Notes under the pieces: model-generated
Databases searched by the model: none
Told to the model about the DNA's origin: nothing
Seen by the model: only the letters and a program-made list of their open reading frames with translations
Assembly: GCA_951812655.1 (NCBI GenBank)
Contig: OX638319.1
Span: 1-64,000 of the forward strand
Direction of reading: 5' to 3'
DNA: 64,000 bases
Source: an uncultured Candidatus Nitrosopumilus sp.
GTDB lineage: Archaea; Thermoproteota; Nitrososphaeria; Nitrososphaerales; Nitrosopumilaceae
Shown here: one piece after another, positions 1 to 64,000 of the stretch
Layout: the number at the start of each line of letters is the position of its first letter
Numbering within the stretch: position 1 is the first letter of the stretch
Made by a program: the position numbers and the translations under genes

Positions 1-348
1 GTAATCTTTGCTCTTGGTGAAGCAGGAATCATAGATCCTGAAGAAGCAGAGAAAAAGACAAAAAAGACTGCCAAAAAGGCAACTGCCAAAAAGACGGCTT
101 CTAAGAAAACTAAAGATGCTAAAGTCGAGGCTACTGTGGAAACGCCAGAGGTCGAGGCTACTGTGGAAACGCCAGAGGTCGAGGCTACTGTGGAAACGCC
201 AGAGGTCGAGGCTACTGTGGAAACGCCAGAGGTCGAGGCTACTGTGGAAACGCCAGAGGTCGAGGCTACTGTGGAAACGCCAGAGGTCGAGGCTACTGTG
301 GAAACATTGGGTGATCCCGAGTCTGATTACGAGCCAATTGAAGAATAA
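1..348 (+). CDS. 3' end of unidentified protein with Lys/Ala-rich segment and acidic repeat tail
   Basis: The reading frame is open from the first base of the window and stops at TAA 346-348, so only the last 115 residues are visible and the start lies upstream. The visible part begins with an ordinary segment (VIFALGEAGIIDPEEAEK). A Lys/Thr/Ala-rich stretch follows (KKTAKKATAKK type, histone H1-like in composition), then six and a bit copies of the nonapeptide VEATVETPE, then an acidic end (SDYEPIEE). The basic then strongly acidic tail suggests a flexible extension on a nucleic-acid-binding or ribosome-associated protein, but that is inference. I do not recognise the parent protein from this fragment. 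The T-rich stretch after the stop (about 365-400) may end transcription before rlmN. Confidence 0.8.
   Translation, partial: VIFALGEAGIIDPEEAEKKTKKTAKKATAKKTASKKTKDAKVEATVETPEVEATVETPEVEATVETPEVEATVETPEVEATVETPEVEATVETPEVEATVETLGDPESDYEPIEE
124..305 (+). repeat. 27-bp in-frame tandem repeat, 6 full copies plus 20 bp
   Basis: Unit starts lie at 124, 151, 178, 205, 232 and 259, with a truncated seventh copy at 286-305. Each unit encodes VEATVETPE. All full copies are identical at nucleotide level, with no synonymous differences, which points to recent expansion or continuing homogenisation rather than old repeats kept by protein selection. Confidence 0.95.
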
Positions 349-444
349 CCTTCTTCTCTCTTTCACCTTTTAGTTTTTTACATTTTTTCATTTTTTATAC
401 AATTGATTAAATTATGATATGTTCTAACAATCTATGAACACAAT

Positions 445-1500
445 ATGACAGATCTTTATCGCTTGCTTCCTGAAGAAATGGAAAAATTGGTAATTGATAT
501 GGGATATCCTAGATATCGAGCAGATCAAATTCTGTTGCCACTGTATTACAAATTCCCAAAGTCCATTTCAGATATTAAACAATTGCCAAAAAAAATGATT
601 GAGGAACTAATTGATGCTGGTTATACAATAGGTTCTGCCAAAGAAACTCATCGAGTAGAAAGTGATGACGGGGATACGACAAAACTGTTGCTAAGTCTCA
701 CAAATGATTCTTCTGTGGAAACTGTTCTAATGCAGTATGGTCCTTCAAAGATTGGAGGTCATCCGAGATCGACAATCTGTGTTTCTACTCAAATTGGTTG
801 TGCAATGGGATGTGTGTTTTGCGCAACAGGTCAAATGGGATTTGAAACAAATCTGAAAGCTGAACACATAGTATCTCAAGTGATTCATTTCGCAGAGATT
901 CTGCAACAGCGTGGAGAGCACGTGACAAATTTGGTCTTTATGGGAATGGGCGAGCCAATGGCAAACTATGATGAAATGATTAGGTCTGTAAGAATTTTGA
1001 CACATGACCGTGGATTTGGACTGGGTCAGCGGCACATCACAATTTCCACTATTGGGATTAAATCTGGGATAGAGAGATTGGCAGAAGAGAATTTGCAAAT
1101 CGGTCTTGCTATATCTCTTCACGCCCCCAATAACGAATTGCGTAAAAATCTGGTTCCTACAGCAAGTCCGAATTCTGTTGAGGAAATCATTGAATCCGGC
1201 AGAAATTATTTCAAGAAGACTGGACGTCGTGTAACGTTTGAATATGCTTTAATGGCCGGGATTAACGATTCTCCTAAAATTGCAAAAGAATTAGCTCGAC
1301 TTCTGAAGGGTAACGGCTCTCATGTAAATTTAATTCCGATTAATCCCACTGCTGGTAATTTTGAGCGACCATCTGAAAATAGTGTTACCACTTTTGAACA
1401 AATTCTGTCTGATGCTGGCGTAAACTGTACGATTCGGATAGAAAAGGGGACTGAAATTTCAGCTGCATGCGGTCAGCTCCGAATTGACATGCTTGAATAG
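445..1500 (+). CDS. rlmN: RlmN-type radical SAM RNA methyltransferase
   Basis: The 351-residue protein is full length for the RlmN/Cfr family, which methylates C2 of adenine in 23S rRNA (A2503) and, in bacteria, tRNA A37. The radical SAM cluster motif CxxxCxxC is at C119, C123 and C126 (GCAMGCVFCATG), followed by GMGEPM, the SAM-contacting GGE-like motif. The family's C-terminal cysteine, which carries the transient methyl group, is present in AACGQL (C342). The ATG at 445 follows an AT-rich promoter-like stretch (about 405-425). The gene stands alone ahead of the ribosomal/RNA polymerase cluster, so a ribosome-modification role fits. The family is certain; the exact substrate in archaea is inferred. 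Confidence 0.93.
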   Translation: MTDLYRLLPEEMEKLVIDMGYPRYRADQILLPLYYKFPKSISDIKQLPKKMIEELIDAGYTIGSAKETHRVESDDGDTTKLLLSLTNDSSVETVLMQYGPSKIGGHPRSTICVSTQIGCAMGCVFCATGQMGFETNLKAEHIVSQVIHFAEILQQRGEHVTNLVFMGMGEPMANYDEMIRSVRILTHDRGFGLGQRHITISTIGIKSGIERLAEENLQIGLAISLHAPNNELRKNLVPTASPNSVEEIIESGRNYFKKTGRRVTFEYALMAGINDSPKIAKELARLLKGNGSHVNLIPINPTAGNFERPSENSVTTFEQILSDAGVNCTIRIEKGTEISAACGQLRIDMLE

Positions 1501-1556
1501 ACTTTATTGATTTCTGTTCTAAGTCTTAAAATAGGGCTTTCAGGGATTTTACACAC

Positions 1557-1856
1557 ATGGCAACTAAGAAATCCCATGGCCGTTCACATGGATTTAAACA
1601 TAAATCTCGATCTGTAATGACAAAAAAATCTCCAAGAGGAGTATCATTCTTACTGCGTGAGTATCATGAAGGCCAGCAAGCTCTTATAATTATTGATCCT
1701 AGACAACACAAAGGATTGCCACACCGACGATATCACGGCAAAGTTGGTGTAGTCACTACTGTTGGAAGACGTACTGTTATACTTGATGTTAAATTGGGAA
1801 ATAAATCAAAAACTTTAATCACTAGATTAGATCACGTTAAACCATTCGGTGTATGA
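1557..1856 (+). CDS. rpl21e: 50S ribosomal protein L21e
   Basis: A basic protein of 99 residues, the usual size for archaeal/eukaryotic L21e, beginning MATKKSHGRSHGFKHKSR and containing the family's conserved DPRQHKGLPHRRYHGKVG region. It is a structural protein of the large ribosomal subunit. It opens the widely conserved archaeal cluster L21e-Rpo4-DUF655-RsmA-HemK. Its stop TGA (1854-1856) lies one base before the likely ATG of rpo4, so the genes are probably co-transcribed and translationally coupled. Confidence 0.97.
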   Translation: MATKKSHGRSHGFKHKSRSVMTKKSPRGVSFLLREYHEGQQALIIIDPRQHKGLPHRRYHGKVGVVTTVGRRTVILDVKLGNKSKTLITRLDHVKPFGV

Positions 1857-1857
1857 T

Positions 1858-2184
1858 ATGGAAGAAGTAAAAAAGAAACAAGCTATTTCTCTTTCAGAAG
1901 TAAAAGAAATCTTGGGCAAGGTTGATGTTGAGGAAATGGATCAAATTCAGCGTTGGACCTATGATTATGTTTCAAAATTTGTTTCGACAGATGCGAAAGA
2001 AGCAAAAGAAATGAAAAAGAAACTGATTAAAGAATGTGATTTAACAGAAGACGAGGCTGTTGAAATAGTTAACATTAGACCTACAAGCCTTGCAGAATTA
2101 CGTTCCTTTACTTTCGGTTGGAAAAAACTGATTCTTGCAGAAACTCTGGAAAAAATGCTCAAAATAATCAAGGAGCACTCGTAA
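1858..2184 (+). CDS. rpo4: DNA-directed RNA polymerase subunit Rpo4 (RpoF/Rpb4)
   Basis: This protein of about 108 residues matches archaeal Rpo4, which pairs with Rpo7 to form the RNA polymerase stalk that helps open complex formation and binds emerging RNA. Visible hallmarks are the ISLSEVKEIL start, the acidic/helical middle and the HRDC-like C-terminal segment (LTEDEAVEIVNIRPTSLAELR). A GTG at 1849 is in frame, but the ATG at 1858, just after the L21e stop, is preferred because it gives the family's normal N-terminus and tight spacing. It sits second in the conserved ribosome/transcription cluster. Confidence 0.95.
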   Translation: MEEVKKKQAISLSEVKEILGKVDVEEMDQIQRWTYDYVSKFVSTDAKEAKEMKKKLIKECDLTEDEAVEIVNIRPTSLAELRSFTFGWKKLILAETLEKMLKIIKEHS

Positions 2185-2204
2185 GTTTTTAGTGGTGTTT
2201 TATT

Positions 2205-2771
2205 TTGCACCGGGCACAATCCCCCCCTAGAAAATACGATGAGTACGCGTATGTTTTAGATTTTAATTCCCGAGGCAAATCATCCACCGTTCGTGGAAGG
2301 GACGGAATCATTGTCACGGCGATTGGCGAGAGCAGGTTGACTTTGTTGGAAATTCTTGGGATTCCAAATTCTACATTTGAAATTGGCGAAAAAATCTATA
2401 TCGGAAAAGAAGGCCGAACAAAGGTATTGTCAGTTTTAGGAAAGATGGAATATGAAAAAATTTCATCTTCATCTCAGAGTGAATTAGAAACAGTTGTGGA
2501 AAATATTGTGACTGACAATGAATCAAAATTCGTAGACTATCTCAACAATGCACAGCCACTAACTCCGAGAATCCATGCACTTGAATTAATTCCTGGAATC
2601 GGAAAGATCTACATGAAGAATATGATTGAAGAAAGAGAAAAGAAAAAATTTGAGAGTTATCTGGATTTGCAGGAACGCGTAGGACTGAAAGAACCTATCA
2701 AACACATCTCTGAACGAATCATGGGTGAAATAACTGGTGAAAGTAGAATGAATCTCTTTGTAAAGAGATGA
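2205..2771 (+). CDS. DUF655 family putative RNA-binding protein
   Basis: 188 residues; the start is TTG at 2205. The protein matches the archaeal DUF655 family: an N-terminal OB-like beta region (KYDEYAYVLDF, then GRDGIIVTAIGESRLTLLEI) and a C-terminal helix-hairpin-helix region around LELIPGIGKIYMKNMIEEREKK, a motif that binds nucleic acid backbones. In archaea it is almost always encoded between rpo4 and rsmA, as here, so a role in rRNA processing or ribosome assembly is often suggested but not proven. It overlaps the rsmA start by 4 bp (ATGA), indicating translational coupling. Confidence 0.88.
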   Translation: MHRAQSPPRKYDEYAYVLDFNSRGKSSTVRGRDGIIVTAIGESRLTLLEILGIPNSTFEIGEKIYIGKEGRTKVLSVLGKMEYEKISSSSQSELETVVENIVTDNESKFVDYLNNAQPLTPRIHALELIPGIGKIYMKNMIEEREKKKFESYLDLQERVGLKEPIKHISERIMGEITGESRMNLFVKR

Positions 2772-3475
2772 TAAAACGAAAACGACTAGGACAACATTTT
2801 CTCAATTCGAATTCCATAGCCCGTTCAATTGTTTCTGAGGCCAAGATCACAAAAAAAGACACGGTACTGGAAATTGGAACAGGATTGGGAATCTTGACTT
2901 CCTTGCTATGCATTAACGCTGAAAAGGTGATATCTGTAGATGTGGATGAAAGTCTTATCGATGCTGCAAAATCCAAATTCTCTAATTTAGATAACTTGGT
3001 CTTGAGATCGGGTGACGGGTTTGAGCAAAGAGATGATTTTTCTATATTTGTCTCCAATCTTCCGTATTCCAAGAGTAAGACCGCTATAGAATGGCTAGCA
3101 AGATGTTCTTTTTCCCATGGCGTGATAATGGTTCAAAAGGAATTTGCAGAAAAATTACTCACCAAATCCGCTAAGAAAAGGAAATCCGTTGGCATAATTG
3201 CAAATCATACATTCGAGATCACTTCCTTGTTTGATGTGGGAAAAAACAATTTCTCGCCTCCTCCTAAGGTTGATTCCGTAGTTCTAAAAATTGTCAAAAA
3301 AAACAGCATGACTATAGAATTGATTCAAACAATTAACAAAATTTTCTCATATAGGAGAAAAACTGTTAAAAATATTCTGAAACAATTCAATAGGGAAACT
3401 GCGACAAATAAACGAGTGGATGACCTTTCTGGAGATGAGATAATCAGTCTTGCAAAACAAATTCTTAAAAAATGA
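2768..3475 (+). CDS. rsmA: 16S rRNA (adenine(1518)-N6/adenine(1519)-N6)-dimethyltransferase
   Basis: 235 residues, slightly short for the KsgA/Dim1 family. It dimethylates the two adjacent adenines in the 3'-terminal helix 45 of 16S rRNA using S-adenosylmethionine. The N-terminal RLGQHFLNS signature, the SAM-binding LEIGTGLGILT motif, an acidic residue ending the second strand (VDVDE) and the catalytic NLPYSKS (motif IV) are all visible. The C-terminal helical domain is short. It starts 4 bp inside DUF655 and overlaps hemK by 26 bp, part of one tightly packed operon. Confidence 0.95.
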   Translation: MIKRKRLGQHFLNSNSIARSIVSEAKITKKDTVLEIGTGLGILTSLLCINAEKVISVDVDESLIDAAKSKFSNLDNLVLRSGDGFEQRDDFSIFVSNLPYSKSKTAIEWLARCSFSHGVIMVQKEFAEKLLTKSAKKRKSVGIIANHTFEITSLFDVGKNNFSPPPKVDSVVLKIVKKNSMTIELIQTINKIFSYRRKTVKNILKQFNRETATNKRVDDLSGDEIISLAKQILKK

Positions 3476-3983
3476 CGAATATCCTCCTTCTGAGGATACT
3501 TTTTTCATGGTGGAGCACCTCAAAAATGAGCAAGGTGGTTTTGCTTTGGATGTGGGAAGTGGTTCGGGATACCTAACAAAATTGCTCTATGAAAATTTCT
3601 CGTATGTTGTTGGAACTGATATTAACTTTGATGTATTGAGACGCCCAACATACAAAACCGATAATCTAGTTTGCTGCAACGGATCGGATGCATTAAAAAT
3701 AAAATTTGATTTAATCGTATGTAATTTACCTTACCTTGCAACTGAAGAGATCTTGGATATTGCGACGGATGGAGGTGCCGAAGGATTTGAAGTTCCGAAG
3801 AAAATATTTGATTCTGTAATTGAAAACATGGCAAATAATGCCAAATTTATTTTTGTTACTTCTTCTCTTTCAAACTATCAAAAACTGATTGACTATGCTC
3901 AAAAATTGGGTCTGAAAACTCGAATTATTGCAAAAAAGAAACTCTTCTTTGAAGAATTAATCCTTGTGGAATCTACAAATTAA
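3450..3983 (+). CDS. HemK/PrmC-family N5-glutamine or related methyltransferase
   Basis: 177 residues with a TTG start at 3450, overlapping rsmA in another frame. It has the SAM-binding LDVGSGSGYLT motif, an acidic loop (GTDINFDVL) and CNLPYLAT, the N(P/L)PY motif that binds the planar amide or amine substrate. This compact single-domain form is the archaeal HemK2/Mtq2 type, which in eukaryotes methylates the GGQ glutamine of release factor eRF1 together with Trm112. By analogy it probably methylates aRF1; that is inference. Its stop immediately abuts the stop of the convergent isocitrate dehydrogenase gene. Confidence 0.87.
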   Translation: MQNKFLKNDEYPPSEDTFFMVEHLKNEQGGFALDVGSGSGYLTKLLYENFSYVVGTDINFDVLRRPTYKTDNLVCCNGSDALKIKFDLIVCNLPYLATEEILDIATDGGAEGFEVPKKIFDSVIENMANNAKFIFVTSSLSNYQKLIDYAQKLGLKTRIIAKKKLFFEELILVESTN

Positions 3984-5033
3984 TTATTTACTTAGTTTGT
4001 CTTTTGCAACTGCAAGTATTGCATCTGTCATCTGAGTAGTTGATGCAGTTCCTCCTATGTCCCAAGTGACTGTTTTTCCTTCGTTGATCACTTGGTAGGT
4101 TGCGTCAAATATGGCGTCTCCAATCTCTTTTTCGCCCAAATACTGTGCCATCCATGCCCCAGACAGTACCGTTGCAGTTGGATTCACTTTGTTCTGCCCT
4201 GCAAATTGTGGCGCGCTTCCATGGGCTGCTTCAAACATGGCAAAATTATCTCCCATGTTTGCAGAATAAATTAATCCTATGGAGCCTACTAATCCTGATG
4301 CCAGCTCTGAAATGATATCCATGAATAAGTTGGTGCTTACAAGAACCGCTCCATTGAACTGTTCAGGCGCAACCACCATTTGCTGTGCCATGTTGTCAAT
4401 GTAAATTTCTGATAATTCCACATCTGTTCCTTCAACTGCTTTCTGAGCTGAATTCCAAAAAATACCGTCTGTTTGTTTTAGTATGTTTCTTTTAGTAATC
4501 GCAACCATTTTTTTCATATTGTTATGATTGGCCCATTTCATTGCGGAATTTAGAAATCTGTCACATCCTGGTCGGGTGATCTTTCTAATGGCAATTGCCG
4601 CGTCATCAGTAATTTTTGTTTCAATTCCCGTGTACAATCCCTCTGTGGCTTCTCTGAAGCAAACACAATCTAGCTTTCTATCCGGAGTTAGTCTGTCGTA
4701 TGTTTTAGTCGGTCTGATGTTGGAATACAGCTCAAATTTTTGTCTTAGTGTAACTGCGACACTTCTCGGGGCCCCTGGAATGGGAATTGTTGTAGTTGGA
4801 CCCTTGAAGCATGCATCTGATTCTTCCAAAATTTTCATCGTTTCGTCTGGGATGTATGATTTGTCTTTTCTTCCATTTTTTTCCCATTGTTCTGAACCTG
4901 CCTCACACAAAATGATCTCTGATTCCAAGCTACATTCTCTTAAAATTTTGAGCATCGAGTCTACGACTTCGGGTCCTATTCCATCTCCTTTCATCACTGC
5001 GGCTTTTTTACTCAACATGGAACTTCTAGGCAT
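3984..5033 (-). CDS. icd: Isocitrate/isopropylmalate dehydrogenase family, probable isocitrate dehydrogenase
   Basis: 349 residues of the beta-decarboxylating dehydrogenase family. Visible are the N-terminal GDGIGPEV, the substrate loop SVAVTLRQKFELYSNIRP, which resembles the S-x-x-x-TLR loop of NAD-type isocitrate dehydrogenases more than that of isopropylmalate or homoisocitrate enzymes, and the nucleotide-binding segment HGSAPQFAGQNKVNPTA. The two cofactor-determining positions are Gln-Phe, neither the Lys-Tyr of E. coli NADP-IDH nor the Asp-Ile of NAD enzymes, so cofactor choice cannot be read. Oxidation of isocitrate to 2-oxoglutarate is most likely. A homoisocitrate role in the lysine pathway at 35-46 kb cannot be excluded. 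Confidence 0.85.
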   Translation of the reverse strand: MPRSSMLSKKAAVMKGDGIGPEVVDSMLKILRECSLESEIILCEAGSEQWEKNGRKDKSYIPDETMKILEESDACFKGPTTTIPIPGAPRSVAVTLRQKFELYSNIRPTKTYDRLTPDRKLDCVCFREATEGLYTGIETKITDDAAIAIRKITRPGCDRFLNSAMKWANHNNMKKMVAITKRNILKQTDGIFWNSAQKAVEGTDVELSEIYIDNMAQQMVVAPEQFNGAVLVSTNLFMDIISELASGLVGSIGLIYSANMGDNFAMFEAAHGSAPQFAGQNKVNPTATVLSGAWMAQYLGEKEIGDAIFDATYQVINEGKTVTWDIGGTASTTQMTDAILAVAKDKLSK

Positions 5034-5292
5034 TTATTATTTAATTCTACCCTAGTCTTGCGAAAATTTTTCTCAAAACTAAATCGTGCCAGTTTAGTAA
5101 TTCATCTTTAGACATACATAATTCAAGTTGTGTATGTTGGATTTGAAACCAAAGGATTAGTTCAAATCATTGTATTTTGTACATATCTGAAAAAATTGGA
5201 ATGTGAAAATGACCTTTAATTAATCACTAAGAAAAATTCTAGCCATTTTGTGACAAGTGAATTTATTTACGCATTATTCTTAGGGTTTCTAT

Positions 5293-5379
5293 GCGGGGGT
5301 CGCCTAGCCTGGTAGGGCGTGAGATTGCTAATTTCATGTTCGCAAGAACTCGTGGGTTCGAATCCCTCTCCCCGCGCCA
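5293..5379 (+). tRNA. tRNA-Ser (GCU anticodon), CCA encoded
   Basis: A cloverleaf folds by eye. The acceptor GCGGGGG pairs with TCCCCGC (one G-U). The D stem is GCCT/GGGC. The anticodon stem TGAGA/TTTCA encloses loop TTGCTAA, so the anticodon is GCU. There is a long variable arm with stem GTTC/GAAC, typical of serine tRNAs, and a T arm with TTCGAAT loop. The discriminator is G and GCCA ends the gene, so CCA is encoded. One mismatch is visible in the T stem. No intron is needed. Confidence 0.93.
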
Positions 5380-5414
5380 TTAAAACTTAATAGGCCGATT
5401 TTGGAAGTTTTCGT

Positions 5415-5576
5415 ATGGGACGAAGAAAAACTCAAAAAATTATACGTACTGGCCCAAAAAATGCCACAACTGGAATGTGTCCTTTGTGTCAAACGATTGG
5501 AAAAATATTCCTTCTAGGTTCGCCTGGAGAAGAGAGGGCAAAATGTGAGAAATGTCGTCAAGAGTTTGAATTATAG
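5415..5576 (+). CDS. Small zinc-ribbon protein (53 aa)
   Basis: The frame runs from ATG at 5415 to TAG at 5574-5576 and encodes a basic 53-residue protein. It starts MGRRKTQKIIR and carries two CxxC knuckles, CPLC (residues 22-25) and CEKC (44-47), spaced as in a zinc ribbon. It lies 35 bp after the tRNA-Ser gene. Similar short zinc ribbons in archaea often act in transcription or translation, but no specific family is recognised. The two paired CxxC motifs and clean start/stop make it a credible gene. Confidence 0.75.
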   Translation: MGRRKTQKIIRTGPKNATTGMCPLCQTIGKIFLLGSPGEERAKCEKCRQEFEL

Positions 5577-5949
5577 TTTTGTTTTTATTCAAATACAATC
5601 GTGAATAATTTCATTTTTTTGCTGGTCTGATCATTTTAGGTAGTTGTCGAAAATTGGAGTGTTGATCGTGGGTGCAAAAACTAGAATTTTTTGTTTTCAA
5701 ATGTGTGAAACTCTCCTTTTCCTAGCGTTTCGAATCTAAAAGATAATTTTTTGAAACTATTGGGAATTCCTTACATTTGTTGAATCCTTTGCTCTCATTG
5801 ATTCTACTTTTGAGAAATTCTCATCGTGTGGATATCCTGTTTGGAATCTTTTTTTGAGCCTGATTGTGATTTTTCACAAACTGAAAAAACCATGAGTGTG
5901 GGGCATTTACCAATAACTTTTTAAGACAATTTTCTATTGATAGATAATC
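5577..5949. other. 373-bp stretch without a recognisable gene
   Basis: AT-rich intergenic DNA. No open frame with gene-like composition, tRNA-like fold or strong inverted repeat was seen. The last 60 bp before 5950 contain AT-rich sequence (around 5915-5945) that may hold the promoter of the small coiled-coil gene that follows. Confidence 0.5.
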
Positions 5950-6120
5950 ATGAGTTCAGAAGCTGAAACAATCTATGAGAGAGTCGCAAAACTCGAGGAT
6001 GAAATTGCATTACTTCGAAGTGAAGTTGATATTCTAAAACAGGCACTAAGAAACAAAATTGCTCGTCATGAAATATCGATGATCAAGAAAGGAACTGATG
6101 TGGATTCTATAATTGATTAA
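5950..6120 (+). CDS. Small predicted coiled-coil protein (56 aa)
   Basis: The frame ATG 5950 to TAA 6120 encodes 56 residues. Residues 9-38 (ERVAKLEDEIALLRSEVDIL and on) show a clear heptad pattern of Leu/Ile/Val with charged flanks, like a short parallel coiled coil or prefoldin-like helix. The C-terminal end is polar. The product is probably an oligomerising small protein; no known family is assigned. Its stop codon overlaps that of the convergent SirB1-like gene by 4 bp (TTAA). Confidence 0.7.
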   Translation: MSSEAETIYERVAKLEDEIALLRSEVDILKQALRNKIARHEISMIKKGTDVDSIID

Positions 6121-6935
6121 TTTTTTGTCTTTATTCTTCTAATCAATTCTAAAATAAAATCTACGTCATCTGCATTTGGATTTATTTCCAAGTATTTGTT
6201 CAAATATTCTAAGGCTGTTTCAAAATTTAATAATCTCTCTTCTAAAATCCCCTTATCCCTCACATCTTCAGGTGATTCTGGATGCATTGCCAAAACCATG
6301 TTGATACATCGTAACGCTTTTTCATAAGCAAATGATTGTAGATAGGAATTTTTTAGGTTGCGGGTCAACCTTATGATTATTTGTTCTGGTCCAACTTCGT
6401 CAAGAAACTCGGGTTTGAAGTCTAATTGGCCTCCAAAATTAACATCCAAAATTTCTTGCAAATCGTCAACGTCTAGTAGTCGTCCATCATAGAACGGATC
6501 CAAAATCATTTCTTCGTTGTATTTTACTAATACGTGGCCAGGAAATCCTACAATTTTGAGATCTAATCCGATAAATTTGGCAACTTCTACATACAGAATT
6601 GATATTGTGATTGGAAGTCCCACTTTTTTGTCAATCACTTCGTTTAAAAAATTATTTTTTGGATTATAGTAATCGTCATCATCTCCGCTAAAACCTAAGT
6701 TTTCAAAGAGATGTTCATTTAACATTGAAATGAGATATGTTGGATTTTTAACATCACTAATTGACTCTTTGAGAGATTTACCGATCTTGTTTATTTTCAT
6801 GATGTATTCCTCAACATTAAGATCTGGGTACTCTACAATCTGTGCAAATTTTAGACACTTCTCAACCAGGTTATAGTTTGAACTTTTTACAAATGAAAGC
6901 CATTCTGCAACTAGCGGATCAAATTTTTTTTCCAA
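6117..6935 (-). CDS. SirB1-like transglutaminase-fold protein with C-terminal TPR region
   Basis: 272 residues from a TTG start. The middle (about residues 75-175) matches the SirB1/transglutaminase-like 2 domain: NxFLNEVIDKKVGLPITISILY, GFPGHVLVKY and ILDPFYDGRLL, which include the conserved His and Asp of this fold. The usual catalytic Cys of transglutaminases is not evident. The C-terminal 90 residues form tetratricopeptide-like helices (YEKALRCINMVLAMHPESPEDV, then LNFETALEYLNKYLEINPNADD). The molecular function of SirB1 proteins is unclear. It is probably co-transcribed with the upstream gene, which ends 3 bp before this start. Confidence 0.82.
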   Translation of the reverse strand: MEKKFDPLVAEWLSFVKSSNYNLVEKCLKFAQIVEYPDLNVEEYIMKINKIGKSLKESISDVKNPTYLISMLNEHLFENLGFSGDDDDYYNPKNNFLNEVIDKKVGLPITISILYVEVAKFIGLDLKIVGFPGHVLVKYNEEMILDPFYDGRLLDVDDLQEILDVNFGGQLDFKPEFLDEVGPEQIIIRLTRNLKNSYLQSFAYEKALRCINMVLAMHPESPEDVRDKGILEERLLNFETALEYLNKYLEINPNADDVDFILELIRRIKTKN

Positions 6936-6938
6936 TGG

Positions 6939-8159
6939 CTATGGACTCATTTTATTGAGATATAATTGGGGATCCTTGAGTTCCCTTGTGTTTGGAGGGA
7001 CTTCTATCATTTTCTTGAACGTATCCTTGCCTAGTTTATCAAAAACCACTTTGGTAAAGTCCTTGCCCATGCTCTTTCTTACCTGATATGATGAAAAATC
7101 CGTTCCCATGAAGGTCGTAAGGTAGTTTTGAAAATCTTGATCATCTTTAAGGATGGTTTCAACAGCAAAGTCAGCCATGCCTTCCATGGCAGTAAACGCA
7201 GCGTGGTGTTGTTGAATGGGGACCAGCCATTTTTTGTAAATTTCCACTAGTTCCGGAATGGATTCTCCAATTTTTGGATCTATCTCAACGTGTGTAAATG
7301 TCATGATATCTGGACCAATCTGCTCAATTAGGAAATGATCTGGATTCAAAAAGAAAAACAAGTTTGCCTTTTTAGCATATGGAAAGTCATCTGGTACTGC
7401 CTGTAGTTGACAGTATTCTGCTAACTTGTTTACTGTCTCAGCATCCAGTGCTAGAATTATCTTTGCCAACTCTTCGTTGATTCTGTTTACTTCCATTGCT
7501 GCATTTTTGTTAATTTGTTGCAAATTTTCTTGTGCAGAATGAATGAGCTCTTCTAGTATTGTCATCTTTACTGCTCCGTGATATCCTGAATTCACCTTTT
7601 CAAATGTTGACTCGTATGGTTCACCCTGTTTGTAAAGAACAATTTGAGGATATCTGGATAAGATGAATTTGTTTAAGTAAATTACTGAATCAAGATAATC
7701 TCCATAAGTCGTTGTAATTTTTGAGATGTATTGAATGGCGTATGTGGAGTATACGAAGTATTTTGCAGTATCTTGCTGCATGAGCTCTGCAATTTTTTTT
7801 AGATTTTCTTTTGCAACTGCATTAAACAGTTCTGTTACAAACTCCTTTGATTCTTTGTCTGCAAACACTTTTCTTCCTTTAATTCTCTTCAGCTCTTCTA
7901 ACTCTGGGTATTCAATCTGTATGTTTTCTGGAACCTTGATCCCCAAAAATTCTTCTATTTTATTTTTAAATTCTGGAACCGTTTGCTTGGTTATCTCTTC
8001 CAATCCTTCGAATTTGACTTTATTTGCAATGTCGTCTTTTGCCTTGACTGCAAGCTCTATGATCTCTCTTTCCTCATCAATCTCCACTGATAATTGACCA
8101 AATAGCGCATCTGCAAATTCTTGAAATTCTCCCAATGAGTATGAAATCTGAAAATGCAC
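6939..8159 (-). CDS. Conserved hypothetical protein, possible inactive zincin-like fold
   Basis: 406 residues from a GTG start. No signal peptide or membrane segment is seen; the protein is mostly helical and acidic. I do not recognise it as a named family. A segment reading TILEELIHSAQ (about residues 200-210) is one residue from a metallopeptidase HExxH motif, with Glu where the first His should be. Further on, HHAAFTAMEGMADFAVE resembles the downstream Glu-containing helix of gluzincin-type folds. This could be a degenerate metallopeptidase or chance. It ends 3 bp before the SirB1-like gene, suggesting a shared operon. Confidence 0.72.
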   Translation of the reverse strand: MHFQISYSLGEFQEFADALFGQLSVEIDEEREIIELAVKAKDDIANKVKFEGLEEITKQTVPEFKNKIEEFLGIKVPENIQIEYPELEELKRIKGRKVFADKESKEFVTELFNAVAKENLKKIAELMQQDTAKYFVYSTYAIQYISKITTTYGDYLDSVIYLNKFILSRYPQIVLYKQGEPYESTFEKVNSGYHGAVKMTILEELIHSAQENLQQINKNAAMEVNRINEELAKIILALDAETVNKLAEYCQLQAVPDDFPYAKKANLFFFLNPDHFLIEQIGPDIMTFTHVEIDPKIGESIPELVEIYKKWLVPIQQHHAAFTAMEGMADFAVETILKDDQDFQNYLTTFMGTDFSSYQVRKSMGKDFTKVVFDKLGKDTFKKMIEVPPNTRELKDPQLYLNKMSP

Positions 8160-8229
8160 AATTTAAGATTATCTTGATTTTTTATGAAACAAATTATTAG
8201 CTCCAAAACAACTGTTCTATTATCAGAAA

Positions 8230-9102
8230 ATGCTGGAATCTAGTCTTCACTTCTTGAGATGTGTTGGATGTGGCTCTAAGTTGGAAATAGATGCATTCAT
8301 GGCTGACAAAGAGATTGAAGAGGGAATTTTGGAATGCAAAAACTGTAATTTGTTATTCCCTATAGTTGAAAAAATCCCTATCATGTGGAATGATTTTCCA
8401 ATATACCTTGCCTCTCGTAGGTCTCTGGGAGGCATGCTCTATGGATTGGCTAAAACTTCAAAACTGAAAAATTTCATAAAATCGTCTCTATCAAAAACTG
8501 TTCACGTTCATGATGACAGAACCATGCTTGAAGAGCGTTGGTCCAACATATATCAAAATAGTAAAACCTCAAAATTTTACTCTGTTCTGAAAAACAATTT
8601 GGATTCTGTGGAAAAATCTCGCCTTGTCGTTGAGTACGGTTGCTCGATTGGGACTGTGACTTCGTTTTTGGCCGAATTCCATAATACTGTGTTCGGAATT
8701 GACAGATCTTTTGCAGCTTTAAGACAAGCAAAACAACTGCACAAAAACAACGTGGATTACTTTGTATCTGATATTTTGTCACCTTTGTTCGGATCTTCGA
8801 AATTTGATCTTGTACTAGCTTTGAATATTTTGGAATTGGTTGAACCTGTGGAATTACTAAATCATGTTTCAAAGCAAATCTCATCCGGGTACTTTGTAAT
8901 TGCTGATCCGTATGATTTTGACAGGGGGGAAAATTCTGTAAAAAAACCTCTAGACGAAAAAACATTGCGGACAAATTTGAAGAATTTGGGATTTGAAATA
9001 TTGTCAAAAACAGAAAATCCCTCTCATATTCCTTGGACTCTGCATCTGAACTATCGTGCCACTTTACACTATGAAGTTGATTTAGTGATTGCCAAAAAAT
9101 AG
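8230..9102 (+). CDS. Methyltransferase with N-terminal Trm112-like zinc domain
   Basis: 290 residues. Residues 9-55 form a Trm112-like module: CVGC, then CKNC, followed by LLFPIVEKIPIM, the typical N-terminal zinc ribbon on class I methyltransferases of the type-11/12 group. The SAM-binding domain follows, with VEYGCSIGTVTSFLAE (motif I), FGIDRSFAALRQAK and SKFDLVLALNILELVEP. The substrate is unknown; a lipid, cofactor or protein are all possible. It is transcribed away from the hypothetical gene at 6939-8159 with about 70 bp between starts. Confidence 0.85.
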   Translation: MLESSLHFLRCVGCGSKLEIDAFMADKEIEEGILECKNCNLLFPIVEKIPIMWNDFPIYLASRRSLGGMLYGLAKTSKLKNFIKSSLSKTVHVHDDRTMLEERWSNIYQNSKTSKFYSVLKNNLDSVEKSRLVVEYGCSIGTVTSFLAEFHNTVFGIDRSFAALRQAKQLHKNNVDYFVSDILSPLFGSSKFDLVLALNILELVEPVELLNHVSKQISSGYFVIADPYDFDRGENSVKKPLDEKTLRTNLKNLGFEILSKTENPSHIPWTLHLNYRATLHYEVDLVIAKK

Positions 9103-9276
9103 AATGATGTTATTTTGCTTTAACATACGTTAAATTGTTTCATGTTATTTGAAAACCATTTATTGCATCTGAAACATTTCTCCTATTTCACATGTTTGAT
9201 ATTTTCAACTGTTCCATGTAAATCCTCTAAAATGAACTGTCTGAAATTATGTTGGTTTTTGAGAATTAATTTTTTG

Positions 9277-9531
9277 TTATTCTTTCATTTCTTTATTTTG
9301 TTTCTCTGAAATATCACAACTTTGATTGCAACTTCCACATCCATTCTTTCTCGTACCGAACCAGATTAGTGCTGTGGGCATTAGAATATACAGCATCATG
9401 GCATTTGGAAATCCCAGCAATACGTTATTTTCAGTAATATGTCCTGATATGATGATCACAAATGTGCTGAGTGCTATTATTCCTGAAATTTTATTTAATT
9501 TGTCTTTGATATTCATTTTCTGTGTGCCCAT
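9277..9531 (-). CDS. Small membrane protein with two transmembrane helices and Cys-rich tail
   Basis: 84 residues counted from ATG 9531 (a second ATG is at 9516). Two hydrophobic helices are visible, ISGIIALSTFVIIISG and NAMMLYILMPTALIWFG, followed by a short tail with three cysteines (GCGSCNQSCD) and a charged end. The tail could bind a metal or form disulphides. A longer reading with a start at 9603 is open but would overlap the zinc-finger gene just upstream, so the shorter start is preferred. The two genes are about 20 bp apart and probably form a pair. Function unknown. Confidence 0.62.
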   Translation of the reverse strand: MGTQKMNIKDKLNKISGIIALSTFVIIISGHITENNVLLGFPNAMMLYILMPTALIWFGTRKNGCGSCNQSCDISEKQNKEMKE

Positions 9532-9550
9532 TAATTTCCAAACATGACGG

Positions 9551-9709
9551 TCATCCGCATGAATTACATTCAAATTTCTTTCTGGCCTGATGTGCTTTTT
9601 CAATATGACGTAACGTTCTTTGCGAATCTGAAAATTCCATACTACATTTTGGGCAAATTTTGTCTATGATGATTTCTTTTTTACGTGAGAATAAACCCAT
9701 GGTTTTCAT
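9551..9709 (-). CDS. Small zinc-finger protein (52 aa)
   Basis: The frame from ATG 9709 to TGA 9551 encodes 52 residues with a C2H2-like finger: CPKC at residues 19-22, then F and L at the expected spacing, and H35-x4-H40. A final CNSC (residues 48-51) follows just before the stop, perhaps the first half of a second knuckle. A second ATG occurs at codon 4. The spacing of Cys, hydrophobic core and His residues supports a genuine DNA/RNA- or protein-binding finger. It precedes the small membrane protein on the same strand. No exact family is recognised. Confidence 0.72.
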   Translation of the reverse strand: MKTMGLFSRKKEIIIDKICPKCSMEFSDSQRTLRHIEKAHQARKKFECNSCG

Positions 9710-9911
9710 AAAAGTTATTTGTACATAAAACTCTTCTATTGATTTCTTTGTTGATTTGTTGGGAAAATTTATTGAATTGGATTTAACTCTTGAAGCATGT
9801 TCTGAACATCAAAATCTCAGTAACTCCAAAAATCTATCTTTTATCATCATCTAGTCTAGTTCTGCTCATAATTCAATTTTTTTTATTTGATTGAAAGATT
9901 ATTGACTGTGT

Positions 9912-10340
9912 CTAGGAATAGTACTCTTTGAACCCTTTGTCGGTTGGATGTATCTCTGTTTTTGTACCCAACATTCCTTGTTTGTGAACCACTTTCATCA
10001 GGCCTTTGTTTTCTAAATCTTCGAGAATTGTATCTAACTCCGAACTGCTGAGCCCTGTATTCTTTTGAATGCTTTCAAATGTTTTTGAACCTCTGTTTAG
10101 AACTCCCAATACCAGGCTGTTTTTTGTCTGTGGTTTGGATGGCTCAACTTGTGGTTTGGATGGCTCAGTCTGGGGTTTTTGTGAGTATTCCCTGTATTCA
10201 GATTCAAACTGTTTTTCTTGTATCCTGGATTGGGATTTTACGCCGATTCCTTTTTTGGCTAATATTCTGGGAATGATTCTTGCTAAGGGGATCGCAAGGA
10301 AAATTATTAGATATATCCAAGAAAAGTTTGGATCTGCCAT
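9912..10340 (-). CDS. Membrane-anchored winged-helix protein
   Basis: 142 residues. An N-terminal hydrophobic helix (SWIYLIIFLAIPLARIIPRI) probably anchors it. A polar linker with Pro/Lys-rich near-repeats (TEPSKPQ, VEPSKPQ) follows, then a C-terminal winged-helix domain (about 75-140): LVLGVLNRGSKTFESIQKNTGLSSSELDTILEDLENKGLM, then GTKTEIHPTDKGFKEY. The wHTH looks like the MarR/ArsR-like type common in archaea. A membrane-tethered regulator is the simplest reading; targets are unknown. It is divergent from the SPFH gene with about 110 bp between the starts, so regulation of that gene is possible but speculative. Confidence 0.75.
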   Translation of the reverse strand: MADPNFSWIYLIIFLAIPLARIIPRILAKKGIGVKSQSRIQEKQFESEYREYSQKPQTEPSKPQVEPSKPQTKNSLVLGVLNRGSKTFESIQKNTGLSSSELDTILEDLENKGLMKVVHKQGMLGTKTEIHPTDKGFKEYYS

Positions 10341-10448
10341 CAGTTTTGGTTACATATGAATGTCTTAAATTTGTTGAGAGATGGGATTATGTTCTTGAAT
10401 GTTTTCCAATTAGATTGGTATAATAATAGATGTTGAATAACTAGAGTA

Positions 10449-11312
10449 TTGTCAAAGTATCAGTCACCTAAGGTTAACGTTAATTTTAACGCTGCAAAGG
10501 CGGTTTTGGGAGTTGTTGTTATTCTTATTGTGATTGGAGTTGTGGCAACAGCATCGGTAAAAATAGTGGATGCTGGTCACAGAGGTGTATTGTTACACTG
10601 GGATGCAGTTGACCTTACTGTGCCCCCACTTGAGGAAGGATTGCACTTTGTAACTCCGTTTCAGGATGATGTAGTAAACATAGAGGTTCGTACACTCAAG
10701 TATGCAAGTGAGGCTCGAAGCGCATCTCAAGATCTTCAAACTGTGGAGACAACAGTGACTGTCAACTATCATCCAGATAAGGAACAGATTCACAGATTAT
10801 ACAAGGATCTTGGACTTGATTATGAAAATAGGGTTATTCAGCCTGCCATTGAGGAGACAGTAAAACAGGTAACTGCAAACTATAATGCCGAGGAGCTTAT
10901 TACAAAGAGACCTCTTGTAAAATCCGATATTGAATTCGCCATTAGTGAAAGATTGAATCAATTCCATATAGTGACAGAAGTAATCTCTATTACCGATTTT
11001 GAATTTTCTGATTTGTTTGCCCGGGCAATTGAATCAAAAGTGGAAGCAGAACAAAATGCTCTCAAGGCAGAAAATGACCTGAAAAGAATTGAAGTCGAAG
11101 CAAGACAAAGAGAAGCCAACGCATTGGGTCTGGCAAATGCAAACATTGCAGAAGCAAAAGGTGAGGCTGAAGCAATAGCAATTATCAATCAGGCACTCGC
11201 TGAAAATCCAAACTATTTGGAATGGCTAAAGACTCAAGCTTGGGATGGTAAACTTCCATTGGTTGTGGGTGAAGGTGGAACACCGTTCATTTCAATACCT
11301 GTAGATCCATAG
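10449..11312 (+). CDS. SPFH/prohibitin-family membrane protein
   Basis: 287 residues from a TTG start. A single N-terminal transmembrane helix (about 17-43, AVLGVVVILIVIGVVATASV) is followed by an SPFH domain typical of prohibitin: VDAGHRGVLLHWDAV, PLEEGLHFVTPF, then VETTVTVNYHPD and YNAEELITKR. A charged helix (EAEQNALKAENDLKRIEVEARQREA) then forms the assembly coiled coil. Prohibitins form large membrane rings acting as scaffolds or modulating membrane proteases. No NfeD-type or FtsH-type partner is visible beside it. Confidence 0.92.
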   Translation: MSKYQSPKVNVNFNAAKAVLGVVVILIVIGVVATASVKIVDAGHRGVLLHWDAVDLTVPPLEEGLHFVTPFQDDVVNIEVRTLKYASEARSASQDLQTVETTVTVNYHPDKEQIHRLYKDLGLDYENRVIQPAIEETVKQVTANYNAEELITKRPLVKSDIEFAISERLNQFHIVTEVISITDFEFSDLFARAIESKVEAEQNALKAENDLKRIEVEARQREANALGLANANIAEAKGEAEAIAIINQALAENPNYLEWLKTQAWDGKLPLVVGEGGTPFISIPVDP

Positions 11313-11328
11313 ATAGTCTAGAAAACAT

Positions 11329-11628
11329 CTATTCTCTGTATTTCTTGCTATCTCTTATTGCGTCATACATCGCAAGGAATTGGTCAGGTTCATTTTGTCT
11401 ATAGTTTTTTTCAAGGTTTTTAATTTCTTGATCTGATATTTGTTCTTCTTTGATTGCATGATACTCCTTTATGATTTCAAAAGGGGTTTTTTTGATATTG
11501 TATTTATGGAGAGATTGATTGACCGATCTCTTACAGTTCAAATCGTAGATTATGAACTTGTATAAAAGATACCCTATCAATCCTGAGACAATGACAATTA
11601 GTAGTGGGATGATGAAAACTGAAACCAT
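11329..11628 (-). CDS. Small membrane protein, unknown function
   Basis: 99 residues. One strong N-terminal transmembrane helix (VFIIPLLIVIVSGLIGYLLYKFIIY) is followed by a polar helical domain (PFEIIKEYHAIKEEQISDQEIKNLEKNY). It is convergent to the SPFH gene with 16 bp between stops. No known family is recognised. The good hydrophobic/polar layout and an ATG start support it being real. Confidence 0.6.
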   Translation of the reverse strand: MVSVFIIPLLIVIVSGLIGYLLYKFIIYDLNCKRSVNQSLHKYNIKKTPFEIIKEYHAIKEEQISDQEIKNLEKNYRQNEPDQFLAMYDAIRDSKKYRE

Positions 11629-11830
11629 GTTATTGGAAATGGGATTTTGATATTTTATTGTTATTCTGATATTGATAGGAATTGAAAGTTGTGCCTAGTT
11701 TCTATCTAACTTGATAAAAACATGTGAATCCATATACAATTTTCTTTTCATATGTGAGATTGAAAGAACTGAAGAGGCTCTTCCAATCTCATGAAGAATG
11801 GAGAGAATCCGTTCTTCATAATTGCGTTTT

Positions 11831-11850
11831 GACTGCCCGATTTGGCAGTC
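11831..11850. repeat. Perfect 7-bp hairpin in intergenic DNA
   Basis: GACTGCC and GGCAGTC flank a 6-base loop, followed on the plus strand by GCGATTTTT. It lies in the 282-bp intergenic stretch 11629-11910, in which no convincing gene was found. It could act as a transcription end signal or RNA structure; strand and role are undetermined. Confidence 0.4.
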
Positions 11851-11910
11851 GCGATTTTTGGAATCACGCAACAGATCGTCATTACGGTGACGTAAAAACT
11901 AGATGATTTC

Positions 11911-12831
11911 TTAAAGTCCTTTTCTAATCCCAATCACGACGGCAGCCGGAATTCCGATATACATTCCACTATTTAGCAAAATCAAACCAATTCCATATGT
12001 TAGAACTTCTTGTTCTGATGACATTTCCACGTAGTTAAGGATGGACAAGCTGGAAATCATAGGTGTGATTGTAACCTTTACAATTTCTCGAAATACTGTG
12101 TTTTCACGTTCATAATCAGATATGGTGGGTGAAAATGAATAATAGAATTGATTGAACGTGTTCATGAATGATGTCCCTGACTCCGTACGGAGTAATTTGT
12201 TGTCTCGAATTTCTCTAAGTTGTTGCACTTGAGGTGCCAGTTCGGTTCCATAGGCTGCAGTTGCAATTAGGCAACCGCCTCCGCCCTCATCCATTTGAGC
12301 ATCATTGATCAAAGCATTTTCTATGTTTGATTCTGAAACGCATTGACCATCTTGCTCTCTAGTCCCAATTTCACAGATAAGTTTAGTCTGCTGTCCTGAT
12401 TTCTCGCTTATCTCTTTTTGCTGCTGTATGATCTTTTGTGGTATTTCCTCAATTACTGCTGGTTTTGTGTCTATGATCCCTGAATTTGCCTCGTTTTCAC
12501 TTTCACTGATTTCCAATTCTGCATAGATCCTACTTTGTTCTACCAGTTTGTCATATCTGTCATATGCTGAATAAGTCCAGAGCGGATTTTGGTATAGACT
12601 AACGCAAATTCTGGACTCTATGGAATGTTTGTGATGCTCAAAGAAATCAGTTCCCATGAACTGAAATAGTTGATAATTTTCTTCGCACCACTCGATCCCG
12701 TTTTCAGTCAGTCCTCCATTTGCAAAGAATGCCGTAGCAGCATGCGATGATGTTGCACCCGAAGCGCAAAACAAGACTAGCAGAATGAAAAACAAAATCT
12801 TCAAGACATTTTCTTTGTCTGGATTTGTCAA
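11911..12831 (-). CDS. Secreted/membrane CFI-box-CTERM protein
   Basis: 306 residues with a signal peptide (ILFFILLVLFCASGATSSHA). The middle carries a Gln/Glu-rich linker and a small cysteine motif CEIGTREQDGQC. From about residue 188 comes a CFI-box-CTERM-like domain: GGGGCLIATAAYGTELAPQVQQLREIRD, then FNQFYYSFSPTISDYE, ending in a hydrophobic C-terminal helix. This arrangement (Gly-rich, C-(F/L)-IATAAYG, LR-x-RD, YY-x-x-SP) is common on archaeal surface proteins and is thought to be a sorting or processing signal, by analogy with other CTERM domains. The cargo function is unknown. Confidence 0.82.
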   Translation of the reverse strand: MTNPDKENVLKILFFILLVLFCASGATSSHAATAFFANGGLTENGIEWCEENYQLFQFMGTDFFEHHKHSIESRICVSLYQNPLWTYSAYDRYDKLVEQSRIYAELEISESENEANSGIIDTKPAVIEEIPQKIIQQQKEISEKSGQQTKLICEIGTREQDGQCVSESNIENALINDAQMDEGGGGCLIATAAYGTELAPQVQQLREIRDNKLLRTESGTSFMNTFNQFYYSFSPTISDYERENTVFREIVKVTITPMISSLSILNYVEMSSEQEVLTYGIGLILLNSGMYIGIPAAVVIGIRKGL

Positions 12832-12985
12832 TAAAGCATTGCTACTGTTAAGATCATATGTGATCCATTGCCAATTTATTTTTCTTCAAATCTATGTGGG
12901 CCTGGTTCCGAGGTTCTGAGTCTTTTGCCTGAATGTTTTGCAACTCCGTCATGCGGAAAATTGGGATTTTGGGCATAATTATGTG

Positions 12986-13100
12986 TGCCGGGGGCGAGTT
13001 TCGAACTCGCGACCTCCAGATTATGAGTATTGCCTTAGTTGGAGAACCGTTAGAGTTTACCAATTGAACTGGCACTCTAACCAGGCTGAGCTACCCCGGC
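12986..13100 (-). tRNA. tRNA-Met (CAU) with 40-nt non-canonical intron
   Basis: On the minus strand the acceptor GCCGGGG pairs with CCCCGGC, the D arm is GCTC/GAGT, and the T arm is GCGAG-TTCGAAA-CTCGC. The discriminator is A and no CCA is encoded. Removing 13029-13068 gives the perfect anticodon stem CCAGA/TCTGG around loop CTCATAA, anticodon CAU. The intron then lies between positions 30 and 31, not at the canonical 37/38 site. A G1-C72 pair argues against the archaeal initiator, so elongator Met is likeliest; tRNA-Ile2 with modified C34 is the alternative. The splice sites are inferred from the fold. Confidence 0.85.
13029..13068 (-). other. Predicted tRNA intron, 40 nt
   Basis: Bounded by exon ends CCAG and ACTC so that the mature anticodon stem is perfect. 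ACTCTAAC inside the intron is complementary over 8 nt to GTTAGAGT in the 5' exon, so an alternative hairpin covering the 5' splice site can form in the precursor. A standard bulge-helix-bulge was not convincingly drawn by eye. Confidence 0.7.
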
Positions 13101-13249
13101 ATGTCATATCTCTGAAAATTTGGGAAATTAAATGATTCTACGGCATATTTTGTATTTTTTACGGAGATTGGTTCCTAATTATCTGTCATGGTGGCTTTGC
13201 ATTGCAGTGTGTACTCACTGCTTATCCCTCTTTAATTGGTTGATAACCC

Positions 13250-14833
13250 ATGAGACGTCTCACTCACTGCCTTTCTATTGTGATGCCGCTTGTATTTTTT
13301 TCAGTACTTCTGATTTCTTCTGATGGTATGTTAAATCAAGCAAGTGCTGAAGAATATGATTTTGTTGCAGGAATTCATAATGAAATCACTTTTCATTTTA
13401 GAGATGGCATTGAAACAGTAAATTTCCCTGTTTTTTCAACAACTGCGGATCTAGTATCTAATGTTGGACCGACTTTTGTAGTAGAGGGTGTGGTTGGAAA
13501 AAGCCCTCATTTGCACAAGGCGTTAGATGAAGCGTATCTGTATGGTCGGTCTAATCTAACTGGAGGTGCAAGCCATGAATTTAATTATAGATTTTTTGAC
13601 GTTGATGTAAACGTAGTCCAAAATGGGGTCGTCCTGAAATCCTTTTCCTATAAAGACTGTGAAATCGCTGATCATTTGATTACGACTCTGACAGATGACT
13701 ATGAATCCTACTTGGCATCTAACACAGGATTTGCTATCGTTGATTCTATTGATTTTAGATGCAGTGGCGTGTACATCAATTTGGAACACGGTCATACATA
13801 CAGTACAGAATCTGCATCCGAAAGTTTTACTGATTTTGGTTCACTACCATTCACACTTGCTGAAGATGTGCGTACTTTTCTTACCTTTGAATTTGATCAT
13901 GGTTCTGAAAAAATTGAATCTGTAATCTTTACGTTAACTTCTGGATTTGATGAGGCTAATAATGCTGGTCCCAGCTTTCAAATAATCACCGCAGTACTTC
14001 CTCATCCTTTGATAGATGACGCAATTGGAAAGGCTCAGCAATTATCTGGAATGAAATATGGGTTTAATGAAGACTTCAACGTCCATGTGGAATTCAGTAA
14101 TGATGAAGAAACTTTGCGTGGTTTTGACTTTGTGGATTGCACTGTGAGTGGATATGGAATTGTGACCCTTAGAGATGTTGAGGAGGGTTATACCGGCAAA
14201 CGAGGATTTGCAACAGCTGAAGTTCTTGATGTTGACTGTTCGGGATTGGACCCTATCAATCCTACATTTGACCGCTCCTCCGGTAATTTTGATTTTTCCA
14301 AGTCCAATCCAAGCTCGTCATATAATATGGGGATGGGTCCACATGCAATAGCAACATTTGACTTTGACACTAACTTGGAGGTTGTGACTTTTCCTGAATT
14401 CCATCAGGATAGCTCGCTAGGGAACTCTAATCCCACGTTCCATCTTGTGGGTGTTCCAAGCGTTACTCCTTTATTGTATGATGTAGTGGATCATTCTTTA
14501 GATAATCCCGCAAGAACTACTGGAATAAATTCACTAGAGAAAGTGTTTAACGTAAATCTGGTTTTGGTAAATGATGGAATGGTTGTGCGTGGGTTTGATT
14601 ATGACACATGTCATATTGTAAACTATGTGGTAAAGACTGAGCATGATTTGGAAGAGAGCTTTTACAAGGGCTTTGCATTAACAAATGAATTTTACTTTGA
14701 ATGTTTGGGATACCATCCGTATGATCCTATTTTTGATGCTTTATCAGAAACACCCAAGTTGAATACTCGTTCATCTATTGATTATCAGGCAGAGCAACGA
14801 CAATCTTGGGGTCCAGGATTTACTAGACCTTAA
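13250..14833 (+). CDS. Secreted protein made of three tandem copies of an unrecognised domain
   Basis: 527 residues with a signal peptide (about 1-33, LVFFSVLLISSDG core). The rest is three homologous units of roughly 130-140 residues, at about 44-175, 205-343 and 362-500. Each unit contains an F-x-F start, a GP-x-F or NP-x-F, a P-x-L...D element, FNV or DVNV, then GF(D/S)(Y/F)-x-(D/T)C and finally GFA followed by a strand ending in Cys (RCSG, DCSG, ECLG). Each unit thus has two conserved cysteines, likely a disulphide outside the cell. No known domain is recognised. The 3' end overlaps the convergent topoisomerase gene by 11 bp. Confidence 0.85.
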   Translation: MRRLTHCLSIVMPLVFFSVLLISSDGMLNQASAEEYDFVAGIHNEITFHFRDGIETVNFPVFSTTADLVSNVGPTFVVEGVVGKSPHLHKALDEAYLYGRSNLTGGASHEFNYRFFDVDVNVVQNGVVLKSFSYKDCEIADHLITTLTDDYESYLASNTGFAIVDSIDFRCSGVYINLEHGHTYSTESASESFTDFGSLPFTLAEDVRTFLTFEFDHGSEKIESVIFTLTSGFDEANNAGPSFQIITAVLPHPLIDDAIGKAQQLSGMKYGFNEDFNVHVEFSNDEETLRGFDFVDCTVSGYGIVTLRDVEEGYTGKRGFATAEVLDVDCSGLDPINPTFDRSSGNFDFSKSNPSSSYNMGMGPHAIATFDFDTNLEVVTFPEFHQDSSLGNSNPTFHLVGVPSVTPLLYDVVDHSLDNPARTTGINSLEKVFNVNLVLVNDGMVVRGFDYDTCHIVNYVVKTEHDLEESFYKGFALTNEFYFECLGYHPYDPIFDALSETPKLNTRSSIDYQAEQRQSWGPGFTRP

Positions 14834-16487
14834 TTTTAATGGAATTCCAATCCACGTCTTCGTTTTTGACCCATAAGAACTTCTTTTGTAACGCTGCTGT
14901 GTACAATTTTTCCCATTCCGCGCCTACCTCGTCAGTCCATGCTTTGAATACACGAGGATCAATGTAGTTTCTTAACGACGTCCCGATATTGTAGTCTCTG
15001 GTTTTCTCTGATAGTCTGATCTGCAATTCAAGTTTTTCACGCCTTTCTTTGTTCTTTCTTTTTTGCTTTTTGATTTGCTCGTTTAATGTCTTGATTCTCT
15101 TTGCCTTGCTCTTTTTCTGTATCTCGGTCTTTGGCTCCGCTGATTCCACCTTTTTCAGCGTTTCCTGTGTCTTTTTCCAAACCTGTTCCTTTTCCACCTT
15201 TTTCAGCGTGTCTCTTTTCTTCTGCAGTGATTGCTCGAATGTTTTGGGGATTGTTCTCTTGTGATTGCACATCATGGCCGCCTCAAGATTTGCCAATTTC
15301 GCATGATAAAGCTTTTCTGTATCTGTTTTTCCTTTCATGTTGTCATGTTCTACAAGATAATTTTTGACCACAGTCGTTGCAAGATATGTTCTGAATACTT
15401 TTGCTGTTAGTCCCTTTACTATGTCCGAGTAATACACATTGACATGTCTTGATGTGATCCCGTCAAATATTTCATCTTTTGGTCTTTTCTTTTCAACAAG
15501 CTTTTTCAGGTTTTCGTGAAATTGTTTGTCGTGACCTTCGGCCTTTACAGTTTCTTGCCATCTTACGCTATCTTTTCCTAGAAAATCAAATTCAATTGTG
15601 TTCGATGTAATCTTGATGTGTTCTTTTCTTAGGGTGGTGGCGCCTACGGTATCTGCCTCATCTGGATCTTTTTCATCTCCCACCCTCATTGCGGTTCTGT
15701 AAATCAGGTAGCATGCGGTTGCAATCTTCCTTTTCTTCTCATTTTTCATGTCCTTGACTATTCTGTCCTTAATTTTCTCGATTTCATTTGCAAGTTTCAC
15801 CGCCTTTTCGTACTTTTCTTTATCCCTGTCTTGTTTTAGTCCTGCAGTATCTGCTAGCCAGACATATTTTCTTTTCTGGGTTAGAAAATCCATCCAGCTT
15901 GCTAGCCACATGGAATCTTTGTCATGGATTATCTTCTTCCATTCGCCTTCTGGAATCTTGGCATTTTTTCCTAGATTCAGTGTAACGTCTTTTGAACTCA
16001 CGCGTGGTTTCCATTTGCCCCTTAGCGGATGCTCTCCCCGACCTATGAATATGCCTGGAGGTTCTGCCATGTAGTTGCCTACCTCGACTTCTTTGCCATC
16101 TATTACTGCAATGCCGAACTTGGTTTTCAGTTTCTCTCTCAGTTCTTTTCTTTTTGCGGCAAGTGACTTCTTTTCCTCCTTCGTCATCATCTCCTTGAGA
16201 TCCTTTTCCTTGTCCACTATTTTGTAGACGCTTGAAAAATCAATGTCATCATATAATGTTTTTTTAAATTTTGAGTCCAGAGTTTTAACAAAATCTGTGA
16301 CAAAGTTTTTCTGAAACACTTTGTCTTGTGCGTATGGTGTGTCTTTCTTTTTCGCCCACTGATATGCCATCTCCTCTTGATTCAGATCAAGGGTGATCAC
16401 TTCGTTATTGATCTTAATCGTAATTCCTTGTTTCTCATACGCGGGAGGAAATAAGATGCCATTGTGTTGTAGTGTTTTCCATTTCAT
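14823..16487 (-). CDS. DNA topoisomerase IB (eukaryotic type I)
   Basis: 554 residues with the full core and C-terminal domains of eukaryotic topoisomerase I, which relaxes supercoils through a 3'-phosphotyrosine intermediate. The N-terminal core begins MKWKTLQHNGILFPPAYE. Catalytic elements are visible: the Arg and Lys around RTAMRVGDEKD and LGKDSVRW, Arg in TAKVFRTYLAT, His in MCNHKRTIPKTFEQS, and the nucleophile Tyr508 in SLRNYIDPR. A Lys/Glu-rich linker helix lies between the last two, and about 46 residues follow the Tyr. TopoIB is a known hallmark of Thaumarchaeota among archaea. The gene probably stands alone. Confidence 0.96.
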   Translation of the reverse strand: MKWKTLQHNGILFPPAYEKQGITIKINNEVITLDLNQEEMAYQWAKKKDTPYAQDKVFQKNFVTDFVKTLDSKFKKTLYDDIDFSSVYKIVDKEKDLKEMMTKEEKKSLAAKRKELREKLKTKFGIAVIDGKEVEVGNYMAEPPGIFIGRGEHPLRGKWKPRVSSKDVTLNLGKNAKIPEGEWKKIIHDKDSMWLASWMDFLTQKRKYVWLADTAGLKQDRDKEKYEKAVKLANEIEKIKDRIVKDMKNEKKRKIATACYLIYRTAMRVGDEKDPDEADTVGATTLRKEHIKITSNTIEFDFLGKDSVRWQETVKAEGHDKQFHENLKKLVEKKRPKDEIFDGITSRHVNVYYSDIVKGLTAKVFRTYLATTVVKNYLVEHDNMKGKTDTEKLYHAKLANLEAAMMCNHKRTIPKTFEQSLQKKRDTLKKVEKEQVWKKTQETLKKVESAEPKTEIQKKSKAKRIKTLNEQIKKQKRKNKERREKLELQIRLSEKTRDYNIGTSLRNYIDPRVFKAWTDEVGAEWEKLYTAALQKKFLWVKNEDVDWNSIKIKV

Positions 16488-16569
16488 TTTTTTTCACTTT
16501 AAATTTGCGGACTTTGATGAAAACTCTGATCTATGTGTATATCAATTTAGCGTAGAAATGATGTATAAT

Positions 16570-17397
16570 CTACGGAAACAGCTCTTTGCTCATGTATTTC
16601 TCAAATTCCAGGTCCGTTTTCATTTTTTTGGCCTCCATGAACATGGAGGCATCCGTACCTACGACATATCGTGGAAGAATCTCATCATCATGAATGGCCT
16701 TTAAAATGACGTTTGCGACTTGTAATGGTGCAGTGCCCATCTCTACCATCATCTTGAGACCCGCAAGAATGTTGTCTGTGAGATTTTTGTATTTCTCATC
16801 TATTTTCGATTCTGGCACCTTCATAGAATCAAAAAAGTTTGTCTTGATGACTCCTGGTTCGATAAGTGTGGTTTTTATCCCAAACTGGCCCAGCTCATAT
16901 CTTAGACATTCGCTAAGCCCTTCAAGTGCAAATTTTGTACTGATATATGCTGAAGATCCGGGCAGTCCCATTCTGCCTACCACGGAGCTAATGTTTACAA
17001 TTATTCCTGATCCTTGTTTTCTCATAATTGGTGATGTCTCTTGAATAATTTTCACAATGCTAAAGAAATTAGTTTCAAATTGTTTTCTAAAATCATTTAC
17101 TGAAACATCTTCGGTACATCCAAATTGCCCATATCCTGCATTATTTACCAGTACATCTATTCTTCCTTTATCCAAAGTTATCTTTTTGATTGCCCTATCT
17201 ATGGAGTCTTCGCTATTCACATCCAATTCTATTACATTGATTTTGAGATTTTCTTTTTTTGCAGCACGCTCCAACTCTACTGATTTTTTAACGTCTCTCA
17301 TACTTGCAAATGTATAAAATCCGTCTCTTGCTAGTGCCAAAGCTGTTTCAAAACCTATTCCTGAGGAGCTTCCTGTAACGAGGGCTACTTTTTCCAT
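16570..17397 (-). CDS. Short-chain dehydrogenase/reductase (SDR)
   Basis: 275 residues of the classical SDR family. The Rossmann motif TGSSSGIG is at residues 8-15, NNAGYGQFG at about 86, the catalytic Ser in NISSVVGRMG, and the YxxxK pair in YISTK. NAD(P)-dependent oxidation or reduction of an alcohol/ketone is expected; the acidic/basic residues after strand 2 do not settle cofactor choice. The substrate is unknown and neighbours (topoisomerase, helicase) give no hint. Confidence 0.92.
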   Translation of the reverse strand: MEKVALVTGSSSGIGFETALALARDGFYTFASMRDVKKSVELERAAKKENLKINVIELDVNSEDSIDRAIKKITLDKGRIDVLVNNAGYGQFGCTEDVSVNDFRKQFETNFFSIVKIIQETSPIMRKQGSGIIVNISSVVGRMGLPGSSAYISTKFALEGLSECLRYELGQFGIKTTLIEPGVIKTNFFDSMKVPESKIDEKYKNLTDNILAGLKMMVEMGTAPLQVANVILKAIHDDEILPRYVVGTDASMFMEAKKMKTDLEFEKYMSKELFP

Positions 17398-17441
17398 GTT
17401 TGTGTTATTTTATTGTCATATTTATCCCATTTTGATTACTG

Positions 17442-19952
17442 TCATACAAGTGGCCTGTCTCCTTCTGTAGTTTCCACAATCTCTGTCACTTCACCGTCGT
17501 TAATTCTTTCCAAAATCTCTAACGCAGAATATTTGTGAAGATACTCGTTGTTATTTCCGCATCTGTATGAGAATGTACATCTGGGACATCCTGCTTCATT
17601 TTTACAAGGACATTCTTTTACAATGTGCATACTTCTCTCCAGGGCTTTCTCAAACCTGTCATAGAGCGCTTTACTTGCTCCACTTCCGCCAATCGCTCCA
17701 TCGTAGATGAAAATCATGCCCGAGGTGCCTAACGAGATACCTCCAAGGTCCTGAGATACTCCGCCAGTAATCATGTTGCTTCCTTCAATTACGACATGCT
17801 CTGTAGCGTGATATCCGCTAGCCTCTGCATATTCTTTGTCTTCGGATTCCTCTATGATGTTAAGAGGTCTTGGTGCATGAAATACAATACCTTTGGTTAC
17901 AAAATCATATTCCAATGGGGAATCTAGCAGAACTTTTTGCCCTTGTGTAATTTCTTGTCCCAGTTCTATGTTGACATAACCGTAAACTTTTTTCTGTATG
18001 TGGAGCTTACAAAATGCAACTTCTATTCCATTGGCTATTCTTTTCTCAAATATGGTTTCAATGGTCGGCCATTCCTCTGTCAGGGATTTTGTATAGTATG
18101 GATAGTCTCTGGGAATTCTTTGTAGTTTTGCATAATTTTTTTCAGGATAGCCTATTTTTTTTACTTTGTATCTTGTTCCTGCCAAAAAGTAAATTGCATC
18201 GGTGTGCAATTCTTCTAGTGCAATTGGAAGTACCCTTTCGCCCATCTTTTTATCTCCAAAGAAAATATCAATTGACTTACCAATGCCTCTGATGCTGTAA
18301 TCGTTTAGAATAGAATTGATTTTATCAAAATTTGGAATGATCCTGTTGTTGAATACCTTGAGGTTTTCATTGGCAATGTGTTGCTCGATCACTTTTTCAT
18401 GTTCTTTTAATTCATGTTTGGAAATGGGTCTGTCACATGCCATGGCCATCACTTGAAACTCTTCTACAAATGGGTTCTTTGGATCGATGAATGTTTTCTC
18501 TATGTCCTCAAAATAGTCATCTGGATGATTCTTATAGTATTGTGAAATTGGGTCGTTTCCAAGTGCCAAAAGCGCGTATCCCTTCTGTCCTTTTCTTGCA
18601 GCCCTTCCAATTCTCTGAATTAGTCTGTTTACTGGAACTGTTGAAGATATCACGCAATCTACATTTCCCACGTCTATGCCTAGTTCAAGCGTGGGAGTGC
18701 ATGAAACTGCCGACAAGCTGTCATTTTTGAATTGTTTTTCAACTGAAGTTCTGTAATTGGCCATCAGTCCTGCTCTGTGAACCTTGATGTTGACTTTCTG
18801 TTTTTTTGCCTGAATTGCAAGCAATTCTGAATTTAGGTGCGAATTGCTAAATACCATGGTCTTGTGATTCTTCTCTGTCATCTTTTTTGTCAATGCCACC
18901 ATGAGCTTCCTTTGTGTCCTAAGAGTTGGAAACAGCATCACAAAGTCTGTCTGACCTTTTTTACCAGAACCGTGAATGATCCGCATTTCCTCTCCGAACA
19001 GCTGCTGACAAAAATCTCTGGCGTTTTCTAACGTGGCCGATGCGGAAATAAACTGTAATTTTTTACTGCAAATTCTTTTCAATCTCTTGACTATGAAATG
19101 AACGTTTGATCCAAAAATCCCCGAATACGTATGAGCTTCATCTACTACTAAAATTCTGGCCGATGAGATGATAGTTGAGAATTTTGTTTGGTGCCACATG
19201 TGATAATGTAGTATGTCAAAATTTGTGATTAGAATGTGTGGTGGGTTTTCAAAAATGCGTCTTCGATCTTCAAGGGTTGTATCTCCGTCAAACACTTGAG
19301 CTTTAATTCCAACGGTTTCGGCAAATTTCTGAATTTTTGGAAACTGATCCCGAGACAATGATTTTGTAGGATATATGAAAATTGCAAATACATTTCCCTG
19401 TTCTGATTCTTTTTTGACCCTGTGGATTACCGGAATCAAAAATGCCTCTGTTTTTCCAGAAGCCGTAGGTGCCTCAATGACAACGTTTTCACCATATGTA
19501 ATTTCACGTATGGCCTCTTCTTGAAATTTGTAAAATTGCTCTATTCCTAGTTCTTTTAGACGCCCTGAAATTGACCCATGTAGTCCCAATTCCTCGACTT
19601 TACAGCCCATTTGAGGCTCAGGATTTGTTAAAACAGTATATTGTGAAATATAGTCTTTCTTTGAAAATAGAATCTCTTCTGTAATCTTGTCTGGGGTGCT
19701 TTTTCCAATCATTTCCATGATTTCTGTCTCACTTCTGATGATTCCTTCTTCCTTCAGTCCGTCTGAGAGTCCATTTTCGTTCACTAGGCCCTGATCAAAT
19801 CTTGAAAGAAATTCAAGGAAAACTTCGTCGGCATTTTTTGAAAATTCCAAGAGATCTTCAATGTTGCATTTTTCGCATGAGACGTGCATTTTTTTGTTGA
19901 ATGTCTTTTGAATGTCTATTTTGGACTTGCATTTTGGACATGAGAATTTCAT
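17442..19952 (-). CDS. DEAD/DEAH helicase with C-terminal DUF1998 (MrfA/Hrq1-like)
   Basis: 836 residues. An N-terminal zinc ribbon (FSCPKCKSKID, then SCEKCN) precedes a superfamily 2 helicase: Walker A in APTASGKTEAF, DEAH in LVVDEAHTYSG, motif III SASATLENARDF, motif VI QRIGRAARKGQKG. The C-terminal region ends with the four-cysteine DUF1998 cluster (CPCKNEAGCPRC, then CGNNNE). The layout matches the MrfA/YprA and Hrq1 group, 3'-5' helicases linked to repair of crosslinked or damaged DNA. It is divergent from the DNA methyltransferase with 90 bp between them. The repair role is inferred from family. Confidence 0.9.
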   Translation of the reverse strand: MKFSCPKCKSKIDIQKTFNKKMHVSCEKCNIEDLLEFSKNADEVFLEFLSRFDQGLVNENGLSDGLKEEGIIRSETEIMEMIGKSTPDKITEEILFSKKDYISQYTVLTNPEPQMGCKVEELGLHGSISGRLKELGIEQFYKFQEEAIREITYGENVVIEAPTASGKTEAFLIPVIHRVKKESEQGNVFAIFIYPTKSLSRDQFPKIQKFAETVGIKAQVFDGDTTLEDRRRIFENPPHILITNFDILHYHMWHQTKFSTIISSARILVVDEAHTYSGIFGSNVHFIVKRLKRICSKKLQFISASATLENARDFCQQLFGEEMRIIHGSGKKGQTDFVMLFPTLRTQRKLMVALTKKMTEKNHKTMVFSNSHLNSELLAIQAKKQKVNIKVHRAGLMANYRTSVEKQFKNDSLSAVSCTPTLELGIDVGNVDCVISSTVPVNRLIQRIGRAARKGQKGYALLALGNDPISQYYKNHPDDYFEDIEKTFIDPKNPFVEEFQVMAMACDRPISKHELKEHEKVIEQHIANENLKVFNNRIIPNFDKINSILNDYSIRGIGKSIDIFFGDKKMGERVLPIALEELHTDAIYFLAGTRYKVKKIGYPEKNYAKLQRIPRDYPYYTKSLTEEWPTIETIFEKRIANGIEVAFCKLHIQKKVYGYVNIELGQEITQGQKVLLDSPLEYDFVTKGIVFHAPRPLNIIEESEDKEYAEASGYHATEHVVIEGSNMITGGVSQDLGGISLGTSGMIFIYDGAIGGSGASKALYDRFEKALERSMHIVKECPCKNEAGCPRCTFSYRCGNNNEYLHKYSALEILERINDGEVTEIVETTEGDRPLV

Positions 19953-20016
19953 GATTGTTTTATTGATACGAGTTGATGATTTATTGTTAATTATTTCTCG
20001 TGACCCACGACATTAT

Positions 20017-20030
20017 TAAACCCGGGTTTA
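20017..20030. promoter_or_regulatory. 14-bp perfect palindrome upstream of methyltransferase
   Basis: TAAACCCGGGTTTA is a perfect inverted repeat without spacer, ending 12 bp before the methyltransferase ATG in the divergent helicase/methyltransferase intergenic region. It stands out as a GC core in AT-rich DNA. It could be an operator or contain the enzyme's own recognition site; both are inference. Confidence 0.5.
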
Positions 20031-20042
20031 CCATACTTAAAA

Positions 20043-20816
20043 ATGAAAAAAATTGAAACGAATAAAATTTACAATCAAGATTGCATTAAGGGAATGAATT
20101 TCATTCCTAAAAACAAAATTGATCTTGTCATAACCGATCCACCCTTTGCAATAAATTTCAAATCAAAGAAAGCAAATTACAACCGAGTTTCCTCCAGAGT
20201 TATTTCTGGATACAATGAAATCAAACCTGAGGATTATTATGATTTTACATTTGCATGGATGAGTGAAGTTTTTCGTATCCTGAAAGATTCTGGAAGCATG
20301 TATGTTTTTTCAGGATGGAATAATTTGAAAGATATTTTGCGAGCGTTGGATGATGTTGGTTTTACTACAGTTAATCATGTTATCTGGAAATATCAATTTG
20401 GGGTTGTCACAAAAAAGAAGTTTGTTACTTCGCACTATCATTGTCTGTATGTTTGTAAAAATGATAAGAAAAGAAAATTCTTTCCCTTTTCTAGATTTAA
20501 AAAAGAGGATAAAACAGATGATGGAAGAAGCCTCCACTATAGAGATAAGGAGGATGTTTGGGATATCAAAAGAGAATATTGGACGGGAGACGAAAAAACG
20601 CCCACCAAATTACCGTCGGAAATCATCAAAAAGTTACTGGAATATTCAAGTGAAAAAAATGATCTCATCTTTGATCCTTTTCTTGGATCTGGTCAAGTTG
20701 CAGTAGTCAGTAAATCCTTAAAAAGAAAATTCATTGGGTTTGAGATAGTTTCTGACTATTTCAAATTTGCCAAAAAGCGACTTGATACAGATACATATAG
20801 AATTCAAAAATCTTAG
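20043..20816 (+). CDS. Solitary DNA adenine/cytosine-N4 methyltransferase (beta-class order)
   Basis: 257 residues of the N6/N4 DNA methylase family. The catalytic motif IV DPPF is at residues 32-35 and the SAM-binding motif I, DPFLGSGQ, near 211-218. This order (catalytic first, SAM motif last) is the beta class. It transfers a methyl group from SAM to the exocyclic amine of adenine or cytosine in a specific DNA sequence. No restriction endonuclease or specificity subunit is visible on either side, so it looks like an orphan methylase, perhaps for regulation or protection. Target sequence unknown. Confidence 0.88.
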   Translation: MKKIETNKIYNQDCIKGMNFIPKNKIDLVITDPPFAINFKSKKANYNRVSSRVISGYNEIKPEDYYDFTFAWMSEVFRILKDSGSMYVFSGWNNLKDILRALDDVGFTTVNHVIWKYQFGVVTKKKFVTSHYHCLYVCKNDKKRKFFPFSRFKKEDKTDDGRSLHYRDKEDVWDIKREYWTGDEKTPTKLPSEIIKKLLEYSSEKNDLIFDPFLGSGQVAVVSKSLKRKFIGFEIVSDYFKFAKKRLDTDTYRIQKS

Positions 20817-20823
20817 CCAGTCT

Positions 20824-21282
20824 CTATTCTTTCTTTTCTTCTTTCTTTTCTTCTTTCTTTTCTTCTTTCTTTTCTTCTTTCTTTTCTTCTTTCTTTTCTT
20901 CTTTCTTTTCTTCTTTCTTTTCTTCTTTCTTTTCTTCTTTCTTTTCTTCTATGATTTCCTCTCTTTTCTGACCTATTTTTGCAGCAATGTCCTTCCTTAA
21001 TTCCTCATCAGTTTTATTTTCAAACTTCACTTCTGCAGATTTTGCAATCATTTCCAATTTCTCTCGCTCTGTATCCACTGGACCTGAAATCTTTGGTACT
21101 TCGTCTGTGACTTCTTTCATCTGTTCTTGAATCTCATTTTTTGCCTTGTTGTATTCGTTTACTGCTTTCCCTAATTTTTTGGCTGCACCTGGAAGTTTTC
21201 CAGTTCCTAAAATCAACACCAATGCGACAAAAATAATTATCATCCATTCACTCCCACCTATGTTCAGCATACTTTCCAACAC
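20824..21282 (-). CDS. tatA: TatA/TatB-like twin-arginine translocase component with EEKK tail
   Basis: 152 residues. The N-terminus has the Tat hallmark: a short transmembrane helix (EWMIIIFVALVLILG), the hinge and amphipathic helix LPGAAKKLGKAVNEYNKAK. It forms the pore element of the twin-arginine pathway that exports folded proteins across the membrane. After a polar segment the last 41 residues are (EEKK)10-E, encoded by a perfect 12-bp tandem repeat. No tatC is present in the window. The tail is far longer than the usual acidic TatA tail and is probably not needed for the core function. Confidence 0.88.
   Translation of the reverse strand: MLESMLNIGGSEWMIIIFVALVLILGTGKLPGAAKKLGKAVNEYNKAKNEIQEQMKEVTDEVPKISGPVDTEREKLEMIAKSAEVKFENKTDEELRKDIAAKIGQKREEIIEEKKEEKKEEKKEEKKEEKKEEKKEEKKEEKKEEKKEEKKE
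20830..20949 (-). repeat. 12-bp in-frame tandem repeat, 10 perfect copies
   Basis: Each unit encodes EEKK at the C-terminus of the TatA-like protein. All ten units are identical, giving a 120-bp pure purine/pyrimidine strand-asymmetric tract. Such tracts can expand or contract by slippage and can form triplex DNA. Confidence 0.95.
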
Positions 21283-21383
21283 AATTTGACGTCCTTTGAT
21301 TTGAAATTAAACGTAATGTACATTTTCATGCCTAACATGGAATTTTGATATTGGATTTTTCATGTATCAAATTTCATATCTGA

Positions 21384-22538
21384 TCAATTTGATATTCGCT
21401 GTGGTTCCAACTTCTCTCTGAATTTGATGGCAAATAGTGCTATGCCAATGCCCAGAATACAAAATATCACGTATGGCGTCTCGTTTCCAAATGAGTGTGT
21501 TAGTGGTCCTCCAATAGTGGGCCCAATGGCCCAGCCCATTCCAAAAACCGTTTCATATGCTCCAATTATTTTACCTGAGATCTTCTTTTGAGTTTTACTC
21601 AGGATTATCTCTAATGTTAATGGAAAGAAAATGCTAAATCCAAATCCCATGAGAACCAATGCTATGCCAAAAGTAACTATCGAATCAGCAACGACAGATA
21701 TTGCCAATCCTATTGACACTGCAATGGTTCCTGCAATTAGAGTTTGACTTGTTCGGGTTGCAAATTTTCCCACCAATGCCAATGATATCACCCGTGAGAC
21801 CCCAAATGCAAAATACAGTAACAAAATGTCCGTATCTGACATTCCGTTATCGTTGAGAAAAGCCGGAAAAATTGTGAGAATTATCCCAAAAGATGATGTG
21901 CAAAAAATCAACAATATTATAACTTCTGGAAATTTCTTCATTTCCTTAATTGATGAAAAAGAAAATCGTTCATGATGATTTTTTATTTTTTTTCTAGATG
22001 CCAATAGAGATGTAATGATTGCTGCAGCTAGGATAAACGCGGCAATCTGGAATAATATCCTGTATGTCATATCTAACCCCTCAAGTAACACTGTTCCCAG
22101 TAGGGGCCCTACCATGAATCCAATCACGAAAAACATTGTAAACCATGAAATGTGCTTGACTCTATTCTTTTCAGAACTCTCATTGGAGATGATGGATTCG
22201 CAAGGAGGCCAAAAGAATGCATGAGCCACGCCAGTCATTATCCTAAATCCCATGATTTCTGGAACCGATTGTGCGATGGATAGCAGACATACTGATGCGG
22301 AATTGATGGCTGCACCTACTGCTAGTAAGTATGCGTTGTTTATTCTATCAAGTAGAATTCCGACAAAAAGTGGAATGAACATGTATGGAATGAAATTTGT
22401 TAATCCGATTAGTCCCAAATCCGAATATGTTGCTCCTACTATGTTCTTTGCAAATACTGGTAGTATGGGCCCATGCAATCCATAAGAAATTCCTATGATC
22501 AAACCTGTGATGTTGACGAGTATCAGAACTCTGTTCAT
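21384..22538 (-). CDS. Major facilitator superfamily transporter
   Basis: 384 residues with about twelve hydrophobic helices. The cytoplasmic loop motif between helices 2 and 3 is recognisable as GILLDRINNAYL, and a central polar loop (SRKKIKNHHERFSFSS) separates two six-helix halves. The layout resembles drug or sugar-like MFS carriers; the substrate cannot be read. It starts 4 bp inside the end of the upstream UbiE-like gene (ATGA), so the two are probably co-transcribed. Confidence 0.87.
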   Translation of the reverse strand: MNRVLILVNITGLIIGISYGLHGPILPVFAKNIVGATYSDLGLIGLTNFIPYMFIPLFVGILLDRINNAYLLAVGAAINSASVCLLSIAQSVPEIMGFRIMTGVAHAFFWPPCESIISNESSEKNRVKHISWFTMFFVIGFMVGPLLGTVLLEGLDMTYRILFQIAAFILAAAIITSLLASRKKIKNHHERFSFSSIKEMKKFPEVIILLIFCTSSFGIILTIFPAFLNDNGMSDTDILLLYFAFGVSRVISLALVGKFATRTSQTLIAGTIAVSIGLAISVVADSIVTFGIALVLMGFGFSIFFPLTLEIILSKTQKKISGKIIGAYETVFGMGWAIGPTIGGPLTHSFGNETPYVIFCILGIGIALFAIKFREKLEPQRISN

Positions 22539-23224
22539 TTGTATGCCGCAATCATGATTGCTCCGCCCATGAGATCCTTCTCAAATTCGACTCTGGAAAA
22601 CTTTTCCAGGATGAGTTTTTCCAGTTTTTTGTTTTGAGGCCATCTTTTGTATGTGCCGTACAGTGTGCCGAATTTTAGCCCTAACCTGCCTCCTGCCGTA
22701 AATGCGAGTATGGGCAGAATGCACCTCAGATAAAATGAAACTCCTGCTCTGTAGAATGCTTCATCGGGTTTTCCCAAATCAACGATTACAAACCTGCCAT
22801 CCTTTTTTAACACCCTGTGGATCTCGGAAATTGCAATTCTCAAATTAATTGCATCTCTCAAAGAGTATCCGCACAGTACTGCGTCAAATTCTTCATCTTT
22901 AAACGGAATGTGTTCAAAAACACCGTTTGCCATATCTGGTAATTTTTCAAAATGTGTACCTGTGTTTTTTAACATCGGTACAAGAGGATCATACAATGTG
23001 ATTGAGATTTTTCCATCTGTTAGATTCATTGCTGTTTTTGACATGTTTCCAAAACCGGAACCCGCGTCGAGAATTTTGTTTCCTGGAAATACTCTCTGCG
23101 AGATTCCTTTGATTCTGTGTTCTTTGTCTTTGCCTAGAGAAATTATGGAATTGACTTTATCATAAACTGGAATTATCTCTCGAAGTACTTCTATTACTTC
23201 TCCCCAATAACTTCCTAGGCCCAT
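22535..23224 (-). CDS. UbiE/COQ5-like SAM-dependent methyltransferase
   Basis: 229 residues. The SAM motif ILDAGSGFGNMSK and the UbiE-type element VLCGYSLRDAINLRIAISEIHRVL, with LGKPDEAFYR downstream, match the ubiquinone/menaquinone methyltransferase family. In an ammonia-oxidising archaeon a C-methylation step in menaquinone-type quinone synthesis is plausible. Other quinone genes are not in the window, so this stays an inference. It is followed by the MFS gene with a 4-bp overlap. Confidence 0.83.
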   Translation of the reverse strand: MGLGSYWGEVIEVLREIIPVYDKVNSIISLGKDKEHRIKGISQRVFPGNKILDAGSGFGNMSKTAMNLTDGKISITLYDPLVPMLKNTGTHFEKLPDMANGVFEHIPFKDEEFDAVLCGYSLRDAINLRIAISEIHRVLKKDGRFVIVDLGKPDEAFYRAGVSFYLRCILPILAFTAGGRLGLKFGTLYGTYKRWPQNKKLEKLILEKFSRVEFEKDLMGGAIMIAAYK

Positions 23225-23276
23225 AATCTATCATCAAAGTATACTGGTTTGAATAGTTTTCAAATCTAAATTTCTA

Positions 23277-23999
23277 TTATGTGGAAAACTTGGTTGCATT
23301 TTGAGAATAATTTTGTAAGTCTGATTCTGAAACCTTTTCAAAAACTTTTGACTCTGAGGTGACCTTCGCCATCTTTATGTGCTTGATTCCTTCCTTTGCT
23401 TCTGACTTTAGGTTGATTGATGCTATGGCTAAGGCTGCAGCATCTTCCAGACTCATGTTTTCGTTGTAATTTTTTTCCAAAAAGGCATTAACCTCATCTG
23501 AACCTGCACCGATTGCAACTGCTGCAAATTGTACATAAGTTCCGCTTGGATCAGTGACGTAGATTGATTCTCCCTTTTGATCAATCCCTGCAATAATCAT
23601 GGAAACTCCGTTAGGGCGCACTCCGCCATACTGTGTAAACTGATGAGCCTGATCTGCTAAGTGTTTGGCAACGGTTGCAACTTCCACTGATTCGTCATAG
23701 GTCATTCTGTTTCCCTGTGAAAAGAATCTTGCACCGTCTACTTGAACACGCGCATCAGGGATGTAGCCTGCAGCTGCAACTCCTATGTGATAATCTACCT
23801 GAAATATTTTCTGAGTTACATTGTTTGTTTGTAATGTTCTGGATTTCTCTTCTACTGCCATGATGACTCCTTCTTTACTAGATACTCCTATGGCAAGAGT
23901 TCCTCTTTTTACGGTCTCTATTGCATATTCGACTTGGTAAATTCTGCCGTCTGGAGAATACATTGTAGGGGTCATGTCATAACCGCGTGATGCCATCAT
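23277..23999 (-). CDS. psmA: Proteasome subunit alpha
   Basis: 240 residues, normal for archaeal PsmA. It contains the alpha-subunit signature GYDMTPTMYSPDGRIYQVEYA at residues 6-26, with the N-terminal helix that forms the gate and docks the ATPase, and lacks the N-terminal Thr nucleophile of beta subunits. Seven-membered alpha rings cap the 20S core and recruit PAN-type ATPases. Two adjacent ATG codons (23999, 23996) could both start it. The 5' region holds an inverted repeat over the putative TATA element. Confidence 0.97.
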   Translation of the reverse strand: MMASRGYDMTPTMYSPDGRIYQVEYAIETVKRGTLAIGVSSKEGVIMAVEEKSRTLQTNNVTQKIFQVDYHIGVAAAGYIPDARVQVDGARFFSQGNRMTYDESVEVATVAKHLADQAHQFTQYGGVRPNGVSMIIAGIDQKGESIYVTDPSGTYVQFAAVAIGAGSDEVNAFLEKNYNENMSLEDAAALAIASINLKSEAKEGIKHIKMAKVTSESKVFEKVSESDLQNYSQNATKFST

Positions 24000-24019
24000 A
24001 ATATCACGAGTCCATTCCC

Positions 24020-24042
24020 AGACAATTTAAGGGTAATTGTCT
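24020..24042. promoter_or_regulatory. 8-bp inverted repeat over psmA TATA region
   Basis: AGACAATT and AATTGTCT are separated by 7 bp. On the minus strand the enclosed CTTAAATT lies about 27-30 bp before the psmA start, where an archaeal TATA box for a leaderless message would sit. A protein bound here should block transcription factor binding. The divergent wHTH gene begins 69 bp away. Confidence 0.45.
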
Positions 24043-24110
24043 TGCCTGAATGTGGAACAGAATTGGAAATAAGGTTTTAAGTGAAATCAACACACTTTAT
24101 CTCAAGTAAC

Positions 24111-24494
24111 ATGACCAATCAACTGTTAGAATTCAAAGAAATTCTCAGATCAAAACATGTTGATAAGCCAAGAAAGATCGACAAACAGACTAGAAAGCTA
24201 CTGCTTTATTTATTTACAAGCACGAGAGGCGGATTCTCACGTTTGCGAATTATCATTCAATTACTTGATCAGCCATGCAATACACATCAACTGGCAAAAA
24301 AACTTGATCTAGACTATAAGGCGATTCAACATCATTTGAAGGTTTTAGAAAAAAATAACATGGTTTCAAAAATAGGCGAAAAGTATGGGGCGATATTTCA
24401 CTTATCAAATTTTCTTGAAATTAACATAGGCGCATTGGATGAGGCGATCGAAAAGTTAGATTTGAAACTTAACCGCGAGAAAATCTATCTGTAA
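24111..24494 (+). CDS. ArsR-type winged-helix transcriptional regulator
   Basis: 127 residues from the preferred ATG at 24111; an in-frame GTG at 24081 is probably upstream of the transcript, as a TATA-like GGTTTTAAGT lies at about 24073-24082. The winged helix is clear: LLLYLFTSTRGGFSRLRIIIQLLDQPCNTHQLAKKLDLDYKAIQHHLKVLEKNNMV, with recognition helix YKAIQHHLKVLE, then a wing and GAIFHLS. Such proteins are common in archaea. It is divergent from psmA and just upstream of glutamate dehydrogenase, either of which might be its target. Confidence 0.85.
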   Translation: MTNQLLEFKEILRSKHVDKPRKIDKQTRKLLLYLFTSTRGGFSRLRIIIQLLDQPCNTHQLAKKLDLDYKAIQHHLKVLEKNNMVSKIGEKYGAIFHLSNFLEINIGALDEAIEKLDLKLNREKIYL

Positions 24495-24531
24495 TTCGTT
24501 CTGATATTTTAGTTCTCATTTTAAATTAAAC

Positions 24532-24541
24532 TTAATATAAT
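24532..24541 (+). promoter_or_regulatory. Putative TATA box for glutamate dehydrogenase
   Basis: TTAATATAAT lies 23-32 bp before the TTG start at 24564, the spacing expected for leaderless archaeal messages. Confidence 0.5.
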
Positions 24542-24563
24542 ATGCGTAATTTGAAAAAACATC

Positions 24564-25838
24564 TTGGTCAAAAATGATCCTTTTGCTAATGCAACAAAGC
24601 AGGTCAATGATGCATGTGATATTTTAGAAATCAATGACAAGGAGTTGCGAGAATATTTGGCAATGCCAAATAAAGTTTTGAGAGTAAAAATCCCTGTAAA
24701 AATGGATAATGGAAAAATTAGAGTATTTACTGGTTTTAGAAGTCAGCACAATAATGATAGAGGTCCATACAAAGGCGGCATCCGATACTTCAATCCGAAA
24801 GGCGGAGTAGAGTACATGGAGCGTGAGGTCATGGCTCTATCATCATGGATGACCTGGAAGTGTGCTATAGTTGATGTACCTCTTGGAGGTGGAAAAGGTG
24901 CAATCTATGTCAATCCAAAAACTGAGAAACTTAGTGACGGTGAATTAGAAAGGTTGACTCGAGGATTTGCATATAAGATATCTGAAATAATTGGACCTGA
25001 AAAGGACATTCCTGCACCTGATGTTTACACGACAGGTAGAGAGATGACGCAAATCATGGATACGTTTAGCAAGCTTAACGATAACAAGTATACTCCAGGT
25101 GTAATTACTGGAAAACCAATTTCCATGGGCGGATCACTTGCAAGGAACGTCGCAACAGGGTTGGGAGCTGCATACACTGTTAGAGAGGCTGCTAAAGAAT
25201 TGAAAATTAAACTAAAAGGTGCAAAGGTCGTCTTACAAGGGTTTGGCAATGCCTCAACTTTCGCGGGAGAATACTTGGAGAAAATGGGTGCAAAAATCAT
25301 CGGCGTAAGCGATTCCAAAGGCTCAATTTCAATTCCTAAGGGTGCTAAGGTTAGCGCAATATTGGAGCACAAGCAAAAAACAGGCTCTGTTGTTGGGTTT
25401 TCTGGAAGTACCAAAATCTCCACTGAGGAACTGCTTACTACAAAATGTGATATTCTAGTTCCAGCAGCACTTGAGAATCAAATCGATGCAAAGATAGCAA
25501 AAAACCTCCAGTGTAAAATCATAGCGGAAGCTGCAAATGGACCCACATTGCCTGAGGCAGATCCTATAATATACGAAAAGAAAATCTTAGTTGTTCCTGA
25601 CATTCTTGCAAATTCTGGCGGCGTATGTATTTCATATTTAGAGTGGGTGCAAAATAACATGGGATACTATTGGAGCTTTGATGAGGTTGCAGAAAAAATG
25701 GAGAAAAACATTACGCAAGGATTCAAGGATGCATATGCACTTTCCAAAAAACACAAAGTCGACATGAGAAAGGCAACCATGGTTTTAGCTGTAGAAAGAG
25801 TATTGGAAGCCTTTAATCAAAAAGGGATTTGGCCTTAG
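24564..25838 (+). CDS. gdhA: Glutamate dehydrogenase (Glu/Leu/Phe/Val family)
   Basis: 424 residues, standard for hexameric glutamate dehydrogenase, from a TTG start. It interconverts 2-oxoglutarate plus ammonia and glutamate with NAD(P)H. Visible are the substrate site (GPYKGGIRY), the catalytic lysine in VPLGGGKGAI, the PAPDVYT segment, and the Rossmann motif VVLQGFGNASTFAGEYL. In an ammonia oxidiser this is a main point of ammonia assimilation. The glycine-rich GFGNAS motif does not by itself fix NAD or NADP use. It is convergent with the Toprim gene, with 2 bp between stops. Confidence 0.95.
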   Translation: MVKNDPFANATKQVNDACDILEINDKELREYLAMPNKVLRVKIPVKMDNGKIRVFTGFRSQHNNDRGPYKGGIRYFNPKGGVEYMEREVMALSSWMTWKCAIVDVPLGGGKGAIYVNPKTEKLSDGELERLTRGFAYKISEIIGPEKDIPAPDVYTTGREMTQIMDTFSKLNDNKYTPGVITGKPISMGGSLARNVATGLGAAYTVREAAKELKIKLKGAKVVLQGFGNASTFAGEYLEKMGAKIIGVSDSKGSISIPKGAKVSAILEHKQKTGSVVGFSGSTKISTEELLTTKCDILVPAALENQIDAKIAKNLQCKIIAEAANGPTLPEADPIIYEKKILVVPDILANSGGVCISYLEWVQNNMGYYWSFDEVAEKMEKNITQGFKDAYALSKKHKVDMRKATMVLAVERVLEAFNQKGIWP

Positions 25839-25840
25839 TC

Positions 25841-26221
25841 TTACGCTAGAAATCGTTCATAATATTTCATCTGTTCAATAAATTTTATTTTTCCTTTTGT
25901 GATTTCTTGTAGCTTTCTTTTGTAAGTGAGATCAACTTTAATTCTTCTTTGTAATAAACGGATGATCTTTGCAGTCATCTCTGCACCTTTCCTGTCTCTG
26001 TCAAAAAGAACAATCAGTTTCTTGTATCTTGTAACATATTCAGTAAAATCTACCATTCCTCTAAATTTGTTAAACTCTAGAACATTTCCTGAATATCCCA
26101 ATCTTACAAGTGCCTTGGAATCTCTTTTTCCTTCGACAACCATAATGCAGTCATCTTCTAATGAGTTTAGTTGAAAAATTAATTCCTTTATTTCAAAAAT
26201 CTCTTGAACTGAAATTATCAT
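25841..26221 (-). CDS. Small Toprim-domain protein
   Basis: 126 residues, essentially a lone Toprim domain. The glutamate motif is VVEGKRDSKAL (about residues 28-38) and the DxD motif is LFDRDRKG (about 72-79), both needed for Mg-dependent nucleotidyl transfer or hydrolysis in DnaG, topoisomerases and RNase M5. Stand-alone archaeal Toprim proteins of this size resemble the RNase M5/DnaG-like small primase group; their function is unproven. It is divergent from the amidotransferase gene over a short AT-rich shared promoter. Confidence 0.85.
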   Translation of the reverse strand: MIISVQEIFEIKELIFQLNSLEDDCIMVVEGKRDSKALVRLGYSGNVLEFNKFRGMVDFTEYVTRYKKLIVLFDRDRKGAEMTAKIIRLLQRRIKVDLTYKRKLQEITKGKIKFIEQMKYYERFLA

Positions 26222-26260
26222 ACGACTGTTTTAATTTTAATATATTAAGCACTTTTAGTT

Positions 26261-26953
26261 ATGGCTTTTATGGCTGTTGTTTTGATTGTGCAAAATACCC
26301 GCATTGAAAATTCTGGATATCTTGGAAAACTTCTAGACGATGATGGATTTGAAATCACTACAGTCAACGCAAAACGTGAGCAATTACCTGATGAAGATTT
26401 TTCATTGGTTGTAATTCTTGGTGCTTCGGAAAGTGCCAATGATGACTTACCTTATCTTCATGCAGAACAAAAATTAATCAAAAGATGTGTGGATGATAAT
26501 GTACCTGTCTTGGGTATTTGTTTGGGTTCTCAACTGATTGCAAAAACCTTTGGATCTAAAATATACACTGGAACTAAAAAAGAAATTGGATTTTATGATG
26601 ATCTGAGAATTAGTGGAGGCTCTGCTCTCTTTTCAAATTTCAAAAATCCATTCACTGCATTTCATTGGCATGGGGATACATTTGATTTGCCTTTGGGTGC
26701 AACTAGGCTTGCATCTTCGAAGAATTATCTAAATCAGGCTTTTCAATATCGTAGTGCAGTAGGATTGCAATTTCATTTGGAAGTGGATGAAGTTTTGGTT
26801 AATCAGTGGATTGACAAATCTGAAGAAGAACTTTTGAAAATTCCTCATATTGATTCCAAAAAAATCCGTTCGGAAATTATCGAAAATATTCCAACTGTAA
26901 AATTAAACATGAATAATTTTTACGATAATTTTAAATCTTTTTTTCATCTTTGA
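26261..26953 (+). CDS. Class I glutamine amidotransferase-like protein
   Basis: 230 residues of the GuaA-type amidotransferase fold. The nucleophile elbow GICLGSQLIA has the catalytic Cys, and LQFHLEVD supplies the His and Glu/Asp of the triad. It is a free-standing domain of the type also annotated as GMP synthase-like or gamma-glutamyl hydrolase-like, so the acceptor is unknown. Starts at 26261 and 26270 are both possible. An AT-rich TATA-like stretch (26234-26245) precedes it. Confidence 0.87.
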   Translation: MAFMAVVLIVQNTRIENSGYLGKLLDDDGFEITTVNAKREQLPDEDFSLVVILGASESANDDLPYLHAEQKLIKRCVDDNVPVLGICLGSQLIAKTFGSKIYTGTKKEIGFYDDLRISGGSALFSNFKNPFTAFHWHGDTFDLPLGATRLASSKNYLNQAFQYRSAVGLQFHLEVDEVLVNQWIDKSEEELLKIPHIDSKKIRSEIIENIPTVKLNMNNFYDNFKSFFHL

Positions 26954-27116
26954 TCAAAATTATCTGATTTCGTTTGAATAGTGCATTGATAAAATAGACG
27001 TGTGATCTGTTCGTGTTTTCAATCATCAACTTTGTGTCAGAGATGAATTATCTGTTTTTATCTATTGAAAAAATAGATTCAAAGTCTTTATCAATATCAT
27101 CACCACATTCTGCTCA

Positions 27117-27371
27117 TTGAAAGTATTTTACACCCGACATTTTGACGAGCCTACATGTGAAAAATTCACAGAGTTCCATGTTGAATCTCACAGGACATGG
27201 TGGTGTTGTAAGAATCTCAAGGAACATGACAAGCATTTCCAGCTGTGGAACGTGAAGTGGGCAAAGTTCTATTTCAAGGATATTGCAGTGGATGGAAATA
27301 TTGCATTTTTTCCGATGAATTTTTGTCCATATTGTGGGGAAAAGATAGAGTGCGAGGAAGTTACAAAATAA
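27117..27371 (+). CDS. Small zinc-binding protein (84 aa)
   Basis: 84 residues from a TTG start. Cysteines occur as TWWCCKN near the middle and CPYCGEKIEC near the end, a probable zinc site. It is rich in aromatic residues and His (residues 20-60). The C-terminal CPYCG is typical of short bacterial/archaeal zinc ribbons. No family is recognised. Nothing nearby indicates function; 160-200 bp of AT-rich DNA flanks it on each side. Confidence 0.6.
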   Translation: MKVFYTRHFDEPTCEKFTEFHVESHRTWWCCKNLKEHDKHFQLWNVKWAKFYFKDIAVDGNIAFFPMNFCPYCGEKIECEEVTK

Positions 27372-27535
27372 GCAAAAACGACTGTCATATGACGTGTTTC
27401 ATGGAGATCACTCTTTGCATAATCGCTATATTGTACAGGATTAGGATTACATATTTCATCAAAAACAATCTAAGTCTTGCATCATTTTCAAAATTTATTG
27501 TAAGAAATTTTGATAAACGTTTTTCAAAACATTAC

Positions 27536-27544
27536 TTTAATATA
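27536..27544 (+). promoter_or_regulatory. Putative TATA box for 3-hydroxypropionyl-CoA synthetase
   Basis: TTTAATATA lies 26-34 bp before the preferred ATG at 27570, matching the archaeal TATA position for a leaderless transcript and arguing against the longer in-frame start at 27510. Confidence 0.55.
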
Positions 27545-27569
27545 CTTAATTCTGTTTTATCGATTGAAC

Positions 27570-29690
27570 ATGGCGGATGTAAAGAAAATTTTCGATGACA
27601 CTATTCAAACCGATCATAAAGTAATAACTGAAGAATTATCTAAGTCAATTCTTAAATCATATGGCGTTAAGGTGCCTCCTTTTGCCCTTGCAACATCGTC
27701 TGAGGAAGCTGCAAAACAGGCCAAAAAAATTGGCTTTCCTATTGTGATGAAGGTAGTTTCACCACAAATCTTGCACAAAACTGATGTTGGTGGAGTTAAA
27801 GTTGGCGTTGACAATGTAGATGATGTCAAAAAAACGTTTACTGACATGTATGGCAGACTTTCTAAGAAGAAGGGGGTTGATGTAAAAGGAATTCTTTTGG
27901 AAAAGATGGTTCCACAGGATGGCGTTGAGCTAATCGTTGGAATCCAAAACGACCCTCAGTTTGGTCCCATGCTTATGGTGGGATTGGGAGGTGTGATGAC
28001 TGAGGTTTTCAAAGACGTTGCGTTTAGAATGCTTCCAATTACGACATCTGATGCGAAGTCCATGATCAATGAACTAAAAGGTTCAAAACTTCTAAAGGGA
28101 TTCCGTGGTAGTGCCCCGATCGATCTTAACATGGTTGCAAAAATGTTGGTTGACATTGGAAAAATAGGCGTAGAAAATGCGGATTATGTTAACAGTATTG
28201 ACTTTAATCCCGTAATCGTATATCCAAAATCCTACTTTGTAGTTGATGCCAAAATAATTCTTAATAATGAACTAAAGAAAAATTCTATCTCAAAGGCAAA
28301 ACCAAACATTACATCTATGGAGTCTTTCTTTACTCCGAAGTCTGTTGCACTTGTAGGCGCATCTGCAACTCCTGGAAAAATTGGCAATTCTGTCTTGGAT
28401 GCACTTGGAAAACAAGATTACAAGGGAAAAGTATATCCGATAAATCCTAAGCAAAAATCTATTCTTGGAATCAAATGCTATCCTACGTTGGATGCAATCA
28501 AAGATAAGGTTGATCTTGTAGTTGTCTGCATTGATCTTTCTGCATGTGGTCCAATTATGAAGACATGTGCTGAAAAAGGAATCCACAATGTCGTAATCGT
28601 TTCAGGTGGAGGTAAGGAACTTGGTGGTGATAGAGCTGCCATGGAAGCGGAAGTAAAAGAATTGTCTTTAAAGCACAAAATTCGTGTAATTGGTCCTAAT
28701 TGTATTGGAATGTTCAATGCTGCAAATAGACTTGATTGTGCATTTCAGGGACAAGAAAGAATGGTTCGTTCAAAATTGGGAGAGGTTGCGTTCTTCTCAC
28801 AAAGTGGGACCATGGGAATTAGCATGTTGGAGAGTGCTGATGTGTTTGGCTTATCTAAGATGATTAGTTTCGGTAATCGTTCTGACGTTGATGAGGCAGA
28901 TATGATATGGTATGCTGCAAATGATCCTCAAACAAAAGTAATTGGATTGTATGTTGAGGGATTCGGTGATGGTAGAAAGTTCATCAATACTGCTAAACGT
29001 GTAATGAAAATAACCAAGAAACCTATTGTAATTTGGAAGAGTGGAAGAACTGCTGCAGGTGCAAAGCAGGCAGCTTCTCATACAGGTTCTCTTGGAGGTT
29101 CTAATGCTATGATAATGGGTGCATTCAAGCAGGCGGGAATTATTTCTGTTGACAGTTATCAGGAATTGGCAGGAGTTTTGAAGGCTTTGGCTTGGCAACC
29201 TGCTGCAAAGGGCAACAAAGTTGCTATGACTAGTAACGGGGCAGGTCCAATGATTGGCGGAATTGATCAACTAGAGAGATTGGGATTGACTATTGGAAAG
29301 ATGTCTCCAAAAATTCTCAAAAAAATTAAGGAGCATTTCCCACCTACTGTTCCTATTCACAACGGAAATCCTGCAGATGTGGGTGGTGGTGCAACTGCTG
29401 ATGATTACAAGTTTGTTATTGAACAATTCTTGGAAGAAAAAAATATTGACATTGCAATGCCTTGGTTTGTTTTCCAAGATGATCCTCTTGAGGAAACCAT
29501 TATCCAACATCTGGATGAGCTGTCAAAACAAAAAAAGAAGCCCATTCTTGCTGGTGGAAATGGAGGTCCATACACTGAGAAAATGATTAAGTTGATTGAG
29601 GAACATAACGTTCCAGTTTATCAAGATCTAAGGACTTGGGTTGCAGCAGCATCCGCATTAGCTCAATGGGGCAAAGTACGCGGAAAATAG
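27570..29690 (+). CDS. ADP-forming acyl-CoA synthetase, probable 3-hydroxypropionyl-CoA synthetase
   Basis: 706 residues from ATG 27570, placed downstream of a TATA box. The order is an ATP-grasp beta region (about 1-220: [22 protein letters not shown], then LLVGLGGV-like [14 protein letters not shown]) followed by the CoA-binding and ligase alpha regions ([24 protein letters not shown], and the phosphohistidine loop [12 protein letters not shown]). In Nitrosopumilus two such enzymes activate 3-hydroxypropionate and 4-hydroxybutyrate using one ATP to ADP, the energy-saving feature of the thaumarchaeal carbon-fixation cycle. The neighbouring dehydratase/hydratase gene supports the 3-hydroxypropionate form. 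Exact substrate is inferred. Confidence 0.9.
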
Positions 29691-30488
<798 letters not shown>

Positions 30489-30545
30489 CTATTTCAAATT
30501 CTTTCTTATTTTATTAATTAAAAATTGTTAGATGTTTCTTTGATC

Positions 30546-31070
30546 CTATTCCACAGTGATTGAACCTACTCTCCATGGATGAAATGAGCAGTAGTAGTTG
30601 TACACTCCACTTTCTTCGAAATTAAATTCAAATCTGTCCCCTGTGTTCAATGGCGGGCTGTTGAAAATATCTGCAACTTTTCCCAATTTATCTAGACTTT
30701 GGATGTTGTGTGGAACTGAGTCATCATTTACCCATGTCACTACTGTGTTTGTTGGAATCTCTAAATTCAACGGTAGGTAAAAACCAGTACTGTCGATGTC
30801 CGAATTTCCATTTGGAATTATCACAGTTGCATCTATGTTTTTAGGATATTTTGAATCTGATGCTTCCACTATCAGTACTCCATTTTCTATTAAAAATTTG
30901 ATAGCATTTAGGAACTCTTTTTCTGATATGTCTCCTTGACCATACCATAATGCATTATTTTTTACCCATTCTGGAATAGATTCTGCATTCGCAACGTTTG
31001 CTGAAAATGACGCTAGTATAATTGCAAATATCGTGATTGACAGTGATTTTTTCATTGAGACGTACTTCAT
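30546..31070 (-). CDS. Secreted cupredoxin with N-terminal WVKN module
   Basis: 174 residues with a signal peptide (a second ATG at 31055 gives a more normal one: KKSLSITIFAIILASFSANVANA). A module of about 35 residues follows (IPEWVKNNALWYGQ, then FLNAIKFLIENGVL), then a plastocyanin-like domain. Copper ligands visible are His in SVPHNIQS, Cys and His in YYCSFHPW. The usual axial Met after the last His is replaced by WRVGS. Small blue copper proteins carry electrons in ammonia-oxidising archaea. The same WVKN module occurs in the truncated gene at the window's right end. Confidence 0.87.
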   Translation of the reverse strand: MKYVSMKKSLSITIFAIILASFSANVANAESIPEWVKNNALWYGQGDISEKEFLNAIKFLIENGVLIVEASDSKYPKNIDATVIIPNGNSDIDSTGFYLPLNLEIPTNTVVTWVNDDSVPHNIQSLDKLGKVADIFNSPPLNTGDRFEFNFEESGVYNYYCSFHPWRVGSITVE

Positions 31071-31165
31071 ACCATGATGCTGTTTTTTGATGATTTATCC
31101 AATGAGTACACACTGTCTTGCAGTGCAGACTTGTTTGTTATATCCAGTTTTACATCTATTGCAGT

Positions 31166-31507
31166 ATGCAAGAATTAATTCAAACCCGAACAATAATTGA
31201 TGATGAAAAAAAGCAGGTAATTCTGGATATACTTGCTGACAAATACTGTAAATTGATATTACATGATACTTTGGAAAAGCCCAAGTCTGCCATGGAGATA
31301 TCCAATGAGAAAAAAATACCCATCAGCACTGTATATAGAAGGTTGCAAACTCTCTTTGATGCCAAATTACTCTCTATTTCTGGGTCGATTAATCAGGATG
31401 GAAAAAAATACTTTCTATACAAAAGTAGAGTAAAATCAATTTCTCTTAGATGTGATCTGGAATTAACTACTATCAAATTGGAATCTAATTCTTCTCGTGT
31501 GAATTGA
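31166..31507 (+). CDS. Winged-helix transcriptional regulator
   Basis: 113 residues from ATG 31166; longer in-frame starts lie in what is probably the promoter. A winged helix is visible: QVILDILADKYCKLILHDTLEKPKSAMEISNEKKIPISTVYRRLQTLFDAKLL, with STVYRRLQTL as recognition helix and a wing (INQDGKKYFLYKSR). It resembles ArsR/TrmB-like archaeal regulators. It is divergent from the cupredoxin gene (about 95 bp between starts), a possible target, and 21 bp ahead of the next gene. Confidence 0.82.
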   Translation: MQELIQTRTIIDDEKKQVILDILADKYCKLILHDTLEKPKSAMEISNEKKIPISTVYRRLQTLFDAKLLSISGSINQDGKKYFLYKSRVKSISLRCDLELTTIKLESNSSRVN

Positions 31508-31528
31508 CTTTGTAAATCTGTACCTGAA

Positions 31529-32137
31529 TTGAAATTGTCGAACAAAAATTCATCAATAACTAAAAGTCAAGTACATTCATCAAAAAAAGAATCTACTAGG
31601 AGCATCACATATCGTCTTCCTGAGAAACTTGTAATAGAATTGGAAACCGAATCAACACAGAGGGGAATATCTCAAAATGTTCTTGTTAGACAAATACTGG
31701 AGAAATATGTCAATTGGGATCGTTTTTCAAATAAAATTGGAATGATTCCAGTTCCCAAAGGAATTTTGGAATCATTGGGAAGTTCTCTTGATGGAAAAGA
31801 CATTGATGAGATAATCACTTTGATGTTTCCGATGATTAAGGATACTGTTTTGTTCATTAAAGGTGGCTATGATTTGAAACGTTGCGTGGAGACGTTGGAG
31901 GATTATATGCGAGCTTCTGGAATGAATTCTGATCATCGGGTGGAAGGTGAAATGCATATATTTTTAATTCAACATGATTTGGGCCTGAAATGGTCTGTTT
32001 TTACTGAACAATTACTTTCACAGATCTTTCGTAGCTTTTTACCTGACAAAGAACTAAAATTTCAAACAACCGATAACACTGTTATCCTGTCTGTGTCTCT
32101 GGGATCTGATTTCAATGAACATGATTATCAAAATTGA
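31529..32137 (+). CDS. Protein with N-terminal ribbon-helix-helix-like segment
   Basis: 202 residues from a TTG start. Residues 22-58 (RSITYRLPEKLVIELETESTQRGISQNVLVRQILEKYV) look like a ribbon-helix-helix DNA-binding unit. The remaining 140 residues are a mixed alpha/beta domain (MIPVPKGILESLG, MFPMIKDTVLFIKGGYDL, HIFLIQHDLGLKWSVF) not recognised. It lies directly after the wHTH gene on the same strand, so the two may form a regulatory pair. A sensor-plus-DNA-binding role is inference. Confidence 0.7.
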   Translation: MKLSNKNSSITKSQVHSSKKESTRSITYRLPEKLVIELETESTQRGISQNVLVRQILEKYVNWDRFSNKIGMIPVPKGILESLGSSLDGKDIDEIITLMFPMIKDTVLFIKGGYDLKRCVETLEDYMRASGMNSDHRVEGEMHIFLIQHDLGLKWSVFTEQLLSQIFRSFLPDKELKFQTTDNTVILSVSLGSDFNEHDYQN

Positions 32138-32182
32138 AATTCAATTGGACATTTGAAATACTTTGTAACATAAAGCTTATTG

Positions 32183-32584
32183 ATGAATTCACCTGATCCT
32201 ATCCAAAAAAAAACGTCTGTAGAAGAAATTATGAACAATACTGTTATTTCTGTTGACTCTTCTGTAACTGCAACAAACGTGGCAAAAATGATGGAGGATA
32301 CGGGAGTTGGTGCTGTGGTGGTTTTAGAAAATAACATTCCTGTCGGAATTGTAACTGACAGAGATTTTGCAATAAAAATTGCTGCTCATTGTTATCCTGT
32401 AGATACTCCAGTCAGAAGAGTAATGTCCTCTCCTCTCATCTCAATTGATCCGTATTCTGATTTATGGATTGCTTCAGATCTGATGTCCACTAGAAATGTT
32501 AGAAAATTACCTGTGATTGACGATGACCGAGTTATTGGAATGCTTACTTCTAGTGATTTGGTCAAACACATAGCAGATCACTGA
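32183..32584 (+). CDS. Tandem CBS-domain protein
   Basis: 133 residues from ATG 32183 (preceded by an in-frame TTG). Two CBS units form one Bateman module: VEEIMNNTVISVDSSVTATNVAKMMEDTGVGAVVVLENNIPVGIVTDRDFA, and RRVMSSPLISIDPYSDLWIASDLMSTRNVRKLPVIDDDRVIGMLTSSDLV. Such modules bind adenine nucleotides or related ligands and regulate partners. With no fused effector here, the partner is unknown. Stand-alone CBS proteins are numerous in Thaumarchaeota. Confidence 0.92.
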   Translation: MNSPDPIQKKTSVEEIMNNTVISVDSSVTATNVAKMMEDTGVGAVVVLENNIPVGIVTDRDFAIKIAAHCYPVDTPVRRVMSSPLISIDPYSDLWIASDLMSTRNVRKLPVIDDDRVIGMLTSSDLVKHIADH

Positions 32585-32677
32585 AAATTCCAATTTTCGT
32601 CAATTATCCTTTCTTAATTTCCTAGTATGCATTGTGGGAAAAGATTATTATAATTTGAACCATCTTTTTTTTATATA

Positions 32678-33028
32678 ATGGCAACTGAGCAAACACAAAA
32701 AATGATCACAGTTACTTCAAAAGCAGCTGAAAAGATCCATGAGTTTATGAAAGAAGAAGCCGAATCTCCTCAATACCTTAGAGTATACGTTCAAGGTGGC
32801 GGTTGTTCTGGTTTGTCTTACGGTATGGGCTTTGAAAAAGCACCAGAGGAAGATGACATAGTCATGGAAGAAACTGGAGTTAAACTTCTAGTTGACAGCT
32901 ACAGCGTTGATCATTTGCAAGGTGCAAACGTGGACTATATTGAAAGTTTAATGGGTTCTGGATTTAAAATTAATAATCCAAATGTAACCAAATCCTGTTC
33001 ATGTGGTCACTCCTTTAGCACTGAATAA
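32678..33028 (+). CDS. A-type iron-sulfur carrier (IscA/ErpA/HesB family)
   Basis: 116 residues. The three conserved cysteines are present in the right arrangement: GGGCSG around the middle (C43) and CSCG near the C-terminus, with the family motifs RVYVQGGGCSGLSYGM and SGFKINNPN. A-type carriers hold and deliver Fe-S clusters to apoproteins. No SUF genes are adjacent. It stands as a single gene with an AT-rich promoter (TTTTTTATATAATG just before the start). Confidence 0.95.
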   Translation: MATEQTQKMITVTSKAAEKIHEFMKEEAESPQYLRVYVQGGGCSGLSYGMGFEKAPEEDDIVMEETGVKLLVDSYSVDHLQGANVDYIESLMGSGFKINNPNVTKSCSCGHSFSTE

Positions 33029-33188
33029 GCAAGAATATCATCATTTTTCATTTTTAGATTTTTCTAGTAATGGATGTGTGTTCTAAATTACGTCTCAATT
33101 TTTCATCGTTTTGGACGAAACAATTGCGATACCCTCATATATCGAAGACAAAAACTCAAATTATGATAATAAAGGAGATGAATAGTTT

Positions 33189-34331
33189 ATGCCTCAATCA
33201 GGAATTGTCAAGTATCACGTTAAGCTTTCCTATGAAGTCGATGGACTTGTTGAAAGAGCAGATATAATAGGAGCCATTTTCGGACAGACAGAAGGTCTGT
33301 TGGGTCCTGAAATGAACCTAAATGAACTGCAACGAGTTTCTAAAGTTGGACGCATAGAAGTCAACGCAAAGCCTACGTCGAATACGACAAATGGTGATGC
33401 GTTAATTCCGATGAGTACTGACATTGATACCTGCGCGTTAATTGCTGCGGGAATTGAAAGTATTGACAAGGTTGGACCGTTTGATTGCAAATTTACATTA
33501 TTGGCTATAGATGACGTACGGGCTGCAAAGAAAGAGGATATCGTAAAACGTGCTAAAGAGATCAAACAAAAATGGGCCACTAAAACTGTCAGCGAGGGTG
33601 AAAGTATGCTCAATGACGTTCATCAGGGTGATACTGGAAAGTTATCTACCTATGGACCATCAAAGCTAACTTGTAGTTCTGGGGTCTTTGATTCCAGCTG
33701 GGTAATTTTGGTTGAAGGCAGAGCTGATGTTATAAATCTCTTAAGAGCCGGATTTGATAACGTACTTGCAATTGAAGGCGCAAAAATAGACGAATCGATA
33801 AAAGAATTGTGTAATTCCAAAGACACTGTTGTTGCTTTCCTAGATGGTGATAGATCTGGAGGATTTATTCTCAAAGAATTGAAATCTGTCGTCACGTTGG
33901 ATTACGAACTACAAGCCGACAATGGTGTTGAAGTAGAAGAGTTAACACCGCAAAGACTCGACGAAATTCTAAGACCTATAGTAAATGAAATTCGTGATGG
34001 AAAGCCTGCTCCTACATTAAAGAATGATGATGATAAACCAGTTGCAGAAATGGCTGCAAAAGTTTTTGCAGACCTTAACGAAACTCTTGAGGCAATTGCC
34101 TTGGATGGAGAACAAAACGAAATTTTCAAAGTTCCGATTAGTGAGGTTGTAAGCAAACTATCCACGCAATCTGGAATCAAGTATCTTTTGTTGGATGGCA
34201 TCATCACTCAAAGACTTTTGGAAGGTGCCAAAAATGCAGGTGTTGAATGCGTCATAGGACATAGGGTTGCAAAATTGTCCAATTCTGATGGGCTAATGTT
34301 GAAAACATTTGGCGATTTGGGCGTATCCTAG
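33189..34331 (+). CDS. dnaG: Archaeal DnaG (primase-like, exosome-associated)
   Basis: 380 residues. The N-terminal archaeal DnaG domain (SGIVKYHVKLSYEVDGLVERADIIGAIFGQTEGLLGP) is followed by a Toprim domain with VEGRADVINLL and FLDGDRSGG. Archaeal DnaG has weak primase activity and is a subunit of the RNA exosome, where it binds poly(A)-rich RNA. A strong Shine-Dalgarno sequence (AAAGGAGATGA, 33172-33182) precedes the ATG, unusual in a genome where most messages look leaderless, and suggests a transcript with a real 5' leader. ribK follows 5 bp later. Confidence 0.96.
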   Translation: MPQSGIVKYHVKLSYEVDGLVERADIIGAIFGQTEGLLGPEMNLNELQRVSKVGRIEVNAKPTSNTTNGDALIPMSTDIDTCALIAAGIESIDKVGPFDCKFTLLAIDDVRAAKKEDIVKRAKEIKQKWATKTVSEGESMLNDVHQGDTGKLSTYGPSKLTCSSGVFDSSWVILVEGRADVINLLRAGFDNVLAIEGAKIDESIKELCNSKDTVVAFLDGDRSGGFILKELKSVVTLDYELQADNGVEVEELTPQRLDEILRPIVNEIRDGKPAPTLKNDDDKPVAEMAAKVFADLNETLEAIALDGEQNEIFKVPISEVVSKLSTQSGIKYLLLDGIITQRLLEGAKNAGVECVIGHRVAKLSNSDGLMLKTFGDLGVS

Positions 34332-34336
34332 AACAT

Positions 34337-35020
34337 ATGGCCGAATTAAAAATTCAACATCTCTTTACTCTCACTCATTTACTTTCTAAAGGTGCCAAGT
34401 ACAACTATGTTTCAATAACGACTTCTTCACTGGGTAGGAATATCCAAAAATCGCAACAGGCTGCATCAAAGCACCTTCTTGAACTCGAACAAAATAACTT
34501 CATTGAAAGAATAATCAATGGAAGAAATATTTCTGTTAAAATAACTTCAAAGGGATTTTCCGAATTGGTGAAACTTTCGGCAATTTTACAAAAAAGCATT
34601 GATTCGTCTCCTTCTTATGTTGAATTGAAGGGTACTTTGGTTTCTGGAATGGGTGAAGGTGCATATTACATGGGATTAAAAGGATACACGAAACAATTTC
34701 AATCAAGAATAGGGTATGTTCCTTTTCCGGGAACTCTAAATGTTAGATTAGATCAAAAAATTCATCAGGAGTCTATTAAACAATTTGAAATGTTGAATGG
34801 GGTTAAGATAAAGAGCTTTTCTGACGGGAAAAGGACGTATGGTTGGGTTAAATGTTTTCGCGCAAAACTAAACAATACGATAAATTGTGAGCTAATCATG
34901 TTGGAACGTACACATCATGACGATTCGATTATAGAGTTAATTTCTAAATCTTGTTTAAGAAAGTCAGGAAAATTAAAAGATGGCTCTAAGGTCTCAGTCC
35001 ACATCCAAATAAATTCCTAA
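34337..35020 (+). CDS. ribK: CTP-dependent riboflavin kinase with N-terminal winged helix
   Basis: 227 residues. The first 85 or so form a MarR-like winged helix (LSKGAKYNYVSITTSSLGRNIQKSQQAASKHLLELEQNNFIERI). The C-terminal domain is the archaeal RibK fold, with SGMGEGAYYMGLKGY and PFPGTLNVRL, which phosphorylates riboflavin to FMN using CTP rather than ATP. The wHTH fusion is known in some archaea (RbkR-type), where the protein also represses riboflavin genes and is induced by FMN. Here it probably does both jobs, by homology. It converges on the FAD synthase gene with overlapping stops. Confidence 0.93.
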   Translation: MAELKIQHLFTLTHLLSKGAKYNYVSITTSSLGRNIQKSQQAASKHLLELEQNNFIERIINGRNISVKITSKGFSELVKLSAILQKSIDSSPSYVELKGTLVSGMGEGAYYMGLKGYTKQFQSRIGYVPFPGTLNVRLDQKIHQESIKQFEMLNGVKIKSFSDGKRTYGWVKCFRAKLNNTINCELIMLERTHHDDSIIELISKSCLRKSGKLKDGSKVSVHIQINS

Positions 35021-35634
35021 ATACCGTGAATAGACTCTCCGTACTCCTTTTGAATTTTTGAGCTAGAACTCTCTGGAATTGGCGACTCTAATCTTGCAAC
35101 TTTGGCATTCAGTTCTATTTTCTTACATCCTTCTGTGATGAATTTTTCTTGATGGGCCTGATCGTATCCCAATGCAATTATTTGCGGTTTAACATGATTT
35201 ACAGTCTTGAAAATATTTTCTTCTTGACCGATTAAGCATAGATCTACCATTTTCAGCGAATTGACTAACTCTTGTCTTTGTTCCTGTGAGTGTAGTGGTT
35301 TTCTTTTTTTCATCTTCACTGCTGTGTTATCCGTTGCGACAACCACTACTAGAATGTCTCCTAGCTCTTTTGCTGCATTTAATGTGTGAATGTGTCCTGG
35401 GTGGATGATGTCAAATACTCCTCCTGCTAATACCACGCTTAATGAATTTCTGCCTTCTTGAGTGAGTGTAGTTCTGTTTTCGCTCACAAGTTGGTTTTCA
35501 ATTAATTCGTCGATCTTTGTATTTATTTGATTCGTATCGAGCCTAGTTTTTTTCTTGAGAAGATCAAAAGATGACTCGTTTTGAATTTGACATACATACA
35601 TCGTAGAAAGGATGATTTTTTCAGTCGATTTCAC
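35017..35634 (-). CDS. ribL: FAD synthase (RibL-type cytidylyltransferase fold) with N-terminal wHTH-like region
   Basis: 205 residues. Residues 1-65 resemble a winged helix (LSTMYVCQIQNESSFDLLKKKTRLDTNQINTKIDELIENQLV, then TTLTQEGR). The C-terminal nucleotidyltransferase carries GGVFDIIHPGHIHTL with the HxGH motif, and later GYDQAHQE and SSSSKIQ. Archaeal RibL adenylates FMN to FAD. The neighbouring, convergent ribK supplies FMN, so the two genes complete FAD synthesis from riboflavin. The N-terminal extension is not part of the basic RibL fold; whether it binds DNA is unknown. Confidence 0.9.
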   Translation of the reverse strand: MKSTEKIILSTMYVCQIQNESSFDLLKKKTRLDTNQINTKIDELIENQLVSENRTTLTQEGRNSLSVVLAGGVFDIIHPGHIHTLNAAKELGDILVVVVATDNTAVKMKKRKPLHSQEQRQELVNSLKMVDLCLIGQEENIFKTVNHVKPQIIALGYDQAHQEKFITEGCKKIELNAKVARLESPIPESSSSKIQKEYGESIHGI

Positions 35635-35679
35635 TGCTTTTTTGATTCTTTGAGCCTCTCTTTAATTCATTACTAAGAA

Positions 35680-36714
35680 TTACATTTTTGGATCAAGGCC
35701 TTTTGCCAATCTTAATGCATCTACTAGGCCATCTGCATACCCTATGCTCAAAATTGCAACTTCGTCTTGACCGTCCTCTAAAAATTTTTCTGCATCCCTA
35801 ACATACAGTTCTGCATTTTCCAAAATTTCGTGAAACTCCTTCTGCTCTTTGTATAGGGGGGTTACCTCTTCTAATGCTTCTCTTACCATCGGTACGTATT
35901 TTTTCATCATCTGCATTGAAATTTTCTTAACTTTTTCTGTATTATCATATGGCTCATCAACACACTGTCCAAGTATTTTCAAGGCATCCGTTTCTGTAAA
36001 ATGTAGTCTGCCTGGAATTATTATCGTGTGGGGTGGTTTTCCAAAATCTATTTCTTTGAGACTGGAAATCTTGCCTGAGATAATTTTTTGGTCTTCGAAT
36101 CCAATTCTTGAAGCAACTATGGCGTATGATGAGGGATCGATGACGTTTCTTTTTTGCCCCTTCTCTGTTTCCAAGAGTTCGTGCAATGCATCTCTTGGAT
36201 CTAAGAAAAAGTCTTTGTCTTGATTATATTCCAAAAGAAGTACTGTATGATTTCCTTCTATGATGTTTTTGTAAATTACAAAGTATGGTGTTGTAAGAGA
36301 CATTTCACTCATGATGGTTGCTATTCTGCCAATCTTGTAAAAGTGTAAACCGCATTCTCCAATCATTGATGTGAGTGATGATGATGCGTGAAGAGAATTT
36401 GTCTTGATTTTTTCTTCCATTGCCCTGGTTCTTAGCTCAATATGGGTTGTTGCAATGTATGGATCACCGTAAGCTAGTAGTGCAACTTTCTTTTTCTTTG
36501 CATTTTCCAGAATCTCTTTTCCATCTTCTACAAGCCATCTTTTTGCAAGTTTGAATTCCCCTTTTGTCGCATTCTTAATTTTGTCCAGATCTGACTTTCC
36601 AATTGGGCTGGTGAATTGTTCTAGATACACAATGTCCGCATTAGACAAAATGTCGATTGCTTCAACAGGTATCGACTTGAATCCAGAGATTCCTAAACCT
36701 ATGAACCACAGCAT
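35680..36714 (-). CDS. dphB: Diphthine synthase fused to C-terminal DUF357 domain
   Basis: 344 residues. The first 260 or so are diphthine synthase (LWFIGLGISGFKSIPVEAI, ALLAYGDPYIATTH, SSSLTSMIGECGLHFYKIG, and PPHTIIIPGRLHFTE), a SAM-dependent enzyme methylating the modified His of elongation factor 2. The last 85 residues (MMKKYVPMVREALEEVTPLYKEQ, then YVRDAEKFLEDGQDEVAILSIGYADGLVDALRL) match the helical DUF357 family, usually a separate small archaeal protein. Fusion rather than frameshift, as one uninterrupted frame covers both. It overlaps the lysK stop by 1 bp. Confidence 0.92.
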   Translation of the reverse strand: MLWFIGLGISGFKSIPVEAIDILSNADIVYLEQFTSPIGKSDLDKIKNATKGEFKLAKRWLVEDGKEILENAKKKKVALLAYGDPYIATTHIELRTRAMEEKIKTNSLHASSSLTSMIGECGLHFYKIGRIATIMSEMSLTTPYFVIYKNIIEGNHTVLLLEYNQDKDFFLDPRDALHELLETEKGQKRNVIDPSSYAIVASRIGFEDQKIISGKISSLKEIDFGKPPHTIIIPGRLHFTETDALKILGQCVDEPYDNTEKVKKISMQMMKKYVPMVREALEEVTPLYKEQKEFHEILENAELYVRDAEKFLEDGQDEVAILSIGYADGLVDALRLAKGLDPKM

Positions 36715-37841
36715 TATTTCATTTTTTTATCATGAAGTCTTTTTAAATGCTGTAGCATCTTCTTGATTATTTCTATGCCTCTGAGATATTCGTCAATTGA
36801 CACTTTTTCATCAATAGTGTGAGCCTCGTGCGGATCCCCTGGCCCGTATGTGACTACGGGAATTCCCCATTGATTTCCTAACACATTCATGTCTCCTGTG
36901 CCTGTTTTTCTGATGAGGGTAGGTCTTGAATGCTCCACTTCCATCACTCCCAGTGTAAATGCTCTGACAATTGAAGAGTTATGGGGTGCTTCAAATGGTT
37001 CTGTTTCATCCAGGATCGAATAAAACGCCTCCACCTGTCTTTCATGTGCAATCTCGTTCACACTCGTTGCAATCTTCTGTTCGATGGATTTGCAGTTCAT
37101 GTCTACGGGAATTCTGATATCAAAAATGGTTTCACATTCTTTTGGGGTCACATTGTGACTGGTCCCTCCTTTGATCTCCGTCATTGTCACTGTTAGTAGC
37201 ATTCCCTTGGTTCTGTCCTCCTGGTTTTCTTCTAATCTTTCTTTAATCTCTTTTGCAAAAACCATTGATTCCTGAATCGCATTTTTCGAAAGCCATGGTG
37301 CACTTGCATGAGAACTGTCTTCTACGCTGACTTTGAGATTGATGGCCAATCTTCCCTTGTATGCGATGGTAACTTGTTTAATCCCACTTGGTTCTCCAAA
37401 AACTGCATAATCGATATCCATTTCTTTTTTAACGAGATTTTTTATCCCCGTGGCATTCCCTTCTTCGTCTACTGCTCCTACAAAAAATACCGTTCCGTTG
37501 TTGTTTTGGATTGATGCTGCTGCAAATAGCATTGCCATAAGCGGGGCTTTTGCATCAGACGCCCCTCTTCCATAGAGTGAGTCTCCTTCTCTTCTGACTT
37601 TCACTTTGCCTGGAACCACATCCATATGTCCGCATAGCATTATTCTTGGAGTTCCTGATCCTTTTTTTGCTATGATGTTTCCAACCTCGTCAATTTGGAT
37701 GTCTTCGAATCCTAAATCATCACACTTGTCGGCCAAAAATTCAGCCATTGGTTTTTCGCTGAGAGACGGTGTATACAGCTTCAGTGCTTTTTCTAACATC
37801 TTAACTGCAAACCTTGGGGTTACCGTAAAATTAGTGTCCAA
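36714..37841 (-). CDS. lysK: [LysW]-lysine/[LysW]-ornithine hydrolase
   Basis: 375 residues of the M20 peptidase family, from a TTG start. The metal ligands are in LCGHMDVVPG (His, Asp), GRGASDAKAPL (Asp), VDEEGNATG (Glu-Glu) and GPGDPHEAHTIDE (final His). It releases lysine or ornithine from the LysW carrier in the last step of the pathway. Only one such hydrolase is seen in the block, so it probably serves both the lysine and the ornithine branches. It lies 3 bp after lysX, in the operon homocitrate synthase-lysW-lysX-lysK-dphB. Confidence 0.92.
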   Translation of the reverse strand: MDTNFTVTPRFAVKMLEKALKLYTPSLSEKPMAEFLADKCDDLGFEDIQIDEVGNIIAKKGSGTPRIMLCGHMDVVPGKVKVRREGDSLYGRGASDAKAPLMAMLFAAASIQNNNGTVFFVGAVDEEGNATGIKNLVKKEMDIDYAVFGEPSGIKQVTIAYKGRLAINLKVSVEDSSHASAPWLSKNAIQESMVFAKEIKERLEENQEDRTKGMLLTVTMTEIKGGTSHNVTPKECETIFDIRIPVDMNCKSIEQKIATSVNEIAHERQVEAFYSILDETEPFEAPHNSSIVRAFTLGVMEVEHSRPTLIRKTGTGDMNVLGNQWGIPVVTYGPGDPHEAHTIDEKVSIDEYLRGIEIIKKMLQHLKRLHDKKMK

Positions 37842-37844
37842 TTC

Positions 37845-38687
37845 TTACTTGTCTTTTTTTAGCGCATAGTTAAGTATTAAGGAAGGAATATCTACATCGC
37901 ATACTCTAACTGTGTTTTTGTATTCTGTCGTATTGTTTACTTCGTGAACCACGAGTCCTTTCTCATCGCTTTCCATCAAATCTATGCCTACGATATCTCC
38001 TTGAACCGCATTTTTTGCCTTGATGCACATTTCTTCCATTTCCTGTGTCACTTTACATGGCTCGGCAATTCCTCCTAATGCCATATTGGTTTTCCAATGT
38101 TTGGAACTTCTGTAAATTGCAGCAACAATTTTGTCTCCTACCATTATGGCTCTGATGTCTCTTGGTGGCCTTTTTACAAATTCTTCTAGGTAATGTACTT
38201 GGTATATTGGATACATGTTTTCTCTACTTTCTATAATTCCTTCAGCTGCATCTTTGTCGTTTAATTTTGAAATCAGTCTTCCCCAGCTGCCTACCGTTGG
38301 TTTGATCACTTTGGGATATCCTTGTGTTTCAAGTGCTTGTAATGCTGCATCTTTTGAAAATGCCACTGTTGCGTCTGGTGTTGGGACTCCAAATTTTTTT
38401 AACAGCATATGTGTAAACAGTTTGTTACCTGCAAAAACTCCTGTATTTAGACAGTTGATGACTCTTACTCCTAGACCTTCAAGAGCTGCTGTAGAGTGTA
38501 GGTTTCTATAGTAGCTAACGCATCTTTGAATTACCGTGCCGTAATTTTCAGGTTTTTTCTCTAAGTCTATTGCCAGTTTTTTACAATCAATCATCTGTAT
38601 GTTGATGTCGTTTTTTTTACCAGCTTCTAGTAGAGCCTTTTCTTCCCAACGGATGGTGTCGTAAAGAACAGTAACGTCAGGATTCAC
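37845..38687 (-). CDS. lysX: LysW-amino acid ligase, probable alpha-aminoadipate form
   Basis: 280 residues from a GTG at 38687 that overlaps the stop of lysW by 4 bp (GTGA). ATP-grasp ligase of the RimK group: VIKPTVGSWGRLISKL, YLEEFVKRPPRDIRAIMVG, and the Mg/carboxylate site VHEVNNTTEYKN. It joins the amino group of 2-aminoadipate to the C-terminal residue of LysW, protecting it for later steps. The aminoadipate assignment rests on the adjacent homocitrate synthase and lysK; the paralogue at 43618-44475 sits with argG. Sequence alone does not settle substrate preference. Confidence 0.88.
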   Translation of the reverse strand: MNPDVTVLYDTIRWEEKALLEAGKKNDINIQMIDCKKLAIDLEKKPENYGTVIQRCVSYYRNLHSTAALEGLGVRVINCLNTGVFAGNKLFTHMLLKKFGVPTPDATVAFSKDAALQALETQGYPKVIKPTVGSWGRLISKLNDKDAAEGIIESRENMYPIYQVHYLEEFVKRPPRDIRAIMVGDKIVAAIYRSSKHWKTNMALGGIAEPCKVTQEMEEMCIKAKNAVQGDIVGIDLMESDEKGLVVHEVNNTTEYKNTVRVCDVDIPSLILNYALKKDK

Positions 38688-38851
38688 TGTCCCCAATCCT
38701 CACCAACCGTTTGGGCCGGCTTTAGATCGAAACCGTTTGAACCTTTTGCCAATTCATAACTTGCACCACACTCTGGACATGTTACAATCTCCCCTTCCAA
38801 CGCATCACTTGGTATGGAGATATCTGCATCACATTCTTCGCATTTAGACAT
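38684..38851 (-). CDS. lysW: LysW amino-group carrier protein, unusual C-terminal Gln
   Basis: 55 residues from ATG 38851 to TGA 38684. It has the LysW zinc ribbon (CEEC at residues 4-7 and CPEC at 25-28), an acidic surface and the conserved C-terminal TVGEDWG. The last residue is Gln (codon CAG) instead of the Glu whose side-chain carboxylate accepts the amino acid in characterised LysW proteins. The second copy in this window (44475-44642) ends in Glu. The gene is immediately followed by lysX with a GTGA overlap, so the pair is presumably translated together. Whether it can still act as carrier is the open question. Confidence 0.9.
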   Translation of the reverse strand: MSKCEECDADISIPSDALEGEIVTCPECGASYELAKGSNGFDLKPAQTVGEDWGQ

Positions 38852-38873
38852 GTCTTTTCTTATTTACTCCTCT

Positions 38874-40043
38874 TTATTTATCATTAATTATCTTTTTTTC
38901 AAGTCTGTCTTCTAGGGGAATCTCGATCAGATCTCCCATTCTAAGACCTTTTAGTCCTGCAGCAACTGCTTTCGCGCCATCATTATCTTTCTCTAATCCT
39001 AACAGTGACATCAAATATGCTGCACCAGTTTTTCCTGCAAGCTCTCCAAATACTATTCTTCGTCTGTTTCCAACTGCTCTTGGAGGGATTGGCTCATAGG
39101 CTGCAGGATTTTTGAGAATTGCTGCCAGGTGGGTTCCTGCTTTGTGTTTGTATGCCGATGTGCCTACAATGGGCTTTGAATCGTATGGCTTTATTGACGT
39201 ATACTCTTCTATCAATCTTGACAGATCTAGCAACATGTCAAGTCTAAAATCATTTGGTGATTTGTACAGATATGTCAACGCAACTGCAACTTCTGCAAGA
39301 GGCGGAATGCCTGTTCTTTCTCCGATCCCGTCAATTGTAGTATGAATCTGATCAACTCCTGCATCACACGCTGAAAATGCATTTGCCACAGCAAATCCTA
39401 TGTCGTTGTGAACATGTGCGTCTAGTGGAACATCTACAACTTCTCTGACTTTTTTAACAAAATTATACATTCCAATAGGACGTAGAATTCCCACCGTGTC
39501 TGGAAGACTAATCCTATCCACTCCTGCTTCTTCTATGGCTTTGCAAACTTTTAGCAAAAATTCTGGTTCTGCTCTGCTTCCATCTTCAACTGTAAACCTG
39601 ATTTTTAAACCGTGTTCTTTTGCGTACTCCACAGTGCTTACTGCTCTTTCAAGTGCTTCTGTCCTGGAAATTCTCAGTTTGTCTTTAAGATGTATGTCTG
39701 AAATCCCTAGATATGCAGCACACCATTTTGCATCACAATCCAACGAAATATCGATGTCTTCTTTCAATGCTCTTCCATGAGAAACAATGTCCGCATTGAG
39801 TCCCTGTTTGATGATTGTTTTGGTTGCTTCCTTGTGATCATTTGACACGACTGGTGAAATTTCTATTTGGTCAACTCCGAAATAGTCTAACATCCACGCA
39901 ATCTGAATTCTTTGTTTGTTTGTAAATGACACTCCTGGATGCTGTTCTCCTTCTCTTAGTGTGCTGTCTAGCACTCTGATTTTTTTTGGACTTTTGTCAT
40001 ATGCGTTGTAAATGTTGGCATAATGATTCGGATCTTTTATCAC
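38874..40043 (-). CDS. Homocitrate synthase (2-isopropylmalate synthase family)
   Basis: 389 residues from a GTG start. The DRE-TIM metallolyase hallmarks are visible: LDSTLREGEQHPGVSF with the metal-binding Asp, RISLPDTVGIL, and AHVHNDIGFAVANAF with the HxH metal site; then GERTGIPPLAEV. It condenses acetyl-CoA and 2-oxoglutarate to homocitrate, the first step of the aminoadipate route. The neighbouring lysW-lysX-lysK genes favour homocitrate synthase over isopropylmalate or citramalate synthase. The start region overlaps one copy of a repeated element (40042-40052) flanking its TATA box, suggesting regulation. Confidence 0.92.
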   Translation of the reverse strand: MIKDPNHYANIYNAYDKSPKKIRVLDSTLREGEQHPGVSFTNKQRIQIAWMLDYFGVDQIEISPVVSNDHKEATKTIIKQGLNADIVSHGRALKEDIDISLDCDAKWCAAYLGISDIHLKDKLRISRTEALERAVSTVEYAKEHGLKIRFTVEDGSRAEPEFLLKVCKAIEEAGVDRISLPDTVGILRPIGMYNFVKKVREVVDVPLDAHVHNDIGFAVANAFSACDAGVDQIHTTIDGIGERTGIPPLAEVAVALTYLYKSPNDFRLDMLLDLSRLIEEYTSIKPYDSKPIVGTSAYKHKAGTHLAAILKNPAAYEPIPPRAVGNRRRIVFGELAGKTGAAYLMSLLGLEKDNDGAKAVAAGLKGLRMGDLIEIPLEDRLEKKIINDK

Positions 40044-40094
40044 TAAATACGTTAGTCAAAATTGATGATATAAACATATTCGTACTAAATTCGT
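40042..40094 (-). promoter_or_regulatory. Homocitrate synthase promoter with two 11-bp operator-like direct repeats
   Basis: On the minus strand ACGAATTTAGT (40084-40094) and ACGTATTTAGT (40042-40052) differ at one base and start 42 bp apart, about four helical turns. Between them lies TTTATATCA (around 40067-40075), a likely TATA box. The downstream copy covers the GTG start and contains the inverted repeat ACTAA/TTAGT. The Lrp-family gene next door is a candidate binder. Confidence 0.5.
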
Positions 40095-40156
40095 TGAAAA
40101 TAATTAACACTGATACTGAATTCGGTTTGATTTGAATTTGAGACACGAAAGTCGTT

Positions 40157-40576
40157 TTAAATTATTTTTTTTAAAATAATTACTGTGTTGGTATCGACAA
40201 CCCCTGGAATCTTTCTTAATGCGTCTATGGTGTTGTTGATTTCTGTGATGCTTGTCGCACTCATGATTGTAGTAATGTCGTATTGTCCCGTGATTTCATA
40301 GACTGTTTTGATACCTTCTAGTTTTGCTAGTTTTAGTGACACTTTAGATGTGTCTGTTGCGGAATCTACTGAAACCAAAACTATTGCACTGGTGATATTC
40401 TTTTCTCCCAGTTCGACCGTGAATTTTTTGATAGTGCCATTGTCTACCAAGTTCTTTACTCTTCTTCGCACTGCAGATTCTGAAAGCTTTAATTTTTTTC
40501 CAATAAACACAAAAGATTCTCTGGAATCCTCTTTTAGATATTCTATTATTTTCTCGTCTACTTTATCCTTGTACAT
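40157..40576 (-). CDS. Lrp/AsnC-family regulator (LysM-like)
   Basis: 139 residues, full length. The N-terminal HTH (VDEKIIEYLKEDSRESFVFIGKKLKLSESAVRRRVKNLVDNGTI) is followed by a RAM/ligand-binding domain (SAIVLVSVDS, LEGIKTVYEITGQYDITTIMSA). It is the last gene of the arg/lys operon, overlapping argD by 14 bp, and lies 114 bp upstream of homocitrate synthase. Archaeal LysM regulates lysine genes in response to lysine; a similar role is plausible here. The stop region includes an AT hairpin (40160-40181) that could end the transcript. Confidence 0.92.
   Translation of the reverse strand: MYKDKVDEKIIEYLKEDSRESFVFIGKKLKLSESAVRRRVKNLVDNGTIKKFTVELGEKNITSAIVLVSVDSATDTSKVSLKLAKLEGIKTVYEITGQYDITTIMSATSITEINNTIDALRKIPGVVDTNTVIILKKII
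40160..40181 (-). terminator. AT-rich hairpin at end of lrp gene
   Basis: AATTATTTT and AAAATAATT form a 9-bp stem with a TTTT loop, overlapping the final lrp codons. It lies just before the homocitrate synthase promoter. An AT-only stem is weak; a role in ending the long arg operon is inferred. Confidence 0.35.
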
Positions 40577-41744
40577 TTCTTTTTTGCTCCTCTTCAGTTA
40601 GTGTGGAATCCAGAGCATGTAAAACTTTTGTCACATCTTCTTCAGTTATGACTAATGGGGGGAGGATCCTGAGTATGTTTCTCCCAGAATAGAGCATTAG
40701 GATTCCTTTTTTAATTAATGACATTAGCATGTCTCTGACTTCAAATTTCATTTCAATTCCTATCATGAGTCCCTTCCCTCTTATCTCTCGGATCATGGTG
40801 TGCTTTTCTTTCAGAACTTCTAGTCCCTCTCTAAATTTTTTCCCCATTCTTTCAGAATTTTCTATCAATCCGTCCTCTGTAAGTGAACTTAGAGCTGCAA
40901 TTCCTGCAGCACATGAAATTGGATTGCCGCCAAATGTTGATGAATGTTCACCCTTGCTCATGGAGGCCAGTACCTCTTGTTTCACGAGAGTTGCACCCAT
41001 TGGTACTCCTCCTGCAATGCCTTTTGCAAGGCACAAAATGTCGGGTGTCGTATCCCAATGATCACATGCCCATAATCGTCCGGTTCGTCCCAAACCTGCT
41101 TGAATTTCGTCAAAGATTAGCACTATTCCTTTCTCGTCACAAATTTTTCGTACTTCTTGCAAAAATCCTTCTGGTGCAACTACTATTCCACTCTCTCCCT
41201 GTATCGGTTCTAAAATTACAAAAGATGTATCTTCGTCAATTACTTCTTTTAACGACTCTATGTCTCCAAACGATGCAAATGATACTTTTTCTACTAATGG
41301 CTGAAATGCTTTTCTATACTTCGGATTAAATGTCAGTGATAAAGCTCCGAATGATTTTCCATGATACGATCCCTTCATTGCCACCATTCCCTTTTTGCCG
41401 GTGAATTTTCTTGCAAATTTCATCGCAGCCTCTATGGCTTCCGCACCACTATTGTTTAGGTGGACCTGTGTTAGGCCATCTGGTGCCAACTCGATGAGTT
41501 TAGTCAAAAATTCCTCTCTTGTTTTATTGTACAATGAGCTGTGTACTGTGATGATTTTATCTACTTGATCTTTTATTGCGTTGTTGACTCTTTGGTTTTT
41601 GTGTCCCACTAAAGCTACTCCGTATCCTCCCATGCAATCGATGTATTCTTTTCCATCCACGTCCCACACGTGAGCTCCTTCTCCTTTTTCAATTGTTACT
41701 GGAAATCTCTGATAGAGATTTCCCATAAATTGCTCTTCACTCAT
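40563..41744 (-). CDS. lysJ: LysW-gamma-semialdehyde aminotransferase (LysJ/ArgD)
   Basis: 393 residues from ATG 41744 (an in-frame TTG lies 6 bp upstream). A class III PLP aminotransferase: HLNNSGAEAIEAAMKFAR, KGSYHGKSFGALSLT, LIFDEIQAGLGRTG and the PLP lysine in CLAKGIAGGVPMGA; HSSTFGGNPISCAAG is also typical of ArgD. It transaminates the LysW-bound semialdehyde using glutamate, on both the lysine and ornithine branches by inference from single copy. It overlaps lysZ by 8 bp upstream and lrp by 14 bp downstream. Confidence 0.94.
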   Translation of the reverse strand: MSEEQFMGNLYQRFPVTIEKGEGAHVWDVDGKEYIDCMGGYGVALVGHKNQRVNNAIKDQVDKIITVHSSLYNKTREEFLTKLIELAPDGLTQVHLNNSGAEAIEAAMKFARKFTGKKGMVAMKGSYHGKSFGALSLTFNPKYRKAFQPLVEKVSFASFGDIESLKEVIDEDTSFVILEPIQGESGIVVAPEGFLQEVRKICDEKGIVLIFDEIQAGLGRTGRLWACDHWDTTPDILCLAKGIAGGVPMGATLVKQEVLASMSKGEHSSTFGGNPISCAAGIAALSSLTEDGLIENSERMGKKFREGLEVLKEKHTMIREIRGKGLMIGIEMKFEVRDMLMSLIKKGILMLYSGRNILRILPPLVITEEDVTKVLHALDSTLTEEEQKRNVQG

Positions 41745-42540
41745 GTTCAATCACCGTGCAGTTATCGTGTGCTATAGCTGATGATATGGGATTCTCTCTC
41801 TGACCGTTTCCAATCAGTGCTTCTGTCACTCCCATGTCTAACGCTTCTGTGGATGCCAAAATCTTCTTTTCCATGCCAGGTCCTATCTTGGGTCTTATCT
41901 CTTTTGCTTCGGCCAATGTCAGTTTTTCAACTAGCTTGTCATCCATTAAAAGTCCGTCAACATTTGTGATGAAAAGTACTTTGTCACATCCAATTTTGCC
42001 TGCCACATATGCTGCAGCCCTGTCTCCGTCAATATTTAGAAATTCAGAATCTTCACTCATGGCTATTGGTGAAATTACTGGTGTAAGGCCTTGCGCAAGT
42101 AATGAGTTGATGAATTCAGAATTCACTTCTCTTATCTTTCCAGTATATCCTCCGTCAATTGCCTGCTTCCTGCCTTTTTCGTTGACTATGAGTAGCTTCT
42201 TTTTCCTATCTGCTTGGATAACTTTTGCATCCACTCCTGACAGGCCAATTGCATTTATTCCATTTTTTTGAAGCATTTGTACAATCGTTTTGTTGATTCT
42301 GCCAGACATTACCATGGTGAAAATTTCTGCTGTTTCTTTATCTGTATATCTACTCTTGATGCCACTTGGAGATGTGACAAATCTTGGCTCTTTTCCAAGT
42401 TGTTTGCACACCTTTGTAACTTCTTTACCTCCGCCATGAACTATGACTATTCCTTCGGTCTCTGCCACTTTTTTAATGTCTGAAATCGTTGATTGATGTA
42501 AATCGTCTACCACGCTTCCGCCAATTTTGATGGTGATCAT
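41737..42540 (-). CDS. lysZ: [LysW]-aminoadipate/glutamate kinase (LysZ/ArgB)
   Basis: 267 residues of the amino acid kinase family. Visible are the N-terminal IKIGGSVVDD with the phosphate-binding Lys, VHGGGKEVTKVCKQLG, NIDGDRAAAYVAGKIGCDKVLFITNVDGLL and GPGMEKKILAS. It phosphorylates the side-chain carboxylate of the LysW-bound substrate. It is 2 bp after lysY/argC and overlaps lysJ. Being the only such kinase in the block, it likely acts in both pathways. Confidence 0.94.
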   Translation of the reverse strand: MITIKIGGSVVDDLHQSTISDIKKVAETEGIVIVHGGGKEVTKVCKQLGKEPRFVTSPSGIKSRYTDKETAEIFTMVMSGRINKTIVQMLQKNGINAIGLSGVDAKVIQADRKKKLLIVNEKGRKQAIDGGYTGKIREVNSEFINSLLAQGLTPVISPIAMSEDSEFLNIDGDRAAAYVAGKIGCDKVLFITNVDGLLMDDKLVEKLTLAEAKEIRPKIGPGMEKKILASTEALDMGVTEALIGNGQRENPISSAIAHDNCTVIEHE

Positions 42541-42542
42541 TT

Positions 42543-43589
42543 CTAAACTGGAGTCAGTGGGGTGTATCTTAGTCCGTCCATTTCATCAAAACCGCACATT
42601 ACATTCATGTTTTGGATGGCAGAACCTGCTGCACCTTTCATCAAGTTGTCCGATGCAGACAATGCAATCAATCTGTTGTTATCTTCATCTAAATCAAATC
42701 CAATATCGCAAAAGTTTGAACCTACTAGGAATTTTGGGTCTGGGAATTTGTATAGGCCTTTTTTGTCTCTGATCAATCTCACAAATTTCTCTTCGCCATA
42801 GGCCTGACGGTACAGTTTCCATAATTCTTTTTCTTCAACATCTTTTTTCATAAATGTGTGATTTGTACACAGAATTCCACGAACTACATCTACTGCATGT
42901 GGACTCATGGAGACCTTGATTTTCTTTCCTGCAATCTCGCTGAGTTCTTGTTCAATCTCTCCTGTGTGTCTGTGTTTAGCTGGTTTGTATGGCCTAATCA
43001 CACCTGCCCTCATGGCATGAGCAGTTCCCGAACCTGAACCTGCGCCAGATGAACCTATCTTTGAATCGACAACGATGTGATCAGTGTCAATCATGTTGTT
43101 TCTAATTAACGGTGCAAGTGCTAGCATTGATGTAACTGCCATGCATCCTGGGCATGAGACCAGCTGCGCTTTTTTAATTTCTTCTCTATGTAGCTCAGGC
43201 ACTCCGAAAACAGATTTTTCTAAATAATCTGGATGTGGGTGTTCCCATCCGTACCATTTGTCATATGCTTCTTGATCATGTAGTCTGTAATCTGCACTTA
43301 GGTCGATCACCTTGACTCCTCTATCATAGAGAGCTTTTACAATTTCAGTTGCGGTGCCGTGTGGAACTGCTGTAAACACCAAATCACATTTATCCGTAAT
43401 TTTATCGTAATCTAATTCAGAAAAAGTAAGATCTGTAAACCCTTTCAAACTTGGTTGTACTCTGTGCAGGTATTCTCCTACGTGCTGTCTGGAGGTGACC
43501 GTTGAGATCTCGACATCTGGATGGTTTACTAGTAAACGAAGTGTCTCCCCGCCTACGTATCCTGAAGCCCCTACAACTCCTACTTTCAT
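42543..43589 (-). CDS. lysY: [LysW]-phosphate reductase (LysY/ArgC)
   Basis: 348 residues of the N-acetyl-glutamyl-phosphate reductase family. The Rossmann start is GVVGASGYVGGETLRLL, with the catalytic Cys in VSCPGCMAVTSMLAL and the later His in MSPHAVDVVRG. It reduces the acyl phosphate made by LysZ to the semialdehyde with NADPH. The start is ATG at 43589, 28 bp after the argX stop; two bases separate it from lysZ. It probably serves both branches. Confidence 0.95.
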   Translation of the reverse strand: MKVGVVGASGYVGGETLRLLVNHPDVEISTVTSRQHVGEYLHRVQPSLKGFTDLTFSELDYDKITDKCDLVFTAVPHGTATEIVKALYDRGVKVIDLSADYRLHDQEAYDKWYGWEHPHPDYLEKSVFGVPELHREEIKKAQLVSCPGCMAVTSMLALAPLIRNNMIDTDHIVVDSKIGSSGAGSGSGTAHAMRAGVIRPYKPAKHRHTGEIEQELSEIAGKKIKVSMSPHAVDVVRGILCTNHTFMKKDVEEKELWKLYRQAYGEEKFVRLIRDKKGLYKFPDPKFLVGSNFCDIGFDLDEDNNRLIALSASDNLMKGAAGSAIQNMNVMCGFDEMDGLRYTPLTPV

Positions 43590-43617
43590 GATAAAACCTC
43601 TCTAAAGGGAGTATAAT

Positions 43618-44475
43618 TTATTTCCTAACGTGGTTTATGGCGAATTCGATCATCTCTTTTGGTATGTTTCGTTGTGCGACTTTGGCCAATCCTTTGAATT
43701 CTACGGTATTGTTGACTTCATGAACGATTAGTCCTTTGTCCTCATCCTCCATCATGTCAATTCCTAGTATCCCTCCTCCCATTGCCTTTGATGATTTGAC
43801 TGCCAAATCCTCCATTTCTTTTGTGATCTCACAAATTTCCGGTTCTGCTCCCAGTGCGACATTGGTCTTAAATCCCCCTGAAGACTTTCTATACATGGCT
43901 GCAATGGGCTCATCTCCTACGGTTATCACTCTGATGTCTCTTGGTGGTCTTTTGATCAATTCTTGTAGATAGTAAATTCTGTCATGAGGACTATCAGTAA
44001 TGTCTCTAATTTCAAAAACTGCTTCCATGGTATCTTTATCTTTTAATGGCATCACTCCTCTTCCCCAACTCCCTATCACGGGTTTGATAACTAGGGGAAA
44101 TCCCACTTTTTCTAGATTTTCTGCAGCACTGTCGCTCGAAAATGAGAAATACGTTTTTGGTGTTGGGATGTTGTTTTTTTTCAACAGCAAAGTCATGAAC
44201 ATTTTGTTGCCACAGATGTTTGCAACCTCAAACTTGTTTAGCACTGGAACATTTAAAAATTCAAGACTAGAAGTGAAATGAAGTCCTCGGAAATAACTGA
44301 CACATCTCTCTAAAACCACATCTCCAAAATCATAGTCTTCCCTATTGCTGTCTGTGTTGATCTGAGTAATTTTTGCATCCAATAAGACGGCGTCATGACC
44401 TAGTTCTGATGCTTCCTTGTGCAGCATCTTCTCTTCGGTTCTTAGGCGGTCAAAAACGATACAGACTTTTGACAT
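43618..44475 (-). CDS. argX: LysW-amino acid ligase paralogue, probable glutamate form (ArgX)
   Basis: 285 residues of the same RimK-like ATP-grasp group as lysX: VIKPVIGSWGRGVMPL, YLQELIKRPPRDIRVITVG, and VHEVNNTVEFKG. It starts at an ATG overlapping the stop of the second lysW by 1 bp (TAATG). Next to argG and its own Glu-ended LysW, it is most simply the ligase that loads glutamate for ornithine/arginine synthesis. The lysX paralogue differs after the metal site (TTEYKNTV versus TVEFKGLA). Substrate assignment is by context. Confidence 0.87.
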   Translation of the reverse strand: MSKVCIVFDRLRTEEKMLHKEASELGHDAVLLDAKITQINTDSNREDYDFGDVVLERCVSYFRGLHFTSSLEFLNVPVLNKFEVANICGNKMFMTLLLKKNNIPTPKTYFSFSSDSAAENLEKVGFPLVIKPVIGSWGRGVMPLKDKDTMEAVFEIRDITDSPHDRIYYLQELIKRPPRDIRVITVGDEPIAAMYRKSSGGFKTNVALGAEPEICEITKEMEDLAVKSSKAMGGGILGIDMMEDEDKGLIVHEVNNTVEFKGLAKVAQRNIPKEMIEFAINHVRK

Positions 44476-44642
44476 TACTCTCCCCAGTCTTCGCCTACGG
44501 TTTCTGCTTGCTTAAGCTCGACATTTGCTCCGTCTTTTTTTGAGATTTCATAGTCGGCACCGCATTCAGGACAGGAGACTATTTCTCCCACTGAGGCATC
44601 GTCTGGGATGTTCAATTTTGCATCACATTCTGGGCAGTTCAT
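44475..44642 (-). CDS. lysW: LysW amino-group carrier protein, standard EDWGE end
   Basis: 55 residues from ATG 44642, overlapping the argG stop by 4 bp (ATGA), to TAA 44475. The zinc ribbon has CPEC at residues 3-6 and CPEC at 24-27; the end is TVGEDWGE, the Glu being the attachment site known from Thermus and Sulfolobus LysW. Its two neighbours, argG and argX, tie it to arginine synthesis. It is clearly homologous to the Gln-ended copy at 38684-38851 (same length and same C-terminal TVGEDWG). Confidence 0.93.
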   Translation of the reverse strand: MNCPECDAKLNIPDDASVGEIVSCPECGADYEISKKDGANVELKQAETVGEDWGE

Positions 44643-45838
44643 GTTTTTGTTGACCTTTTCTTTTGTAATTTATTAGCTTCTGTTGACTGCATTCCCCACA
44701 ATTCCACAAATCCTTTGGCTAGTCTCTGATCAAATGTGGATTCGACACCATAAGTTGCAATATCGTGGTTGTATAGTGAATAGTTCGATTTACGTCCTAC
44801 CACCCTTAGACTTCCCTTGTACATCTTCAGCTTCACTGTTCCTGAGACTGGTTTTTGCGCTGTCTCGATAAATCCATCAAGATCTGCTTTTAGGGGATCT
44901 TGCCACAGTCCTGAATATACTAGATATGCCCATTCGTCGTCGATCATGGACTTGAATCTGTTTTCATGTTTCGTGTGAACCATTTTTTCTAAATCTGAAT
45001 GGGCTTCGATAAGGCAGGTGGCTGCTGGGGTTTCATACACTTCTCGGGATTTAATTCCTACGACTCTGTCTTCAATATGATCTACTATTCCAACTCCTGC
45101 ATTGCCTGCTTTTTTGTTAATGTATTCTAATAGTTTTAGCGGTTCCATGGATTTATCATCCACTCCAGTGGGAATTCCTTTGTCAAATTTAATTTCGAGA
45201 TAAGTTGCCTTATCTGGTAGATTTTTTGTTTTAATCCAAATGAACGCATCATCGGGAGGTTCGTTAAAAGGATCCTCCAAAACGCCTCCCTCTATTGCCC
45301 GTCCCCACAAATTTTGATCAATGCTAAATTTTTTTGCTACGGTATCTATCGAAATCCCATGTTTTTTTGCAAATTTTAATTCGGTGTCTCTGTCCAAATT
45401 TTTATCCCTTATGGGGGCAATTATTGGAAGATTGGAGCCTGAACGTAACGTTATGTCAAATCTGACTTGATCATTTCCTTTTCCAGAACAACCATGTGCA
45501 AGAGATGTGACTTTTTCTTTTTTTGCAATCTGCAATACCTTCTCTGCAATTAGCGGTCTGGCTAGTGCTGTTGCAAGACAGTATTTCTTTTGATAAAGGG
45601 CATTTGCTTTAATGGATGGAAAAATGTAATCTTTGACAAATTCTTTTCTTGCATCTATGTTGTAGTGCTTTTTCACTCCGAGTTTTTTTGCTTTTGCTGC
45701 GATTTTTTTACAATCGTCTCCTTGTCCGACATCTACGGTGACGGTAATGACATCCATGTCATGTTCATCTTGTAGATATTTCACGACAACGGATGTGTCG
45801 AGTCCTCCCGAAAATGCCAAAATCCCTTTTTGAGTCAT
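44639..45838 (-). CDS. argG: Argininosuccinate synthase
   Basis: 399 residues, full length. The ATP-binding start LAFSGGLDTSVVVKYL (PP-loop), HGCSGKGNDQVRFD and the substrate segment IDQNLWGRAIEGGVLEDP are clear. It joins citrulline and aspartate using ATP. It leads the operon argG-lysW-argX-lysY-lysZ-lysJ-lrp, tied together by 1-14 bp overlaps or short gaps. No argH, argF or carbamoyl-phosphate synthase lies in the window. The intergenic region upstream (45839-45970) is shared with the divergent ABC transporter operon. Confidence 0.97.
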   Translation of the reverse strand: MTQKGILAFSGGLDTSVVVKYLQDEHDMDVITVTVDVGQGDDCKKIAAKAKKLGVKKHYNIDARKEFVKDYIFPSIKANALYQKKYCLATALARPLIAEKVLQIAKKEKVTSLAHGCSGKGNDQVRFDITLRSGSNLPIIAPIRDKNLDRDTELKFAKKHGISIDTVAKKFSIDQNLWGRAIEGGVLEDPFNEPPDDAFIWIKTKNLPDKATYLEIKFDKGIPTGVDDKSMEPLKLLEYINKKAGNAGVGIVDHIEDRVVGIKSREVYETPAATCLIEAHSDLEKMVHTKHENRFKSMIDDEWAYLVYSGLWQDPLKADLDGFIETAQKPVSGTVKLKMYKGSLRVVGRKSNYSLYNHDIATYGVESTFDQRLAKGFVELWGMQSTEANKLQKKRSTKT

Positions 45839-45970
45839 AAAACATCTTTTCGGTCTTATTTTGGAATTTATCTTTTGTGATGTTCTAAAAATTAATTATT
45901 TTCAAAAAAATTCTGACTAGCTTGAGCTAAAATTCGATGATTATTTAACCGCCTGATATAACGCTGTTTT

Positions 45971-46999
45971 ATGAAAACTCGATCTATGGTTTCTATGGGT
46001 ATTCTTGGAGTTGTCTTGATGTTGGCAATAGGATTATCTTTGAATTCTGATGACGAGTCATTTGAAAACAAACTTCGTATTGCGTATTTTCCTAATATCG
46101 GTCATGCGATTCCTATAGTCGGGATGGAAAAAGGGTTTTTTGAAGCAAGCGTGGGAAATGTGACCAAAATTGAAACGCGAGTTTTTGATAGCGGTCCTCA
46201 GGCAATAGAGTCGTTGTTTGCAAATTCAGTTGATTTTGCATACGTGGGTCCTGGTCCTGCAATAAACGGATTTTTAAATTCCCAAAATAACAATGTACAA
46301 ATTCTTGCAGGTGCTGCAAGTGGTGGTGCAAGTTTCATTGTACATCCGGAGTCAGAAATCAATTCGGCATCTGATTTTGCAGGAAAAAAGATTGCAGCAC
46401 CTCAAATCGGTAACACTCAAGACGTTTCGCTGCGTCACTATCTCTCGGAAAACGGATTAAAATCTGCTGATAAGGGTGGCTCCGTGATAGTTTACAATAT
46501 ACCGAATCCTGACATTTACACATTATTTGTAAAAGGCGAAATAGATGGGGCTTGGGTTGCAGAACCTTGGGCTACCATTTTAGAAACCGAGCTGAATGGA
46601 AAGCGATTGTTCCATGAAGAAGAACTCTGGCCAAATCATGAATTTGCATCTGTTCTCTTAATTGCAAACACAAATTTTGTGAAAGCAAACCCTGTACTGG
46701 TTGCAAACTTGTTGGAATCGCATAAAAAAACGGCATACTGGATCAATGAAAATCCTGTGGAGACTAGAGATATTTTTAACGGTTTTCTGAAATCTCATCT
46801 GGGTCAATCACTATCTGATGATGTTGTGGATGTTGCATTATCTAACCTGCAAATAACTGATGATCCATTGCCGAGTTCGGTTCATTCATTTGCAGAAAAG
46901 GCAAATACTCTTGGATATCTTGGAAGAAATGGATATGATCTGTCAGATATTTTTTATTACTTTGACGCAAATTTCACTGAAGAGGATGCTGTAACATGA
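45971..46999 (+). CDS. ABC transporter substrate-binding protein (NrtA/SsuA/TauA type)
   Basis: 342 residues. An N-terminal hydrophobic segment (MGILGVVLMLAIGLSL) anchors or exports it; no lipobox cysteine is seen. The binding domain reads LRIAYFPNIGHAIPIVGMEKGFFE, FAYVGPGPAINGFL, GAASGGASFIVHPES and GAWVAEPWATILE, like the NMT1/SsuA proteins for nitrate, sulfonates, taurine or bicarbonate-like ligands. The ligand cannot be chosen from sequence alone. It overlaps the ATPase gene by 4 bp. Confidence 0.88.
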   Translation: MKTRSMVSMGILGVVLMLAIGLSLNSDDESFENKLRIAYFPNIGHAIPIVGMEKGFFEASVGNVTKIETRVFDSGPQAIESLFANSVDFAYVGPGPAINGFLNSQNNNVQILAGAASGGASFIVHPESEINSASDFAGKKIAAPQIGNTQDVSLRHYLSENGLKSADKGGSVIVYNIPNPDIYTLFVKGEIDGAWVAEPWATILETELNGKRLFHEEELWPNHEFASVLLIANTNFVKANPVLVANLLESHKKTAYWINENPVETRDIFNGFLKSHLGQSLSDDVVDVALSNLQITDDPLPSSVHSFAEKANTLGYLGRNGYDLSDIFYYFDANFTEEDAVT

Positions 47000-47760
47000 C
47001 GAAACTTGAGGCAAAAAACATTGTAAAGTATTTCAGCCACGATTCTCACAAACTCAAAGCTCTAGGAGGTGTAAACCTCAAGGTTGAAGCGGGTGACTTT
47101 GTTTGTTTAGTGGGGCCCTCTGGCTGCGGAAAATCTACCTTTTTACGTATTGTGGCAGGTTTGGAAAAGCCTGATGACGGACAAATCCTATTTGATGGTC
47201 ATAATGTTACTGAAACTGGACCTGAAAGAATTATGGTTTTTCAGGAAGGTGCGTTGTTTCCATGGCTTCGTGTTCAGGACAATGTGGAATTTGGACTCAA
47301 GATGGCAGGAATTCCGAAGGAGGAACGGGCCAAAATATCTTTTAGATATTTGGATATGATGCAGCTGACAAAATTTGCTGACTCGTATACCTATCAGCTT
47401 TCAACTGGAATGAAACAGCGTGTAGCTATTGCAAGAGCTCTTGTCATGGATCCCGACGTATTGCTGATGGATGAGCCCTTTGCGGCTCTTGATGCACAGA
47501 CCCGTGATTTACTTTTGGTAGAAATGCAGTTAATCTGGGAGAAAACGAAAAAAACAATCCTGTTTGTAACTCATAGTGTTTCTGAAGCTGCAGTTCTCGG
47601 AACAAAAGTGGCCATCTTTAGCAATCGTCCATCTGTAATCAAAAAACAGGTTGAAAATAATTTTCCAAGGCCTCGAATCTCTGAAGATGAGTCGTTACTT
47701 AGATTCCAGCAAGATATTCTGGCAGAACTCAGACCTGAGGTAAAGAAAAACAAGGAGTGA
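46996..47760 (+). CDS. ABC transporter ATP-binding protein (SsuB/TauB type)
   Basis: 254 residues with all ABC ATPase motifs: Walker A GPSGCGKSTFLR, Q-loop VFQEGALFPW, signature LSTGMKQRVAIARAL, Walker B VLLMDEPFAALD and the H-loop His in FVTHSVSEA. LSTGM replaces the usual LSGGM/LSGGQ. The EPFAALD-QTRDLL element is typical of the nitrate/sulfonate/taurine subfamily. Middle gene of the three-gene importer operon, overlapping both neighbours by 4 bp. Confidence 0.95.
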   Translation: MTKLEAKNIVKYFSHDSHKLKALGGVNLKVEAGDFVCLVGPSGCGKSTFLRIVAGLEKPDDGQILFDGHNVTETGPERIMVFQEGALFPWLRVQDNVEFGLKMAGIPKEERAKISFRYLDMMQLTKFADSYTYQLSTGMKQRVAIARALVMDPDVLLMDEPFAALDAQTRDLLLVEMQLIWEKTKKTILFVTHSVSEAAVLGTKVAIFSNRPSVIKKQVENNFPRPRISEDESLLRFQQDILAELRPEVKKNKE

Positions 47761-48524
47761 TTGTGACGGCAAAAAATTTCACACCTCATAGAATCGGATT
47801 TTATATTGGAATCGTTGTTGTCTGGCAAGTCATTGCAATGGCTGGCATTTGGCCTGACAATATTTTTCCATCTCCATTCGAGGTTGCAGAAGATTTGGCA
47901 TACGGCGCAGCAGATGGTAGTTTGCTATATGGAATAGCTACTAGCATGTGGAGACTTTCAATCGGTCTGGCTATCGCCATTGCTGGTGGAATAGTTCTTG
48001 GAATATTTATGGCAAGGGTGGAGGCAATCAACCAAACAGTAGGTTCTCTTGTTTTAGGGTTGCAATCAATTCCGTCCATCGCTTGGGTCCCTCTGGCTAT
48101 TCTCTGGTTTGGATTGACTGATGGCGGAATTATTTTTGTAACTGCAATAGGTGCAATATTTGCAGTTACCATCAATACCTATACAGGAGTCAAAAACATA
48201 GATCCTCACTATGTAGAGGCTGCAAGAAACATGGGTGCCAAGGGGAGTCAGCTGATCACTGCGGTATTGATTCCAGCTGCGTTTCCATACATGATTTCCG
48301 GCTTTAAACAGGGATGGGCATTTGCCTGGAGAGGTGTGATTGGAGCTGAAATATTGTTTTCGTTCCTTGGATTGGGATTCTTGCTTAACGCTGGTCGCTC
48401 TCTTAATGATGTATCTCAAGTAATTGGTATTATGATTGTGATAATGGGTATAGGCCTGGCTGTTGACGGAGTAATCTTCAAAAAACTGGAACACAAAGTG
48501 ATGTCCCGCTGGGGATTAAGGTAG
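47757..48524 (+). CDS. ABC transporter permease (SsuC/TauC type)
   Basis: 255 residues starting at a GTG that overlaps the ATPase stop. About six transmembrane helices are visible, and the cytoplasmic EAA-type coupling loop is clear (YVEAARNMGAKGSQLITAVLIPAAFPYMISG). LQSIPSIAWVPLAILWFG is typical of this permease family. With its two partners it completes a nitrate/sulfonate/taurine-type importer; the ligand is unknown. Confidence 0.94.
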   Translation: MIVTAKNFTPHRIGFYIGIVVVWQVIAMAGIWPDNIFPSPFEVAEDLAYGAADGSLLYGIATSMWRLSIGLAIAIAGGIVLGIFMARVEAINQTVGSLVLGLQSIPSIAWVPLAILWFGLTDGGIIFVTAIGAIFAVTINTYTGVKNIDPHYVEAARNMGAKGSQLITAVLIPAAFPYMISGFKQGWAFAWRGVIGAEILFSFLGLGFLLNAGRSLNDVSQVIGIMIVIMGIGLAVDGVIFKKLEHKVMSRWGLR

Positions 48525-48580
48525 TCTTTACAAATTTAAAAATCTCTGAGTTGATCACATATTTCTGTTGACATAATTTT

Positions 48581-49681
48581 CTATTTTTTTATCTTCAGTG
48601 AAACCACAAATGCGCATGCTATGATCACAATTGCAAAATACATTACTGCAACATAATCAAATGCAAACGCAATGGCTCCTCCGATTATTGGTCCGATCAC
48701 TGTTGAAATTGATAGTGTCGAACTAAAAATTCCTGTTGACGTTGAACGTGGGTTGTTTTCCATCAGGTGAAAGTTTCCTCCTATGAATAAAAACGCCCAT
48801 GTGGCCCCAACTAATGACATGAATGGCATCGCCATCCACCATTCCGTTACCGCCGACAGTCCTACAAAAACAAATGTCGTGCATCCGATTCCGATCTTGA
48901 ACTTTGTAACATTCGAAAGATGGATTTTACTTGCCATCACATTCATCAAAACAAATGCCGTCATTGTATTTGCAACATATACAATTGATATGTGATACAG
49001 GTCCCCTCCCCATCTCTCTACTATCATTATGGGAAGGATGGTCCATACGGCTGCGGCTCCAATATGTCTGAGTAGTAATGACAAAAAGAGAAACTTATTT
49101 TTTGAGATAACTTTTTTTGCTGTCCCTGGCTGCATTTCTTTTTCTTGTTTTGGATTCGGTAGCTTTATTGTGAAAATCAAGCCTATGACAAATGATGCGG
49201 CACTAATTATGAAAATCAGCTTCAAATCATTTGTTAGTCCAGCGGCTGCAATGCCCGCTAACCATCCTAATGCATGAAATGAAATTACGGTAGCTGCTCT
49301 TTTCTTGTCAACGTTTGCCTCATACGTGTATGCAATCATCGCTGGAATCATGATGCCGCTAGCCACCCCTGCAGCAATTCTGACTATGAAAAACATGCTT
49401 AGATCTTCAGCAAAGTAATGCAATCCAAACGCTATCGCACACCCTATGAAACCGATTCTGATGAATTTGAGCCTGGTTCCTTTCTTGTCAGAATGTCTTC
49501 CAAAATACATTTCAGACAAAATTTGTGCAAAGCTGAACGAAGCCACCAATAACCCAATCTCAAAAATCGAATCTGTGACGCCTGTTGCAATTATGGGCAT
49601 AAAGACAAAGACTATGGAAATCCCTGCATGTTGAAAAAAGGTGGCACTACGAACTAAATTATTAACATGAAGCTTTTGCAT
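48581..49681 (-). CDS. Major facilitator superfamily transporter
   Basis: 366 residues with roughly twelve hydrophobic helices. The loop 2-3 motif is recognisable in MYFGRHSDKKGTRLKFI, and a central polar loop (KLPNPKQEKEMQPGTAKK) divides the halves. It resembles drug/efflux or quinolone-type MFS carriers; the substrate is unknown. It is convergent with the ABC permease gene, with 56 bp between, and divergent from the methionine synthase module. Confidence 0.86.
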   Translation of the reverse strand: MQKLHVNNLVRSATFFQHAGISIVFVFMPIIATGVTDSIFEIGLLVASFSFAQILSEMYFGRHSDKKGTRLKFIRIGFIGCAIAFGLHYFAEDLSMFFIVRIAAGVASGIMIPAMIAYTYEANVDKKRAATVISFHALGWLAGIAAAGLTNDLKLIFIISAASFVIGLIFTIKLPNPKQEKEMQPGTAKKVISKNKFLFLSLLLRHIGAAAVWTILPIMIVERWGGDLYHISIVYVANTMTAFVLMNVMASKIHLSNVTKFKIGIGCTTFVFVGLSAVTEWWMAMPFMSLVGATWAFLFIGGNFHLMENNPRSTSTGIFSSTLSISTVIGPIIGGAIAFAFDYVAVMYFAIVIIACAFVVSLKIKK

Positions 49682-49792
49682 AAATGTACATGAAATAGTT
49701 TTTCACCTAATTTCAACATACGTGCTAATACTACTTGCAATTGAGGTTTTTTCTGAAAAGAGTTAAACTATTCAAGAATATTTTGAAATCAA

Positions 49793-50755
49793 ATGGATGA
49801 GAAAGAGCCCTTTCTTGATGCGATGAAAAATAGAGTGTTGCTCTTTGATGGTGCGATGGGAACCGAAATTCAACGTCATGATCCACAGCCTGAAGATTTT
49901 CCTAACAATCAAGATGGATTCAATGACGGGTTGGTGGTAACGCATCCTGATTGGATTAAACAAATTCATAGAAATTATCTGGATGCAGGATCTGATTGCA
50001 TCGAAACCAATTCTTTTGGTTCAAATAAAATTAAACTTGACGAATATGGTTTTGGTGATCAAACAATTGATTTTAACAAAAAAATTGCCACTCTTGCATA
50101 TGAGGTCTGTGCAGAATATTCTGACAAACCTAGATATGTAATTGGTTCTATGGGTCCTACTGGGTATCTTCCAAGCTCAAACGATCCTGATTTGGGGCAA
50201 AAGCCTCTTGATGAAATTAGAAATGCCTTTGAGTTACAAGCTGAGGGGTTAATTCTTGGAGGAGTAGACGCGTTGCTAATTGAAACCAGTCAGGATATCT
50301 TGGAAGTTAAATTGGTAATTGAGGCATGCCACATCGCCATACAAAAAACCGGGAAGAAAGTCCCGATAATTGCAAATGCCACGTTGGATCAGTATGGAAA
50401 GATGCTGCTTGGAACGAATATCCAGGCAGCATACACAACCGTATCTGGTATGGGGATTGATGTTTTTGGATTAAACTGTTCCACTGGGCCTGTAGAGATG
50501 ACTCCCAGTGTCAGGTGGCTTGATGAGCAAAATGAACACAGCGTACTGGTAGTTCCAAATGCTGGCATGCCTGAAAATGATGGGGGACAGGCAGTATACA
50601 AGATGACGCCCGAAAATATGGGTGACGCTTTAGGTGATTTTCTTAATGAATACAAAAAAGTTCGAATTATTGGTGGATGCTGCGGGACGAATCCTGAACA
50701 CATCAAGGCCTTAAGAAAGGTAATTGACGAAAAAGCTAGCTCCCTAGAGGGTTAA
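49793..50755 (+). CDS. Homocysteine S-methyltransferase domain (MetH N-terminal half, separate gene)
   Basis: 320 residues equal to the homocysteine-binding domain of cobalamin-dependent methionine synthase: LLFDGAMGTEIQR, DCIETNSFGSNKIKLDEYG, and the zinc cysteines in GLNCSTGP and IIGGCCGTNPEHI. It uses the methyl group carried on cobalamin by the next gene product to make methionine. Split MetH is seen in several archaea. The metH part follows 32 bp later, so they form an operon and probably a complex. Confidence 0.93.
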   Translation: MDEKEPFLDAMKNRVLLFDGAMGTEIQRHDPQPEDFPNNQDGFNDGLVVTHPDWIKQIHRNYLDAGSDCIETNSFGSNKIKLDEYGFGDQTIDFNKKIATLAYEVCAEYSDKPRYVIGSMGPTGYLPSSNDPDLGQKPLDEIRNAFELQAEGLILGGVDALLIETSQDILEVKLVIEACHIAIQKTGKKVPIIANATLDQYGKMLLGTNIQAAYTTVSGMGIDVFGLNCSTGPVEMTPSVRWLDEQNEHSVLVVPNAGMPENDGGQAVYKMTPENMGDALGDFLNEYKKVRIIGGCCGTNPEHIKALRKVIDEKASSLEG

Positions 50756-50787
50756 GTATTTAGAAAAACAGATGTGATTTTGTTACA

Positions 50788-53286
50788 TTGACAGTTCCTC
50801 GAGTTAGTTCGGCATTGAAGGCAGTTGATCTGAAGCAAGTTCCCACACCTCTGATAATTGGGGAAAGAATCAACACTCAGGGTTCTCGAAAAGCAAAGAA
50901 GCTAGTGCTTGATGACGATTTCGACGGATTGGTTGACTTGGGCAGAATTCAAGTTGAGGACGGTGCGCATTGTCTTGATGTTTGTGTTGCAACTACCGAA
51001 CGTGCAGACGAACGTGATTTCATGTTAAATTTGGTAAAAAGGCTTAGCCTAGAAATTGACGCGCCACTTGTGATTGATTCCACAGATCCCGATGTAATTG
51101 AATCGTCTGTGATGCAGATTCCTGGCAGACCCATAATTAACTCAATAAACTTGGAAGGTGACGGGAGTCGGTTTGAAAAATTGGCTCCTATCATGGCAAA
51201 GTATGGCTTGCCCTCTATTGCTTTGTGTATTGGTCCAGAAGGAATGGCCAAAACACCCCAGCAAAAAGTAGACACTGCGGAATTACTCTATGAGACAGGA
51301 AAAAAATACGGATTAAAGATTGAGCAATTCATTTTTGATGTTCTTACATTTACTTTGGCGACTGGAGAGGATGAATTTCTTGATGCGGGAAAAAACACCT
51401 TGGATGGAATAAAACTGGTCAAAGAAAAGTTTCCTGATTCATTTACCACGTTGGGGTTGAGTAACATCAGTTTTGGCCTGGCACCTTATGCTAGAAAAAT
51501 CATAAATTCTGTGTTCTTGTATCATGCGGTCAAAGTCGGTCTTGATTCTGCAATCGTCAACGCAAAGGAGATTATTCCATACGGTGAAATTGACAAAAAA
51601 GAAAGAAAACTTGGTGAAGATCTTATCTTTAACACCCATTCCAATGCTCTGTCGGATCTGATTTCTTATTTTGAGAATGTTGGAACTCAAAGCAATGGTG
51701 CTTCAAAAAAAGTAGATGTGGATCCTACTTTACCTGCAGGTGAGCGTGCAAACTTTAGAATCGTAAACCGACTAAAGGACGGAATAAAAAATGATGTCGT
51801 TTCTGCAATCTCGGAGAAGCTTGAAAAGTCTAATCTGATCAAAGACACTGAGGGAATTCTGACTATTGACGCGCCTCCAGAAGTGACTCATGATGGTGCC
51901 ATTAGGACTCTCAATGAAGACTTACTTCCCGCCATGAAAGAGGTTGGTGACAAATTTGGTGCCGGTGAGCTTATTCTTCCATTTGTTCTAAAATCTGCAG
52001 AATGCATGAAGGCTGCCGTAGGCGAACTGGAAAAATACCTGGTCAAAGAGGAAGGCACGAGTAAAGGTGTTCTGGTTCTGGGTACGGTTTATGGTGACGT
52101 GCATGACATTGGCAAGAATCTGGTGAAGACTATATTTCAAAACAACGGGTACACCGTACATGATTTGGGAAAACAGGTCCCGTTGCAAAAATTCCTTGAA
52201 AAAATTGATGAAACAAAACCTGATGCAATAGGTCTGTCTGCGCTATTGGTGTCTACATCTAAACAAATGAAATTCTTTGTTGAACATGCCAGAAAAAATA
52301 ACATGACAATTCCTATTCTTTGTGGAGGTGCTGCAATTAACAGCAACTACATCAACAGAATCGCAAAAGAGGACGGAATTTACGAACCAGGTGTGTTTTA
52401 TTGCAATACCATGTTTGAAGGTCTAAAAACAATGGATGTTTTGATTTCCGATGAAAAACCAAAACTTTTAGCTGATTGGAAAGAAAAATTGAAAAATTGG
52501 AAAGACAAGTCTGTTGCTTCTGTTGATCCTGATACCCTTCCGAAAAGTGATGTGAAACCTGTATCTTCCCCTGTCCCTAAAATCATCGGGGCGCCTATGC
52601 GCTTAAAATCTGATCAGATTAACATGGCTGAAGTCTGGGATATGATAGATAAGAAATCCCTATTCAAACTTTCTTGGGGCTTGCGAGGAAAAGCTGGCTC
52701 TGAATCTGAATCTGAACATGAGCAGTTGCTCTCTGAATGGAAAATGCGAATAATTAGGGAAAAATTATTTGAACCTGAGATTGTTTATGGGTACTTCAGG
52801 TGCCACAACAAAGACCGAAAATTGCTCATCGAAAATCACAATGGGGATGATGTGGAGTTGGAATTTCCACGTTCTACAAAATCAGAGCATTTGTGTCTGA
52901 CAGACTATTTCGGAGATGATGACATTGTTGCATTTCAATCCGTAACTGTTGGTAACAAGGTATCTGAAATCCTTGATCAATGGAATAAAGATGACAAGTA
53001 TACTGATGCGTACTATCTTCATGGATTGGCGGTTGAAGTGGCTGAGGCATTGGCTGAATGGACAAATCAAAAAATCAAGTCTGAACTGAATTTGAATGGT
53101 GGTGGTCTGAGATATAGCTGGGGATTTCCAAGCTGTCCTGACGTGGAACAACATCATCTGGTATGGAAATTACTAAAGCCTGAATTATCTGGCATGACTC
53201 TGACTGAGTCTGGTCAGATTATTCCAGAACAATCAACTGCGGCAATAGTGGTTCATCATCCTGATGCCAAGTACTTCGTGCTCTAG
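50788..53286 (+). CDS. metH: Methionine synthase, pterin-, cobalamin- and activation-domain part
   Basis: 832 residues from a TTG start. In order: the pterin-binding TIM barrel (about 15-290, PLIIGERINTQGSRKAKK), the helical cap, the cobalamin-binding domain with the DxHxxG motif in DVHDIGKNLVKTIF (about residues 437-450) and the C-terminal SAM-binding activation domain (about 600-832, ending RYSWGFPSCPDVEQ). The last part reactivates oxidised cobalamin. The homocysteine domain is in the preceding gene. It takes its methyl group from methyltetrahydrofolate or an equivalent, probably made by the reductase-like enzyme encoded next. Confidence 0.94.
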   Translation: MTVPRVSSALKAVDLKQVPTPLIIGERINTQGSRKAKKLVLDDDFDGLVDLGRIQVEDGAHCLDVCVATTERADERDFMLNLVKRLSLEIDAPLVIDSTDPDVIESSVMQIPGRPIINSINLEGDGSRFEKLAPIMAKYGLPSIALCIGPEGMAKTPQQKVDTAELLYETGKKYGLKIEQFIFDVLTFTLATGEDEFLDAGKNTLDGIKLVKEKFPDSFTTLGLSNISFGLAPYARKIINSVFLYHAVKVGLDSAIVNAKEIIPYGEIDKKERKLGEDLIFNTHSNALSDLISYFENVGTQSNGASKKVDVDPTLPAGERANFRIVNRLKDGIKNDVVSAISEKLEKSNLIKDTEGILTIDAPPEVTHDGAIRTLNEDLLPAMKEVGDKFGAGELILPFVLKSAECMKAAVGELEKYLVKEEGTSKGVLVLGTVYGDVHDIGKNLVKTIFQNNGYTVHDLGKQVPLQKFLEKIDETKPDAIGLSALLVSTSKQMKFFVEHARKNNMTIPILCGGAAINSNYINRIAKEDGIYEPGVFYCNTMFEGLKTMDVLISDEKPKLLADWKEKLKNWKDKSVASVDPDTLPKSDVKPVSSPVPKIIGAPMRLKSDQINMAEVWDMIDKKSLFKLSWGLRGKAGSESESEHEQLLSEWKMRIIREKLFEPEIVYGYFRCHNKDRKLLIENHNGDDVELEFPRSTKSEHLCLTDYFGDDDIVAFQSVTVGNKVSEILDQWNKDDKYTDAYYLHGLAVEVAEALAEWTNQKIKSELNLNGGGLRYSWGFPSCPDVEQHHLVWKLLKPELSGMTLTESGQIIPEQSTAAIVVHHPDAKYFVL

Positions 53287-54020
53287 GTTCTGGACTTTGT
53301 CAAAAATTCGTCCAGTCCGTAAAAGTCACTTGGTGAAGTAATCAACACGTCTCCTGTAATTTCATGTGTTCTCTTCAGAAGGTCTTCAAACTCTTGCCCG
53401 TACGAGTCCAAGTCCAGATCCAAAAACTTGGCAGATTTTTCATTCTTGCCTGACGGATACAAAATAATCGGAATGATTGAAAATCCCTTGAGGTTTCTAG
53501 ACAAGTCCTGAACTTGGGATATATTTTGAATGACCTGAGTCATGAATCCTTTTGGTTTTGCCTCAATTTTTTTGCCGATTTTTGAAAAGTTAGGCTTGTT
53601 TGAAACTGACAGGTACAAATCAATTTTTGAATTCTTTCCTTGCTCTCTTAATCTTTTTACCGTCAAGCTTGGGATTTGACCTGAATCCTCTTTTCTTGTC
53701 TGAGACGGGTCTCCCATCAGAATTAAAATTCCTGAAAACCCAACTGCTATGCAATTATCTACAAATTCTGAAATCTCTTGTTCTGTTTTGTCTCTGACTC
53801 TGAGACTGACGGTAATTGGGATGTCGGGAATTTCCTTTCTTATGATCTTGCCCACCTCTATTGGGGATACTCTTTGAAAGCCTAGAACATTTTCAGTTAT
53901 GTGAATCGCATCGCATTTTTTTGAAATAATCTTTATCTTTTCGACAAATTTCTGAATTGATTTGTTCGTGTCTGTATCTGGTAAAATTTTTGGCGGATTG
54001 GCTTCGTATCTGATGGTCAC
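53283..54020 (-). CDS. Methylenetetrahydrofolate reductase-like protein
   Basis: 245 residues from a GTG start, shorter than bacterial MetF (about 290). The TIM-barrel features fit: YEANPPK near the start with the catalytic Glu, then ITENVLGFQRVSP, ILILMGDPS and the C-terminal GFSIIPIILYPS. It reduces methylene- to methyl-tetrahydrofolate (or a related C1 carrier) that feeds methionine synthase. It is convergent with metH, the stops overlapping by 4 bp (CTAG), so the neighbours fit one pathway though on opposite strands. Confidence 0.85.
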   Translation of the reverse strand: MTIRYEANPPKILPDTDTNKSIQKFVEKIKIISKKCDAIHITENVLGFQRVSPIEVGKIIRKEIPDIPITVSLRVRDKTEQEISEFVDNCIAVGFSGILILMGDPSQTRKEDSGQIPSLTVKRLREQGKNSKIDLYLSVSNKPNFSKIGKKIEAKPKGFMTQVIQNISQVQDLSRNLKGFSIIPIILYPSGKNEKSAKFLDLDLDSYGQEFEDLLKRTHEITGDVLITSPSDFYGLDEFLTKSRT

Positions 54021-54094
54021 ATTTCAATTTCTTTTCTTCTCTGTTAAAACCTTTGAATACCAAAACCCATATGGAATTGTAGGAGTGAGATGCA

Positions 54095-54643
54095 ATGCAA
54101 TTAGATGAAATAAAGTCTCGTCTTTCTTGTTCTGTTGATCCTGGAATTGAACTGGGCAAAAAATTCCGTTTGGCATCAATACTTGTGGTAATTTATGGTG
54201 ACAAGCCAATGATTGTAATGACTGAAAAACCAAAGCACATGAAATTCCACGCGGGGGAAATTTCTTTTCCTGGTGGGAAACTAGATCCTGGCGATTCTGA
54301 TCTCTTAGAAACTGCATTACGCGAAACCAGTGAAGAGCTTGGATTGATAATTGCCAGAGATCAGGTGATCGGCCAACTGGAACCTGTTGTTACGTTGAAT
54401 TCTGGTTTTTTGATTTTACCTTTTGTATCCGTGGTCAAAGAAATCCCTACATTGATTGCAAATGCGGAAGTAGAAAAAGTTCTTTACATTCCATTGGAAT
54501 CATTTCTGAAAACCCAGGCAAGAGATGCTGATCCCTCTCACAACATAATCCAAGAAATGTATACTTTTGAATATCATAATCAGGTTGTGTGGGGAGCTTC
54601 TGCTAGAATCTTAAAACAAATACGCGATTGCTTGAATACCTGA
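54095..54643 (+). CDS. NUDIX hydrolase, CoA pyrophosphatase type
   Basis: 182 residues. The NUDIX box reads GGKLDPGDSDLLETALRETSEELG with the REXXEE core (RETSEE). Just before it, MKFHAGEISFPGG matches the extra motif that marks CoA diphosphatases (NudL/PCD1 type), which clear oxidised CoA. The start is ATG 54095. It is divergent from the metF-like gene and lies just upstream of the ribosomal pair L39e-L31e. Confidence 0.9.
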   Translation: MQLDEIKSRLSCSVDPGIELGKKFRLASILVVIYGDKPMIVMTEKPKHMKFHAGEISFPGGKLDPGDSDLLETALRETSEELGLIIARDQVIGQLEPVVTLNSGFLILPFVSVVKEIPTLIANAEVEKVLYIPLESFLKTQARDADPSHNIIQEMYTFEYHNQVVWGASARILKQIRDCLNT

Positions 54644-54680
54644 GATTCATTTAAAAAGAGCTCCGCGTGCCTGAAAAAAC

Positions 54681-54839
54681 ATGGCTACACGTAAGTCCTC
54701 TCCGAGGAAAATCCGTCTACTCAAAAAGACTAGGCAGACTTCTGCAGTACCTGCATGGATAATTCTTAAAACAAAACGAGGTGTCAGGACTAATCCTAAG
54801 CGTAGGGCTTGGAGATCAACTGACGTGGAGGTTGGATAG
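54681..54839 (+). CDS. rpl39e: 50S ribosomal protein L39e
   Basis: 52 residues, basic, MATRKSSPRKIRLLKKTRQ, with PAWIILKT and the RAWRSTDV-like end conserved in L39e. It lines the peptide exit tunnel of archaeal and eukaryotic ribosomes. Frame ATG 54681 to TAG 54839. L31e follows 2 bp later, the standard archaeal order. The usual third gene, aIF6, is not present after L31e here. Confidence 0.95.
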   Translation: MATRKSSPRKIRLLKKTRQTSAVPAWIILKTKRGVRTNPKRRAWRSTDVEVG

Positions 54840-54841
54840 AG

Positions 54842-55495
54842 TTGTCTCAGGAATTAGAACGAGTTTATACTATCAATCTTGGGAAAGTAAAGCTTTCACA
54901 GTCTCAGCACAGATCTGTTAGAGCCATTAACATGATTAGAGAATTTGCTCAGCATCACATGAAGGTTGAGACAATAAAGATTGAGGAAGATTTGGCTCAT
55001 GAAATTTGGGCAAGGGGGGTCAGGAGTCCTCCTAGAAAAGTCCGAGTTAGAATGAGTAAGACCGAAGACGGATATGTGCTAGTTTCACGATATGATGATG
55101 CTGCTGAATCAAAGGTTGTTCCTGAAAAAGAAGCAAAAAAAGTTTCTGAAAAAGTAGAAGAGCCGGCCAAGGAAGCACCAGCGGCAGAAGAGCCGGCCAA
55201 GGAAGCACCAGCGGCAGAAGAGCCGGCCAAGGAAGCACCAGCGGCAGAAGAGCCGGCCAAGGAAGCACCAGCGGCAGAAGAGCCGGCCAAGGAAGCACCA
55301 GCGGCAGAAGAGCCGGCCAAGGAAGCACCAGCGGCAGAAGAGCCGGCCAAGGAAGCACCAGCGGCAGAAGAGCCGGCCAAGGAAGCACCAGCGGCAGAAG
55401 AGCCGGCCAAGGAAGCACCAGCGGCAGAAGAGCCGGCCAAGGAAGCACCAGCGGCAGAAGAGCCGGCCAAGGAAGCACCTAATTCAGATAAATAA
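54842..55495 (+). CDS. rpl31e: 50S ribosomal protein L31e with long acidic repeat tail
   Basis: 217 residues from a TTG start, more than twice the usual size (about 80-90). Residues 1-85 are a normal L31e (RVYTINLGKVKLSQSQHRSVRAINMIREFA, then WARGVRSPPRKVRVR). The remaining 130 residues are a Lys/Glu linker plus almost eleven copies of EEPAKEAPAA. L31e lies near the exit tunnel, so the acidic Pro/Ala-rich tail would project from the ribosome surface there. The core function should be normal; the tail role is unknown. Confidence 0.93.
   Translation: MSQELERVYTINLGKVKLSQSQHRSVRAINMIREFAQHHMKVETIKIEEDLAHEIWARGVRSPPRKVRVRMSKTEDGYVLVSRYDDAAESKVVPEKEAKKVSEKVEEPAKEAPAAEEPAKEAPAAEEPAKEAPAAEEPAKEAPAAEEPAKEAPAAEEPAKEAPAAEEPAKEAPAAEEPAKEAPAAEEPAKEAPAAEEPAKEAPAAEEPAKEAPNSDK
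55157..55479 (+). repeat. 30-bp in-frame tandem repeat, 10 full copies plus 23 bp
   Basis: Units begin at 55157 and every 30 bp to 55427, with a partial copy at 55457-55479. Each encodes EEPAKEAPAA. All copies are identical in nucleotide sequence and GC-rich compared with the flanking DNA. Confidence 0.96.
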
Positions 55496-55532
55496 TGTTC
55501 ACAAGTTTTAGTTGTCTGAAAAAAAAATCTGT

Positions 55533-56483
55533 TTACTCTAACTGGTACAAGTCTAGCTCACAGTCAATACTGCAGTCTGGCGTGTCCCAGTCCAGTGTGT
55601 TCTCTTGCGGGATTGCTCCTAATGGATCATAATTGTCAAACTTTGTCATTCCTTGAATTGATGATAGCATAATAATTTTGGAATCGTTGGCATTGGAAGT
55701 CATGTCAATTTGAGAATTACTTTCATTTACAATTCCTGCTGAAAGGTTTGTTATGGAATTGATTACTCCTGTTGGAATGTTGCTTCCGCCTACGACGTAC
55801 AGCATTGAGCGTTTGACAGAATTTGGAGGAGCATTGCCATATAGCATTTTCAATGAATCTCTAAGGGAATCCTCCATCGTTTGTCCGTCTTTGCTTGTAG
55901 AAATGATATTTGTTTCCGAAGATATTTCCGATTTTCCAAGTGATTCCACCACGTGCATCAAGGCAGAATTTGCAATATCGTAGCATGCTTTAGTGCTTAA
56001 ATCGGGATTGCTCTCTAGCAAAGAGTCATTGTCCAGTACTATTGTGCATTTGGAGTTTGCTCTTAATCTTTTTAGCGATACTCCTGAATGGAATATTTTG
56101 TTTTTCTCGTACTTGAAAGGCATGATTGCAAAGGAAATCAATTCCGCATCTGCCTCATTGCATATTTCTGATACGACTGGCGCCATGGCCGAACCCGCTT
56201 TACCTGCCAAATTACTCATTAAGATAACTGTGGAATACTCTGAAATCTTTGCTTTTATTTCGTCTGAAATTTCGTAAGTCGAACCTCTGATTAGTTGAAC
56301 CGATGGGTTGATCACTGAATTAGTAGTCACATGTAAGGATGGGATATCTTTTGGGATATCCTTCACATCATTGCTGACAATTAGACAATCCGAATTTAGA
56401 GAATTCTTTGCGTCTGTTGCCAATTTTGAGCCAATACCTCCAAGTCCTATGACTAAAATTGGCTCTTTAACTTGAAAACTCAT
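55533..56483 (-). CDS. Divergent FtsZ/tubulin-like protein
   Basis: 316 residues with an FtsZ-like plan. The first loop reads LVIGLGGIGSKLATDA, as in FtsZ VIGxGGxG. The tubulin signature position reads SNLAGKAGSAMAPVVSEI instead of GGGTGTGAAP, so the GTP-phosphate loop is degenerate. AELISFAIMPFKYE and LRANSKCTIVLDNDSLLE align with FtsZ strands further on. The catalytic T7 loop NxDxxD is not obvious. Thaumarchaeota divide with Cdv/ESCRT proteins and have divergent FtsZ homologues not required for division, so another cytoskeletal or regulatory job is likely. Confidence 0.8.
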   Translation of the reverse strand: MSFQVKEPILVIGLGGIGSKLATDAKNSLNSDCLIVSNDVKDIPKDIPSLHVTTNSVINPSVQLIRGSTYEISDEIKAKISEYSTVILMSNLAGKAGSAMAPVVSEICNEADAELISFAIMPFKYEKNKIFHSGVSLKRLRANSKCTIVLDNDSLLESNPDLSTKACYDIANSALMHVVESLGKSEISSETNIISTSKDGQTMEDSLRDSLKMLYGNAPPNSVKRSMLYVVGGSNIPTGVINSITNLSAGIVNESNSQIDMTSNANDSKIIMLSSIQGMTKFDNYDPLGAIPQENTLDWDTPDCSIDCELDLYQLE

Positions 56484-56556
56484 TTCTGTTCTTGTCTGCT
56501 GATTTAGATAAAAAACCTTCTTACGTTTTTTTAATCAAATTTTAGATCGAAAAAAA

Positions 56557-57825
56557 TTAACTTACGATCTTTCCGATCAGTCTTTTCACTGTAGCATCCG
56601 TGATTTCAACCACATGAGATTGCCCGATCTCTACTTTGTCTTTCACCGATATGGGCTTGTAGGCAAAGTTTCTACCCTTTATTCCTTCGTCAGTCTGTTC
56701 ATCAAAGAGCACCTTGCCCTTCCATCCGATCCATTTTTGATTGCTTTCTATTGATATTTTGCTGATCTGCTCGAAGATTACTTTGCTTCTTCTTTTCACT
56801 TCTGCAGCATCTACCTGATCCCATTCTGCGGCATCAGTTCCTGGTCTTGCGCTGTATTTTGATAGGTTGACAACGTCTGGCTTTGTTTCATCTAGCAACG
56901 CTATTGTTTTTTGAAATTCATCTTCTGTTTCTGACGGAAAACCTACTATGATGTCTGTGGATATGGTGAAATCTTTGAACTTTTCCTTCATTCTGCTAAC
57001 GATTTCTCTAAACGTTCCCGCGGTGTGTCCGCGTTTCATGTCATGCAGAACTTTATTGCTTCCACTTTGAACTGGAATATGCAAAAACTTGAAGACTTTA
57101 TCGTTTTCGTAAGATGAGATTAGTTCTTCTTTTATTCTTGGCATGTACATTGGATTCATCATTCCTATTCTCATCATGAAATCATCTGGAATTTCTGATA
57201 CTGAATTAATCAGTGTGGGCAAGTCTGTTCCGATGTCCAAGCCATAACATCCGTTATCTGTTGATGTCAGCCAAACCTCCTTGCATCCTTCCTTGATCTC
57301 GGTTTGAACCTGTCTTACAATGTCTCCCAATCTGTAGCTTGTTAGATCCCCCTTGGACAGCTTGGTCTGACAAAACGTGCATTCGCTCATGCATCCGCTT
57401 GCAATCTCCACTATCCCTACTGCTGGATTGAGTCTGACCTTTGGAAGTCCAACTTTTGACAAGTCTGAATCTTCCAATGCAATTAGCTTTTGACCTTCCA
57501 GTGTGGAGTTGATCACCTGAAGTGTTTTTCCAAGGGAATTTGGTCCGAGTAAACTCGCATTTTCTGAAAATTTCTCCACCGTCTCTTTTTCAGCCTTTGG
57601 AAGGCATCCTGCTACTATTAGCGGCTTCGTTTTTAGCGAATTAATCCTATACATCATTTTATTTGCAGTTGAATCCTTTACGGAACACGTCACGATAATG
57701 TTGAGATCTGATTCAGAAGTGTCATCTGTTAGAGTATGGCCTCCGTTAACAACCAGTCCTGAAATCATTTCCGAATCCGCAAAGCTTGCAGAACATCCGT
57801 AGGCTTCTACGAAAATCTTTGCCAT
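56557..57825 (-). CDS. tRNA t6A37 methylthiotransferase (MiaB/MtaB family)
   Basis: 422 residues of the archaeal/eukaryotic (CDKAL1, e-MtaB) branch. The N-terminal UPF0004 domain has cysteines in YGCSAS, VTCSVKD and AGCLPKAE for one cluster. The radical SAM motif is GCMSECTFCQTK for the second. The central barrel (SGCMSECTFC through HIPVQSGSNKVL) and a C-terminal TRAM domain (WIGWKGKVLFDEQ to EITDATVKRLIGKI) complete it. It adds a methylthio group to t6A at position 37 of tRNAs reading ANN codons. It lies 3 bp after the fumarase-type gene on the same strand. Confidence 0.94.
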   Translation of the reverse strand: MAKIFVEAYGCSASFADSEMISGLVVNGGHTLTDDTSESDLNIIVTCSVKDSTANKMMYRINSLKTKPLIVAGCLPKAEKETVEKFSENASLLGPNSLGKTLQVINSTLEGQKLIALEDSDLSKVGLPKVRLNPAVGIVEIASGCMSECTFCQTKLSKGDLTSYRLGDIVRQVQTEIKEGCKEVWLTSTDNGCYGLDIGTDLPTLINSVSEIPDDFMMRIGMMNPMYMPRIKEELISSYENDKVFKFLHIPVQSGSNKVLHDMKRGHTAGTFREIVSRMKEKFKDFTISTDIIVGFPSETEDEFQKTIALLDETKPDVVNLSKYSARPGTDAAEWDQVDAAEVKRRSKVIFEQISKISIESNQKWIGWKGKVLFDEQTDEGIKGRNFAYKPISVKDKVEIGQSHVVEITDATVKRLIGKIVS

Positions 57826-57828
57826 GAA

Positions 57829-59190
57829 CTATCCGAAAAGAGAATCTATCTCTTTGTTGCTCATCAGGTCTTTTGACACAACAAGATCCCTGATGGTTTT
57901 TCCAGTCTTCAGAGATTCCTTGAAAAGCTCAGCTGATTTCAGGTATCCTATTTTTGGAGTCAGTAGAGTGACGATCACTGGACTGTTCTCAATATCTGCA
58001 CGTAGTTTTTCCTTATTTGCAGTAAGTCCATCAATTAGATTCGCTGAAAATATCGGCAAAAAGTTCTTCAGCATGTCAGTCGACTCCAACATGCACTTTA
58101 GCATTCCTGGCATCATCACGTTAAGCTCAAACTGTCCTCCTTGTGCTGCATATGATACCGATGTGTCGTTTCCAATTATGTTGAAGCAAATCATGTTCAT
58201 GCATTCTGCCAAAGAGGGATTTACCTTTCCTGGCATGATTGATGATCCTGCATGCACCGCAGGAATTCCAAGTTCTGCTAATCCTGCGATTGGACCTGAA
58301 GCCATCAACCTGATGTCATTTGCAATCTTTCCTATTTCCAATGCCAAGTTTCGCAATGTACCTGACACATTTGCAACCGCAAACTTGCTTTGCAAGCTGT
58401 GCTGCATGTCCTTTTCTGGCTTTAATGACAATTTTGCAATCTTTCCAAGTTCTGATATTGCAACCCTTCTGTAATTTTTTGGAGTATTGGCACCCGTACC
58501 CACGGCTGTTCCTCCAAGTGCAACATTTTGCAGTTCTTTTTGTGCTGCAATTATTTCATCTCTTGCCTTGGTGATTGATGAGACGTATGCTGCAAATTCA
58601 CTCCCTAGAGTTACTGGCAGGGCATCCATTAAATGAGTTCGACCGATCTTCTTGTATGATGAAAACTGCTTTGCTTTCTTGGACAGCGATTTTATCAAAA
58701 TATCTATAGCTGGAATCGTCTCTTTGAGATTCATCAAAATTGCTACGTGCATGGCTGTAGGATATGTGTCATTGCTTGATTGGGACATGTTTACGTGATC
58801 ATTGGGATGTAGGAATTCGTATTGGCCTTTCTTTTTGCGCATTACTTCCAAAGCCACGTTGGCAATCACTTCATTGGAATTCATGTTGAATGCGGTTCCC
58901 GCACCTGAGTTTATCATGTCTACGACGAACTGATCGACGTATTTTCCGGATAATATCCTGTCACATGCTGTGACTATTGCCTTTCCTCGTTTGGAATCTA
59001 TTGCTTTGGCTTTCATATTCGCAACCGCAGCCGATCTCTTTATCATTACAAACGATCTAATCAAATTTTCATGGCTTTTGCTGCCTGTTACGTGATACTG
59101 GTTGATTGCTCTGCCTGTAAATGCCCCATAATATGCGTCAGCTGGGATCTTGACTTTTCCGAGTGAATCTTCATCTAGTCTAAATTTCAT
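57829..59190 (-). CDS. Class II fumarase/aspartase family lyase
   Basis: 453 residues. The family signature GSSIMPGKVNPSLAE (fumarase-type G before KVNP) is present, as are HPNDHVNMSQSSNDTYPTAMH and GRTHLMDALPVTLG. The N-terminal PADAYYG is more aspartase-like, while GKVNP favours fumarase, so it could be fumarate hydratase or aspartate ammonia-lyase. In the 3-hydroxypropionate/4-hydroxybutyrate-cycle context, fumarate hydratase in the incomplete citric acid cycle is likely. Co-transcribed with the methylthiotransferase. Confidence 0.88.
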   Translation of the reverse strand: MKFRLDEDSLGKVKIPADAYYGAFTGRAINQYHVTGSKSHENLIRSFVMIKRSAAVANMKAKAIDSKRGKAIVTACDRILSGKYVDQFVVDMINSGAGTAFNMNSNEVIANVALEVMRKKKGQYEFLHPNDHVNMSQSSNDTYPTAMHVAILMNLKETIPAIDILIKSLSKKAKQFSSYKKIGRTHLMDALPVTLGSEFAAYVSSITKARDEIIAAQKELQNVALGGTAVGTGANTPKNYRRVAISELGKIAKLSLKPEKDMQHSLQSKFAVANVSGTLRNLALEIGKIANDIRLMASGPIAGLAELGIPAVHAGSSIMPGKVNPSLAECMNMICFNIIGNDTSVSYAAQGGQFELNVMMPGMLKCMLESTDMLKNFLPIFSANLIDGLTANKEKLRADIENSPVIVTLLTPKIGYLKSAELFKESLKTGKTIRDLVVSKDLMSNKEIDSLFG

Positions 59191-59263
59191 GTTAATATTG
59201 AACGCTCTTTCCCATTATTGATTCTTTTTCAAGTCTTCGTTCATAATTGTGGTACAAAAAGGG

Positions 59264-59275
59264 AATTATTATATA
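59264..59275 (+). promoter_or_regulatory. Putative TATA box for nitrite reductase gene
   Basis: AATTATTATATA lies 24-35 bp before the ATG at 59299, preceded by a purine-rich stretch (AAAAAGGG) in the place of a BRE. This suggests a leaderless transcript, as expected for a highly expressed archaeal gene. Confidence 0.6.
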
Positions 59276-59298
59276 GGAATTGCAGGTCTTCGTGAATT

Positions 59299-60702
59299 AT
59301 GAATAAGCGTATTAGTATGCTCTTCACTGTTGCAGCAGTAGCTGTAATGGGAGCAACCTTATTCGGAAGCACATACACACAAACCCAAATTAGTGGACAA
59401 TCACTAGACATCGCTCAAATGGATGCCAACGTGATTGAACAAATCCACCAAATGGGCGGTTTACAGCTAGTAATGCCTCAAGCATTCGCAGAGACTGATT
59501 GTGGTGTACTTGCAGATTCTGGACGCAACTTTGTTGAGTTCAATCTCACTGGTGAAAGTGTCGAACTTCCTATCATGGGAGGCAAAACATACAGCGCCAT
59601 GACCTTTAGTGGACAAGTCCCAGGACCAACACTAAGAGTTACACAGGGCGATGTTGTACAGATGACACTTACAATTCCAGATGATGAAGTTACTGGTCAC
59701 GGTAACGACATGCACTCATCACAAATGACAGCATTAGCTTTTGATTCCGTTAACCCGGGAGAGACAAGCCAATACTGTTACATTGCTGAATCCGCAGGCG
59801 TCTTCAAATACCACTGTTCCGGTGTTCACCTAATTGGAATGGACCAGCACGTATTTTCCGGCATGTACGGAATTGCAATCGTTGATCCAGCCAACGGATA
59901 CAAGAAACTAATGGTAGAGAAAACAAGCGGCAGCGGTGAGTTAGACAGAAAGTTCTACGATGCAGACGCATTAGAGTTCCAACTACAGTTCAACCAATTG
60001 TATCTTAACGAAGATGGCAATTATGATGCAGGGGCAATGTTCAAGCATCAAAACTCTGCAACCGTCGTTAACGGTATTCAATTTGGTTATGTTCCAAACA
60101 TGTTGCACAACATCCTTCTAAAGGGTGATGCAAACAAAAACATCTTTGTAGCACAACCATGGAATGGTCTTGAACTAGAACATATGCAATCACAACTCAT
60201 GTACGTTGAAAATGATCAACATGTGAGACTCTTTGTTGAAAACCATGGTAACGAGCCAGTTTATTTCCACATTGTTGGAGAAATCTTGGACAGAGTTACA
60301 CAAGGTAACAGAGTACAATCAGCAGCAACTGAAACATGGTTGCTTGGTGGTTCACAAAACATGATTGTAGATTTGGTGTTTGACGAACCAGGAGCTTATG
60401 CTTTTGTAAACCATGACTATGCAGCAATTTACACTGGCGGTATTGGTCTATTCGTTGCAGGTGATCCATTCGGATTAAACCCACGATTGATTGATGCAGG
60501 TATCTTAACTGATCCTGTTCCATCATATGCATACGCATTAGGTAATCCTAGTGATGCTGTCCCACCAATGGGAGCAAACAGTATTGCACATCCAGCAGTA
60601 AACATACACGGTCTATACACTGATGATGTTGTTTCTGAAAAGAAAGATGCAGGTATGATTCCTTTATGGGAAGTAATACCAACATTACCACCAGTACCAT
60701 AG
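59299..60702 (+). CDS. nirK: Copper nitrite reductase (NirK), multicopper oxidase type
   Basis: 467 residues with a signal peptide (about 1-30) and two cupredoxin domains. Type 1 copper ligands are visible as His in GHGNDMHSS, Cys in YHCSGVH, His and Met in QHVFSGM. Type 2 ligands are the His in NDMH, the His in YHC and the His in FVNHDYA; the catalytic Asp (GNDM) and second-shell His (YFHIVG) are also kept. It reduces nitrite to nitric oxide outside the membrane, central to current models of archaeal ammonia oxidation. It is typically very highly expressed. Confidence 0.95.
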   Translation: MNKRISMLFTVAAVAVMGATLFGSTYTQTQISGQSLDIAQMDANVIEQIHQMGGLQLVMPQAFAETDCGVLADSGRNFVEFNLTGESVELPIMGGKTYSAMTFSGQVPGPTLRVTQGDVVQMTLTIPDDEVTGHGNDMHSSQMTALAFDSVNPGETSQYCYIAESAGVFKYHCSGVHLIGMDQHVFSGMYGIAIVDPANGYKKLMVEKTSGSGELDRKFYDADALEFQLQFNQLYLNEDGNYDAGAMFKHQNSATVVNGIQFGYVPNMLHNILLKGDANKNIFVAQPWNGLELEHMQSQLMYVENDQHVRLFVENHGNEPVYFHIVGEILDRVTQGNRVQSAATETWLLGGSQNMIVDLVFDEPGAYAFVNHDYAAIYTGGIGLFVAGDPFGLNPRLIDAGILTDPVPSYAYALGNPSDAVPPMGANSIAHPAVNIHGLYTDDVVSEKKDAGMIPLWEVIPTLPPVP

Positions 60703-60783
60703 ATAGGTGCTAACTTCAATCTTTTTCTTATTTTTTGTTATGTACTCATAATGATTATATTCGGTGAATAAACAAAATCATTC

Positions 60784-61716
60784 ATGAGTTTTACTGAGTC
60801 CGTTTTAATTTGCGATGAGGTGGATCCTATTCTTAACAAAATTCTAAATGATAACGGCTTGAAAGTTTCCTATGAGCCCACAATTACACCTGAACAAATA
60901 CTAGAAAAGATTTCCAATTTTAATATCATAATAGTTAGAAGTAGAACCACCATGACCAAGGAGATGATTGACAAGGCAGACAATTGCAAGATCATTGCAC
61001 GCGTTGGAGTTGGACTTGATAACGTTGATCAGGTTGCGGCCAAAGCGAAAAATATTCGTGTGATAAATGCTGTTGAGGGTGCAATGAATGCCGTTGCAGA
61101 ATTGGTGTTGGGTTTAATGTTGTCTCTTGCCAGACAAACTGGAAGGGGCGACAGGGCAATCAGGAATGGGAAATGGCTCAAAAAAGAACTCAAGGGAACA
61201 GAACTCAGAGGAAAATATCTTGGAATAATCGGTTTGGGAAACATTGGAAAAAGATTGGGCAGACTTGCACGCGCACTTAACATGAATATTATCGGATATG
61301 ACGTACTTCCGATTGACGAGGAGTTTTCAAAAGAGGTTGGATTGATGAAGGCAGACTTGAACACTCTCTTGCAAAGTTCTGACTATGTTTCGATTCACGT
61401 TCCGCTTCTGGACTCCACACATCATCTGCTTGATGCACAAAAAATGTCAACAATGAAAAAAACTGCTAAAATAATCAATACCTCCAGAGGGGGTGTGGTT
61501 GACGAGGATGCCCTTTACGATGCACTCAAAAATGGAACTCTTGGAGGTGCGGCTTTGGACGTATTTGAGAAAGAACCTGCAGTCGGACACAAGTTGGCAG
61601 AACTGGATAACGTAATTTTGACACCTCATATTGGTGCCCAAACCAAGGAGGCTCAGTCATTGGCTGCCAACGTGATTGCTGAAAAGATTGTAATGATACT
61701 TCGCGGCGTCATCTAG
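60784..61716 (+). CDS. serA: D-3-phosphoglycerate dehydrogenase (short form)
   Basis: 310 residues, lacking the C-terminal ACT/regulatory domain of long SerA. The NAD-binding GIIGLGNIGKRLGRLARAL motif, GVGLDNVD, the catalytic Arg in NTSRGGVVDEDAL, Glu and the catalytic His in LTPHIGAQTKEAQ are visible. It oxidises 3-phosphoglycerate in serine synthesis; other D-2-hydroxy-acid substrates are possible. It lies 80 bp after nirK but with no clear functional link. Confidence 0.92.
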   Translation: MSFTESVLICDEVDPILNKILNDNGLKVSYEPTITPEQILEKISNFNIIIVRSRTTMTKEMIDKADNCKIIARVGVGLDNVDQVAAKAKNIRVINAVEGAMNAVAELVLGLMLSLARQTGRGDRAIRNGKWLKKELKGTELRGKYLGIIGLGNIGKRLGRLARALNMNIIGYDVLPIDEEFSKEVGLMKADLNTLLQSSDYVSIHVPLLDSTHHLLDAQKMSTMKKTAKIINTSRGGVVDEDALYDALKNGTLGGAALDVFEKEPAVGHKLAELDNVILTPHIGAQTKEAQSLAANVIAEKIVMILRGVI

Positions 61717-61829
61717 GTTTTGTGATGTGATTTCTACCTGACTCTGAAAAATAAGTAAAAAAGCTTGACTTTTACGTGATTTATTATCGTCTCTTTGTTT
61801 TTAACGTATATTCCAAGGTAACATATCGA

Positions 61830-62720
61830 ATGAATAATTTCGCTGTGGAGTCGTTACGTAATGAAAGATCTGCACGTTTACCAAATGTGGACTTTCTGCT
61901 GAAGGTATCTTTGGGACTGATGCTGTTGACCGTTATTTCATTTGCATTGGTGTATGCAGAAACAATTCCTGTTGATGTTGAAGGAAATTCGTTTAATGTT
62001 GACTATGATGTTAGCGGAATGACTGTATCCTCAATAACTGCTGATACTGATTTTATTTCCTTAATCTTAACTGTTGATGTGGATTCCTCTAGTGGAGTTT
62101 TGGATATCACACTTGACCGTTCTTTTTTCGATTCGACATATGCTGGGTTGGATGAGGATTTTATTATTTTAGCGGATGGTATTGAACCTATTTCTTCAGA
62201 AACTGAAAGTTCCTCCAAAAGCAGAACTTTGAGTATTGAATTACCCGCTGGCACTCAAGAAATAGAGATAATCGGAACCGTATTTGCTGATCCTGAATCT
62301 GAAATTATTGCAGACAAGGCCGCAGCAGACAAGGCCGCAGCAGACAAGGCCGCAGCAGACAAGGCCGCAGCAGACAAGGCCGCAGCAGACAAGGCCGCAG
62401 CAGACAAGGCCGCAGCAGACAAGGCCGCAGCAGACAAGGCCGCAGCAGCAACTAGCACGACGCAGTCAATCCAGTGTGGTCCTGGCACGGTTCTCCAAAA
62501 TGGAGCGTGCGTGTTAGATGAAAGATGTGGTCCTGGAACTGTCCTGGAAAATGGTGCATGTGTTCTTGATCCTACGTCTCAATTGTCATCGGGCTCTTCC
62601 TCTTCTACAAAGGGAATGGGTAAGGAGATGCTGATGGGAATAGTTATAGCATTTGTAGCTGCAGGTACAATCGGAATAATTCTCGGACTAATGTCAAAGG
62701 CTAGCAAAAGCAAGCGTTAA
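61830..62720 (+). CDS. Surface protein with DKAAA repeats and twin CGPGT motifs
   Basis: 296 residues from ATG 61830; an upstream in-frame start at 61776 is less likely. One N-terminal hydrophobic segment (FLLKVSLGLMLLTVISFALVYA) acts as signal or anchor, then a beta-rich domain (about 35-140). Nine DKAAA pentads follow, then two copies of a CGPGTVLxNGACVLD motif and a C-terminal transmembrane helix (LMGIVIAFVAAGTIGIILGLM) with a basic end. It is probably displayed outside the cell. The protein family is not named. It is convergent with the next gene, with a 4-bp TTAA overlap. Confidence 0.8.
   Translation: MNNFAVESLRNERSARLPNVDFLLKVSLGLMLLTVISFALVYAETIPVDVEGNSFNVDYDVSGMTVSSITADTDFISLILTVDVDSSSGVLDITLDRSFFDSTYAGLDEDFIILADGIEPISSETESSSKSRTLSIELPAGTQEIEIIGTVFADPESEIIADKAAADKAAADKAAADKAAADKAAADKAAADKAAADKAAADKAAAATSTTQSIQCGPGTVLQNGACVLDERCGPGTVLENGACVLDPTSQLSSGSSSSTKGMGKEMLMGIVIAFVAAGTIGIILGLMSKASKSKR
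62313..62447 (+). repeat. 15-bp in-frame tandem repeat, 9 perfect copies
   Basis: Each unit encodes DKAAA; the nine copies are identical in nucleotide sequence. Part of the surface protein at 61830-62720. Confidence 0.96.
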
Positions 62721-63217
62721 TCACATGACAAGTCTTCAGCATGCATCATTTCATCCAATTCAAACCCTGAAATCTGAATCGTAGATGAATATGGGATTAT
62801 TCCTAGTATGGGCGTGTCTGTAATCACTGTCATGCCAAACTGATTTGGATCTAGTCTGATGTTGCCACCATTGAACATAAAGTCAAATGTCATGAAAATG
62901 TGCTGGGCTTCTGATATTTGGTTCGACACAAAATTTCCTTCTTGCACTGATGAAGAATATGGATTCATCGTCAATGGCTTGATCATATACGTTCCTAGGT
63001 TCTCCGATTGATAAAATGGAGTTATTTCAAATTTTTGAAAAGTGACCCAAAAAGGTATTGCGTTGCAAAATTCCATTTCTCCGCCATTCATCATTGTAAA
63101 ATAATTGAATTCTCCTGGACCGTGCCACCGGTATTCCATCTGATGCGCACCTACAATACTTAGTCCTGAGTGTGCAATAGGAATCACAATTACTGCTATT
63201 GCTATTGCAGTGATCAC
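62717..63217 (-). CDS. Membrane-anchored hypothetical protein
   Basis: 166 residues from a GTG start. An N-terminal hydrophobic helix (TAIAIAVIVIPIAHSGL) with few charges acts as signal or anchor; the rest is a soluble beta-rich domain (HGPGEFNYFTMMNGGEMEF, then IRLDPNQFGMTVITDTP). The reading frame stays open upstream for about 20 codons without another usable start. The family is not recognised. It shares its 3' end with the surface protein by 4 bp. Confidence 0.7.
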   Translation of the reverse strand: MITAIAIAVIVIPIAHSGLSIVGAHQMEYRWHGPGEFNYFTMMNGGEMEFCNAIPFWVTFQKFEITPFYQSENLGTYMIKPLTMNPYSSSVQEGNFVSNQISEAQHIFMTFDFMFNGGNIRLDPNQFGMTVITDTPILGIIPYSSTIQISGFELDEMMHAEDLSCD

Positions 63218-63436
63218 AGTATGCTTGTTTACCGTATCAGAACAACTCCATGAGTAGGGTGAATTTTGTGTTTACTTTATGTTTTCTCTGAAGATTCTTG
63301 ATTATACAAATACCGTTAAAAATTCATGATAAATATGTCATGAGGATGTAATTGTTATCAAATTGAAGGATTGAAAATCTGTTGACCTGGATCGAACAAA
63401 TATTACACAAGCAGTTTGAAATTCCCATCTGAAACA

Positions 63437-63544
63437 ATGAAAATCCTCATGAAAGGATTATGTTCAAAATGCTACGATTCAGGGGTAACAATAGTCATTG
63501 ATGATGAATCGGGTCTTGCCATGTGTGAGAAATGCATGAATTAG
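63437..63544 (+). CDS. Very small zinc-knuckle protein (35 aa)
   Basis: ATG 63437 to TAG 63544 encodes 35 residues with CSKC (9-12) and CEKC (30-33), a compact zinc ribbon of the type found in many tiny archaeal proteins. An alternative start is the Met at codon 5. It is convergent with the next small zinc protein, 2 bp between stops. The size alone leaves doubt; the paired CxxC motifs support it. Confidence 0.6.
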   Translation: MKILMKGLCSKCYDSGVTIVIDDESGLAMCEKCMN

Positions 63545-63546
63545 TA

Positions 63547-63771
63547 TCATATTCTTCTTATTTCATTTTTAATCATCATTATTTTTCTGCTTGATGCTGC
63601 CTTGGGTTTTGTTCTTAATACTCCTGCACAGCACGGACATCGAAGACCCTTCCAATCTGTAAAAATGTCGCATGTGGTGCATCTCTTTTGCCCTGTTCCA
63701 TATCTTGTGTGCGGCCTTGGTGGTTTTGCCACTTTATGTCGTGTGCAGATTCCCTTGCATGGCATTACCAA
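63547..63771 (-). CDS. Small thaumarchaeal zinc-finger protein
   Basis: 74 residues, basic. Cysteines are arranged CKGIC, then CTTC and CPCC (MPCKGICTRHKVAKPPRP, RCTTCDIFTDWKGLRCPCCAGVLRTKP). The pattern, with aromatic Trp near the second pair and basic flanks, is a familiar short archaeal zinc protein present in several paralogues in Nitrosopumilus-like genomes. The true start may be the Met at codon 3. DNA/RNA binding is likely but unproven. Confidence 0.75.
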   Translation of the reverse strand: MVMPCKGICTRHKVAKPPRPHTRYGTGQKRCTTCDIFTDWKGLRCPCCAGVLRTKPKAASSRKIMMIKNEIRRI

Positions 63772-63867
63772 ATATTCTTTTCATTTTGCAATATAACATG
63801 CACTGATAATTTGTTGGTATCTGTCATCAGTATTATCTAAATACAATTTTACAATATGCAAAATAAG

Positions 63868-64000
63868 TCATATTTCATTTCCACTTTCAATTGGTAGGGA
63901 AATTATACCTTTATCGATCAAATAGTTTATCATTTGAGCAAAGTCATTATCTGAAACCACTCCTTGAATCCACCAGTATGTTGTATTTTTTACCCAGTCT
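63868..64000 (-). CDS. 3' end of protein with WVKN module
   Basis: The frame is open from the right edge to the TGA at 63868-63870, so only the last 43 complete codons are present and the start is outside. It reads DWVKNTTYWWIQGVVSDNDF, then MINYLIDKGII before a polar end. This is the same module seen near the N-terminus of the cupredoxin at 30546-31070. The rest of the protein is not visible. Confidence 0.75.
   Translation of the reverse strand, partial: DWVKNTTYWWIQGVVSDNDFAQMINYLIDKGIISLPIESGNEI

What the first reader, a model, noticed from the sequence alone, without database searches (positions are those of the whole stretch)
38684..38851. LysW carrier beside LysX ends in Gln, not Glu
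Two LysW copies are in the window, each directly in front of its own RimK-like ligase. The copy with argX ends EDWGE as in characterised LysW, where the side-chain carboxylate of the last Glu is the site of amide bonding to the substrate. The copy with lysX ends EDWGQ (codon CAG, one base from GAG). The GTGA overlap with lysX would be kept with either codon, so the overlap does not force the change. Possible explanations are loading on the main-chain carboxylate, deamidation to Glu before use, cross-use of the other LysW, or loss of function. If conserved, it would be a new variant of carrier chemistry that could separate the lysine and arginine branches.
Basis: partly seen in the sequence, partly recalled or inferred. 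Interest (0 to 1): 0.78.

Follow-up and report, generated by a model that had tools for sequence, protein, structure and literature searches.

The report
LysW carrier encoded with terminal glutamine
All ammonia-oxidising archaea examined, and several other archaeal lineages, encode the small protein on which they build lysine (sometimes also arginine) with a final glutamine instead of the glutamate that holds the growing molecule, which implies an undescribed activation step before the carrier can be used.

Summary
The lysX-linked LysW (38684-38851, minus strand) ends EDWGQ; the argX-linked copy ends EDWGE. It is not a lone mutation. Of 80 named Nitrosopumilaceae-type loci, 76 end in Gln (CAG) and 4 in Glu. 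Gln was found in 62 of 63 sampled genomes of the window's family and in all 10 sampled genomes of two sister families, and it recurs in at least four more families of the phylum. On a tree of the partner ligases Glu and Gln interchange at least nine times (seven forced by well-supported branches). All 195 distinct EDWG-type LysW proteins examined end in Glu or Gln. Several near-complete genomes carry one LysW only, ending in Gln; three have both argX and lysX. So Gln carriers must work, and Gln is not a lysine/arginine separator. Ligases of Gln and Glu carriers share active-site motifs, and one Nitrosopumilus clade switched to Glu with almost no other pathway change. Best explanation: Gln is converted once to Glu on the newborn carrier, as PupQ is by Dop; LysK, which hydrolyses a gamma-amide at this same carbonyl, is the prime candidate. 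Rivals: amide exchange by LysX, main-chain loading.

The parts
38684..38851 (-). LysW-Q: 55-aa zinc-ribbon amino-group carrier ending EDWGQ (CAG TGA)
   Evidence: conserved Gln
38687..38689 (-). terminal Gln codon CAG of LysW-Q
   Evidence: always Gln or Glu over relatives
37845..38687 (-). LysX: ATP-grasp ligase, GTG start overlapping the LysW-Q stop codon; GSWGR and catalytic motifs intact
   Evidence: (TIGR02144, 323.9 bits, cut-off 275.6)
36714..37841 (-). LysK-type M20 hydrolase, the only relative of its kind in the genome; candidate LysW-Gln deamidase
38874..40043 (-). homocitrate-synthase-like enzyme in front of LysW-Q
44475..44642 (-). LysW-E: second carrier, ends EDWGE, in front of argX
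43618..44475 (-). ArgX: ATP-grasp ligase partner of LysW-E
   Evidence: tree position of relatives
42543..43589 (-). ArgC/LysY reductase, presumably shared by both branches
41737..42540 (-). ArgB/LysZ kinase, single copy in the genome, presumably shared by both branches
40563..41750 (-). ArgD/LysJ aminotransferase

Best explanation
LysW-Q is a working amino-group carrier made in an inactive, amidated form. Its terminal Gln side-chain amide is hydrolysed to Glu once per carrier molecule, before or at first use. From then on the protein behaves as ordinary LysW: LysX phosphorylates the gamma-carboxylate and joins it to the amino group of aminoadipate, LysZ, LysY and LysJ process the cargo, and LysK releases lysine and leaves Glu again. 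The most likely deamidase is LysK itself, because hydrolysing Glu-gamma-NH2 at the LysW C-terminus is the reaction it already performs with lysine or ornithine as leaving group. This parallels Dop, which both depupylates and converts PupQ to PupE. Shown here: the Gln, its conservation and repeated interchange with Glu, the sole-carrier genomes, the unchanged ligase motifs, and the presence of LysK in all 20 Gln genomes tested. Inferred: the deamidation, and that LysK does it (about 0.35 for LysK in particular).
For: (1) Gln is maintained: 86 of 90 lysX-linked LysW of the three ammonia-oxidiser-type families end in Gln while third bases of neighbouring codons vary. (2) LysW-Gln must carry cargo: near-complete genomes G433, G523, G547 and G264 (one contig each) and G257, G271, G354 have one LysW, ending in Gln; G433, G523 and G547 also have argG-argX with no LysW in front. 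(3) Glu and Gln interchange at least 9 times on the ligase tree, and only these two residues occur among 195 distinct LysW, as expected if both yield Glu. (4) Ligases of Gln carriers keep the motifs of Glu carriers: GSWGR, RDIR, DxxE, EVN; no column tracks the terminal residue over independent pairs (best about 2.8 of 7). (5) A Nitrosopumilus clade (L044, L049, L050, L052) switched to Glu with LysX, LysK, LysZ, LysY and LysJ unchanged except for at most two residues outside the conserved motifs. (6) LysK is the only relative of its kind in the window's genome, occurs in all 20 Gln genomes tested and keeps the M20 His/Asp/Glu residues. (7) Precedent: Pup encoded with Gln is deamidated by Dop before gamma-carboxylate ligation (PMC8599861).
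Against: No protein, mass or activity data. No dedicated deamidase gene was identified: no Pup-ligase/Dop relative in 10 genomes tested and CheD in only one. LysK occurs in Glu-only genomes too, so its presence does not discriminate. Why selection keeps a residue that must be removed is unexplained.
Confidence: 0.6

Rival explanations
1. LysX performs the first loading by amide exchange: with ADP and phosphate it turns the Gln amide into the gamma-acyl phosphate, releases ammonia, and lets aminoadipate attack. This is like the gamma-glutamyl transferase side reaction of glutamine synthetase (own knowledge). The first charge needs no net ATP; after LysK release the carrier is LysW-Glu.
For: Same sequence predictions as hydrolytic deamidation; ligase motifs unchanged; in the Pup system the deamidase is a ligase homologue that uses active-site phosphate (PMC8599861).
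Against: No precedent known to me in the RimK/LysX family; Gln carriers also serve ArgX, so both ligases would need the activity.
Confidence: 0.13
2. Gln carriers are loaded on the main-chain alpha-carboxylate of the last residue, and the side chain is only a recognition element.
For: Other RimK-family enzymes are named alpha-L-glutamate ligases; Gln and Glu would then both be allowed.
Against: Only Glu or Gln ever occurs, with no Asp, Asn, Ala or Ser; LysZ is single copy and would have to accept two geometries in one cell; at least nine Glu/Gln switches would each need a change of register with no visible change in the ligase. Characterised LysW is loaded on the gamma-carboxylate of its last Glu (PMC10433800, PMC9303977).
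Confidence: 0.14
3. LysW-Q does not carry cargo; lysX uses the LysW-E of the argX locus, and LysW-Q is a regulator, scaffold or dying gene.
For: Two LysW copies in this genome.
Against: Sole-carrier genomes with LysW-Q; strict conservation; LysW-Q kept in the HCS-LysW-LysX-LysK operon of a sister family.
Confidence: 0.05
4. Sequencing error or a lone mutation in this genome.
For: None.
Against: Independent genomes throughout the family carry the Gln at this locus.
Confidence: 0.01

Closest known systems
LysW/ArgW amino-group carrier proteins (Thermus, Sulfolobus, Thermococcus, Natrinema; NF041070, PF21344)
   Same: Zinc ribbon, EDWG tail, adjacent LysX/ArgX ligase with GSWGR motif, LysZ/Y/J/K genes; scores above the curated cut-offs
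   Different: Encoded last residue is Gln, so the gamma-carboxylate that is loaded in characterised members does not exist in the primary product
Pup (PupQ) with deamidase/depupylase Dop and ligase PafA
   Same: Small protein ligated through the gamma-carboxylate of a C-terminal Glu; encoded with Gln in some lineages and Glu in others; the enzyme that cleaves the conjugate also deamidates (PMC8599861)
   Different: No sequence relation and different ligase fold; no Pup-ligase-family gene in the genomes tested; deamidation of LysW is inferred, not shown
Streptomyces amino-group carrier proteins of secondary metabolism (Vzb22 type)
   Same: LysW-like carriers with RimK-type ligase
   Different: The six bacterial LysW-like plasmid copies read here all end in Glu

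Membership tests
LysW amino-group carrier protein | curated family score (NF041070 cut-off 75 bits; PF21344 cut-off 27 bits) | tested here: met
   89.7 and 45.6 bits
LysW amino-group carrier protein | zinc-ribbon CxxC...CxxC and acidic EDWG tail | tested here: met
   sequence; aligned to 3VPB chain E
LysW amino-group carrier protein | C-terminal Glu as encoded | tested here: not met
   Gln, codon CAG
LysW amino-group carrier protein | adjacent LysX/ArgX ligase with intact ATP-grasp and GSWGR motif | tested here: met
LysW amino-group carrier protein | covalent loading with aminoadipate or glutamate | not testable with these tools
   needs mass spectrometry
Pup-Dop-PafA pupylation | Pup-ligase/Dop family enzyme in the genome | tested here: not met
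   PF03136: 0 of 10 genomes
Pup-Dop-PafA pupylation | terminal Gln converted to Glu before ligation | not testable with these tools
   proposed by analogy only

The most novel reading that the evidence does not exclude
The Gln carrier uses a chemistry not described for amino-group carriers: either amide exchange by LysX, using the energy of the Gln amide for the first charge, or loading on the main-chain carboxylate, in all ammonia-oxidising archaea.
Probability: 0.27. Interest if true: 0.87.

Novelty: new variant of a known kind. Interest (0 to 1): 0.73.

Why it matters
Amino-group carriers are defined by a C-terminal Glu whose gamma-carboxylate holds the cargo. A whole functional guild (the ammonia-oxidising archaea, back to the common ancestor of its three families in this sample) and at least four other families encode Gln there. 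That implies an unrecognised activation step in lysine and, in some species, arginine biosynthesis. It also gives a second, unrelated case of the Gln/Glu switch known from Pup, so one can ask why selection repeatedly favours a carrier born inactive. The prediction, a mass shift of +0.98 Da, can be tested with three small recombinant proteins. The one metabolic model of an ammonia oxidiser read here adds LysW steps without noting this.

Tried and rejected
Lysine-specific marker: rejected, since argX-linked and sole carriers with Gln exist. Overlap with the lysX start forcing CAG: rejected, since the GAG TGA relatives keep the overlap and f3 genomes use CAA TAA. A compensating residue in the ligase: columns 171 (Q to E) and 259 (F to Y) differ in ammonia-oxidiser LysX, but this is one clade, is not seen in other Gln lineages and persists in the Glu revertants. 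Known deamidase families: no Dop relative, CheD in one genome only. Other terminal residues: 42 pattern-negative genomes were searched; the three LysW-like proteins with a readable carrier tail end EDYGE, and the two other short zinc-ribbon hits lack a carrier tail. A text search for EDWGQ in the paper library gave nothing. No complex of LysW-Q with LysX or LysK could be modelled, so the structure tools were not used.

Full report
Observation. The two LysW genes are as described. LysW-Q at 38684-38851 (-) ends EDWGQ with CAG TGA, and LysW-E at 44475-44642 (-) ends EDWGE. Both pass the curated cut-offs for LysW/ArgW, and they are the only two copies in the single-contig 1.67-Mb genome. The gene order is argG, LysW-E, argX, argC/lysY, argB/lysZ, argD/lysJ, an Lrp-type regulator, a homocitrate-synthase-like gene, LysW-Q, lysX, lysK, all on the minus strand.

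Conservation. A pattern for EDWG followed by Glu or Gln and a stop matched 235 of 250 genomes of the family, and in the listed part most genomes have one Glu copy and one Gln copy. In 80 named loci, 76 lysX-linked copies end in CAG TGA and 4 in GAG TGA; all 50 argX-linked copies found on these loci end in Glu. In the evenly drawn phylum sample Gln was found in 62 of 63 genomes of the window's family (f1), in all four of f2 and all six of f3, but not in f4 (one genome, two Glu copies). The LysX relatives of f1, f2 and f3 form one well-supported clade. From the named loci and genome sizes I take these to be the ammonia-oxidising families Nitrosopumilaceae, Nitrosocaldaceae and Nitrososphaeraceae; only f1 is identified by named records, f2 and f3 by inference. 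Gln also occurs in f12, f17, f35 and f38.

The Gln codon is under constraint. In 90 lysX-linked LysW of these families the last codon is CAG in 84, CAA in 2 and GAG in 4, while synonymous positions next to it vary (for example GGA/GGG/GGT/GGC in the codon before). The CAA cases and the TAA/TAG stops show that the overlap with lysX is not what keeps the Gln.

LysW-Gln must be a working carrier. A search with Pfam PF21344, independent of the terminal pattern, found only one LysW in G433, G523, G547 and G264 (one contig each, 99% complete) and in G257, G271, G299, G354, G292 and G364; in each it ends in Gln. G433, G523 and G547 have argG followed directly by argX with no LysW, and elsewhere the operon homocitrate synthase, LysW-Q, LysX, LysK. 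There one Gln carrier has to serve both branches. In G444 and G575 the argX-linked copy ends in Gln as well. The Gln therefore neither marks the lysine branch nor relies on another Glu carrier.

Interchange with Glu. On a tree of 130 partner ligases the terminal residue changes at least nine times, seven of them forced by well-supported branches. Congeners differ: G367 Gln, G332 Glu. Within f12 g63, G359 and G379 have Gln, and G305, G339 and G384 have Glu. In Nitrosopumilus a clade of four loci (one from Lake Hoare), and genome G148, have Glu at the lysX locus. Among 195 distinct EDWG-type LysW proteins 120 end in Glu and 75 in Gln, none in anything else; most of these loci were chosen by the Glu/Gln pattern, so the pattern-free searches are the fairer test, and they agree. 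LysW-like proteins of f13 and f25 end EDYGE. Six bacterial plasmid copies end in Glu.

Partners do not change. Residues invariant in ligases of Glu carriers are also invariant in ligases of Gln carriers, including the GSWGR motif that is said to recognise the EDWGE tail (PMC10433800). No ligase column follows the terminal residue over the independent pairs. In the Nitrosopumilus revertants the only residues unique to them are one near the upstream end and one at the very end of LysX, one in LysK, one in homocitrate synthase and one in LysZ; LysY and LysJ have none. The LysX one near the start lies in the overlap with LysW and is probably a consequence of the codon change itself. LysK and LysZ are single copy in the window's genome.

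Mechanism. LysX-type ligases phosphorylate a carboxylate, so an intact Gln amide cannot be charged in the usual way (established chemistry of ATP-grasp ligases). Because LysW is recycled, and LysK leaves a Glu after each release, the Gln can matter only for the newborn carrier: one conversion per molecule (inference). The repeated, unaccompanied Glu/Gln interchange and the restriction to exactly these two residues are what one expects if both end as Glu. The conversion may be done by LysK, which cleaves a gamma-amide at the same carbonyl and is present in all 20 Gln genomes tested. Pup is the precedent: where it is encoded with Gln, the depupylase Dop also deamidates it (PMC8599861). Amide exchange by LysX and main-chain loading remain possible; I give them 0.13 and 0.14.

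Limits. No biochemistry was possible. The tree was built with a quick method on about 280 columns, with some long branches; the count of nine changes is approximate, the count of seven is the conservative one. The ranking of LysK as the deamidase rests on reaction logic, not on discriminating genomic evidence.

Novelty. In the open papers searched I found no mention of EDWGQ or of Gln-ended LysW; most subscription papers were not searchable. One metabolic model of N. maritimus adds LysW steps without comment on this in the passages read (PMC6038301). I rate it a new variant of a known kind.

Noticed in passing
L221, L222, L223 (unnamed families f13 and f25 of the phylum): A LysW-like zinc-ribbon protein whose tail reads EDYGE instead of EDWGE; in L221 it sits between argB- and argG-like genes. 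A second tail variant of the carrier.
   Followed up: partly
L044, L049, L050, L052 and genome G148: A Nitrosopumilus clade, including an Antarctic lake genome, has Glu at the lysX-linked LysW with the GTG overlap kept.
   Followed up: yes
L102 (G244, family f1): A LysW ending in Gln that is not next to a ligase in the 5.5 kb read; this genome has two Gln copies and no Glu copy by pattern.
   Followed up: partly
L094, L180-L183: LysW lies between argG and lysZ-lysK with no recognisable LysX/ArgX ligase beside it; the ligase of these clusters was not located.
   Followed up: no
L166-L173 (family f5): The ligase next to LysW is only about 25% identical to ArgX, a very divergent branch that was left out of the tree.
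   Followed up: no
window 40157-40576 (-): An Lrp/AsnC-type regulator lies inside the lysine/arginine cluster and travels with lysJ in relatives.
   Followed up: no
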